Below, piece by piece: positions 1 through 38,826 of a stretch of DNA of 38,826 bases. Each line of letters starts with the position of its first letter. Within the stretch, counting starts at the first letter, position 1. The stretch is from Moorena bouillonii PNG (GTDB lineage: Bacteria; Cyanobacteriota; Cyanobacteriia; Cyanobacteriales; Coleofasciculaceae), in NCBI RefSeq assembly GCF_001942495.1, contig NZ_MKZS01000001.1:7317671-7356496 (forward strand). Reading direction: 5' to 3'. The position numbers and the translations under genes are program-made. The notes under the pieces were generated by a model. The model was given only the letters and a program-made list of their open reading frames with translations, made no database searches and had not been told where the DNA came from.

Positions 1-35
1 TACCTCTTCATCTGAGCGTTTACTCCTCTGTTTGT

Positions 36-60
36 AAAAAACCTACCCCTGTGAGGTAGG
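36..60 (-). terminator. Putative rho-independent terminator on the minus strand
   Basis: Read on the minus strand, CCTACC (60-55) pairs with GGTAGG (47-42) across a 7-nt loop and is followed at once by six T residues (41-36). The plus strand lacks a T-run after the hairpin, so it is directional. The nearest upstream minus-strand gene is the glycosyltransferase ending at 419. The assignment rests on structure only. Confidence 0.5.
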
Positions 61-104
61 GAGCAGGGAGCAGGGAGCAGGGAGCAGGGAGCAGGGAGCA
101 GTGA
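58..104. repeat. STRR heptamer array (GGGAGCA)n
   Basis: About six tandem copies of the heptamer GGGAGCA. This is the short tandemly repeated repetitive (STRR) class known from filamentous cyanobacteria. It is preceded by TGAGGTA (52-58) and followed by TACCTCAT at 145-152, so it may be an array inside a small inverted-repeat element like the clearer one at 28128-28224. Confidence 0.85.
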
Positions 105-194
105 AGTCAGAAGAGGTAAGAGGTAAGATGGTAAAAATTGTTTGTACCTCATTAGACTAAAAAAAAATAGATTGTTCGATGACCAAATGGCTTC

Positions 195-311
195 TTGATG
201 CGGTCTCTCATGCTTTTGGGGCTGTGTGGGGAAGCAAGTTGGGCACGCAGCCCCGTGAAAACCACGCCAGTGAGCTCTTGGGGGTTACCCCCAAAACCTC
301 ACTGCATCGCT
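195..311. repeat. Structured intergenic repeat with nested hairpins
   Basis: The ends GATGCGGTCTC and CTCACTGCATC are imperfect inverted repeats. Inside is a perfect hairpin TTGGGGG-tta-CCCCCAA (278-294), flanked by GTGAG (270-274) and CTCAC (298-302) that extend the pairing. A short reading frame crosses the region (179-391) but is made of this element plus STRR heptamers, so it is not called as a gene. Confidence 0.45.
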
Positions 312-327
312 CTTCCCTGATCCGAAG

Positions 328-383
328 TTCCCTATTCCCTATTCCCGACTCCCTACTCCCTACTCCCTACTCCCTACTCCCTA
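328..383. repeat. STRR heptamer array (CCCTACT/CCCTATT)n
   Basis: Tandem heptamers of the CCCTATT and CCCTACT type, the complement of the GGGAGTA motif found elsewhere in the window. The array lies just downstream of the minus-strand gene ending at 419. Confidence 0.85.
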
Positions 384-418
384 AAACCTAGGACGAAAGT
401 ACCTCACCAAATGCTATA

Positions 419-1195
419 TTATCGGTAGTAAAATTCAAAATCTTTTAATGCTGCTACCCTGGCTCGATTAAAATTATAGTGATAGCCCAGTTTGCGTTTC
501 AGGGAATCCCAAAACGTTTTCTGTGTTTTCTCATGAGAAGCATCCAGATGTTTCTTGACTTCATTAATCCTGTCCCAGCTAGAACTTCTGCTAATAGTCA
601 ATCCAGCCTTAGCAGCCGCCAGTCCTAAGATAATGCCTTCGCCACCATGAATACCTTTTAACTCAAAATAGCGCCCGATCATACCCCATTGTTTAATAAA
701 TTCTTTTTCTTTGCCACCATCTCTAGAAACAAACACTAAAGATTCTCCTATATAAATTGCCTTGTCTAATGGGATATCTAACTTAGAGGCTATCTGTTTA
801 AGGGGCTTTAATCTTTCCGGATTATACTTTTCTACATGCTTGACAAGATTTGCTTGATGTCCTGCTGTAATTCCGGGCAATACTTCAATGGTTTCAGGTA
901 AGCTACCTACAATCCTGGTGTCAGCATCAATTTGTATGGCTACACTAAACCTTGACAAAGCCTTCTCAACCTCAAAACGTTTGTCATGATAACAATGAAG
1001 AATTCCTGTTTGCTGGTGTTTAAACGCTGAAACGTTCTTACAGTTATTAAAATCGTTGACATCATCTGTGGCAACTATTAATAATTTTCCTGGAGCATAC
1101 TTTTCTAAATCTCCTGCTAGTTTTTTGGCAAGAGAGCGATACTTACTACGGAGAGCTAAAGTACAGAAGCAAAAATCTTTTTCTGGCTTAATCAT
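419..1195 (-). CDS. Putative GT-A-type glycosyltransferase, 258 aa
   Basis: A cytoplasmic-looking protein with no signal peptide. An N-terminal beta strand (CTLALRSKYR, residues 11-20), a stretch LLIVATDDV (38-46) and the acidic motif QIDADTRIVG with DAD at residues 90-92 resemble the nucleotide-sugar and metal-binding core of GT-A glycosyltransferases. No specific family or substrate can be named. The frame stays open upstream to 1354, but the extra 53 codons run through repeat-like DNA. The ATG at 1195 has GGAG about 8 nt upstream, so I chose it. The gene stands alone: the next gene upstream starts at 2609 on the same strand, 700 bases away. An alternative is a capsule- or exopolysaccharide-type protein of unknown specificity. 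Confidence is good for a gene and moderate for its function. Confidence 0.65.
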   Translation of the reverse strand: MIKPEKDFCFCTLALRSKYRSLAKKLAGDLEKYAPGKLLIVATDDVNDFNNCKNVSAFKHQQTGILHCYHDKRFEVEKALSRFSVAIQIDADTRIVGSLPETIEVLPGITAGHQANLVKHVEKYNPERLKPLKQIASKLDIPLDKAIYIGESLVFVSRDGGKEKEFIKQWGMIGRYFELKGIHGGEGIILGLAAAKAGLTISRSSSWDRINEVKKHLDASHEKTQKTFWDSLKRKLGYHYNFNRARVAALKDFEFYYR

Positions 1196-1898
1196 AGTCT
1201 TCTCCAAAAACCGTTTTTTTCTTCCTATCTCTGGGTGCGCCTTCCCTTGGCGACAGAACATCGCCCCTTGTCGCACCACTTTCTCAATCCAGAGTCTGAG
1301 CTGAAACTTATCCAGCTGATTTTCCGACTGCCAATCACCATGTAATGGCTTCAATAGTCGTGGCTGAAGCTATAGTCTCAACCTCTAGCTACCTGAGCTA
1401 TCTCAGGAGAGCTTACTTATATAATTCCCAGAAATATAAAGCTAGTCACAGTATTGATAGCAAAAGTCCCATCAATCTGGACTATCAGTCGATTAATAGA
1501 GGTTGACAAATTAAATATTGTATGTATCGAACAGATGCGGGGAAAGTTTTTATGGAAGATTGCTGCCGCTTTTGTGTTCCCGTAGCGGCTCCATTCGCGT
1601 AGCGTGGCCCAAAGGCCAAGGAGCATCGAATTTCCCCCACGGCCTAAGCTAGCTAATCCCTGATCTCGAACTCGGCTACAACAAGGAATAGCATTAACAA
1701 CGCCAGAAATCTGGCGCTAATTTCTTACCAAAGATAGCGCAGCCTTGAAAAAAACCCAGCCGTAACCAGTCCACCTTTAAGGTGATAATTAGATCTGAGA
1801 TCACACTTGTCAATGTATCGCTAAATGTATACCAGTTTACGGCTTAAGTCGTTTAGTGATAGTGACCACAACCACAGAAGTCAAAATAGATTTCCGTT
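1196..1898. other. 703-bp intergenic stretch
   Basis: Holds the leader of the glycosyltransferase gene, whose 1200-1290 part translates as repeat-like sequence, and one TTCGCGTAGCG...GGCCCAAAGGCC repeat at 1594-1619. The rest shows no convincing ORF, RNA gene or terminator. A 69-codon frame at 1417-1626 runs through the repeat and has no support. Confidence 0.5.
1594..1619. repeat. TTCGCGTAGCG / GGCC-palindrome interspersed repeat
   Basis: TTCGCGTAGCGTGGCC followed by CAAAGGCCAA. Its 3' half forms a GGCC...GGCC palindrome. Close relatives occur at 12848-12879 (inverted), 17729-17753, 17792-17820, 18013-18041, 18161-18190 and, in part, at 30268-30290. Confidence 0.8.
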
Positions 1899-2609
1899 TC
1901 AAATACGCTTGAGCAAGCTTAACCCATGAGTATCAGTGCCACAAGTATTAAATAGATTGTAGGTAGCACTCAACTGTTTCACCTGCTTAGTTTGTTTTGG
2001 ACTAGGTTGCCAGGGTTCAGGATTAGTGTAGGCATAGTAAGTTTCAACACCATCAATGCCTAAGTTGGCTATAGCAGCAATTAACTCATCTGCTGACTTA
2101 CGGTAACGGGCTGGATGAGCCAACACTGCTAAACCACCAGCCTGATGGATAGCATCAATCACTGCACCAGCTTCAGCATCATTACCGGTCGGTGCGATGC
2201 CAGTGAAATAGCGCTTTAAACTAGGATGTTCTGGATCAAAGGCATAACCGAGGATATGAACGTCATCATTCAGGAGGTTGGCGGTAATTTCGACACCAGT
2301 CCAGAAGTGGGGTAATGAATCACAGAAAGATGACTCCTGCTGCCATTTTTCTATGCAAGCTTGAGCAACTTGATAACCACCAACGGAGTGGTGATCGGTG
2401 ATGGCAAGTCCCTTAAGACCAATGGTAATTGCTTGCTTGATCAACTCTTCCGGTTTGAGCCGACCATCAGAGTAAATCGTGTGCATATGGAAATTGTAGC
2501 GATAGGGACAGCTATCAGGCTCAATCATTTCCCAAACTTGGCGGAGAGCTTGTTGATTTTTTGCTGCTATCTTAGGTGAAGCAGACCCTTGAGCAATATT
2601 GACTACCAT
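1899..2609 (-). CDS. PHP-domain phosphoesterase
   Basis: A 236-aa protein of the PHP (polymerase and histidinol phosphatase) superfamily, a metal-dependent phosphoesterase fold. The metal-ligand motifs appear in order: HMH with a following SDG (FHMHTIYSDG, about residues 41-50), ITDHHS (about 75-80), GVEITA (about 105-110), LAHPARY (about 163-169) and GTDTHG near the C-terminus (about 224-229). The arrangement resembles the TrpH/YciV group, whose studied members hydrolyse 3',5'-nucleoside bisphosphates or degrade short RNA. The substrate here is not shown by sequence. The ATG at 2609 has no strong ribosome binding site, but no better start lies before the first motif. It is probably a single-gene unit, because both flanking gaps exceed 380 bp. 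Confidence 0.85.
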   Translation of the reverse strand: MVVNIAQGSASPKIAAKNQQALRQVWEMIEPDSCPYRYNFHMHTIYSDGRLKPEELIKQAITIGLKGLAITDHHSVGGYQVAQACIEKWQQESSFCDSLPHFWTGVEITANLLNDDVHILGYAFDPEHPSLKRYFTGIAPTGNDAEAGAVIDAIHQAGGLAVLAHPARYRKSADELIAAIANLGIDGVETYYAYTNPEPWQPSPKQTKQVKQLSATYNLFNTCGTDTHGLSLLKRI

Positions 2610-2690
2610 AGATACTTACTGTAATGACTATTGGTTGATTGACCAGATTGGATCTGCAGCCGCGAAATACTTTTAAGGGTCTAGGCCAAT

Positions 2691-2750
2691 GGTTAAATCG
2701 CTCTAGGTTAAATCGCTCTAGGTTAAATCGCTCTAGGTTAAATCGCTCTG
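2691..2750. repeat. Four tandem copies of a 15-bp repeat
   Basis: The unit GGTTAAATCGCTCTA is repeated four times without spacers (2691, 2706, 2721, 2736). Only the final base of the last copy differs. It lies 80-140 bp upstream of the PHP gene start and downstream of the hetZ-like gene. The remainder of the 382-bp gap (2610-2991) shows no other clear signal. Confidence 0.9.
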
Positions 2751-2991
2751 TGCTTCTGACCAGCGTATGAAGCGCCCCGACTTGAGCACGGAAGCTGTCA
2801 ACTGCCCCTGGTGTACCTAATCCCGAATTCCATTAGCCTAAAACCTAGAATAAAAATAAATAGAAATACGCGGTACGAGTTTTCACTTGTTAACATAACC
2901 ATAGCAAACTTAATACTTTATCGGTGTTGGCTTAACTACTTAAGCTTTACCTAACTCTCCTCCTTACTTAGTTCCAGAAGGAGATTCGATT

Positions 2992-4200
2992 CTAATTGCC
3001 ATGGCCAATTTCTGAGTTACGAGTCTTCCAAGCTAGTTCCAAAATCTTAGTCCAGCGCTTTTGCACTTGTTTTTGGGTACACTTGAGAGCTTTGGCAATT
3101 TCTTGATCACTCTTTTGCGCCTGTTTCAGGGGCAGTAACGCTAGCTGTTGGCTATCGAGTTGAGCCACAAAGATATCCCACTGCTTCGATGACATCCCTA
3201 GTTTTTGATCCAGGTCTGCTCCTAGCCATTGGTGTACCAATTTCCACTGAGCTGAACGAGAGAACTTTTCTACATGGTACTTAAAGCGCTGTTGTAGATA
3301 ATCCCGCTGACGGGGTGTTAGACCCATGATTTCGTCAATCTCTGGTGCAGCCAGGTCTTGCAGCTTTAGCACTAGATAATCAGCACAGTCATTATGACCG
3401 TTAGACTCTAGGTATTTGATCAACTCAGAGATAATGCGATCGCGTAAAACAGCATCGCTGGGGTCAATGGTTTTCTCAATCAGGTTTGAGCGTACCTGTT
3501 GTACAGTAGCTGAACGGTTGTGCTCTTGGGCTTCTTCATCCCTACCATACTCCACAGCCTGTTCAATATCCACAGGGGTTTCATTAGGCTGACGTCGGGA
3601 AAAGCTTTGTGCTCTGAGTACAATCAACTGCTGGCTACCGCGACCACGTAGGGTAATGCGTCGCTTAGCATATTGCTCACTAAAGCCCATGTACTCTGCT
3701 AGTTCTAGCTGGGTACGGGGAGTGTAGTCACAATCGACAGGATTTTCCCGGCGGAAGGCTTTGAGGCACTCAGCGTAAAAGTCCTGTAAAAAGTCCTCAA
3801 TCAAATTGTATCGAGCAGAAAAGTTTAACTGAGATTGGGACGGTGCCACATGGCGATAAACCATGGTACTCAGGTTACTATGGAGTTCCACACGACCCTG
3901 CCGAGAACCTAGTTTGTAGTATGACAGACATTTGTGCAGTCGGTGACGTGCTAGATTTAACTTCCAAGTATCAATTTCACCGGAATTCTGGATGCGATCG
4001 CTCTTAGTACAAATCCGTTCTACCTCCAAGGTGATCCGGTGGGCAACCGCTTGAATACTTCTGGATTTAGTTCCAATTTCCGACTGGAGTTCCTCCACTA
4101 AGACCTGGGTCAAGTTTTGGGTTTGATGATCTAGAGTAATTTCCGGAGCCTGATTATTAGTAGCGGAATTTTGATTATTAGTAACAGTTTTGACTTGCAT
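2992..4200 (-). CDS. hetZ: HetZ-family transcription regulator
   Basis: A 402-aa protein that I recognise as HetZ-like, a cyanobacterial regulator close to the 401-aa HetZ of Anabaena, which controls heterocyst differentiation together with HetR and PatU. The middle is basic and Q-rich (LGSRQGRVELHSNLSTMVYRHVAP region). The C-terminal third looks DNA-binding: LTPRQRDYLQQRFKYHVEKF, then SDQEIAKALKCTQKQVQKRW, which has helix-turn-helix character. The ATG at 4200 is preceded by GGGGGC at 8-nt spacing; the frame extends 16 codons further but without a better site. No patU gene lies next to it, and no heterocyst gene is visible nearby. Non-heterocystous filamentous strains also carry hetZ, so heterocyst formation should not be inferred. 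The family call rests on memory of sequence style and length, not a search. Confidence 0.7.
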   Translation of the reverse strand: MQVKTVTNNQNSATNNQAPEITLDHQTQNLTQVLVEELQSEIGTKSRSIQAVAHRITLEVERICTKSDRIQNSGEIDTWKLNLARHRLHKCLSYYKLGSRQGRVELHSNLSTMVYRHVAPSQSQLNFSARYNLIEDFLQDFYAECLKAFRRENPVDCDYTPRTQLELAEYMGFSEQYAKRRITLRGRGSQQLIVLRAQSFSRRQPNETPVDIEQAVEYGRDEEAQEHNRSATVQQVRSNLIEKTIDPSDAVLRDRIISELIKYLESNGHNDCADYLVLKLQDLAAPEIDEIMGLTPRQRDYLQQRFKYHVEKFSRSAQWKLVHQWLGADLDQKLGMSSKQWDIFVAQLDSQQLALLPLKQAQKSDQEIAKALKCTQKQVQKRWTKILELAWKTRNSEIGHGN

Positions 4201-4635
4201 GGTATTGCCCCCAAAAATAGATTCACAGAATTGCCATGAAACAAGCAACAGAGGAAATGTGTGTGAATGTGATCTACAAACCTTGGAGTGGTTCGCTGTC
4301 CTTTGTCCTTGTCCACCCTAAATGTAGACTCGTGAGTCTAGCCCTGGTCGGGTGAGTGTGTGACTACTCTAAGCTGACTAGTTGTGACCCCCAGCACTCC
4401 TGTAGTTTCCGTCGGATTACCTAAGGCTGAAATCCTTACTAGATATAGCGTTCAAGACTTTCCAGCATCAAGCTGATTCAGGATGACCAAAACCTGAGCA
4501 GTGGTCAATCCAGAAACTGACTGAACTAGTGATGACTTTTCCGTAAACGACTAAGGTTTTGTTGTAGTCAAGTGGTGCTTAATACTCTCATTACCCAACC
4601 TGAGCTGACTAGTTAATCACTAGCTAAAGCACTAC
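4201..4635. other. 435-bp gap upstream of the hetZ-like gene
   Basis: No ORF, tRNA or clear terminator. The decamer CTGACTAGTT occurs twice (about 4374 and 4603). The region must contain the hetZ promoter, but no convincing -35/-10 pair was found by eye. Confidence 0.4.
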
Positions 4636-5277
4636 CTAAATCCAAGCGTACGCTTCCTCCCATCCCAAACCCTGCCGCACCATCATCGGTTCTGAACCAG
4701 TCAGGTCGAGGATAGTTGAGACTTGAAATCTCGCTTCTAAGTCATTGTCCACAATGATGTCTACGAGACCATCGAGAGCATCAAATAGTTTAGCCGGTTC
4801 CAATCCCACCGTTGGAGTGTCACCATCCTGATTCGGTAGATGAGCTGAGGTAGAAATAATTGGATGACCTAGAGCTGAAAGCAACGCCTGACAAACGTTA
4901 TGATCTGGGACTCGGATACCAGTAGTTTTACGATTGGGACTCATCACCAGCTTAGGTACTAACTTGGTTGCTGGTAACAAGAAGGTATACGGTCCCGGAA
5001 TCAAATGCTTCATAATCCGGTAAGCTGGATCACTTACCCGAGCATATTTAGCAATATTGGACAAAGACGAACACAAAAACGTCAGGGGTTTATCATTGGA
5101 TAGTTGCTTCAAACGCCTAACTCGTTGCACTGCGGACTTCACATGTAAATCACAACCAATCGCATAGACAGTGTCAGTGGGATAGAGCATCACTGCACCA
5201 TCTTGCAGATACTCTCTTATTTTCTCTATTCGACGTATTTGAGGTGTTTCCGGATGGATAGTATAAATAGTAGCCAT
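4636..5277 (-). CDS. Sua5/YciO/YrdC-type L-threonylcarbamoyladenylate synthase family protein
   Basis: A 213-aa single-domain YrdC-fold protein. Members make threonylcarbamoyl-AMP from threonine, bicarbonate and ATP for the t6A37 modification of tRNAs. Visible family motifs are YPTDTVYAIGCDL (about residues 31-43), the RRLKQLSNDKPLTFLC segment with the KxR/K-type nucleotide-binding pocket, PGPYTFLLPAT, TTGIRVPDH and STSAHLP. There is no C-terminal Sua5 domain, so it is TsaC- or YciO-like in length; YciO-type paralogues cannot be excluded. A TTG start at 5298 is possible, but the ATG at 5277 begins the conserved part and has GAGGAA about 13 nt upstream. It diverges from larC across a 269-bp gap. 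Confidence 0.85.
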   Translation of the reverse strand: MATIYTIHPETPQIRRIEKIREYLQDGAVMLYPTDTVYAIGCDLHVKSAVQRVRRLKQLSNDKPLTFLCSSLSNIAKYARVSDPAYRIMKHLIPGPYTFLLPATKLVPKLVMSPNRKTTGIRVPDHNVCQALLSALGHPIISTSAHLPNQDGDTPTVGLEPAKLFDALDGLVDIIVDNDLEARFQVSTILDLTGSEPMMVRQGLGWEEAYAWI

Positions 5278-5546
5278 AAATATTGTTGAATTCCTCAATA
5301 TTGAATTGCTAAAGCCTAACCTTGGGAAAATTCACCAAGGCCAGACATAGACACGGTTCTGCCAAAGGATTAAAAACTACTGCCACCTAAGTGTGTTGCC
5401 AGTTTGGGGTTTTCTGACTCAGATGTCAGTATAGTTAGCCAGATCTTGCCAGAATTCCCTGATCTAGACCGAAGCGGGTTTATAGGGGATGAATTGCTTC
5501 AAATCCTTTTATCTGAATCAAATAGTCTTAATCAATACGATCTAGA

Positions 5547-6986
5547 ATGACAAAGCTAGCTTACTTAGATTGTCCCACTGGAATTGCTGGTGATATGTGC
5601 CTAGGAGCACTAGTTTCTGCGGGTGTACCGTGGGAATATTTAGTGGAAAAGCTAGCAGCACTCGGAATTGAGCAAGAGTATCACTTAAGACTTAGCCAAG
5701 TACACCACAATGGTCAGTTGGCAACCAAAGTTGATGTAGATTTACTAGATCAAAACTATAAGCATGATCACCATCAACAGGAACACGGCCATGAACACCA
5801 CCATCAACACGGCCATAAACACCACCATCAACACAGGTCAGGCATAACAGAGATCAATACACCTGAGCAGAATCATCATCATCATCCCACACGACACTTA
5901 CCAGACATAGAAAAATTAATTACAGCAGGAAAATTACCCTCAAGAGTATCCCAGTGGACTCTTGCTATCTTCCGGAAACTAGCAGAAGCCGAAGGAGCTG
6001 TTCATGGTATTTCCCCAGAAAAAGTTCACTTCCATGAAGTAGGCGCTACTGATGCCATTATCGATATAGTTGGTACTTGCTTAGGCTTAGATTGGCTAGG
6101 AATTGACCAAATCTATTGTTCTCCACTGCCCACTGGTGGTGGGACAGTATGGGCAGCTCATGGTCGGCTACCGGTGCCAGTACCAGCAGTACTGAAATTG
6201 TGGGAATCCCGTCAGGTGCCAGTTTACAGCAATGGGATTGAGCGGGAATTAGTAACACCAACGGGAGCAGCTATTGCGGTTACCTTAGCCACTAGCTTTG
6301 GTTCACCACCAGCAATGACTATCCAAAAAATAGGTAATGGTGCCGGTTCTCGACAATTACCCATTCCCAATATGTTGCGATTGTGGATTGGTGAATCGTC
6401 AGAAGCCGTCAATCTTGGCAAGTTTAAGGTTAAACCGTCAAACTTACCCCCACAAACCCTACACCAGTCATCCCTTTCTGCTAACTCTTCTTCTGCTAAC
6501 TCTTCCCTAGAAACTATCTCAGTGCTAGAGACTCAAATTGATGACCTCAATCCTCAAGCCATTGGCTATGTATTCCAAGAGTTATTTAACGCTGGTGCTG
6601 TGGATGTGTTTACTCAAGCTATTGGCATGAAGAAATCTCGACCAGGTATCCTGCTCAGTGTCATCTGTCATCCTCAAGATCTAGACGCCTGTCAGGCAGT
6701 ATTATTCCGAGAAACCACTACCTTAGGCGTGCGACGTCTGACTCAGCAACGAGCGATCTTACCTCGGGAAATCCAGCAGGTACAGACTAAGTATGGCCAA
6801 ATTAGTGTGAAAGTGGCTTGGAGCGATCGCTCACCTCACAAAACAATTATGAATGTCCATCCAGAATACCAAGATTGCGCTAAGTTAGCCAAGGACAATA
6901 ACTGCTCTTGGTTAGAAGTACATCACTTAGCACTCTCCACTTGGTATTCTCAACATGGAGCAAAGGGAGCAGGGAGTAGGGAGTAG
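5547..6986 (+). CDS. larC: LarC: nickel-pincer cofactor biosynthesis protein
   Basis: A 479-aa LarC (formerly DUF111), the CTP-dependent enzyme that inserts nickel into the pincer nucleotide cofactor of lactate racemase and related enzymes. The N-terminus LAYLDCPTGIAGDMCLGAL matches the family start. KVHFHEVGATDAIIDIVG, YCSPLPTGGGTVWAAHGRLP and ERELVTPTGAAIAV are further conserved blocks. Residues 72-112 form a very His-rich loop encoded partly by 24-bp DNA repeats and probably bind metal. It is one uninterrupted frame, unlike lactobacilli where larC is split and joined by a programmed frameshift. larB, larE and larA are not in this window. The last residues (GAGSRE then stop) are encoded by the STRR array, so the native C-terminus has been replaced or extended. 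No strong ribosome binding site precedes the ATG. Confidence 0.92.
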   Translation: MTKLAYLDCPTGIAGDMCLGALVSAGVPWEYLVEKLAALGIEQEYHLRLSQVHHNGQLATKVDVDLLDQNYKHDHHQQEHGHEHHHQHGHKHHHQHRSGITEINTPEQNHHHHPTRHLPDIEKLITAGKLPSRVSQWTLAIFRKLAEAEGAVHGISPEKVHFHEVGATDAIIDIVGTCLGLDWLGIDQIYCSPLPTGGGTVWAAHGRLPVPVPAVLKLWESRQVPVYSNGIERELVTPTGAAIAVTLATSFGSPPAMTIQKIGNGAGSRQLPIPNMLRLWIGESSEAVNLGKFKVKPSNLPPQTLHQSSLSANSSSANSSLETISVLETQIDDLNPQAIGYVFQELFNAGAVDVFTQAIGMKKSRPGILLSVICHPQDLDACQAVLFRETTTLGVRRLTQQRAILPREIQQVQTKYGQISVKVAWSDRSPHKTIMNVHPEYQDCAKLAKDNNCSWLEVHHLALSTWYSQHGAKGAGSRE

Positions 6987-7040
6987 GGAGTAGGGAGTAG
7001 GGAATTGGGAGTCGGGAGTCGGGAGTCGGGAGTCGGGAGC
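6967..7040. repeat. STRR heptamer array overlapping the end of larC
   Basis: Runs of GGGAGTA and GGGAGTC heptamers. The larC stop codon (TAG at 6984-6986) is supplied by the array. The sequence continues as heptamers until about 7040. Confidence 0.9.
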
Positions 7041-7067
7041 GGTGCGATCGGTGGAATGGGCATCTTG

Positions 7068-7314
7068 CGTGGAACTGGCATCTTGCCAGTTTCATGGTTA
7101 TTTTCGGGCGTGGAACTGGCATCTTGCCAGTTTCATGCTTATTTTCGGGTGTGGAACTGGCATCTTGCCAGTTTCATGCTTATTTTCGGGCGTGGAACTG
7201 GCATCTTGAGCAGTTTCATGCTTATTTTCGGGCGTGGAACTGGCATCTTGCCAGTTTCATGCTTATTTTTGAGTGTGGAAATGGCATCTTGCCAGTTTCA
7301 TGCTTATTTTTGGG
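7068..7314. repeat. Six tandem 41-bp units, each with a perfect palindrome
   Basis: Units start at 7068, 7109, 7150, 7191, 7233 and 7274. The fourth is 42 bp because of one inserted base. Each unit (except the altered fourth and sixth) carries AACTGGCA-tct-TGCCAGTT, an 8-bp stem with a 3-nt loop, then TTCATGCTTATTTTCGGG. The array is followed by a related palindrome GGGCA-gga-TGCCC at about 7317. The palindrome belongs to the same family as those at 14180-14196 and 17875-18115. Reading frames through the array (for example 7005-7364) are repeat translations, not genes. Confidence 0.92.
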
Positions 7315-7453
7315 CGGGCAGGATGCCCACTCTACTGCTATTGATTCCAAGACAGGAAAATTAGCCTATTCAACAGGTGCGACCCGTGGCGAATTTAATT
7401 ATTAATGGTAAGAGCGCACCTAACAAAATTTTATGAATACGACCTCTTTCCAC

Positions 7454-7482
7454 TATTCCCTGTTCCCTATTCCCTGTTCCCT
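7454..7482. repeat. STRR heptamer array 3' of the M48 protease gene
   Basis: Heptamers of the TTCCCTG/TTCCCTA type, ending 2 bp beyond the stop codon of the minus-strand protease gene at 7484. Confidence 0.8.
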
Positions 7483-7483
7483 C

Positions 7484-8458
7484 TTACTTATTCTTAATGC
7501 GATTAATTTCCCGTTGCAATTCCTGGATTTGACGCTGCAACTGTTCCGCTTCATTGACTGAGTTGTTCGATGGTGGATTCGAGTCAACGTCAACTGCTCC
7601 CTTTTTGGTAACACGTTGATAATTACCCTGACAAATTTGACGATATTCCTCTGAAATTGCCCACTTTCGCAGGTAGTGTATGCGTTCAACTGGAAAGGGA
7701 TGGCTCAGAAATTGACGATTAATACCACCATTATAGAGTAAGAACTTATAGATTTGATTCAGACTGTCTTGGTCTAGTTCTTGATAATTTTCTGATTGAC
7801 GGATAAATTCATCAAGACTGCATTCCTGTAGATGCTTAGCACTGCCACCAGACACTTTCATCATCGTTTGCATCACAGTCTTCAGGTCATCTATCACTAG
7901 TAAAGCAGCACGGTCAGCGGATAATTCAGCTTTGCGACGCCATTCATAAAAGGCGAAAATTAAGCCAGTGCTGACGATATTCCCTAAGCCAAAGGTCATT
8001 TCACTTAACATAGAGGCAGCATTCATTGCCCACATCGCCATCTGAATTAAGATGGTGTGACCGCACTTGATATGTCCTAATTCGTGAGCCAGGATAGTAC
8101 GGATTTCTGCTTCATTCAGTAAGTCTAATAAGCCAGTGTTGATAACGATGTAAGGATTATCTTGACCTAAAGCATAGCTATTAACCTGAGCGTTTTGACT
8201 AACAAATAGGGCTGGTTCGGGATTTACATCTAAATCCCGAACACATTCTCGGAATAAGTGATAAATATTAGCATACTGGCGCGGTCCGACTTGGATACTG
8301 TTGCCCATAAGATAGACAAACTGGGGACGCTCGTAAAGAAATTCCACAAACTTACGAGAAACTAAGTCAAAACCAGGGACACTGCGTAAAGCTTGCTCCG
8401 CTTGTTGGTCAAGGGGGTGCTTGAAGGCGTCGCTGGAAATTCCGGGATAGGTGGCCAT
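7484..8458 (-). CDS. M48-family zinc metalloprotease
   Basis: A 324-aa M48 peptidase. The zinc site is HELGH at residues 125-129 with the third ligand Glu178 in AELSADRAALL, where the conserved ExxxD pattern is visible. PALFVSQNAQVNSYALG (about 82-98) is the typical substrate-edge strand before the site. The hydrophobic segment at about 138-170 (MAMWAMNAASMLSEMTFGLGNIVSTGLIFAF) may associate with the membrane, as in HtpX/YcaL relatives, though there is no N-terminal signal peptide. The last 30 residues (EAEQLQRQIQELQREINRIK) predict a coiled coil. The ATG at 8458 is the first in frame. The family role is protein quality control; the substrate is unknown. Confidence 0.9.
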   Translation of the reverse strand: MATYPGISSDAFKHPLDQQAEQALRSVPGFDLVSRKFVEFLYERPQFVYLMGNSIQVGPRQYANIYHLFRECVRDLDVNPEPALFVSQNAQVNSYALGQDNPYIVINTGLLDLLNEAEIRTILAHELGHIKCGHTILIQMAMWAMNAASMLSEMTFGLGNIVSTGLIFAFYEWRRKAELSADRAALLVIDDLKTVMQTMMKVSGGSAKHLQECSLDEFIRQSENYQELDQDSLNQIYKFLLYNGGINRQFLSHPFPVERIHYLRKWAISEEYRQICQGNYQRVTKKGAVDVDSNPPSNNSVNEAEQLQRQIQELQREINRIKNK

Positions 8459-8640
8459 AGTAGTCCAGTACTTTAGTGGTCTATTTCTTTAGGCTTTAGG
8501 CTTTAGGCATTAGAGATTAGACATTAGGTACTAGGCTTAAGTCCTAACTAGGTTTAAATACTAGGAATAAGTAATAAACCCAAAACCCAAAACCCAGAAC
8601 CTAATACCTAAAACCTAACACCTAAATCTGGGTTGTGTCC

Positions 8641-8669
8641 TTGCCAATTCTTTGATGATTCGTTATAAT
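8641..8669 (+). promoter_or_regulatory. Sigma70-type promoter for the HTH/kinase genes
   Basis: TTGCCA (8641-8646) and a perfect TATAAT (8664-8669) are separated by 17 nt. The predicted start of transcription is near 8676, giving a leader of about 37 nt before the ATG at 8713. An AGAGGA ribosome binding site (8697-8702) lies 10 nt before that ATG. The upstream part of the gap (8490-8635) is low-complexity, with short TTAGGC/CCTAAAAC-like repeats. Confidence 0.65.
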
Positions 8670-8712
8670 ACTGATATCGGAAGAGTAAAGGAAGTTAGAG
8701 GAAAATTAACTT

Positions 8713-9168
8713 ATGAACAAGTGTGTTGGTACTACTGAAGCAGCATCTCTGTTGGGTATTTCTCCTCGACGATTACGGCAATTGATTGACTCCGGTAGAG
8801 TAAGGGGTGCTTATAAAAGCGGTAAGTTCTGGATTATTCCCCTGTTCAACTATCTGCCACAAATTACCAAGAAGAACCGGGGACCGAAAGGAACTTGGCG
8901 TAAAAGTCGTCCTCCTGCTTTAGCGAAAATTAATGTCAATCGTAATCGGATTGGCTCCAATAACCACAAAAGCCGTGAAGAGCGGCTGCCAGTGATTTCG
9001 GTAAAACGAAGTGGCGACAATACCTATGGCAACCAGGTAGAAATCCTCGGTCCGTGTAGGATTGTGTATCAACCGGATAACCCTCTTGATTGTGGAGCTC
9101 GTCTGTGGATCGAAACCTTCAGTGATATTCACTTCATCGGTGGGAGTTTTCCGGCCAGTGGTGCTTAG
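8713..9168 (+). CDS. Small HTH (excisionase/MerR-like) DNA-binding protein
   Basis: A 151-aa protein. Residues 6-45 (GTTEAASLLGISPRRLRQLI, then SGRVRGAYKSGKFWIIP) form a helix-turn-helix plus wing of the excisionase/MerR (HTH_17) type. The middle (about 55-95) is basic and disordered-looking. The C-terminal 50 residues are not recognised. It has a good promoter and AGAGGA ribosome binding site. Its TAG stop is followed, in the same frame, by 33 sense codons and then the kinase gene at 9268, so the two are probably co-transcribed. It may regulate its own unit; no operator was identified. No recombination or phage gene is adjacent, which argues against a true excisionase. Confidence 0.75.
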   Translation: MNKCVGTTEAASLLGISPRRLRQLIDSGRVRGAYKSGKFWIIPLFNYLPQITKKNRGPKGTWRKSRPPALAKINVNRNRIGSNNHKSREERLPVISVKRSGDNTYGNQVEILGPCRIVYQPDNPLDCGARLWIETFSDIHFIGGSFPASGA

Positions 9169-9267
9169 GACAAACCTAAAGGTCGTTTCATCAAAATTTC
9201 AATTCAAAAACCACTCATAACTAATCAGAAAATTCCTCAGTTCGATAAAATCAAATCACAATGTCTC

Positions 9268-11037
9268 TTGAGCTGTATTGTGCATCTATTTGTTGCTGAA
9301 TCAATTCATTGCATTAATCCCAATTGCCCAGCACCCTACCCTCAGCCAAGGGATAACAACTTTTGCAATGGTTGTGGAGCAAAGTTAAAGCTCAAGAATC
9401 GCTACTTACCTCTCCAGCTCTTGGGTTCAGGAGGATTTGCCAACATATACACCGTTTGGGATTTGCGGTCGAATACAGAAAAGGTGCTGAAGGTATTGCT
9501 AGATACTAAACCGAAGGTATTGCAGCTATTTCAGCAAGAGGCAGATGTTTTGCAACGTCTGGATCATCCAGGCATTCCCAAAGTTGACCAAGATAGCTAT
9601 TTTGTCGTCAATCTAGGTCTTGAGCCACAGGACCTGCACTGTTTGGTGATGGAAAAAATCAACGGTTCAACCTTGGAGCAAATGCTCACAGATCATCCTC
9701 AGGGATGTCCAGAGATATTAGTGCGGGACTGGCTCTACCAGGCAGCAGAAATTTTACAGGTCTTGCACAGTTGTGGAGTGATTCACCGTGACATCAAACC
9801 GTCAAACTTAATGCTGCGGGAAACCACGGGAGAGCTAGTGGCGATTGATTTTGGGGGAGCTAAACAATTGAGTGTGGGTTCTGAGTCTTCTCAGAACGAT
9901 TCGACTCGGTTGATTACTCCAGGTTACTCTCCACCGGAACAGATAGCTGGTGCAGCAATTGGACCCGCTGCTGATTTCTATGCCCTGAGCCGAACCATGA
10001 TTCATTTACTGACGGGTATTGAGTTGAAGGATTTACAAGACCCAGTAACTGGTGAATTTCGATGGCGAGAGCAGGCAGTGGTAAGTCATGACTTGGCGGA
10101 CTTGCTGGATGAAATGCTCAGCGTAGTACCCCAACAAAGACCAACAACTACGATTGAGATTCATCTGCGTCTAGGTATGACTCCTAGCACTAGTTACCAA
10201 CCTATCCCAGCACCAGTACCTTCCTCAGCACCAGTGTATTCGTCTCAAGGAAATCAGGTAGCTGCTCTGGGGTTATCTAGCCGTAAACTAAGACAATCTG
10301 TGACAGGCTTGACTCACTCGATCACATCCGTAAAACATTTATTTTTAGCAGTAGTGATCACCATCGCACTAGCCTGTCTCGATAGTGCCTGGGAGATGTT
10401 CCTCGGAGCTTTTGGGGGAGTTTTTTGTGCAACGGTTGGGTTTATGGTATTGAATTGGACAAGTCTTGGGGAGAAAGTGACAAATTGGCTCTCTGGGGAA
10501 CTGTCTATGATCTTGCCTTCGCTACAAATAACAATGTGGCAAGAAATGCTATTGTTTGCGGCGGCTGGCTTAGGTACAGCTTGGGGGTTGACGGCTGCAA
10601 GAGGCTTTGGTCAGCAGCGGCGTTTTTTAGTGGCAGGGATAATGGGTATTTTTGGTTATAGCCTGGGATGGTTGATGTGGCAGGCAACGGTACCTACGCT
10701 ATTATTGCTGTCTTATGTACCTGACCAGGGGTTGCTGCCATGGATTACTGCGGTTACAGTAATGCTCCTGGTACTAGGATTAGGGCTACCCAGTCATAAT
10801 CTTGTTCATGCCTTAGTGGTGGCAGCAGGAACTGGTGGCGTATTTGGGGGTCTAGTGTCATCTGATCTATTGCCAGCAGGATTTGTGGTTAATATCTTTT
10901 CCTTTTCTAGAACCGGTAAACTGGATTTCTATCACCCGATGACTTTTTTTGCTATTTTGGCTATATTACAAGGATTTTGGCTAGGGGTGAGTTATTACCT
11001 GCTAGTGCCAGTAATGCGTTGGTTTGGCTGGCGTTAA
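9268..11037 (+). CDS. Zinc-ribbon Ser/Thr protein kinase with C-terminal membrane domain
   Basis: A 589-aa protein (counted from TTG). A zinc ribbon comes first (Cys15, Cys20, Cys33, Cys36), then a Hanks-type kinase. Visible kinase motifs are the Gly loop GSGGFANIY (53-61), Lys75, Glu91, HRDIKPSN (173-180), DFGGAK (194-199), PGYSPPEQ (218-225) and DFYALS (236-241). From about residue 355 there are roughly six hydrophobic helices, so the kinase is probably anchored in the membrane with the catalytic domain in the cytoplasm. Substrates are unknown. The start is uncertain: no in-frame ATG precedes the zinc ribbon. Candidates are TTG 9268 and GTG 9280, while an ATG at 9261 is one base out of frame and stops after 12 codons. 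The reading frame is open back to the stop of the HTH gene. Confidence 0.88.
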   Translation: MSCIVHLFVAESIHCINPNCPAPYPQPRDNNFCNGCGAKLKLKNRYLPLQLLGSGGFANIYTVWDLRSNTEKVLKVLLDTKPKVLQLFQQEADVLQRLDHPGIPKVDQDSYFVVNLGLEPQDLHCLVMEKINGSTLEQMLTDHPQGCPEILVRDWLYQAAEILQVLHSCGVIHRDIKPSNLMLRETTGELVAIDFGGAKQLSVGSESSQNDSTRLITPGYSPPEQIAGAAIGPAADFYALSRTMIHLLTGIELKDLQDPVTGEFRWREQAVVSHDLADLLDEMLSVVPQQRPTTTIEIHLRLGMTPSTSYQPIPAPVPSSAPVYSSQGNQVAALGLSSRKLRQSVTGLTHSITSVKHLFLAVVITIALACLDSAWEMFLGAFGGVFCATVGFMVLNWTSLGEKVTNWLSGELSMILPSLQITMWQEMLLFAAAGLGTAWGLTAARGFGQQRRFLVAGIMGIFGYSLGWLMWQATVPTLLLLSYVPDQGLLPWITAVTVMLLVLGLGLPSHNLVHALVVAAGTGGVFGGLVSSDLLPAGFVVNIFSFSRTGKLDFYHPMTFFAILAILQGFWLGVSYYLLVPVMRWFGWR

Positions 11038-11085
11038 GGGAATAGGGAGTAGGGAGTAGGGAGTGGGGAGTAGGGAAGTTGGAAG
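11038..11085. repeat. STRR heptamer array 3' of the kinase gene
   Basis: GGGAGTA-type heptamers begin directly after the kinase stop codon. They are followed by a degenerate copy (about 11090-11110) of the TGTGTACCTCATA end seen on the element at 28128-28224. Confidence 0.85.
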
Positions 11086-11302
11086 TGGTAAAAAATTATG
11101 TGTATCTAATAGGTATGAGCAAAGCTATATTCGGTTTTATTATGGTTTTCTAAGCTAGATATCACGTAATTTTAACGGAAGAGTCTGATACTTAAGATTA
11201 AGTCCGGTAGAGTAGTTATCCTTGAAGGGTATTGGTTAATTAACAATTTTTCGTTAAATAGTAAATTTCTTTCGGACGCTTTCTTGATTAGAGGTGATTG
11301 AG

Positions 11303-11893
11303 ATGACTAACACTATAGCACGTTGGGAATTAACTAAGGCTCGTCTTATAGGCTCTGGTGCTTTTTTATTGGGTATATTGCTACCAACTACTCTTTATGG
11401 CTTACCTGCTAAGACGATTGAAATCGGTAATGGTAAGACTGTGTTTAATCGTGCTCCGCGTTTAGTTAGGGCAGCTACGAGCTTTACTAGAGTAAGGGTG
11501 CCAGCAACGTACCAATTCACCCTCAGATTACCGGAAGATGCTGGAGAGTCTTTGCAAGCTGTAACGATTACCCAGAATAAAACTAATATCGAGAAAGTCA
11601 AATTTGATCCGAGAAAGAGTCGTGCATTTGTTGGCGATTCTTTTGCTGGTGGCTCATCCCTGACTTTGGCTAATATTGGGGGAAGTGAATCGTCTAACTC
11701 GGATCAAGTAACTGTTGTGTTTGATCCACCGGTTGCTCCTGGTGAAACCATTACAGTTTCGGTTAGAGCTAAGGAAAATCCTGAGTTTAGTGGTTCTTAT
11801 TTATTTGGAGTCACGGCTTTTTCCACTGGAGACAATAGCCCTGGTTTATTCCTAGGTAGCCGTAGGTTGTTTTTTGATGAGTTTGGAGACTAA
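11303..11893 (+). CDS. Exported DUF2808-family protein
   Basis: A 196-aa protein with an N-terminal hydrophobic signal segment (ARLIGSGAFLLGILLPTTLYG, cleavage plausible near residue 33). The mature part is typical of DUF2808, a cyanobacterial family of small secreted beta-rich proteins. Visible blocks are a Phe-Thr-Leu strand after PATYQ, LPEDAGESLQAVTITQ, DPPVAPGETITVSVRAKENP and FGVTAFSTGD. The function is unknown. The ATG at 11303 has GAGGTG at 11291-11296 with 6-nt spacing, which decides the start against an in-frame GTG at 11294 lying inside that site. It is the only gene of its unit and is followed by a strong inverted repeat. Confidence 0.85.
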   Translation: MTNTIARWELTKARLIGSGAFLLGILLPTTLYGLPAKTIEIGNGKTVFNRAPRLVRAATSFTRVRVPATYQFTLRLPEDAGESLQAVTITQNKTNIEKVKFDPRKSRAFVGDSFAGGSSLTLANIGGSESSNSDQVTVVFDPPVAPGETITVSVRAKENPEFSGSYLFGVTAFSTGDNSPGLFLGSRRLFFDEFGD

Positions 11894-11912
11894 GGGATAA
11901 GTGTCGATGTAG

Positions 11913-11971
11913 GGTGGGCAGTGGATGACACCGAGCAGCTGGGTTTTAGCTGTTGGTAACCACTGCCCACC
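11913..11971. repeat. 12-bp inverted repeat with inner hairpin after the DUF2808 gene
   Basis: GGTGGGCAGTGG (11913-11924) and CCACTGCCCACC (11960-11971) are perfectly complementary. Within the loop, CAGCT (11936-11940) pairs with AGCTG (11948-11952). No T-run follows, so it is either a factor-dependent terminator or RNA stabiliser, or a dispersed palindromic repeat. It begins 20 bp after the stop codon. Confidence 0.75.
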
Positions 11972-12034
11972 ATTGGATTAATTACTTGCAGCCAATTGAG
12001 CAAATAATAGCTTAATCGGAATAGTTAAAACTGG

Positions 12035-12065
12035 AGCTGAAGCCTGATCAGAAAGAACGACAGTA
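12035..12065. repeat. 31-bp direct repeat, left copy
   Basis: Matches 12810-12840 in 30 of 31 positions. A further 15-bp match, ATCGGAATAGTTAAA, occurs at 12015-12029 and 12901-12915. The two sets bracket the aspartic protease gene pair. Confidence 0.85.
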
Positions 12066-12069
12066 ATGA

Positions 12070-12438
12070 TTATAATGCTTCGATTATGACAGTGCCACCT
12101 TCCACAGCTTGAATCCGCAAGTCGTAGCCGTAAAGTAAGCTCATTCCGACCAACGGATCAGTTTCAGTTTCATTGACAGGAATGCTTTGGTATTCACCAT
12201 CCCAGATTACAGTTGCCGCATATACCTCAAAGGTGGCTTCGCTACCATCACCCAAAGTTCCTCGCTCAACTCCAGTCCAAGGCAAATTTAGGGCAATGAT
12301 GGTTTGGCGGGGCAAGCTTAAGAAACCTGTATAACCAGTATCAATAACAGCATCAATCACTCGCCTTTGGGCATTTTCATTACCAACGACTAGCCGAATC
12401 GTTGCCTCACAGTTTGTATTTACCACACCGTACATCAT
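12070..12438 (-). CDS. Retropepsin-like (clan AA) aspartic protease
   Basis: A 122-aa single-lobe aspartic protease-like protein. The catalytic motif DTGYTGFL is at about residues 31-38, preceded by the strand pair ATIRLVVG...RVIDAVI. A second hydrophobic strand plus GTLGDGS, and then VGMSLLYGYDLRIQ (matching the GxxLL...L pattern of the family), complete the fold. One lobe implies it works as a dimer. The start ATG (12438) overlaps the TGA stop of the upstream gene (12435-12437) in an ATGA arrangement, so translation is coupled. No signal peptide is visible. The substrate is unknown. Proteins of this type are common in cyanobacteria, often beside a small unannotated partner as here. Confidence 0.8.
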   Translation of the reverse strand: MMYGVVNTNCEATIRLVVGNENAQRRVIDAVIDTGYTGFLSLPRQTIIALNLPWTGVERGTLGDGSEATFEVYAATVIWDGEYQSIPVNETETDPLVGMSLLYGYDLRIQAVEGGTVIIEAL

Positions 12439-12710
12439 ACATGTTGTTTGAGGCTCCGTGCGCCGAAACGGTGAACAGCTCGATGCCCAATCCGAACAAT
12501 CCAAGGCTGGGCATTTGGAAGTCGCTCAAACAAACCATTTGTAGCACTGAGAATATCATCAGCCAGCTCAAAGTCGCCAGTTTCAATGTCAATCGCTACG
12601 ATTCTGCCATGATTGCCTGCTTCAACCAAAGGGCGTACTTTAGTCTGATAGATGTAATCTCCATGCCTAGCAAATTCTTCTTTGCTATAGCGAGGTTGCC
12701 GAACTACCAT
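12435..12710 (-). CDS. 91-aa protein of unknown function, first gene of the protease pair
   Basis: I do not recognise a named domain. It is a soluble 91-residue protein with a charged N-terminus, then two hydrophobic strands around GRIVAIDIETGDFELADD, and the segment QPWIVRIGHRAVHRFG near the end. The ATG at 12710 has a good AGAGG ribosome binding site with 8-nt spacing. The stop overlaps the start of the aspartic protease gene by 4 bases, so the two products are made together. The pairing suggests a partner, substrate or antitoxin-like regulator of the protease, but that is inference from position only. Confidence 0.75.
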   Translation of the reverse strand: MVVRQPRYSKEEFARHGDYIYQTKVRPLVEAGNHGRIVAIDIETGDFELADDILSATNGLFERLPNAQPWIVRIGHRAVHRFGARSLKQHV

Positions 12711-12746
12711 TGGTTTGACCTCTGTTCAAGATTAACGCAGACTATG

Positions 12747-12752
12747 ATTATA
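12747..12752 (-). promoter_or_regulatory. Candidate -10 element for the protease pair
   Basis: On the minus strand a perfect TATAAT occurs at 12752-12747, about 37 nt before the ATG at 12710. No good -35 hexamer is found at 16-18 nt, so this would be an activator-dependent promoter if real. Confidence 0.4.
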
Positions 12753-12809
12753 GCCTGAACTTAATGGGTGCATCTCACAGTGGTAAATCTATAACTTAGG
12801 GAACTCGAA

Positions 12810-12840
12810 AGCTGAAGTCTGATCAGAAAGAACGACAGTA
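12810..12840. repeat. 31-bp direct repeat, right copy
   Basis: The partner of 12035-12065 in the same orientation, with one mismatch and 775 bp between starts. It is followed by an inverted TTCGCGTAGCG repeat. Confidence 0.85.
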
Positions 12841-12847
12841 TGGAAAA

Positions 12848-12879
12848 GCGATTGGCCGTAGGCCACGCTACGCGATCGC
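12848..12879. repeat. Inverted copy of the TTCGCGTAGCG/GGCC repeat with a HIP1 site
   Basis: Reads GGCCGTAGGCCACGCTACGC and then GATCGCA, the reverse complement of the dispersed repeat, joined to a HIP1-like GCGATCGC. The rest of the 474-bp gap 12711-13184 contains the 31-bp repeat and the 15-bp repeat at 12901-12915 but no gene. Confidence 0.7.
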
Positions 12880-13184
12880 ATTTCTGATCCCAGTCACCTG
12901 ATCGGAATAGTTAAACACAGGAAACTTTAGAAGATGGGGAGTCATATCAGCAACTGGCTCCCCTTTTTACTGGCTGCATAGCTATTTACTAAAATTATAA
13001 ACTTGTGGACTTAACCTATTTTATAAATCCTAGAAATTGCTTTCAGTAATTTTAGTATTAATCTACCCATAATCCGCTATTTTACTATACAATTTACTAC
13101 ACTGAATACCATGACAGCAACGAGAGCAGTGATCTCTTTTTGATGAGATGGTTTTTAGGATTAGTCTAGAAGTAAAAAATAGAA

Positions 13185-14168
13185 ATGAGCGAACCAATAG
13201 CTGACTATGACAATCCTTGGAAAGAAGCATTACAAGCTTATTTCGATTCATTTTTGCAGTTTTGTTTTCCCCAAGTTCACACTCTGATTGATTGGAATCA
13301 GACCCCCCAAGCCCTTGATACAGAATTACAGCAAATAGTTGGTGCTGCTGAGTCAGGAAAAAGAATCGCTGATAAATTATTCCAGGTGTGGCTCTGTAGT
13401 GGAAATGAAACTTGGGTATTGATTCATGTAGAGGTACAAAGCCAAAAAGAATCAACTTTTGCTAAGCGAATGTACCAATATCATTACAGGGCATTTGACC
13501 TGTACGAGAAACCTGTGATTAGCTTAGCGGTATTGGGGGATGAGAATGCTTCTTGGTCTCCATCGTCCTATGAATATGGCTTGGGAGGTTGTCGCCTGAG
13601 TCTAGAATTTCCGATAGTTAAATTACTGAACTATCAGTCAATGTGGCAGGTGTTGGAATCGAGTACTAATCCCTTCGCAGTAGTGGTGATGGCTCATTTG
13701 AAGACCAAAGCTACCCATAAACAACCGATGGAGCGCAAGCGATGGAAGTGGTACCTGATTCGGAGACTTTTTGAACGAGGTTATAGTAAAAACGATATAG
13801 TGAAACTGTTCCAGTGTATTGACCAAATGATGGCTTTACCGGAAGAGTTAGAACTGGAGCTGAATCAAGAACTTGAACGTTATCAGGAGGAAAGACAGAT
13901 GCCTTTGATTAGTCGAGTGGAAGAAAGGGCAATGAAGAGGGGTCTGGAACAAGGACTTCAAGAAGGACTTCAACAAGGTTTTCAAGAGACAGTGGTTAAA
14001 ATTTTACAAAATCGGTTTGAATCGGTATCACCAGAATTGGTGGCAGCGATTAATTCAATAGAAGATATCTCTGTGTTGAAACAGTTGATTGATCACTCTC
14101 TTAAGAGTAAATCCCTTGAGGAATTTGAGCAGCTCTTGGCACAACATCAGGTTAGTCAGGACAATTGA
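13185..14168 (+). CDS. Rpn-family PD-(D/E)XK nuclease-like protein with DUF4351-type tail
   Basis: A 327-aa protein of the Rpn/transposase-31-like group. Residues 1-110 show the nuclease core: DNPWKEAL at the start, Asp63 in RIADKLFQVWL and the Glu83-x-Gln85 pair in LIHVEVQSQ. Characterised Rpn proteins are DNA endonucleases linked to recombination; many cyanobacterial copies are untested. The C-terminal part (about 230-320) has a charged Q/E-rich helix (EQGLQEGLQQGFQETV), then LQNRFESVSPELVAAINSIE and SLEEFEQLL, typical of the DUF4351-like tail. The start ATG lacks a strong ribosome binding site. Its 3' third has been duplicated just downstream. No transposase or inverted ends were found, so it is not a simple insertion sequence. 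Confidence 0.85.
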   Translation: MSEPIADYDNPWKEALQAYFDSFLQFCFPQVHTLIDWNQTPQALDTELQQIVGAAESGKRIADKLFQVWLCSGNETWVLIHVEVQSQKESTFAKRMYQYHYRAFDLYEKPVISLAVLGDENASWSPSSYEYGLGGCRLSLEFPIVKLLNYQSMWQVLESSTNPFAVVVMAHLKTKATHKQPMERKRWKWYLIRRLFERGYSKNDIVKLFQCIDQMMALPEELELELNQELERYQEERQMPLISRVEERAMKRGLEQGLQEGLQQGFQETVVKILQNRFESVSPELVAAINSIEDISVLKQLIDHSLKSKSLEEFEQLLAQHQVSQDN

Positions 14169-14623
14169 AGAGTAAGGAGACGGGCAAGATGCCCGTTCCA
14201 CGCCTGATGCCCGTTCCACCAAGATTACCATTCCACCCACCGGGTCAAACAGCTTTAATCAGATGCACCCAACTTGAACGTTATCAGGAGGAAAGACAGA
14301 TGCCTTTAATTAGTCGAGTCGAAGAAAGGGCAATGAAGAGGGGTTTTGAAAAAGGATTTCAACAAGGATTTCAACAAGGACTTCAACAAGGACTTCAAGA
14401 ATATCGGGAAGGCTTACAAGAGACAGTAGTTAAAATTTTACAAAATCACTTTGAATCCGTATCACCAGAATTGGTGGCAGCGATTAATGCCATAGAAGAT
14501 ATCTCTGTGTTGAAACAATTGATTGATATCTCTCTTAAGAGTAACTCCCTTGAGGAATTTGAACAGCTATTGGCACAACATCACTCCCGACTTCCTACAA
14601 CTCAATGGAATAATGATCTTTAG
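14165..14623 (+). pseudogene. Duplicated C-terminal fragment of the Rpn-like gene
   Basis: From 14272 to about 14583 the DNA nearly repeats 13871-14150, beginning at ACTTGAACGTTATCAGGAGG in both. It encodes only the tail (LERYQEERQMPLISRVEERA onward, with an expanded FQQGFQQGLQQGLQEYREGL helix). The nuclease core with its Asp and ExQ residues is absent. The first 36 codons of the open frame are translated palindromic repeat DNA. The frame is intact and overlaps the end of the upstream gene by 4 bases, so a short protein could still be made, but I read it as a gene remnant. Its 3' end overlaps the convergent NACHT gene by 29 bp. Confidence 0.7.
14180..14222. repeat. Palindromic GGGCA-aga-TGCCC repeat
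   Basis: ACGGGCA-aga-TGCCCGT (14180-14196) is a perfect 7-bp stem with a 3-nt loop, followed by a second half-copy (GATGCCCGTTCCACC, 14206-14220). It belongs to the same family as the AACTGGC...GCCAGTT palindromes at 7068-7314 and 17875-18115. It separates the two copies of the Rpn tail. Confidence 0.75.
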
Positions 14624-17600
14624 CACCTTCTCCCGGACCCTGAGTCCACCGTGAATCAGGTTTCCAAGCACCATTGGCTTCTTCCCGGCGGCGAGTGTAG
14701 ACAGTGAGCTGATTACCTTCAAATGTCAGTAGATTATATTGCCAGGGATAACCAGTTCTTAGTTCAAGGGTGGGTGCCCCAAAGGTGCCAGCACAAATTC
14801 CATCGAGTTTTCGCCCATCTGGACTGAGGTCGTAACGGAAAAGACTGGTTTCAGCTTTGTGGATATGTCCGTGGAGGAAGAAGCGGAATTCAGCAACGGC
14901 TAGTTGTTCGATGAATCCTTGGTCGGTAATCCTATCGCTTCCAGCACTATTGAGGGGATGGTGCCAAACCGCTATTTTCAGGCAGTTGTGGTAGTTTGGA
15001 TTACCGCGAATCTCTCTGAGGGCGTTGGTTAGAGCACCTGAGTGAATGCTAGCACGGTCTTTGAAGTGGTGATCCAGTTGCCAAGCGGAGTTTAGTCCTA
15101 GAATCAGCAAGTTTTGGTCTGGGAAATGGTGGATAATGGCTTGCTGGTCATAGTCGAGGGGATAGGGTTCAGTTTTGATAGCTTGATAGAATTGGCTGAA
15201 GTGGGCAAACCGTTGTTGGTATTTAGCTTCATCTCGGACTCGAATCACCTGATCAGTGACTTTGATGTAGTCACCGTCTTGGAGTTTATCATGGTCTTTT
15301 GTGCGATCGCGTAAATCATAAGCATCCTCTGATAGTGTCCAATTGAGGTCATGGTTACCGGGAACTAGAACAATTTGCTTCGGGTCTAGGGGGAAGTCTT
15401 GGCGGAGGTTGTGGAGAAACTGTTGTGCAGCCTGGTATTCTTGTTCAGTGGAATAATTCGCGATATCACCGGAGAGGATAAGAGCATCAAGGTGAGGGAT
15501 TTGAAGGTCTTGGGCCAGGTCTTGGGCGAGTTGGTTTGACCAACGGCTAGCTTGATCAGGGGTGGTGATGTGGAGGTCCGAGAGGTGGAGGATGTATGTG
15601 GTTTGATTGGTAATTGGTTTAGGAGTATTGGGTTTGGGAGTAGGTTTGGGACGATAGGTTGGGTTGTAGACTTGGTAGCGCTCTTGAATGGCGTTAATGA
15701 TATTTATAATTCTCTTAAAAAGATCTTTATCATTAGTTGCTGCAAATTCTTCGTTGTTCAGCAGATTCATTAGTTTAGGAATCGTGGCTTCTGTCCCGAT
15801 TTTTTTCAGAGCATTTGCCGCACTCCTACGCACCCAAGAGTTGTCATCATGCAGCAATTTAATTAAGGGGTCGATGGTGGCTTCTGTCCCGATATTTCTC
15901 AGAGCATCTACCGTATTTACCAGAGCAGCTGCCGCACGAATACGCACCCAAAAGTTGTCATCATCCAGTAATTTAATTAAGGGGTCGATGGTGGCTTCTG
16001 TCCCGATTTCTCCCAGAGCATCTGCCGCACTCATACGCACATTAGAGTTGTCATCATCCAGCAATTTAATTAAGGGGTCGATGGTGGCTTCTGTCCCGAT
16101 TTTTCCCAGAGCAAATGCCGCACTCATACGCACCCAATAGTCGTCATGATCCAGCAATTTAATTAAGGGGTTTATAGCGGCTTCTGTGCCGATTTTTTCA
16201 AGAGCAAATGTCGCACTCATACGCACCCAAGAGTCGTCATAATCTAGGCATTTACTTAGCTCAGGTATCGCTTTTTCTGATCCAGTTATTCCCAACAGCT
16301 CAACCTTAAGTAACTTCGGAATCTCTAACCGAGCCACCAACCCGACAGTATCTTCCTGAAACTTGGGTTTTACTGCTCCTGCTAATCTGGCTCCCAATTG
16401 CCCATCCACATCTAACCCTAACCTTACCACCCGGTTTGCTTGCTTTTTATTGTCTACCAATTGTAGCATTAGCACCAGAGTTTCTGTCCATTTCAAATAA
16501 TTGAGATAGTTCTGTTGCAGCTGCTGATCACTAAGACGTGGTAATTGCTTCAATAAATATTCTGCTGTATAGTATTCTTGGATCAGTTGGTGTCGAAACT
16601 CAATCAACTCTCCTGATTGTTGAATCAAGTGATGGTTGAGCAAGTCATCAAGCCAAGTCTTGGCGTAAACATTAGGATTAACAACAGCTTTCTTAAGTAG
16701 ATAATTAGTTAAAATTTCTTCGGCTTTGGTCTTGGTAATAGCAACGTTGATCTCCTCGGGTTTATCAGGGTTATCCCCTGTTGTCATCACAAACCCTAAC
16801 TGTTGCAGCAGGTCAGGCCAAAATTTTCTTGAGTTATTATCGGAAACCTTAACATCTTGCTTGATTTCCTGAGAATAGGACTGGGTAAAGAAGCGAAACA
16901 CTAAACCGAGATTAGACGGTATCTTACCTCTAGACTTAAATAGGGAACATAGCATCCACAATAGTAGGGGGGTTTGCCCAAACTCCCGTAAGCGATCGCC
17001 CAATTGGTTAAGCATCTGCTCTCCCTGTTGAGGCAAATACTTGCGGACAAACTCCGACATTTGGTCTGCACTCAAAGGTTGCATTTCCAACTTCTTCTGA
17101 ATCCCCAAGTCACCACCAACTCCTAAATCCCTGGTGGTGAAAATCATGGGAGTAGTCTTCTGGTAATCCTGCCGAAACTGAGTCAAATCGGAGCGTGCTG
17201 CTTCTGACGGTAGCTCGTTCACGCCATCGATCAGTAACCAGAATTGCCCTTTAAACAGTAGTCTTTCGATCTCCTCGGTGGAGTCGAGCCATACACCATG
17301 GCGTTTCAGAAAATTCCGCACTAACTCCAGCACCGATGTCTGGTAATATCGCAGTTCCACCAGCACCGGAATTTTCCCTTGTATCCCCTCATCTGCCAGC
17401 AATTGCACTAAGGCTGTGGATTTGCCGGAACCCGGACGTCCCACCAGTAATACATGGTCATCAGCATACTTGCGCAATCCTTCTAGGATAGGCAAGCGTT
17501 CAGTTTCTTCTCGATTTTGGTTTCTTTCTGGCTGCTCCGACTTGATGGTTTGCACCATTAGGTCAAAGTTGAACAATCCAGGGGTCTGTTGCTGCTTGCG

Positions 17601-17693
17601 CTTGCGGCCTTCGACATCGCTCGGGGTATAAGCTTGCCACCTTTGGGCGTAGGTGTTACGGATTGATGCTAGATAGGGATCCCAAGTGACCAT
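14595..17693 (-). CDS. NACHT NTPase - HEAT repeats - metallophosphoesterase fusion
   Basis: A 1032-aa protein with three parts. The NACHT/STAND NTPase has Walker A GRPGSGKST (85-93), Walker B FWLLIDGVNELP (151-162) and the sensor strand MIFTTRD (183-189), followed by a helical region to about 465. Five to six HEAT repeats of 31 residues span about 475-645. A Pro/Lys/Thr-rich linker (680-698) leads to a calcineurin-type metallophosphoesterase with SDLH (705-708), GD (742-743), GNHD (779-782), WHHP (910-913) and HGHIH (941-945), so all metal ligands are present. The ATG at 17693 has no visible ribosome binding site. The frame runs open to 17900, but those 69 codons are repeat DNA. STAND proteins usually carry the effector first and the sensor last; here the enzyme is C-terminal. 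A role in signalling or phage defence is inferred. Confidence 0.9.
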   Translation of the reverse strand: MVTWDPYLASIRNTYAQRWQAYTPSDVEGRKRKQQQTPGLFNFDLMVQTIKSEQPERNQNREETERLPILEGLRKYADDHVLLVGRPGSGKSTALVQLLADEGIQGKIPVLVELRYYQTSVLELVRNFLKRHGVWLDSTEEIERLLFKGQFWLLIDGVNELPSEAARSDLTQFRQDYQKTTPMIFTTRDLGVGGDLGIQKKLEMQPLSADQMSEFVRKYLPQQGEQMLNQLGDRLREFGQTPLLLWMLCSLFKSRGKIPSNLGLVFRFFTQSYSQEIKQDVKVSDNNSRKFWPDLLQQLGFVMTTGDNPDKPEEINVAITKTKAEEILTNYLLKKAVVNPNVYAKTWLDDLLNHHLIQQSGELIEFRHQLIQEYYTAEYLLKQLPRLSDQQLQQNYLNYLKWTETLVLMLQLVDNKKQANRVVRLGLDVDGQLGARLAGAVKPKFQEDTVGLVARLEIPKLLKVELLGITGSEKAIPELSKCLDYDDSWVRMSATFALEKIGTEAAINPLIKLLDHDDYWVRMSAAFALGKIGTEATIDPLIKLLDDDNSNVRMSAADALGEIGTEATIDPLIKLLDDDNFWVRIRAAAALVNTVDALRNIGTEATIDPLIKLLHDDNSWVRRSAANALKKIGTEATIPKLMNLLNNEEFAATNDKDLFKRIINIINAIQERYQVYNPTYRPKPTPKPNTPKPITNQTTYILHLSDLHITTPDQASRWSNQLAQDLAQDLQIPHLDALILSGDIANYSTEQEYQAAQQFLHNLRQDFPLDPKQIVLVPGNHDLNWTLSEDAYDLRDRTKDHDKLQDGDYIKVTDQVIRVRDEAKYQQRFAHFSQFYQAIKTEPYPLDYDQQAIIHHFPDQNLLILGLNSAWQLDHHFKDRASIHSGALTNALREIRGNPNYHNCLKIAVWHHPLNSAGSDRITDQGFIEQLAVAEFRFFLHGHIHKAETSLFRYDLSPDGRKLDGICAGTFGAPTLELRTGYPWQYNLLTFEGNQLTVYTRRREEANGAWKPDSRWTQGPGEGAKDHYSIEL
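15759..16271 (-). repeat. 93-bp tandem repeats encoding the HEAT units
   Basis: Five near-identical 93-bp units plus partial ends encode the HEAT repeats (consensus TIDPLIKLLDDDNSWVRMSA then A.AL.KIGTEA). The DNA is almost unchanged between units, except for codons at the variable turn (DYDDSW, DHDDYW, DDDNSN, DDDNFW, HDDNSW). One unit has a 21-bp insertion (LVNTVDALRN in place of LGE). Confidence 0.9.
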
Positions 17694-17790
17694 GTTGAAG
17701 GTTGAAGGTTGAATGGGGTTAAAGGTTGTTCGCGTAGCGTGGCCAAAGGCCAAGGTTAAAGGTTGAAGGTTGAAGGTTGAAGCAGAATGC
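17694..17790. repeat. GGTTGAA heptamer repeats around a TTCGCGTAGCG repeat
   Basis: Runs of GGTTGAA/GGTTAAA heptamers (17695-17728 and 17753-17783) flank the dispersed TTCGCGTAGCG...GGCCAAAGGCCAA repeat at 17729-17753. They lie directly against the ATG of the NACHT gene, so its leader is repeat DNA and the ribosome binding site is obscured. Confidence 0.85.
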
Positions 17791-17791
17791 G

Positions 17792-17820
17792 TTCGCGTAG
17801 CGTGACCAAAGGTCAATCGC
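17792..17820. repeat. TTCGCGTAGCG...GACCAAAGGTC repeat copy
   Basis: A copy of the dispersed repeat with the palindrome changed to GACC...GGTC: both arms altered together, which keeps the pairing. It is preceded by GAATGCG and followed by ATCGCAT. Confidence 0.8.
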
Positions 17821-17824
17821 ATGA

Positions 17825-18196
17825 TTGTAGAGGCACTATTGAAGTAGAGTGCGATCGCGTCTGTGATAGTAGCAAACTGGCTTGATGCCAGTTCCACCAA
17901 TTAGTTGTAGAGGCACTATAAACTAGTATGCGATCGCATCTGTGATAGTAGCAAACTGGCTTGATGCCAGTTCTACCGATTAGTTGTAGAGGCATTATCG
18001 GAATAGAATGCGTTCGCGTAGCGTGACCAAAGGTCAATCGCATTATTTCTAGACTGTAGCAAACTGGCAAGATGCCAGTTCCACGCCTGATGCCCCCAGC
18101 AAACTGGCTTGATGCCAGTTCTACCGATTAGTTGTAGAGGCATTATCGGAATAGAATGCGTTCGCGTAGCGTGACCAAAGGTCAATCGCATTCTAA
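17825..18196. repeat. Four composite repeat units upstream of the NACHT gene
   Basis: Units begin with TTGTAGAGGCA at 17825, 17905, 17984 and 18132. The first two carry a HIP1 site (GCGATCGC) then TCTGTGATAGTAGC and the AACTGGC-ttgat-GCCAGTT palindrome. The third and fourth carry the TTCGCGTAGCG...GACCAAAGGTC repeat (18013-18041, 18161-18190) at the place of the HIP1 site. The third also has two palindromes. Open frames here are repeat translations. Confidence 0.85.
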
Positions 18197-18226
18197 TTCC
18201 CTACTCCCTACTCCCTACTCCCTATT
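18196..18226. repeat. STRR heptamer array 3' of cysH
   Basis: TTCCCTA/CTCCCTA heptamers immediately beyond the cysH stop codon on its downstream side. Confidence 0.8.
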
Positions 18227-18230
18227 AAAA

Positions 18231-19118
18231 TTAAAGCGAACTAGAATCAAGACTTGCGGCTTCACCAGGAGTTTCAGGCAAGTGTATACCACACTCTTGC
18301 TTAAGGCCATGAAAACGGGTATCCCGTTCATCCTGATCATCAAAGGATAAAGGTCGGCTGGAATGCCAATCACCGACGGTTGTATAACCCTCATCAAACA
18401 TAGGATGATAGGGTAAATCATGAGCGGTGAGATACTGATAGATATCCCTAGAGTTCCAGTTAAGAATTGGCAAAATCTTATACTGCTCTGCCTGCTTGTT
18501 AACCCAGCCCATAGTCTTGCGGTGGTCAGTCTGTTGCTTGCGCAATCCTGCTAACCATCCCGTTGCCTTCAGTTCCCGCAAAGCGCGCTGCATTGGTTCC
18601 ACCTTGCGGATCTGGTCGTAGCGGTTGAGGGATTCTACATCCTGCTTTTCCCAGAGTCTGTCATACAACGCTTCCATCCGTGCTGGACTCATGGCAGACT
18701 GGTACACTTTCACATTCAAGTTGAGCCGTTCGATCAACTCCTCGGCAAATCGATAGGTTTTCACCGGTAGGTAGCCCGTATCTACCCAAATTACTGGTAT
18801 ATCTGGCACCACAGTAGTGACCAAGTGCAGCATGACCGCTGACTGGATCCCAAAGCTGCTACTCATCACTAAGCCATCACCAAAGGTTTCAGCTGCCCAT
18901 TCTACGATTTTGGTAGGGCTAGCCTCAGCAAGTTGCTGATTCACTGCTTCCAAATCCAGCTCAATTTGGTTTGATGTTACCCCGGTCATGGGGTCTGACT
19001 GCTGAGATTGAGGCTGCTTTGTTTTCCCATTCCCATCGAAGTGATCACGGCTTTCGATAGGTGCAGCCTGTTGATTTCCAGAAGCTTGATCAGAAGCGAT
19101 CAGATTCAGTCGCGGCAT
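18231..19118 (-). CDS. cysH: Phosphoadenylyl-sulfate (or adenylyl-sulfate) reductase CysH
   Basis: A 295-aa PAPS/APS reductase of the assimilatory sulfate pathway, reducing activated sulfate to sulfite with thioredoxin. The PP-loop-like [14 protein letters not shown] segment (about 92-105), [18 protein letters not shown] (about 120-137), the [14 protein letters not shown] block and the C-terminal catalytic [10 protein letters not shown] are all present. A second cysteine pair (CC...CxxC) for an Fe-S cluster is not seen, which favours the PAPS-type, thioredoxin-dependent enzyme. The first about 45 residues, up to [16 protein letters not shown], look low-complexity, so the true start could be the internal ATG at 18989. 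Neither ATG has a clear ribosome binding site; the longer form is given. It is a single-gene unit with no other sulfur genes nearby. Confidence 0.92.
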
Positions 19119-19194
19119 GGTGGTAGTGTCTTGTTTGTACTCTGGATATATTGCTATGGTAGTTTATTCGTGAATAATCTCTTTGGGGAGAGGC

Positions 19195-19288
19195 AAGAGG
19201 CAAGAGGCAAGAGGGTGGGGAGTGTGGGAAGTGTGGGAAGTGTGGGAAGTGTGGGAAGTGTGGGGAGTGTGGGAAGTGTGGGGAGTCA
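19195..19288. repeat. Tandem GGGAAGTGT/GGCAAGA arrays
   Basis: GGCAAGA heptamers followed by about eight copies of a 9-bp GTGGGAAGT-type unit. They lie upstream of cysH on the opposite side from its coding region. Confidence 0.85.
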
Positions 19289-19306
19289 GATCAGCAACGG
19301 TTGTGT

Positions 19307-19342
19307 CCCCCCCTTAATAAGGGGGGTTAGGGGGGATCCCTA
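19307..19342. repeat. C-rich/G-rich hairpin repeat
   Basis: CCCCCCTT-aat-AAGGGGGG (19308-19326) is a perfect 8-bp stem, followed by TTAGGGGGGATC. This CCCCCCTTAATAAGGGGGG motif is a familiar dispersed intergenic repeat of cyanobacteria. Confidence 0.75.
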
Positions 19343-19387
19343 GTTTCCACGGAGCTTTGAAAGTGCAGATGCCGGTAACCCAAACTC

Positions 19388-19455
19388 TTCCCCCTGTTCC
19401 CTGTTCCCTGTTCCCTGTTCCCTGCTCCCTATTCCCTGCTCCCTGCTCCCTGCTC
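19388..19455. repeat. STRR heptamer array abutting the clpB stop codon
   Basis: CCCTGTT and CCCTGCT heptamers run right up to the clpB stop codon (TAA on the minus strand, 19456-19458) with no gap. Confidence 0.9.
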
Positions 19456-22128
19456 TTAACTAACCGCTGGAACAACTGATTCACTAGCTGTTACTGGTTT
19501 ACTGGGTACTTTATTACTAAATGTAAGCCCCTGATCTCCACAATCAATGAAAATGGTATCCCCTTCGATAAACATATTTTCTAAAATCTTAGTAGCAATG
19601 GGATTTTCTAACTCCCGCTGAATTGCCCGCTTTAAGGGACGAGCACCATAGACGGGATCATATCCAGCGTCGGTCAGATAATCTTGAGCTTGCTCGGACA
19701 TTGCCAGGGTAATCTTTTGCTCTGCCAACAGCCGCTCAATCCGTTTGAGTTGAATCCCGACAATTTTCCGCAATTCATCCCTGGTTAGGGTATGGAATAT
19801 GATCACATCATCGACCCGGTTCACAAATTCTGGGCGAAAATGCGATCGCAAGGACTCTGTCACTCGTTTGCGCATTTCTTCATACTTGGAATCATCCCCA
19901 GCTACTCCCAAAATATGCTCACTGCCAATATTGCTGGTCATGACAATAATGGTATTCCGGAAATCGACGGTTCTGCCTTGGGAGTCGGTAATTCGTCCGT
20001 CGTCAAGTACCTGTAACAAAATGTTAAATACATCCCGGTGTGCCTTTTCCACCTCATCGAGCAATACTACTGAGTAAGGACGCCTACGCACGGACTCTGA
20101 CAGTTGTCCTCCTTCTTCATACCCTACATATCCTGGTGGGGCACCTACTAACCGAGAAACTGCGTGTTTTTCCATATACTCGGACATATCAATCCGCACC
20201 AGAGCTTCTTCACTGTCAAACAGAAACTGTGCCAGTGCTCTAGCTAATTCAGTTTTACCGACCCCAGTTGGTCCCATAAACAAGAAGGAACCAATGGGAC
20301 GCCCGGGATCTTTCATCCCTGCTCTAGCGCGACGAATGGCAGCAGCTACAGCGGAAACGGCTTCTGTTTGCCCAATCACCCGTTTATGTAAATGTCCTTC
20401 GAGCTGTAATAACTTCTGGCGCTCTGATTCCAGCAATCGCTTCAGGGGAATACCGGTCCATTTAGCCACAATTTCGGCAATATCGGATTCACTGACTTGT
20501 TCTCGCAACATAGCAGTACCCCCGGATTGGAGTTCCAACATCATACTCTCTTTGGCTTCCCGGTCCCGCTGTAAAGCTTCTAATTTGCCATATTTTAGCT
20601 GGGCTGCCTTATTCAGGTCATAATTCCGTTCTGCCTGTTCCACTTGTACCCTTAAGTGTTCTTCTTCCTCTTTTAAGGCACTGATGTCTTGTAAAAGTTG
20701 CTTTTCCGATTGCCATTGTTTATTGAGTTGTTCTTGTTTTCCCCGTAAAACCAATATTTCCTTTTCAATGCGCTCTAACCGTTCTTGGGCAGAACTATAG
20801 GTGGCGGTGGTGGTACTAGTTCGCTTATCTTCCCCTTCTAGAGATAACTTTTCCATTTCCAGCTGCATCAGCCTGCGGTCAGTCGCTTCCAATTCCACTG
20901 GCTTGGAGGTAATTTCCATTTTGATTTTGGCTGCGGCCTCATCTACCAAATCAATGGCTTTATCGGGTAAAAATCGGTCAGTAATATAGCGCTGGGATAA
21001 GGTAGCTGCTGCTACCAAGGCTGAGTCGGTTATATTAACCCCGTGATGGACTTCATAGCGTTCTTTGAGTCCCCGCAAAATCGAAATGGTGTCTTCTACA
21101 GTTGGTTGCTTAACATAGACTTGCTGAAACCTACGTTCTAGAGCAGCATCCTTTTCAATATGCTTCCGGTATTCATCAAGGGTAGTTGCTCCAATACAAC
21201 GCAATTCTCCCCGAGCTAGCATTGGTTTGAGTAAATTCCCTGCATCCATAGTGCCACCGCTAGCACCAGCTCCGACTACGGTGTGCAATTCATCGATAAA
21301 CAGGACAATTTGACCATCTGAGTGGGTCACTTCCCTGAGTACAGCTCTAAGTCGGTCTTCAAATTCCCCCCGATATTTAGCACCTGCAATCAAGCTGCCC
21401 ATATCTAAGGAAATCAGCTGGCGGTTTTTGAGGGATTCTGGGACATCCCCATTCACAATTCGTTGGGCTAGTCCTTCTGCGATCGCAGTTTTTCCTACCC
21501 CTGGCTCTCCAATCAACACGGGATTATTTTTCGACCGACGAGAGAGCACCTGAACCACCCGACGAATTTCCTCATCCCGACCAATCACTGGGTCAAGTTT
21601 TCCGGCTTGAGCGGCTTCGGTCAAATCCCGCCCGTATTTTTCCAAGGCTTCGTAACGGGATTCGGGATTTTGGTCTGTGACCTTTTGAGAGCCTCGGATG
21701 GCTTTAATGGCCTCTTCGAGCTTGGCGGCATCCTGGTTATAGGTTTTGAGCAAGCGGCGTCCTACCCGTTCATCCACCGCTAAACCCAGTAACAGATGTT
21801 CTACTGCAATATACTCATCCTCCAAAGTCTTGCGATAGGCTTCCGCATTATCGAGCATCACATCCAAACCACGACCCAGGTACAATTGGTCTAGGTTAGC
21901 GACTTTAGGTTGGCGCGTCGCAAAATTTTCCAGTTGTTGCTGAAACCGGTTAACATCAACAGTGACACGGGATAGAATCCGATTGGGTAGCCCATCTTGT
22001 TCCAACAATGCGATCGCAACGTGTTCGACTTCCAGCTGTTGATTTTTGCAGCGACGGGCGACATCTTGAGATTTAACAATCGCTTCCCAGGCTTTATCAG
22101 TAAACTTGTTGGCGTCAGTGGGCTGCAT
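19456..22128 (-). CDS. clpB: ATP-dependent disaggregase chaperone ClpB
   Basis: An 890-aa Hsp100 chaperone that rescues aggregated proteins together with DnaK. An N-terminal Clp_N double repeat (1-150) comes first. AAA+ domain 1 has Walker A GEPGVGKT (207-214), Walker [10 protein letters not shown] and the pore motif [11 protein letters not shown]. The long coiled-coil middle domain (about 410-540) that defines ClpB rather than ClpC follows, then AAA+ domain 2 with GPTGVGKT (about 609-616), pore loop [13 protein letters not shown] and [10 protein letters not shown], and the C-terminal ClpB domain. Length is standard. The ATG at 22128 has TAGGA only 2-3 nt upstream, which is short spacing. Cyanobacteria often have two ClpB paralogues; this one cannot be assigned to ClpB1 or ClpB2 from sequence alone. 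The 3' end touches an STRR array. Confidence 0.97.
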
Positions 22129-22282
22129 ATCCTACAACAAATCTCGCTTTTTTACCATCTTATGCTGTGGTTAGTATAGCAATCCCTTTTACTCTCTATC
22201 CGGAAAGTCGGGTTTTAAATTAATCAACGGTAGATTTTGATCAATCAAAAGTTTATCAAAGGTTGACGGTTAGGATTGCCAT

Positions 22283-23014
22283 TCACGGTAGGGTGTCTGG
22301 ATCAATCCCCATTGTTTTAAGATAATCCGCTAACCGTTGAGCTCGTTGATGTTCCTGTTGTGCTCGTTGATATTCCTGTTGAGCTCGTTGATGTTCCTGT
22401 TGTGCAATTTGCTCTGGTGTCAATAACCGATTTCCAAGGTAATCGTACCAGTATAACCATTCTCGTTGCCATCCCTGGTATATCCCTTGTTCTCGTCCAA
22501 TTAACAAGCCTAGTTCTGGTATCTCTATCAGTTCACCGGATTGTCTGATATATTCCCCGTCTACCAAGCGATACACTTCAAAGGGCTCATGCTTATCCCG
22601 TCGCCAATGGTGGGGGTTATAAATGGTGTAATTGAGTACTCCTAGTTGAGCGTATTTTTCCAGCTTCTGGTCATACTCACCCCCTGGGGTTTGAGAAACA
22701 ACTTCTAACACCCATTGGGGAACGATATAATTTTCTTCCCATAGGACATAGCTGAGCCTTCCCTTTGCACTCTTACGTCGCACTACCCCCAAACTTAGGA
22801 AACCATCAGGGACAATAGCCGGTTCTTTAGGTTTATAGTAAACTCCCATGTTGACCCCTAGGAACCAATCTTGGCGCTCTGACCACAGCCAAGATAGTAC
22901 TGCTCTTAATAGAGTGGGAATTAGGATTTGTAATTCATTATCCACAGGGGTATCGTCGGAATCTGGTAGCTCTTCTGCAGAGGGTAAATACTGCAATGGG
23001 TCATACTGTATCAT
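22283..23014 (-). CDS. Uma2-family (DUF820) putative endonuclease
   Basis: A 243-aa protein of the cyanobacterium-rich Uma2 family with a PD-(D/E)XK-type fold. Visible core motifs are YYKPKEPAIVPDGFLSLGV (Asp of the PD), PQWVLEVVSQ (Glu) and EYDQKLEKYAQLGV (Lys). Biological function is unknown for nearly all members. Residues about 200-230 are three copies of a heptad (QRAQQEH/QRAQQEY) encoded by 21-bp tandem DNA repeats (22338-22400), giving a charged helix. The ATG at 23014 fits the family start (MIQYDPLQYLPSAEELPDSD). The upstream AraC gene ends 36 bp before it on the same strand, so they may be co-transcribed, although the products look unrelated. Confidence 0.88.
   Translation of the reverse strand: MIQYDPLQYLPSAEELPDSDDTPVDNELQILIPTLLRAVLSWLWSERQDWFLGVNMGVYYKPKEPAIVPDGFLSLGVVRRKSAKGRLSYVLWEENYIVPQWVLEVVSQTPGGEYDQKLEKYAQLGVLNYTIYNPHHWRRDKHEPFEVYRLVDGEYIRQSGELIEIPELGLLIGREQGIYQGWQREWLYWYDYLGNRLLTPEQIAQQEHQRAQQEYQRAQQEHQRAQRLADYLKTMGIDPDTLP
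22338..22400 (-). repeat. Three 21-bp tandem repeats inside the Uma2 gene
   Basis: Units of TGAGCTCGTTGATGTTCCTG(T) type at 22338, 22359 and 22380, with a few substitutions. They encode a seven-residue Gln/Arg-rich repeat near the C-terminus and keep the frame. Confidence 0.85.
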
Positions 23015-23050
23015 GGTTGGTTTCCGAAGGGGATACTCACGAGAAGAGGA

Positions 23051-23923
23051 CTAATGTGCTCTGTATGCTGTCGGTGTCATGCCGGTAAATTGTCGAAACT
23101 TTTTGCTTAAGTGGCTGTGGCTGTTGAACCCACACTCTAAGGCAATGTCTACAATTAATCGGTCTTTTTCTTTCAACAACTGCTTCGCCCGTTCTACCCG
23201 TTGCTGAATCAAGTATTGGTAGGGAGACATGCCGATTGACTGCTTAAATAGACGGCTGAAGTGAAATTGGCTCATGTCTAGCAATCGAGCTAATTCTGCC
23301 AGTTTAATATCTTGATCTAAATGTGTATCAATATAATCTATAATTCGCTGGAGTTGACGCAGGGGTAAGCCACCCTGGTAAATTGGCAACTGAGGTTTGG
23401 TAGCTGCGTGCTGCCTCAGTAAATTCACTGCCAAGACGTTAGCCAAAGAATCAATATAAAGTGTGCTGCCTGAAGATTCCTGTTGAAGTTCAGTAAGTAG
23501 CATGATTGCGATCGCTTCAATCTGTGGATTGCGAGTCCGAAATTCAGGCAGTAATTCTAGCCGATCGGGATTCTGTTCTAGGGTTTGGCTAGCAACGCTT
23601 TGAATAAACTGAGATTTAAGCCGAATCTGCAAGTAATTATCATCACTGTCCCACCGAGCAAAAAACGGTGTCTTGGCAGGGGTAATGGACATGTCTCCTT
23701 TTTTATACAGCCCTGTGTAGGTTTTCCCGGCCTGAATTTGCAGCAAGCGAACGGGACGAGGAGCAAGGGAGATAGAAAGGGTATGTTCTTCATTGTAATG
23801 ACAATTTCCCTCTCCAGCAGGATGTTGGAAGTGTTGGACTCGAATATTTTCCCAGGATTGAGTTTGGCGAGACTTCTGGGATAAGTCATTTGTTTGAGGC
23901 TGTTGGATAGCAGGATTTTTCAT
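23051..23923 (-). CDS. AraC-family transcription regulator
   Basis: A 290-aa regulator. The C-terminal about 100 residues are the AraC/XylS double helix-turn-helix: IDYIDTHLDQDIKLAELARL with LDMSQFHFSRLFKQSIGMSP, then VDIALECGFNSHSHLSKKFR and FTGMTPTAYR, the family signature. The N-terminal 180 residues form a cupin-like sensor region without a recognised ligand signature. It is divergent from the NAD(P)-binding reductase gene (24246) and probably controls it and the DUF1772 gene, as is common for AraC regulators beside a divergent oxidoreductase. The 322-bp intergenic region holds tandem repeats (23955-24091) that may contain the operator, though none was identified. The ATG at 23923 is the first in frame. 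Confidence 0.92.
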   Translation of the reverse strand: MKNPAIQQPQTNDLSQKSRQTQSWENIRVQHFQHPAGEGNCHYNEEHTLSISLAPRPVRLLQIQAGKTYTGLYKKGDMSITPAKTPFFARWDSDDNYLQIRLKSQFIQSVASQTLEQNPDRLELLPEFRTRNPQIEAIAIMLLTELQQESSGSTLYIDSLANVLAVNLLRQHAATKPQLPIYQGGLPLRQLQRIIDYIDTHLDQDIKLAELARLLDMSQFHFSRLFKQSIGMSPYQYLIQQRVERAKQLLKEKDRLIVDIALECGFNSHSHLSKKFRQFTGMTPTAYRAH

Positions 23924-23954
23924 TATCCAACTCCAGTGCGTCTAGTTCTGATCT

Positions 23955-24091
23955 AAGCTATCAGCTATCAGTTATCAGCTATCAGCTATCAGCTAATGGG
24001 CAGGTTACTTGATGTGGTTATGGGCTAGGAAGCTTTTGAATCTGAGTTATGGAAAGCTAACCGCTGACCGCTGACCGCTGACCGCTGAATG
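23955..24091. repeat. TATCAGC and CCGCTGA heptamer arrays in the AraC/SDR intergenic region
   Basis: TATCAGC/TATCAGT heptamers at about 23959-23996 and CCGCTGA heptamers at about 24060-24089. A related complementary array lies downstream of the SDR gene (24883-24952), so this gene is bracketed by related repeats. Confidence 0.85.
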
Positions 24092-24245
24092 CTTTAGTTC
24101 TGATTATATTCAGGTTGGGCTAGTTTTCAGCAAAAACGTGAAAATGGATCGCAAGATTTTGATAGTACCACAAGAACTAGACAGCTTAGCATCAATCGCC
24201 TTTCTAAGCTGTAAGGGTGATTGTTAAGCAGAAAGTATCAAGAAG

Positions 24246-24875
24246 ATGAATATACTTATTTTTGGTTCAACCGGTGCTACAGGTCGTCAGGTTGTGGAAC
24301 AGGCTCTTGAGCAGGGACACAGGGTCACGGCATTTGCACGGAATCCCGCCAAGCTAGATATCAACCACACAAATCTCAAGGTTGTTCAGGGGGATGTTAT
24401 GGATCTGCCATCAGTGGAGAAGGCGGTCCAAGGTCAAGAAGCAGTGGTGTGTGTACTCGGAGCAGGTCAGAAGATGACAGGGACAATCCGGTCAGAGGGG
24501 ACACAACAGATCATTCACGCCATGGATAAAGCAGGAATCCGACGCTTTATCTGCCAATCAACCCTTGGAGCCGGAGATAGTTGGGAAAATCTGAACTTTT
24601 TCTGGAAGTATATCATGTTTGGATTCCTGTTACGGAACGTGTTTGCGGATCATCAAAGGCAAGAGAACTATGTTTTCCAAAGCGGTCTAGACTGGACAAT
24701 TGTTCGTCCTGGAGCCTTTGTAGATGGGAATCGCACTGGCAACTACCGACACGGCTTTCCAAGTAACGATAAGACATCAAAACTCAAAATTTCTCGTGCT
24801 GATGTTGCTGACTTCATAGTGAAGCAACTTGCAGATGACAAGTATATTCACCAGACACCAAGTTTGTCGTATTGA
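24246..24875 (+). CDS. NAD(P)-binding atypical short-chain reductase
   Basis: A 209-aa Rossmann-fold protein of the NmrA/atypical SDR group. The dinucleotide-binding loop is FGSTGATGRQVVEQAL (residues 6-21), followed by VTAFARNP, a basic patch that suggests NADP preference. LKVVQGDVMD and the DWTIVRPGAF block are characteristic of the NAD(P)H-binding (BLVRB-like) subfamily. A Tyr-x-x-x-Lys catalytic pair is not obvious, as is usual for this subgroup. The substrate is unknown. It is divergent from the AraC regulator and is followed 125 bp later by the DUF1772 gene in the same direction. The start ATG has AGAAG a few bases upstream. Confidence 0.88.
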   Translation: MNILIFGSTGATGRQVVEQALEQGHRVTAFARNPAKLDINHTNLKVVQGDVMDLPSVEKAVQGQEAVVCVLGAGQKMTGTIRSEGTQQIIHAMDKAGIRRFICQSTLGAGDSWENLNFFWKYIMFGFLLRNVFADHQRQENYVFQSGLDWTIVRPGAFVDGNRTGNYRHGFPSNDKTSKLKISRADVADFIVKQLADDKYIHQTPSLSY

Positions 24876-24882
24876 AGTAAGT

Positions 24883-24952
24883 ATTCAGCGGTCAGCGGTC
24901 AGCTATCAGCCAACAACTGACGGCTGACGGCTGACGGCTGACGGCTGACTGC
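24883..24952. repeat. CAGCGGT and CGGCTGA heptamer arrays between the SDR and DUF1772 genes
   Basis: Heptamers CAGCGGT/CAGCTAT followed by CGGCTGA copies, of the same family as 23955-24091. The remaining 48 bp lead to the DUF1772 gene. Confidence 0.85.
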
Positions 24953-25000
24953 TCAGATATTAAAGACTTTCAAATAACACGAAAATTTCCAGGAGGCTTT

Positions 25001-25495
25001 ATGGTAACTGTTCACAACTTCCGCTTTTCTCTAATGCTGTTAACGGCAATCGGCAGTGGTCTGGCCGCTGGCATCTTCTTCGCCTTTTCGACCTTTGTGA
25101 TGAAGGCTCTGGGTCAGCAACCACCAGCACAAGGTATTGCTACCATGCAATCCATTAATATCACTGTGATCAATCCGTGGTTTATGATGGCATTTCTCGG
25201 AACAGCTGTTGCTTGCACATTGCTAACTATTTCGTTACTGCTGCAGTGGCATCAACCGGGTGCTGTGTATTGGCTGGCCGGTACTCTGCTTTATTTGATT
25301 GGTACCATCGGCGTGACCTTCGCCTGTAATATCCCCCTGAATGATGCCCTTGCTATCGTCACGCCAAATAGTACTGAAGCTACAACGCTATGGGCAAGAT
25401 TCCTGACGGATTGGACATTTTGGAACCATGTTCGGACGGTAGCAGCATTTTTGGCAGCAATGCTGTTTACAATTTCGCTTTGCGTTCGCCCTTAG
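25001..25495 (+). CDS. DUF1772 (anthrone oxygenase-like) membrane protein
   Basis: A 164-aa protein with four predicted transmembrane helices (about 10-32, 58-82, 87-108 and 145-162). The order and conserved pieces (GLAAGIFFAFSTFVMKAL near the N-terminus, then MQSINI and NPWF, NIPLNDAL in the third loop, and FLTDWTFWNHVRT before the last helix) match DUF1772, a family that includes the anthrone oxygenases of fungal polyketide pathways. Catalytic activity cannot be deduced here. A strong AGGAGG ribosome binding site lies 6-7 nt before the ATG. It probably shares regulation with the SDR gene upstream and is followed by a good hairpin terminator. Confidence 0.85.
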   Translation: MVTVHNFRFSLMLLTAIGSGLAAGIFFAFSTFVMKALGQQPPAQGIATMQSINITVINPWFMMAFLGTAVACTLLTISLLLQWHQPGAVYWLAGTLLYLIGTIGVTFACNIPLNDALAIVTPNSTEATTLWARFLTDWTFWNHVRTVAAFLAAMLFTISLCVRP

Positions 25496-25536
25496 GCGGG
25501 CACGAAGTGCCATCGCAAAGGGCGATTTGGAATGAC

Positions 25537-25591
25537 GAACGAAGCTACACTCATCCGATAGGGGAGTGTAGCTTCGTTCCAGGCTCTTTTT
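25537..25591 (+). terminator. Terminator-like hairpin after the DUF1772 gene
   Basis: GAACGAAGCTACACTC (25537-25552) pairs perfectly with GAGTGTAGCTTCGTTC (25564-25579), a 16-bp stem with an 11-nt loop. A five-T run follows at about 25587-25591, seven bases after the stem. The stem lies 42 bp after the stop codon. Confidence 0.6.
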
Positions 25592-26069
25592 CTCGTTTGG
25601 CTTTCTATGTATACACAGTACCCATATAGCCTGCCAGGATAGATAATGGCATTTGCTTGGAAGTATGGATGTTTTTAGCTCAGATGTCAATACCGATACT
25701 TTTCAGCTACCAAAGTCTACCAAGATAAACTTTAGCCCGCCAATGCAAGCTGATTGCTCAGCCAGGGGGTATCTCCGCGCTTCACAAAGAAATATTCCTC
25801 GTGCGCCATCATAAAAGTGCGTCAACCAGATCCAATGTCACTACAAAACCCTTGGTTTTCGGGAAATTTGTTTAATTGAGACAAGGTCATGGCACTAATT
25901 TCATAGTTAAAGTATAGCAAATTACTTGAGGCAATGGCCAAGCTTTGTGATACTTTTGCCTACTGTCTACTAACCCCTGATTACTTACCAACTTGCCCCC
26001 CTTGCGACTTGCTGGTATGTAGCGTCTACAATAGAAGAAAGTAATAGATACTACAATTCCTCAAGAAAC
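25592..26069. other. Gene-free stretch before the 96-aa gene
   Basis: About 480 bp of unique-looking sequence with no convincing ORF, RNA gene or repeat. The frame of the next gene is open upstream for at least 29 codons but has no ATG or supported start there. Confidence 0.4.
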
Positions 26070-26360
26070 TTGACTACATCTGAGCCGCCAAAAAAATTAG
26101 TCATCAAAAAAATACCCCCGATTGAGCGCAAACCCCAAATCGCACTCAAGAGCTTTACTAATTCTGAGGGTGAAGTTTTCCAGTGCCAAGACCAGATTAG
26201 AGTAAAAGCACCTTGGGGAAGTAGAGCTACTGCCGAGATTACAGTCTTGTATCAGGATGAGAGTGGCAATACTTGGGCGCAATATAAGCCAAATGAATCT
26301 AACCCGAAGTGGGATTGGGAGGGAGGCTGTATCCGTGCAGAGCGACTGAGAAAAGCTTGA
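26070..26360 (+). CDS. Small conserved-looking protein of unknown function
   Basis: A 96-aa soluble basic protein with no recognised name. The first 30 residues are Lys/Pro-rich (KKLVIKKIPPIERKPQ). The rest (FQCQDQIRVKAPWGSRATAE, then ITVLYQDESGNTWAQYKP and WDWEGGCIRAERL) reads as short strands with conserved aromatic residues, resembling an SH3-like barrel, which is inference. The proposed start is TTG (26070); no ATG lies upstream in frame and no clear ribosome binding site is present, so the N-terminus is uncertain. It is convergent with the glycosyltransferase gene ending at 26389, and the CCTAGAT...ATCTAGG inverted repeat (26364-26397) sits between the two ends. Confidence 0.6.
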   Translation: MTTSEPPKKLVIKKIPPIERKPQIALKSFTNSEGEVFQCQDQIRVKAPWGSRATAEITVLYQDESGNTWAQYKPNESNPKWDWEGGCIRAERLRKA

Positions 26361-26388
26361 ATCCTAGATCTGTAAATGATTCGAGCAC

Positions 26389-28107
26389 TTATCTAGGGTA
26401 AGGCTTGACCATCTTAGTCGCCCAATACACATGAAAAACCTCTGTGACTGCTCCAGCCCGTCGAATCGTCACTGTCCCTATTTCCTGCATATCCTGAAAA
26501 TAAGCTCGATAGCTATCTGTCAACTCTTGAAATCGCTCCAGAGTAACGTATAATCCATCTTTACCCAACCATTGCTCAGGCTGGAACCAGACCATAAAAC
26601 CACGCATATCCTCTCCCAAGCAGGTAATTGGTGTAGAGGTCAGGGGACTAATCGCCATCGCTACGATCCCACTGATATAATACCCATTACTAAAGACAAA
26701 GCTAGACGTTTGTAATGCCTCACTCAGGACAGGAGACTCAGCAAATCCTTGTCGCAGTTGCTGAATATCAATCAGTTCTGTAGAGGGGTCATCCTTGGGA
26801 GAGACAAAACCCCCAAGTAAAGCATAGTGACCGGATTGTTGCAGTGTTCCTGTAGTGATATGCAGCAGCACAAACAATAATAAGCTAGCTATTGCTATGG
26901 CTGAACCCTTTAGCCATCGGTTTACCCAACGGCGCGATGACAGGATGTGCCCGCCGTTGGGCGAACGCATTTGCCACTGTTGCGCCTGTTGCCCTAGTAG
27001 TAAGGTTATCCCCCAAAATCCTGGCATCGGCCAAGTGGGCAAAATTTGGTGATATCCTGCTAAGAGGGTAAAGCCTAGAACTAGGGGTAGGGATACCCAT
27101 AGGATCAATCTTGACTCCAATTTTGATGTCTTGCTATACCCGGTAAATTGAGCAAGTAGCGATCGCAAACTCACCCACCACATGGGCAATGCCATCGTAG
27201 GGAAAAGATAAGCTATCCCAGATAAAACTATCACTAATACATTTAGCCAATTGTAGCCCTGCTGAGGTACCTCTGGCTCTGGTTGAAAACGGGTGGATAA
27301 ATGGAAAGTAAAGGATATCCAATCATGCTGTATATTCCAGTACCAAATTGGAAAAATAGTTATGATAAATAAGATTAAACCTAGCCATGTCCAAGGTGAC
27401 AATAATGCACAACGATGACGTGGACTCGTTAAGCAAAAACCAACTAATCCTAAGCCTAAAACAAAGCCATGATATTTACCTAGACAAGCTAAACCTACTA
27501 AAATACCTAGGAGTGCTAACCGATAGCTAGGTCGGTATGAACCAGAGATAGGGGTTAGGGTGTGGGGGTTAGGGTGTGGAGTATTGGAATATAAACTATT
27601 GGGTTTAGTAGATAGTTTACTAGATAATTTTTTCCTTGAATGTTTCGCTCTTACGGGAAAAAATTCGTAAGCAGCACATAACAAACTAGCTGACCAGAAA
27701 AATATCAGGGGACTATCGGGTAGGGTAAGCACACCAAAGCCAATTTGAAAAATCGGAATAATGGTAGCGATCGCTAATGTCAATCGAGCCGCTTTGGTGT
27801 TAAATAGATGAGTGCTAGTCAGATACAGTAGCAATAAGCTACCTGTATACAAAATCAGGGAACCCAGACGAATAGTGAATTGGGAAACCTCTCCCGTTAT
27901 CCAAGTCCCAAAGCCAGTAGTCAGGGCAACTAAAACTGGGTGATCAAAATAACTCCAGTCTAGATGCAGGGTATAGACATAGTAATAGGCTTCATCAATA
28001 CCAGGGTAAAGCCAAAAAGCAATGATACACCGAAACAGTAGCCCCCCTAGCAGCCAACCAAGTACAAATTGATGTTGAGACAACCGTTTCAGGGCATTAG
28101 GCATCAT
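26389..28107 (-). CDS. GT39/ArnT-like membrane glycosyltransferase
   Basis: A 572-aa polytopic membrane protein, about 11 hydrophobic helices. The first loop carries YPGIDEAYYYVYTLHLDWSY with FDHPVLVALTTG, the acidic pair and His motif typical of dolichyl- or undecaprenyl-phosphate-sugar dependent GT39 (PMT/ArnT) enzymes. These transfer a sugar to lipid or protein on the outer face of the plasma membrane. The acceptor and sugar are unknown. A low-complexity insert at about 168-190 (SNTPHPNPHTLTPIS) is encoded by two tandem GGGGTTAGGGTGTG units at 27551-27582, so a DNA repeat has expanded inside a cytoplasmic loop without breaking the frame. The second ATG (residue 2) could equally be the start. 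Its upstream gap holds the MITE-like element at 28128-28224. Confidence 0.85.
   Translation of the reverse strand: MMPNALKRLSQHQFVLGWLLGGLLFRCIIAFWLYPGIDEAYYYVYTLHLDWSYFDHPVLVALTTGFGTWITGEVSQFTIRLGSLILYTGSLLLLYLTSTHLFNTKAARLTLAIATIIPIFQIGFGVLTLPDSPLIFFWSASLLCAAYEFFPVRAKHSRKKLSSKLSTKPNSLYSNTPHPNPHTLTPISGSYRPSYRLALLGILVGLACLGKYHGFVLGLGLVGFCLTSPRHRCALLSPWTWLGLILFIITIFPIWYWNIQHDWISFTFHLSTRFQPEPEVPQQGYNWLNVLVIVLSGIAYLFPTMALPMWWVSLRSLLAQFTGYSKTSKLESRLILWVSLPLVLGFTLLAGYHQILPTWPMPGFWGITLLLGQQAQQWQMRSPNGGHILSSRRWVNRWLKGSAIAIASLLLFVLLHITTGTLQQSGHYALLGGFVSPKDDPSTELIDIQQLRQGFAESPVLSEALQTSSFVFSNGYYISGIVAMAISPLTSTPITCLGEDMRGFMVWFQPEQWLGKDGLYVTLERFQELTDSYRAYFQDMQEIGTVTIRRAGAVTEVFHVYWATKMVKPYPR
27551..27582. 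repeat. Two tandem GGGGTTAGGGTGTG units within the GT39 gene
   Basis: Units of 14-15 bp in tandem, adding codons for a Pro/Thr/His-rich stretch to a loop of the membrane protein. Confidence 0.8.
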
Positions 28108-28127
28108 AATCTATTATTTTTTAATTT

Positions 28128-28224
28128 TATGAGGTACAAATTACTTGATTTTAGGGAGTAGGGAGTAGGGAGTAGGGAGTAGGGAGTAGGTAGTAGGGAT
28201 AAAAAAAATAATGTGTACCTCATA
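28128..28224. mobile_element. 97-bp MITE-like element with an STRR core
   Basis: TATGAGGTACAAATTA (28128-28143) and its near-perfect inverse TAATGTGTACCTCATA (28209-28224) match at 15 of 16 positions and enclose about six GGGAGTA heptamers (28154-28198). The same TACCTCAT or TGAGGTA ends sit beside other STRR arrays at 52-58/145-152, 29605-29612 and, degenerate, about 11090-11110. No transposase or clear target-site duplication was found. The interpretation as a small non-autonomous element is inference. Confidence 0.55.
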
Positions 28225-28358
28225 ATTATGATAATTATTAGATTTTACAGATACTCGCGCTAAAAGACATGGTAGGTTTACTGGATTGGGGAAAACTTAG
28301 CAACAAAAGCCATGAAATTGCTTTCTATGTTTTTTAGAACTCTAACCACTAAAGAAGA

Positions 28359-29534
28359 GTGAAACTGGGCAAACCTTACTTCCTCAAATTCGTTTTTCCT
28401 AGCTTATCAGTGATGGATCGCTACATCGCTGCTGAACTCATCCCACCGTTTCTATTTGGTGTTGGCGGGTTTTCATCTATTGGTGTCGCTGTGGGTAGCC
28501 TGTTTGATATGGTAGTCAAAATCACTGAGTTAGGACTATCCTGGACAATTGCTGCCCAAGTCGTGGTGTTGAAGTTTCCTGAGTTTATTTCCTATGCCTT
28601 ACCCATATCAGTACTGCTCGCTACACTAATAGCATATTCTCGCTTGAGTAATGACAGTGAGTTAATTGCCCTGCGCAGCTGTGGTGTGAGTTTATACCGA
28701 CTAGTTGCCCCTGCTCTAGTTCTCAGCCTAATTGTCACGGGAATCACTTTCCTCTTCAATGAATTAATTGTTCCAGCCGCTAACTACCAGGCAACTATAA
28801 CTTTAGAAAAAGCTCTTAATGAGGAAAAACCCGCTTTCGAGGAAAACGGTATTATCTATCCAGAGTATCACACTTTTCCCCAACCCAATGGCACAACTAC
28901 TCAGACACTCAAACGCTTATTCTACGCAAATCGATTTGATGGTCAGAGCATGAAAGATATGACTGTCTTGGAGTGGTCTAATCAGGGCAAGTTGAATAAA
29001 ATTATTCTATCGGAATCAGCCCGTTGGAACTCTAAGCAAAATACCTGGGATTGTTCCCATGGGTCAATTTATTTCATTAGTCCTAAAACCTCTTTTCGGA
29101 AAATAGTAACCTTTGATCATCAAGAAATTCCATTTCCTAGAGCGCCCCTTGATTTAGTCACTAAAGCCCGTGACCCCTATGAGATGAATATTCTTCAATC
29201 CATAGAAATGATCCAGTTGCTAAAGGGAGCTGGCGATCGCAAAAAACTCCGGATGCTGCAAGTGCGGATGCAACAAAAAATTGCTTTTCCATTCATTTGT
29301 ATAATCTTTGGCTTAGTGGGAGCAAGCATGAGTATTCGACCTAAACGAATCAGCAAAGGGACTAGCTTTGGGGTGTGTTTAATTGTAATTTTTGGCTACT
29401 ACTTACTGAGCTTTGTGATCGGAGGTTTTGGTATAGCGGGAATTCTCTCCCCAGTTCTAGCCGCCTGGTTACCTAATTTATTCGGTTTTGGAGCAGGAGG
29501 ATGGTTATTGTGGCGATTGGAGGGTAATGGTTGA
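28359..29534 (+). CDS. LptF/LptG-family lipopolysaccharide export permease
   Basis: A 391-aa permease of the YjgP/YjgQ family, the membrane part of the LptB2FG transporter that extracts LPS from the inner membrane for the periplasmic bridge. MDRYIAAELIPPFLFGVGGF begins the first transmembrane helix; further helices lie near 60-85, 100-125, 300-320, 335-355 and 365-385. A large periplasmic beta-jellyroll region covers about 135-285. SYALPISVLLATLIAYSRLS with NDSELIALRSCGVS is the cytoplasmic coupling-helix region for the LptB ATPase. Cyanobacteria typically have one such gene, so it cannot be assigned to F or G. The start is GTG (28359) with an AAGAAG site close by; the ATG at 28413 is an alternative. 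It is a single-gene unit. Confidence 0.88.
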   Translation: MKLGKPYFLKFVFPSLSVMDRYIAAELIPPFLFGVGGFSSIGVAVGSLFDMVVKITELGLSWTIAAQVVVLKFPEFISYALPISVLLATLIAYSRLSNDSELIALRSCGVSLYRLVAPALVLSLIVTGITFLFNELIVPAANYQATITLEKALNEEKPAFEENGIIYPEYHTFPQPNGTTTQTLKRLFYANRFDGQSMKDMTVLEWSNQGKLNKIILSESARWNSKQNTWDCSHGSIYFISPKTSFRKIVTFDHQEIPFPRAPLDLVTKARDPYEMNILQSIEMIQLLKGAGDRKKLRMLQVRMQQKIAFPFICIIFGLVGASMSIRPKRISKGTSFGVCLIVIFGYYLLSFVIGGFGIAGILSPVLAAWLPNLFGFGAGGWLLWRLEGNG

Positions 29535-29546
29535 TGGGAATTTAAA

Positions 29547-29595
29547 GTAGGGAGTCGGGAGTCGGGAGTCGGGAGTCGGGAGTCGGGAGTCGGGG
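29547..29595. repeat. STRR heptamer array (GGGAGTC)n
   Basis: About six GGGAGTC heptamers 12 bp after the LptF/G stop codon, followed by TGATTTTACCTCATAAG, a copy of the element end seen at 28224. Confidence 0.9.
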
Positions 29596-29699
29596 AAATA
29601 AAATTGATTTTACCTCATAAGTACGATCGTCAGTATTCAGCCTAATACTTACATTAAATTTATCACCTTGGATGTTAATTTAAAATTCTGTTGGGATGA

Positions 29700-30023
29700 C
29701 TATCGCTCCAGAGCGGCTTCTGCTTTCAATTGCCGGAACCTCTGTCGTGCAGGAGAAGGATTCTGTTTTTGTTCTTCTCGTTGTTGGCGGCAAAACTCTA
29801 GCCAGTCAGCTAAGTAAGCGCTGACCTCTTCTTTGTTGTGTAGATAGTAGAGAATAGTGGCATGAACCTGTTCTAAGGTAATGGTGTCAAATTGTTGGGT
29901 AATTTCTTCAGGGGCTCTGGCGCGGTAGATATATTCGTAGAGGACGCTTTCGATACCAATGCGGCTACCTTTGATGCGAATGTCGTCAGAGGCTAGGAAG
30001 TCGAAGTAGTCTTGGATTTCCAT
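29700..30023 (-). CDS. DUF433-family protein (antitoxin-like), orphan
   Basis: A 107-aa protein of the DUF433 family: MEIQDYFDFLASDDIRIKGS, RIGIESVLYEYIYRARAPEE and ITQQFDTITLEQVHATILYYLHN match the usual DUF433 pattern (xIRIxGxRxxxxxVxxxx, xPxxIxxxFP, xLxxxxAxxxYYL). Many DUF433 proteins are antitoxins encoded just before a DUF5615 PIN-like toxin. Here no toxin ORF follows: 29535-29699 holds only STRR repeats and the end of the LptF/G gene on the opposite strand. The ATG at 30023 is preferred over an in-frame TTG at 30035; neither has a ribosome binding site. A good promoter lies upstream. The C-terminal tail (about 78-107) is basic and helical. Confidence 0.8.
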   Translation of the reverse strand: MEIQDYFDFLASDDIRIKGSRIGIESVLYEYIYRARAPEEITQQFDTITLEQVHATILYYLHNKEEVSAYLADWLEFCRQQREEQKQNPSPARQRFRQLKAEAALER

Positions 30024-30107
30024 GGCAATTTGCAATTAATAAAAAAAGTTTTAAAAAAAAAATATGAGGCGCGAATACAATTTTTAAGTAGATGTAAACT
30101 ACATTTA

Positions 30108-30137
30108 ATTTTACCGTTATTATTTTTTTTAAGTCAA
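30108..30137 (-). promoter_or_regulatory. Promoter for the DUF433 gene
   Basis: On the minus strand TTGACT (30137-30132) and TAAAAT (30113-30108) are separated by 18 nt within an A/T-rich tract. Transcription would start near 30101, giving a leader of about 78 nt to the ATG at 30023. Confidence 0.5.
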
Positions 30138-30252
30138 CCTATTCGTTTATAATGGAAACGTGATTGCTAGGGATAAATCAAACTTTTGACCATTGTTTTC
30201 CTGGTAAGAATCCAATCGTTTTTTAGCATCCCCAGGATCGATATCGAGGCAC

Positions 30253-30314
30253 GTAAGCATTAGGCTGTTCGCGTAGCGTGCGCGTAGCGCATGAGCTTAG
30301 ATCTGAATGCTTAC
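30253..30314. repeat. 62-bp inverted-repeat element carrying a TTCGCGTAGCG core
   Basis: GTAAGCATT (30253-30261) and AATGCTTAC (30306-30314) are exact inverse repeats enclosing TTCGCGTAGCG and a second GCGTAGCGC (30268-30290). It is the only copy of the dispersed core here that is bounded by its own terminal inverted repeats. Confidence 0.65.
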
Positions 30315-30320
30315 AAAATT

Positions 30321-30375
30321 GTTAAAATTGAAAATAATCAATGGCTATTAACCAGTTGAAATTTTCAATTTTAAC
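30321..30375 (-). terminator. Hairpin downstream of ispH
   Basis: GTTAAAATTGAAAAT (30321-30335) and ATTTTCAATTTTAAC (30361-30375) are a perfect 15-bp inverted repeat with a 25-nt loop, ending 16 bp beyond the ispH stop codon. On the minus strand the stem is followed by AATTTTG. The A/T-rich stem makes it a weak or unusual terminator. Confidence 0.5.
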
Positions 30376-30390
30376 TAATCCCAGTTATTC

Positions 30391-31599
30391 TTAAACTGCT
30401 ACAGCAGTTATCTTCAGTTCAAAAATCTTATTGATTACATCTTCTACTACCCGATCAGGAGTAGACGCTCCAGAGGTTACTCCTACTACTATCGAACCAG
30501 AGGGAAGCCAATTTCGTGCTACTTCCACCTCCTGATGTAGGGGTTTATGCTCGATTTCATCAGCAGAAATAATCCGGTTGACACTGTCAATGTGATAGGA
30601 TGGTAGTTGTCGCTCAATCGCAATTTCTTGCAGGTGAGTGGTATTGGAAGAATTAAAGCCACCAATCACAATCATCAAGTCTAGCTTTTCTTCCACTAGC
30701 TCCAACATGGCATCCTGCCGTTCTTGGGTGGCATCACAGATGGTATTGAAGCTTTGGAAGTGATCGTTTAAATTAGACGTACCATATTTCTTCATCATGG
30801 TGCGCTCAAAAAGTTTGCCGATCTGTTCGGTCTCGGTCTTGAGCATAGTAGTTTGGTTGGCAATCCCAATCTGCTCTAAATCCTCCTCTGGGTCAAAGCC
30901 AGCGGAGATAGCGTTTTTAAATTTATCGAGAAATTCCTCCCGGTTACCACCATTGAGAATGTAGTTGGCAACGTATTCCGCTTCTTGTAGATTTAGCACC
31001 ACTAGATATTTTCCGGCAAAGGAACTCGTTGCTACGGTTTCCTCGTGTTTATATTTGCCGTGAATAATGGAAGTGTACTCTTTTTTCTTATGCTTTTCTA
31101 CCGTGTTCCACACTTTGGACACCCAGGGACAGGTAGTATCTACAATCTTGCAGTCTTTGTCGTGGAGTAGCTGCATTTCCTGAACACTAGCACCAAATGC
31201 TGGTAAAATAACTACATCCCCAGCACCGACAACAGAGAAGTCTTTCTTGCCATCCTCAACAGCAATAAATCCTACTGACATTTCCCGCAAACGCTGGTTA
31301 ACAGAGGGGTTGTGAATAATTTCATTGGTAATCCAGATCTGTTCATTGGGGAAGTGGGTGCGGGTTTCATAAGCCATGGCTACAGCTCGCTCTACACCCC
31401 AGCAAAAGCCAAATGCTTCTGCTAGTCGGATGGTCACATCTCCCTGTTGCAGCCGATAGTTCTTGGCACGAATCTCTTCAATCAGACTACTTTGATATTC
31501 CGATTCCAACTGAGAGGTAACTTCGGCTTCGTGACCAAATCCTTTGCGGTGGTAGTTATCTGATTTTTGGAGTGAGCGCTTGAAAGCTTTTGTATCCAT
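30391..31599 (-). CDS. ispH: 4-hydroxy-3-methylbut-2-enyl diphosphate reductase IspH
   Basis: A 402-aa enzyme for the last step of the MEP pathway, making isopentenyl and dimethylallyl diphosphate with electrons from ferredoxin. The three cluster cysteines are Cys66 ([13 protein letters not shown]), Cys157 ([11 protein letters not shown]) and Cys288 ([14 protein letters not shown]), with the substrate-binding block [11 protein letters not shown] and [10 protein letters not shown]. The protein is about 80 residues longer than the E. coli enzyme at its N-terminus and in an insert, as usual for cyanobacteria and plants. The ATG at 31599 has no strong ribosome binding site. It is a single-gene unit with an A/T-rich hairpin after it. 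Confidence 0.96.
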
Positions 31600-31711
31600 G
31601 GAGCTATCTTAAGCAAATTACTTGTTAATCACTGCTATTATTAATTTACTTTCAATCAACCGTGACCTCAGTTACTATAGCAATCCTAAATAAATTCTGA
31701 TAATTTTTTTT

Positions 31712-31745
31712 CCTACTCCCTGCTCCCTACTCCCTGCTCCCTGTC
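31712..31745. repeat. STRR heptamers overlapping the end of the SGNH hydrolase gene
   Basis: CCTACTCCCTGCTCCC-type heptamers. The stop codon of the minus-strand hydrolase gene (31727-31729) lies inside the array. Confidence 0.85.
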
Positions 31746-32596
31746 CCCTTTGCTATCGGAATAGCTAATCCTTCTTGGAGGATAAGTTCCTCAAAGATTT
31801 GTAAACCATAGCGCCAGACTAAGTAACCTTGGGGACTCAGATGCAAGCCATCGGTACTAAGCTCAGGTTGCAGGTTGCCCTGATTATCCGCAAAGAGGGG
31901 ATAGAGATTTAGATAAATCGCTCCTTCTGCGTGAGCGATCGCTTTTAGCTGCTGGTTCAGATTTTGGATGCGACTGTTGGGGATAGTAAGTAAGCGATCG
32001 CGTCCTTCCCAGGTTGCCTGTTCAGCACCATGGGGCAAAATCGATTGAAGGACAATCTTAGTTTCGGTATGGGCTCGCCGCAAGTAGCGAATCGTTAGCC
32101 GTTGGTTTTCTAGAATTGCTTCATCCTTGACCCCCCGAATTAGGTCATTGATGCCAATCATCACAAAAATTGCTTCTGGCTTAGTCTGATCCAAAATATC
32201 TAAGCGCTTGAGCAACCCTGCTGAGGTTTCCCCAGACAGTCCTTGATTAAGCCAGTAGCGTTTTGGGGGTAGCAGCTTGTTGGGAAACCATAGGCTTAGA
32301 GAATCTCCCAGTAGGACTGTTAACTGTTCCGGTTCTTGATTAGCCACTACCTGAGCTTCCTTCTCCAGCAGTGCCACCCATTGTTGGTAATTTAACTGAT
32401 GTCGTGGCCCTAATTCAATTACTGGCTCAGGGGTAGGATTTAAAATTCGGGTAGTCACCACAGGATGGCTAACTGGATCTGACTTTGACTGGTGATACTC
32501 ACCAAGTAGTACCCAGGTCAGAGTCACAATCATAAACCCATTGGCAGCAAGGGATATTAAAGCCCAAGGTGGACAACGCTTCAATTCAATGAACAA
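31727..32596 (-). CDS. SGNH/GDSL-family hydrolase, membrane-anchored
   Basis: A 289-aa protein. An N-terminal hydrophobic segment (WALISLAANGFMIVTLTWVL, residues 11-30) would anchor it or act as a signal. The hydrolase domain follows: block I GDSLSLW (97-103) with the catalytic Ser, block II NQGLSGET, block III GIND (148-151) and the Asp-His pair in TDGLHLSPQGY (about 250-260). These are complete for an SGNH esterase/lipase acting outside the cytoplasm; the substrate is unknown. The last five residues (GTGSRE-stop, residues 285-289 in part) come from the STRR array, exactly as in larC. It is on the same strand as the ammonium transporter gene, 134 bp away across a palindromic repeat. Confidence 0.9.
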   Translation of the reverse strand: MFIELKRCPPWALISLAANGFMIVTLTWVLLGEYHQSKSDPVSHPVVTTRILNPTPEPVIELGPRHQLNYQQWVALLEKEAQVVANQEPEQLTVLLGDSLSLWFPNKLLPPKRYWLNQGLSGETSAGLLKRLDILDQTKPEAIFVMIGINDLIRGVKDEAILENQRLTIRYLRRAHTETKIVLQSILPHGAEQATWEGRDRLLTIPNSRIQNLNQQLKAIAHAEGAIYLNLYPLFADNQGNLQPELSTDGLHLSPQGYLVWRYGLQIFEELILQEGLAIPIAKGTGSRE

Positions 32597-32650
32597 AAAA
32601 TTGGCATTATTTCCTTTCTAACATCCCTGAAGGCAAAGGTAATACCATCA

Positions 32651-32690
32651 GTTAACAGTTAACTGTTAACAGTTAACTGTTAACTATTAA
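32651..32690. repeat. Palindromic heptamer array GTTAACA/GTTAACT
   Basis: GTTAACAGTTAACTGTTAAC, a perfect 20-bp palindrome, occurs at 32651-32670 and again overlapping at 32665-32684. It lies just downstream of the ammonium transporter gene and may form cruciform or hairpin structures. Confidence 0.85.
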
Positions 32691-32730
32691 CAAAACCTAG
32701 TTAAAAGAAATCGGCCATGTCAGCAAAACG

Positions 32731-34254
32731 CTAAAATTCAGAGCTACTAGCCATGTCTGTAGTACTACTGAAGTTACCCATGCTAGAACTAGGGATCACA
32801 CTGGATTCCTTGACAAATCCAGCGTAAGCTTCCATACCGTGTTCGGCAATATCCAAGCCTTCCAGTTCTTCTTCTGGTGTCACCCGGATACCGAGGGTTA
32901 GTTTGAGCACGAACCAGAGGATGCCACTAAACAGCACCGTGAAGCCCCCAATCGCTAGAATACCCAGGATTTGGGTGCCAAGCTGACCAGGACTACCAGC
33001 GGTGAACAGACCTGAATCTTTAGCGAAAAGTCCAACGGCTAGGGTTCCCCAGATACCATTGACCAAGTGGACTGAAATTGCCCCTACTGGGTCATCAATT
33101 TTGATGTTGTCAAAGAAGGAAACCGAGAATACAACGATGATGCCACCAATAGCACCAATAATAACTGCTGAGAAATAGCTGACATTATTACAGGGAGCCG
33201 TAATTGCCACTAATCCAGCCAAAATTCCATTGATGATCATGGACAGGTCTGGCTTACCATCTTTTAGCCAAGCCGTCAAGGTAGCAGTAATCCCACCAGC
33301 TGCTGCGGCTAGGTTAGTGGTCACCGCAATATAGGGAACTGCCTCACTAGCAGCTAGTTCAGAACCGGGATTGAAGCCAAACCAGCCGATCCAGAGAATC
33401 AAGCAACCAAGAGTGGCAATACTCATGTTGTGACCTGGGATAGCACGAGGTTCACCGTTTTCGTACTTACCGCTACGGGGTCCGAGGAAGGCAGCTCCCA
33501 TCAAAGCCGCCCAGCCACCAACGGAGTGAACCACGGTTGAGCCAGCAAAGTCTGAGAATCCCATGCCACCAAGCCAACCATCACTGCTCCAAACCCAGTG
33601 TCCAGTGATGGAGTAGGATACCCCAACAATCAGGATGCTGAAAATTAAGAAGTCTAGGAACTTAATCCGTTCAGCAACCGCACCGGACACGATGGTGGCA
33701 GCAGTTCCAGCAAAGGCAGCTTGGAATAGGAAAAATACCGATATCGGTAGACCGGCTGGAAATGGATCTAACCCATAGGTAGTGGGGTCTTCACTGCTTA
33801 GGAAAAAGCCCGACAGCCCAATAAATGCGTTGCCTTTGCCGAACATAAAGGAGAAACCAATTGCCCAAAACGAAATAGTTGCTAAGGCAAAGACAATTAG
33901 GTTTTTCGCGAGAATATTAACCGCATTCTTCTGGCGGCAGAAGCCGGTTTCTAGCATTCCGAATCCGGCATTCATGAAGATAACTAGGATCGCAGCTACT
34001 AATATCCAGATAGCATTAAGAGTGCCCTGAATTTCTTCTGGGGTAGGTCCGGCACTATCCTGGGCAACAGCAGCTGTATGCCAAACTAGAACAATTATCC
34101 CTGTCAGAGGAATACAGGCGAGCCAGTAAGGGGAAAAGGATTTTGCGATCGCTTTAAATGGCTCTAAACGGGAGGCTTGGTGAGCCATAGGTCGCCTAGA
34201 TTTTACTAGGGTTCCTTTGTTTTTCATTGTTCGCTGAGATTTTGAAATTGTCAT
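32731..34254 (-). CDS. amt: Ammonium transporter (Amt/MEP/Rh family)
   Basis: A 507-aa channel that takes up ammonium across the plasma membrane. An N-terminal basic stretch and hydrophobic segment (residues about 41-64, ending AAVAQD) form a signal sequence. Eleven membrane helices follow, with [16 protein letters not shown] in helix 1 and the twin-His pair in [14 protein letters not shown] and [14 protein letters not shown]. The C-terminal tail ([20 protein letters not shown] then AY) is the signature region contacted by the PII protein GlnK/GlnB, so activity is probably tuned by nitrogen status. The ATG at 34254 has AGAGG about 16 nt upstream; the ATG at 34227 is an alternative. No glnK gene is adjacent. 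It is transcribed alone, with a gene-free region of about 1 kb upstream. Confidence 0.95.
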
Positions 34255-34527
34255 AATAAGTGTTAACTTACCTCTGTTTTAGATACACTTCCTCACACTG
34301 AGAAACTTCAGTAAACAAATTGTAAAATTAGCCACCGAAACCTAAGAGTCCATCGTTTTTGAAGGACTCATCATGACCTCACCCTGCTACCTTTACATAC
34401 CTGATTGCTAGATGCTAGACCCCTGTCTGCGCCAGTAATCAGGGAGTTTCTGCAGCTAAAGCCTCGTCTTAAGACAAAACCTTACAAATAACTGGGACTA
34501 TAGTCAAGGGAATTAAAGCATTATTTG

Positions 34528-34574
34528 AAAAATTTCATTAAATATTTCTTAATGAAATTTTTAATGAAATTTTT
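34528..34574. repeat. 14-bp A/T-rich inverted repeat with an extra arm copy
   Basis: AAAAATTTCATTAA (34528-34541) is the exact inverse of TTAATGAAATTTTT (34549-34562), with a 7-nt spacer. A third arm copy, AATGAAATTTTT, follows directly (34563-34574). It is about 275-320 bp upstream of amt. Confidence 0.7.
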
Positions 34575-34950
34575 CTGCAGGATACACCCTCTACATTGGT
34601 AGAGTTACCTGGTTAAGGGGATTTCAAAGTGCGAACGCCACTTTCTCGCACTCAGCCCGCTGTGAGATGCTGCACCTCCAACTAACGGTTTACAAATTAA
34701 TCCAGTTCTAGGTTTGAGTAACCGTGTTTTATTGGTAGAAAATTGATCAAGCAATTTGGATAATATTGGTACACGATACATGGTGATCAACCTTTCGTGT
34801 AAAAGTGATTATTCCCCTAGGCTTTAGCAAGATGTCCCAACTACCACGCACTAATGCTCACGAAAGTTTGCCGATAATCCGAACTGGGTAATTCTATAGC
34901 TAAACACTCAATGGACTAGTCAACTCTAAGAAAGTCTTACGTCTTTAGAA

Positions 34951-34981
34951 CCCCACTTACATCCTTTCGGATCAGGTGGGG
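34951..34981 (+). terminator. Isolated GC-rich hairpin, terminator- or element-like
   Basis: CCCCAC (34951-34956) pairs with GTGGGG (34976-34981), and inside ATCC (34961-34964) pairs with GGAT (34969-34972) around a TTTC loop. A TTTT run occurs about 20 bases later. No gene in the window ends just before it, so it could instead be a remnant of a hairpin-ended element. Confidence 0.35.
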
Positions 34982-35286
34982 TGATTGACTAATTGATCGT
35001 TTTGTCTTTGAGGTGCTTTGATCTAAGATCTTTTCCTGTTAGACTTCTGTATCAATATATACTGTTTGTTCCCAAAAAATCAGAGTATTCAAAACTAGGC
35101 AGATGCAACGTCTAGTTGGGGATCTAATTGGCTGTGGAGTTGGCTGTGGAGTTGGCCGAACGAGAATTTGACACTCCTAGGGGTAGAAACCGAACGTGGT
35201 ACAACTATAAAAATGGGCATACTGTAGACTAGGCATGTATTTGATATGCTCAACGGATGAACTATGGAATTGTATAGATAAGAGCA

Positions 35287-36192
35287 GTGAATCGAATTGA
35301 CCAGGAATTGGCAGCCTTAGAGGAAGCCATCACCAGTTTGACAAAAGAATTCCAAACAACATACTCTAACTATTTGACCTTTTTAGGTCAATGCGTTGGG
35401 CAACAGCTGATTATGGCTGCCTATCGGATTTGTACTCAAGGGTATCCTGAGTCTTTTCTAAATTTGTCGGTTAACAGTAGGCAACAGTTACAGCAATCCC
35501 TACGAAAGCTGGCTCAAGAGACTCAACAACAGTTACCATCACTCCTAGAACAGTGGCAAGAGTCAAGGTCAGCTACTACTGGTGACTTTGGTGGAGACTT
35601 TGGTAATGACTCTGGGGACTTTGGTAATGACTCTGGTGATGACTCTGGTGATGACTCTGAAATGCCTTCATCTACAGAAGACTCTCCATTTTTTAATGCT
35701 CTCACCGAGCCATCACCAGCAGCTGAGTTAAGGAGTAAACCACGAAATAGCATAGAGAAACTGGAGCAATGGCTCAAGCAATTAGAGAGTGGGATCAACA
35801 AAACAATTCAAGATGTCTCTGTGGAAACTAATCGGCTCTTGCATAAATTTTCGATTATACCAGACAAATTTCCCCAAGAAATCCTAGAAGCAGCAGCAAA
35901 AGTAGAAGCATCTGCGGTCGAAACGGCTGAATCTCCCAATATTATCAAAATAATGATGGAAACTAAAGGTGATGGCGAAACAGATGAATCCAGATTAACC
36001 CGTATTATTGCCATTAAGCTGCGTTTATCTGAGATAGAATTTGCTGACCCCAACTTGACCCCTGGACGTAATAAAATTAGAGATCTATTAGGTAAAATGA
36101 GTCAACTGAAGCGAGAGTATTACAAAAAACAGCGGCAAAAGGCAATTGCTCAAGCCGAAGCAGCATGGCGTGCCAGCTGGTTTGAGGATTAA
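35287..36192 (+). CDS. Hypothetical coiled-coil protein upstream of recG
   Basis: A 301-aa soluble protein not assigned to a family. The N-terminal 100 residues (DQELAALEEAITSLTKEFQT then QQLIMAAYRICTQGYP) are helical. Residues about 98-122 are an acidic Asp/Gly/Ser repeat (GDFGNDSGDF then DDSGDDS) from tandem DNA repeats at 35580-35660. A helical part with SIEKLEQWLKQLESGINKTI follows, and the C-terminus is charged (MSQLKREYYKKQRQKAIAQA then EAAWRASWFED). The start is GTG (35287) after an AAGAG site. The recG start lies 44 bp downstream in the same direction, so both are probably co-transcribed. That placement hints at a role in DNA metabolism, but nothing in the sequence shows it. Confidence 0.75.
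   Translation: MNRIDQELAALEEAITSLTKEFQTTYSNYLTFLGQCVGQQLIMAAYRICTQGYPESFLNLSVNSRQQLQQSLRKLAQETQQQLPSLLEQWQESRSATTGDFGGDFGNDSGDFGNDSGDDSGDDSEMPSSTEDSPFFNALTEPSPAAELRSKPRNSIEKLEQWLKQLESGINKTIQDVSVETNRLLHKFSIIPDKFPQEILEAAAKVEASAVETAESPNIIKIMMETKGDGETDESRLTRIIAIKLRLSEIEFADPNLTPGRNKIRDLLGKMSQLKREYYKKQRQKAIAQAEAAWRASWFED
35580..35660 (+). repeat. In-frame tandem repeats encoding an Asp/Gly/Ser linker
   Basis: Imperfect units of GGTAATGACTCTGG and GGTGATGACTCT type, encoding GDFGNDS/GDDS. The frame is preserved. The acidic linker separates two helical parts of the protein. Confidence 0.8.
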
Positions 36193-36208
36193 ACTGAGGT
36201 AATTACCA

Positions 36209-36240
36209 ATGACTAATGACCAATGACCAATGACCAATGA
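36209..36240. repeat. ATGACCA heptamer array at the recG start
   Basis: Tandem ATGACCA/ATGACTA heptamers. The last copy supplies the ATG of recG (36237), so several ATG codons in different frames precede the real start and no ribosome binding site is visible. Confidence 0.85.
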
Positions 36241-38723
36241 CCGAATTACCAGATTGGGTGCGATTGCAAAAAGCCCTGTCGGTAGAAGCAAGAGTTGGCT
36301 TTACTGATTTGGAAGGGAATCAATACCGCTTTAGTGAATTCCTCTGCCTCAGTTTTGGTAAGACTCCTAATGTCCTAACATCAACTGAGAAACGGCGTTG
36401 GCAGGACATCGGCAATCAGTTTGCCCGTTATTCTCAGATGACGCTACAGCAAAGGCAACATCTGGTAGCTGATACTCGCCGTTTTCTCAACGACCTCAAG
36501 CAGAACACTCAACGCCGTTTAGTTGAAAATAAATCTCAAACAGAACATCCTATGGTCAGAGTGCCTAAAACCAAGCCCTTGCTGGAGAAACAACAGGCAT
36601 CATCAGAGCTTGGTAGCAAAAAAAACCTTGACCTACCACTGGCTAAGTTGGCAGGGGTGGGTAGTAAAAACAGTGAGTATTTAGCACGTCTGGGTCTGCA
36701 CAAAGTGCGTGACTTGCTATATTACTACCCCCGTGATCATATTAACTATGCCCGTCAGGTTAATATGGCTGACTTAGTACCTGGTGAAACAGTCACTATC
36801 ATGGGTACGGTGAAGCGCTGTAACTGCTTCAGTAGCCCCCGTAATAAAAAATTAACTATTTTAGATATAGTCTTAAAAGACTCTACTGGTCAAATTAAGC
36901 TCAGTCGTTTTTTTGCTGGCTTTCGTTACAGTAATCGTAGCTGGCAGTATCAACAAAAGCGGCGGTATCCAGTGGGAGCAGTGGTAGCTGCCTCAGGTTT
37001 GGTAAAGAAAAATAAATATGGGATTACCCTAGAAGACCCGGAACTGGAAGTATTAGAGCATCCAGGGGGTAGCATTGACTCGATGAAAATAGGTCGAGTT
37101 GTACCGGTTTATTCCCTAACAGAAGGGGTACCAGCTGACTTGGTAAGGCGGGCAATAATTGCTGCACTTCCCTACACGTCTTTGATTAAGGAACCCTTGC
37201 CAGTAAACTTTCGTAAAGAATATGGGTTGATGGGGGTTTCTGATGCGATCGCAAACATTCATTTTCCCCAAGATCCAGACACCCTTGCTGATGCTAGAAG
37301 GCGCTTAGTCTTTGATGAATTTTTCTACTTACAGCTAGGATTTCTCAAGCGCCGCCAAGCTCAGCGTAAAAGTCAAAGCAGTGCGGTTATGGCTCCGATT
37401 GGTAAACTCTTTGACCAATTTAATCAACTGCTTCCGTTTGAATTAACTGGGGCTCAGACACGAGTCATCAATGAAATTCTCAAGGATATGGAATCAGAGA
37501 CACCCATGAATCGGTTGGTCCAAGGAGATGTTGGTTCCGGTAAAACTATTGTGGCAGTTTATGCTATTCTAGCCGCCATCCAATCGGGGTACCAAGCCGC
37601 TTTGATGGCTCCTACTGAAGTATTAGCTGAACAGCACTATCGTAAGTTAGTAAATTGGTTCAATTTACTACACCTTCCCGTTGAATTACTAACAGGTTCC
37701 ACTAAAGTTTCCAAGCGTCGAAAAATTCATTCCGAGCTAGAAACAGGAGAACTTCCTTTGTTGGTCGGAACCCATGCTTTGATTCAAGACCCAGTGAACT
37801 TCAACAATTTGGGTTTAGTAGTGATTGATGAACAGCATCGCTTTGGGGTAAAACAACGGGCTCGTTTACAGGAAAAAGGTCAATCTCCCCATGTGCTGAC
37901 TCTGACCGCCACACCAATTCCGAGAACCCTAGCGCTAACCCTCCACGGGGATTTGGATGTGAGTCAGATTGATGAATTGCCCCCTGGTCGTCAGAAGATT
38001 CAGACCACTGTGCTAAGGGCTAAAGAGAGGAAACATGCCTATGACCTGATTCGTCGAGAAGTGGCTCAAGGACGGCAAGCTTATATGGTATTGCCCTTAA
38101 TTGAGGAATCGGAAAAATTAGATTTACGCTCAGCAATTGAGGAGCATAAACGACTTTCTGAAAGTATATTTCCAGAATTTAAAGTTGGGTTACTTCATGG
38201 TCGGATGAGTTCAGCCGATAAAGATAAAGCGCTCAGTGCCTTTCGGGATAACAAGAGCCAAATTATTGTTTCAACTACCGTGATTGAAGTGGGTGTGGAT
38301 GTACCCAATGCTACTGTAATGATGATTGAAAATGCAGAACGGTTTGGGTTATCTCAGTTACACCAATTACGGGGTCGTGTCGGTCGAGGTTCTGACAAAT
38401 CTTATTGTCTTTTAGTCAGTGGTTCTAATACTGAAACAGCCAGACAACGTTTGGGGGTATTAGAACAGTCCCAGGATGGCTTTTTTATCTCAGAAATGGA
38501 TATGCGTTTTCGTGGTCCTGGGGAAGTTTTAGGTAAGCGCCAATCCGGTTTAGCAGATTTTGCTCTAGCTAGTTTGGTAGAAGACCAAGAGGTATTAACT
38601 TTGGCCCGGGATGCAGCCGAAAAGATTATTCTTCAGGATGAGATATTGGAGAATTACCCTTTAATGAAAGTTGAGTTAGAGTATCGGTATCAGTGGTTAA
38701 TGGATGGGACGATTATGACTTAA
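36237..38723 (+). CDS. recG: ATP-dependent DNA helicase RecG
   Basis: An 828-aa branch-migration helicase that reverses stalled replication forks and processes Holliday junctions. About 130 N-terminal residues precede the conserved part, an extension typical of cyanobacterial RecG. The wedge (OB) domain follows (LAGVGSKNSEYLARLGLHKV with YPRDHINYARQ). The helicase core has Walker A GDVGSGKT (430-437), DEQH (531-534), TATPIPRTLALT, and the second RecA lobe with ATP-binding motif VI QLRGRVGRG. The C-terminal TRG motif region (FRGPGEVLGKRQSGLADF) is present. Length is normal. The ATG at 36237 arises from the ATGACCA repeat; internal conserved sequence starts within ten residues, so the start is probably correct. 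It follows the hypothetical gene at 35287. Confidence 0.95.
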   Translation: MTELPDWVRLQKALSVEARVGFTDLEGNQYRFSEFLCLSFGKTPNVLTSTEKRRWQDIGNQFARYSQMTLQQRQHLVADTRRFLNDLKQNTQRRLVENKSQTEHPMVRVPKTKPLLEKQQASSELGSKKNLDLPLAKLAGVGSKNSEYLARLGLHKVRDLLYYYPRDHINYARQVNMADLVPGETVTIMGTVKRCNCFSSPRNKKLTILDIVLKDSTGQIKLSRFFAGFRYSNRSWQYQQKRRYPVGAVVAASGLVKKNKYGITLEDPELEVLEHPGGSIDSMKIGRVVPVYSLTEGVPADLVRRAIIAALPYTSLIKEPLPVNFRKEYGLMGVSDAIANIHFPQDPDTLADARRRLVFDEFFYLQLGFLKRRQAQRKSQSSAVMAPIGKLFDQFNQLLPFELTGAQTRVINEILKDMESETPMNRLVQGDVGSGKTIVAVYAILAAIQSGYQAALMAPTEVLAEQHYRKLVNWFNLLHLPVELLTGSTKVSKRRKIHSELETGELPLLVGTHALIQDPVNFNNLGLVVIDEQHRFGVKQRARLQEKGQSPHVLTLTATPIPRTLALTLHGDLDVSQIDELPPGRQKIQTTVLRAKERKHAYDLIRREVAQGRQAYMVLPLIEESEKLDLRSAIEEHKRLSESIFPEFKVGLLHGRMSSADKDKALSAFRDNKSQIIVSTTVIEVGVDVPNATVMMIENAERFGLSQLHQLRGRVGRGSDKSYCLLVSGSNTETARQRLGVLEQSQDGFFISEMDMRFRGPGEVLGKRQSGLADFALASLVEDQEVLTLARDAAEKIILQDEILENYPLMKVELEYRYQWLMDGTIMT

Positions 38724-38752
38724 TTTACCATAGAATTGTTTCAGAATTAGGG

Positions 38753-38826
38753 AACAGGGAGTAGGGAGTAGGGAGTAGGGAGTAGGGAGTAGGGAGTAGG
38801 GAGTAGGGAGTAGGGAGTAGGGAGTA
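38753..38826. repeat. STRR heptamer array running off the window end
   Basis: At least ten perfect GGGAGTA heptamers starting 30 bp after the recG stop codon. This is the longest uninterrupted array in the window and it is truncated by the window edge. Confidence 0.9.

Follow-up and report, generated by a model that had tools for sequence, protein, structure and literature searches.

A Moorena bouillonii NACHT-HEAT protein with a C-terminal metallophosphoesterase and the varied C-terminal modules of its cyanobacterial family

In the anti-phage protein DS-8 of E. coli, both the NACHT and the metallophosphatase are required for protection, according to the available part of PMC13092281. DS-9A (NF053862), the partner of a HAD phosphatase, belongs to a two-gene system, and no NACHT or HEAT is named for it in the same part of that paper. 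In the accessible parts of PMC7475262 and PMC2853523, one Trichodesmium caspase is singled out for its C-terminal catalytic domain (cbMC alpha-C), and a NACHT with the reverse orientation is given for Tery_1841 in one or the other of them; we assume that both papers refer to one gene. For conflict systems more widely, the available text of PMC8195603 and PMC7159879 names the calcineurin phosphoesterase as an effector of STAND and related systems and TIR, caspase and PNPase as effectors of NTP-dependent systems, and describes C-terminal effectors for AP-GTPase and GT4-STAND proteins.

The gene considered here lies in a window (the whole stretch of DNA that was analysed) of 38,826 nucleotides from Moorena bouillonii PNG, and it encodes a NACHT domain, a HEAT array and a metallophosphoesterase (MPE) in this order. 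As in DS-8 (NCBIfam NF053861), a metallophosphatase of the same kind is joined to a NACHT in one protein: the MPE matches the DS8_antiphage profile at 4e-27 over model positions 1-233. However, the DS-8 model begins with the enzyme, which is C-terminal in the Moorena protein, and the MPE part alone matches that model, with 94.4 bits against the equivalog cut-off of 790 bits. The similarity to DS-9A (profile DS9_1_antiphage) is 1.1e-23 and concerns the MPE domain. Tery_1841, set beside the present family by its published description and probably its kin, shares the layout of a NACHT with a C-terminal enzyme but differs in the effector, a caspase. The earlier note had regarded the C-terminal effector as unusual, a view to be qualified by this printed example. 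For the VMAP/EACC1-type and STAND conflict systems, the available parts of PMC8195603 and PMC7159879 do not describe exchangeable C-terminal modules on a NACHT-HEAT core. Fungal NLRs likewise have a NOD core, combinatorial effectors and repeats that are highly conserved but include positively selected positions (PMC4986451, available part); their repeats are of the WD, ANK and TPR types and their effectors are N-terminal.

Gene structure and neighbourhood

The gene occupies positions 14595..17693 of the minus strand (1032 aa; ATG at 17693, stop at 14595-14597), and its frame is open throughout. A TTG-extended frame would give 1101 aa; the paralogues have an ATG at the position of the one used here. 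The Pfam scan detected NACHT at aa 80-222 (5.1e-9; 36.6 bits against a cut-off of 26.7) and, also above the curated cut-offs, HEAT_2 (8.2e-44) and HEAT_PBS (1.9e-35), with best stretches at aa 507-591 and 521-547, and Metallophos at aa 701-946 (7.6e-8). The NACHT match and the superstructure-forming repeats (HEAT_2 and HEAT_PBS) are those of a STAND protein, and the domain order bears out the reading of a STAND-type protein with a C-terminal enzyme.

All of the following parts lie on the minus strand. The N-terminal segment (aa 1-79; 17457..17693), delimited in an alignment of 19 members, is common to most of them whatever their C-terminal module; a few, such as L076, L077 and L078, lack it or are not covered there. 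The NACHT domain (aa 80-222; 17028..17456), whose nearest solved relative is the NACHT of NLRC4, contains the Walker A motif GRPGSGKST (85-93; 17415-17441), the Walker B motif LLIDGVNE (153-160; 17214-17237) and FTTRDLG (185-191) with TTR at 186-188; the Walker and TTR residues are invariant across the 19 aligned members. In the post-NTPase region (aa 223-470; 16284..17027), where STAND proteins would have winged-helix or helical domains, a conserved block, FRHQLIQEYY (366-375; 16569-16598), was seen. The HEAT array (approximately aa 471-648, outer limits set by eye; 15750..16283) consists of 31-aa units, with one irregular unit near aa 600-612. The family element IQERYQVYNP (aa 669-678; 15660-15689) lies in the post-HEAT linker (15594..15749), and beyond it the C-terminal modules of the family diverge. 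Finally, the MPE module (aa 701-1032; 14598..15593) contains LHLSDLHI (702-709), SGDI (741-744), PGNHD (778-782), WHHP (910-913) and HGHIH (941-945), and hence the calcineurin-like metal-site set DxH, GD, GNHD, H and HGHxH in full. The fusion of the three parts in one intact frame with complete signature residues, as claimed earlier, was thus verified by Pfam and by the motif positions.

As context, a cysH-like PAPS reductase gene (18231..19118, minus strand) lies upstream and identifies this locus across four Moorena genomes, and a DUF4351/Transposase_31 protein (13185..14168, plus strand; DUF4351 just below and Transposase_31 just above the cut-off) is encoded downstream. The other neighbours are a kinase, a Uma2 protein and an M48 peptidase (by Pfam) and clpB (by eye). 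No defence neighbour was recognised at this locus among the 10 proteins examined by Pfam and the 9 examined by PADLOC. The kinase (9268-11037) strongly matched PD-T4-6 models, which we take to be a general serine/threonine kinase match. The neighbours are of the housekeeping type, and a defence-island setting finds no support among them. A fixed place, one half of a finding named beforehand as evidence against the proposal, was seen at this locus, the gene lying beside cysH in all four Moorena genomes; however, the other copies lie elsewhere, and the occurrence of the family is patchy. The orthologues beside cysH are interrupted in all three sister genomes, and the gene is therefore dispensable there. 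Among the 12 NACHT copies of the four genomes, five (L079, L081, L082, L104 and L106) are interrupted or have no working MPE frame. In the window, neither an Rfam family at the gathering score nor a tRNA was found, and promoter-like and terminator-like sites were no commoner than in shuffles.

The family and its C-terminal modules

Proteins that share the NACHT part form a cyanobacterial family, present in at least 37 of the 386 sampled genomes (at 1e-15), and the MPE was found in 10 of the 386 (at 1e-30). A search for the domain order across cyanobacteria, as the earlier note had suggested, yielded 19 distinct copies of NACHT-HEAT-MPE as a single ORF, spread over 14 genomes and including the present gene and one copy cut at its 5′ side by the contig. 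Because of this recurrence, the fusion is more than a chance event.

The C-terminal repertoire of the family comprises MPE, caspase, TIR, nucleoside phosphorylase, EAD1-CHAT, DUF4062, DUF6883 and PD-(D/E)XK-like modules, or short tails. Pfam scans of ten representative C-termini detected a module above the cut-off in eight of them: TIR_2 in L173 (4.1e-14), L190 (1.2e-14) and L150 (6.9e-15), Peptidase_C14 in L130 (7.3e-22), PNP_UDP_1 in L145 (2.7e-27), EAD1 and CHAT in L140 (2.7e-27 and 6.1e-33), DUF6883 in L177 (4.6e-12) and DUF4062 in L131 (1.7e-5); no Pfam module was found in L203 and L152. By seed similarity, such modules are carried by 29 of 80 NACHT loci among those listed: caspase in 10 (including L159, with the end of the module only), TIR in 9, MPE in 4, PD-(D/E)XK-like, assigned by eye, in 2, and PNP, EAD1-CHAT, DUF4062 and DUF6883 in 1 each. 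The Okeania members L149, L179, L188 and L189 are NACHT-HEAT-caspase proteins, and Microcystis also has members (L147, L148, L150 and L157). Beside each of three tail-only members lies a small ORF that contains the tail motif as well.

In the NACHT tree, sisters with different modules were found, for example a Symploca pair (SH-aLRT 98) with TIR in one member and PNP in the other. The module changes number 10 (43 labelled tips, 8 module types) against a floor of 7; as this total is just 3 above the floor, weight is put on the supported sister pairs rather than on the total. Judging from these sequences, the weapon, i.e., the output module, was probably swapped in evolution on a kept switch and array. 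The earlier view of the MPE as an output is strengthened, since caspase, TIR, PNP, CHAT and other modules occupy the same place in relatives.

Each of the ten active-site positions of the MPE is kept in 37 or 38 of 38 copies, contrary to the broken site in most homologues that would have spoken against the proposal. The MPE is also fused to EAD1, AAA-TPR and GAF proteins; its EAD1 and NACHT-HEAT partners both occur within one starred Moorena clade, and the genome of the present gene encodes an EAD1-VMAP-M1-MPE protein whose MPE is 77% identical. In a profile search of the PDB, TAL effectors came first (29 of 42 rows), but they were treated as spurious because they consisted of many weak stretches, none passing alone, and the later rows were used. 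The credible solved relatives there are Lmo2642, SbcD/Mre11, GpdQ and Rv0805 entries. GpdQ and Rv0805 presumably hydrolyse phosphodiesters or cyclic nucleotides, and kinship to these two and to DS-8 suggests that the substrate may be a cyclic nucleotide. MPE relatives were absent from 50,697 phage records and from the 16 pattern matches in viral contigs, and a phage or virus origin of the MPE or NACHT was rejected; for the NACHT, one weak relative (L204, 22% identity) was seen among the at least 600 pattern matches listed in viral contigs. Five plasmid records have MPE relatives, the best being on a Nostoc plasmid (48.6%).

Variability of the HEAT array

The DNA of the array is a tandem repeat with periods of 93 and 114 bases (86% and 88% matches), and positions 6, 7, 8, 11, 12 and 15 of the 31-aa units are hypervariable. 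Since the variability was first measured at positions picked from the same data, which is circular, it was re-measured at five positions fixed from alphaRep sequences. These five positions are hypervariable (pN/pS 1.23-1.89 in six sets), whereas the values outside them are 0.50-0.67 in five of the six sets. The exception is the heterocystous MPE set, in which pN/pS exceeds 1 outside the five positions as well, at low pS (1.79 versus 1.23). Two HEAT proteins with no NACHT-profile match showed a weaker excess (pN ratio 1.69 and 1.81; pN/pS 1.12 and 1.08), and one of the four NACHT proteins in the genome gave a pN/pS of 0.92 at the same positions; therefore, exposed HEAT positions in general account for some of the signal. 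The description of the repeats as near-identical holds for the unit scaffold but not for five or six strongly varying positions. Variability at sites that are also varied in artificial binders supports the claim that the array is a putative recognition array.

Possible function and its meaning

The Moorena gene probably encodes an anti-virus or cell-suicide receptor. We think it moderately probable that the protein is a cyanobacterial NLR-like (STAND/NACHT) receptor with a C-terminal output module and an infection-type trigger. The trigger would be bound by the hypervariable surface of the HEAT array; the NACHT ATPase would then switch and oligomerise, and the C-terminal MPE, thereby clustered or freed, would hydrolyse a phosphodiester or nucleotide substrate. 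The infected cell would be stopped or killed, or a signal shut down. In favour of this reading are the intact ATPase and phosphoesterase residues, the exchange of C-terminal modules among close relatives, the recurrence of the MPE on other switches, the hypervariable HEAT positions and the match of the MPE to DS-8; against it are the absence of recognised defence neighbours at this locus, the interrupted sister orthologues, the exceptional heterocystous set and the weaker excess in other HEAT proteins, and the small total of module changes.

Another explanation is that the receptor regulates cyanobacterial physiology or development: its array would respond to a protein of the cell itself, its MPE would break down a second messenger (a cyclic nucleotide, for instance), and it would play no part in defence. 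This regulatory reading agrees with the solved relatives of the MPE, with the constant position of the gene next to cysH in all four Moorena genomes and with the fusion of MPE relatives to GAF domains, but we regard it as unlikely because the same switch also carries caspase, TIR, PD-(D/E)XK-like and PNP modules, the array is hypervariable, and the occurrence of MPE (10 of 386) and NACHT (at least 37 of 386) is patchy, with frequent decay. The decay itself, seen in five of the 12 Moorena NACHT copies, could indicate chance fusions that are kept alike by gene conversion among the repeats and have no present function; this is very improbable, since the catalytic residues are conserved in 37-38 of the 38 MPEs and the Walker and TTR residues do not vary among the 19 aligned members, and since five of the six sets have a pN/pS far under 1 away from the five HEAT positions.

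The same logic with another trigger would apply to a receptor for self/non-self or kin recognition that leads to cell death in filaments, as in fungal NLR incompatibility, and is not mainly anti-phage. The recurrence of the tail motif in a small adjacent ORF at three loci, which resembles amyloid signalling pairs, points in this direction; the occurrence of the family in Microcystis, which is not filamentous, speaks against it. Swapped effectors are mixed with highly conserved, positively selected repeats in fungal NLRs (PMC4986451, available part), but DS-8, whose MPE is related, protects E. coli from phage (PMC13092281, available part), and on balance we find kin recognition improbable.

Returning to the infection-triggered receptor, we propose tentatively, with slightly more doubt than confidence, a class of bacterial NLRs with a reversed layout: a fixed NACHT switch is followed by a hypervariable HEAT array, which may evolve like an engineered binder library, and then, after a conserved linker, by an exchangeable output that would be fused in cis (MPE, caspase, TIR, PNP or nuclease-like) or recruited in trans by way of a short tail motif that a small protein encoded nearby also carries. 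As the array sits between the switch and the output, the solenoid itself would relay recognition to the effector. Taken as a whole, the earlier interpretation is partly supported. The odd fusion becomes a family with built-in controls, in which the same switch and array have many outputs and the same output has many switches, and the order of action becomes testable by domain swaps. The HEAT arrays of the family also form a natural repertoire, variable at sites that artificial alphaRep binders vary too, and DS-8, a newly validated anti-phage phosphatase, gains a large set of relatives.

The NACHT-HEAT-metallophosphoesterase gene and its locus

The minus-strand ORF at 14595–17693 encodes 1032 aa. 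Three Pfam domains were found above the curated cut-offs: NACHT (aa 80–222), HEAT repeats (around aa 507–591, extending to either side), and Metallophos (aa 701–946), the last referred to as MPE hereafter. Walker A (GRPGSGKST, aa 85–93), Walker B (LLIDGVNE, aa 153–160), and FTTRDLG (aa 185–191) are present, and the phosphoesterase motifs LHLSDLHI, SGDI, PGNHD, WHHP, and HGHIH start at aa 702, 741, 778, 910, and 941, respectively. These domains and motif positions bear out the observation of the earlier note that NACHT, HEAT, and MPE are joined in one ORF with their motifs intact. The closest solved structure to the NACHT domain is NLRC4 (5aj2, 5.2e-13); for the MPE, the solved structures with a credible relationship are Lmo2642, SbcD, Rv0805, and the phosphohydrolase 2dxl/2zo9 (GpdQ). 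Over 38 MPE domains (five partial domains excluded), D706, D743, N780, H781, H911, H912, and H945 are kept in all 38, and H708, H941, and H943 in 37.

The gene adjoins cysH in four Moorena genomes (G000–G003), among which the cysH-side copy is a single intact frame in the window only. G001 and G003 share one break point within the HEAT array, which leaves a NACHT-HEAT frame and a HEAT-MPE frame; in the cysH-side copy of G002, the MPE match begins only at MPE position 61, in a different frame. A second G002 copy (L106) retains only a decayed MPE remnant, and a G001 copy (L081) has a stop inside the HEAT array. Assembly errors in the repeats may be behind these interruptions. The initial MPE stretch missing from L104 seems to be missing from L106 too, as would be expected if one of these two interrupted G002 copies derived from the other.

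No recognised defence gene was found among the window neighbours (10 proteins by Pfam, 9 by PADLOC). A serine/threonine kinase (9268–11037) has a strong PADLOC match to PD-T4-6 (9.8e-86), which is probably a general kinase match. A small ORF (14165–14623), overlapping the NACHT gene at its 3′ end, is a repeat of the C-terminal portion of the DUF4351/Transposase_31 protein (13185–14168). The upstream DNA (17825–18017) contains 79-base and 7-base tandem repeats, and 7-base arrays are scattered across the window.

C-terminal modules of the NACHT-HEAT family

Matches to aa 1–470 at ≤1e-15 were found in 37 of 386 sampled cyanobacterial genomes, a few of them weak or partial. A profile built from 19 members and scanned across 84,980 species (one genome each) gave at least 104 confirmed relatives, of which the best 80 were retained; among the matches listed, all the titles shown are cyanobacterial. 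(L124, L128, L161, and L164 are the same genes as L104, L121, L086, and L089, respectively; L124, from a Moorena sp., is the closest named one among the matches listed, at 88%.) Modules were labelled by similarity to seeds, with Pfam run on ten representatives, eight of which had a module above the cut-off. Among the best 80 of at least 104 relatives, the C-terminal module is a caspase in 10 (L159 retains only its end), TIR in 9, MPE in 4, PD-(D/E)XK-like in 2 (by eye; L203 lacks such a Pfam match), and PNP, EAD1-CHAT, DUF4062, and DUF6883 in one each. A tail with a helical-looking region without a name was found in 8, the linker with a short or unassigned tail in 19, and no linker in 14 (including L124, whose MPE lies in an adjacent frame), and 10 are cut at a contig end. 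N-terminal additions also occur among these 80: a trypsin-like one of ~210 aa in 8 (L163, L178, L160, L165, L172, L174, L175, and L193; Pfam-checked for L163 only), and two EAD-like types, recognised by eye, in 5 and 2. A pattern of the type IQxRCxFYNYEI for the post-HEAT element, after which the modules diverge, matches 51 of the 69 complete ORFs and 25 of the 29 members with a recognised module.

A quick LG+G4 tree of 99 NACHT domains (SH-aLRT support only, without bootstrap) places the window NACHT within a Moorena clade of 12 (100) and shows near relatives with different modules. The pairs, listed singly, are TIR versus PNP in two related Symploca (98), and, among close relatives, helical tail versus PD-(D/E)XK-like (100), TIR versus tail only (95), and MPE versus DUF4062 (90, not starred). 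The minimum number of module changes is 10, with a floor of 7 (43 tips, 8 modules).

The careful MPE tree (38 rows; several long branches are unsure) requires a minimum of 7 partner changes between NACHT-HEAT and other, where NACHT-HEAT takes in the three split copies L079, L081, and L082, as well as L107 (masked stretch) and the 5′-cut L097 and L099 with only HEAT visible, and the category other also covers partners that are stand-alone or unassigned. NACHT-HEAT partners are mixed with EAD1 in a starred Moorena clade and with both AAA-TPR and GAF in a starred clade of 15.

The MPE is present in 10 of the 386 sampled genomes at 1e-30, and NACHT-HEAT-MPE within one ORF was found as 19 distinct copies in 14 genomes (window counted; one 5′-cut). 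At L121:5507–10051 (= L128), the MPE match is split in two, ~40 residues apart, in a single open frame. The window's own genome has at least 33 NACHT matches at 0.001 (150 of 226 candidates scored) and two more NACHT-HEAT-MPE paralogues (1431 and 1547 aa, both with an open frame), 75–84% identical to the window gene across long matches. It also encodes a 537-aa EAD1-VMAP-M1-MPE protein (L003:6250–7860), whose MPE is 77% identical to the window's and which, by its domains, would belong to a vWA-MoxR type conflict system. A distant MPE relative is N-terminal on a 1514-aa protein of this genome, the later portion of which matches TPR-type regulator models. In two AAA-TPR proteins (L088:701–6259 and L091:7890–12887), the same MPE is likewise C-terminal, which shows that this placement is not confined to HEAT proteins.

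A tail motif, GNxNTGDVxIxGDQxG or F(N/Y)AP...GNVEG, composed as a pattern after inspecting the tails, was found in seven of the best 80 of at least 104 relatives and in 4 of 2320 other ORFs (≥90 aa) at those loci. One of the four continues a NACHT gene past a stop (L135); the other three lie 0.5–0.7 kb downstream of tail-only NACHT-HEAT genes on the same strand (L192:13602–14192, L196:14195–14881, and L153:13219–13665), and combine the Asn/Gly-rich tail motif with a helical-looking C-terminus. In Pfam, the only match above the cut-off among these small proteins is HEAT_2, in the initial part of the L196 one. This arrangement resembles NLR–effector pairs that signal through amyloids, and the three loci are possible amyloid-type receptor-effector pairs. 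The shared tails fit an output at the C-terminus that some members carry as a fusion and others recruit.

Variability of the HEAT units

With a strict pattern, 130 units were detected across 15 of the 16 Moorena ORFs (including interrupted ones), and the six most variable of the 31 unit positions are 6, 7, 8, 11, 12, and 15. The top PDB matches for a two-unit query were alphaRep artificial binders, in which positions 7, 8, 11, 12, and 15, and 19 less so, vary among 28 units; we take these to be the randomised binding positions of the library. Over the 21 positions compared (alphaRep units transcribed from the PDB match output, array-end units excluded), the rank correlation between natural and alphaRep variability is 0.69–0.77 in six gene sets. 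Between units of one gene, pN/pS at positions 7, 8, 11, 12, and 15 and elsewhere is, respectively, 1.63 and 0.50 (Moorena MPE), 1.23 and 0.55 (other MPE of the family), 1.79 and 1.23 (heterocystous MPE), 1.88 and 0.64 (caspase), 1.89 and 0.67 (TIR), and 1.49 and 0.53 (rest); these values are descriptive, because unit pairs are non-independent and the calculation has no recombination model.

As a control, 13 own-genome loci were examined with a looser unit pattern, and six proteins had sufficient units. The ratio of pN at the five positions to the rest is 1.69 and 1.81 in two proteins without a NACHT-profile match (pN/pS 1.12 and 1.08), and 2.46–4.35 in four with one (pN/pS 0.92, 1.58, 2.95, and 18.8, the last at nearly zero pS). 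Diversity-generating retroelements are reported to diversify conflict-system sensors in multicellular bacteria (PMC10907252).

Relation to known receptor systems

DS-8, an E. coli anti-phage protein, joins a metallophosphatase to NACHT, and mutating either abolished protection (PMC13092281). The window protein differs from it in model score and domain order, and is therefore not a DS-8 member. Calcineurin phosphoesterases are named among the effectors of STAND and related systems, for some of which C-terminal effectors are reported, in two eLife papers (PMC8195603, PMC7159879). In two papers on cyanobacterial caspases (PMC7475262, PMC2853523), a Trichodesmium protein is noted for its NACHT or its C-terminal caspase domain. 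In a literature search by title and text passages, mostly without subscription papers and preprints, nothing was found on a NACHT-HEAT family with exchangeable C-terminal modules, nor was any paper found on NACHT-metallophosphoesterase STAND defence or on cyanobacterial NACHT-HEAT antiphage proteins.

The earlier note had proposed a defence or signalling system in which HEAT recognition triggers the enzyme; the main idea is right, and its scope was too narrow. We consider an NLR-like receptor with a C-terminal effector the best explanation and a fairly probable one, our confidence being slightly lowered by the HEAT-variability control. In its mode of action, the NACHT-HEAT-MPE protein would resemble an NLR and probably also DS-8.
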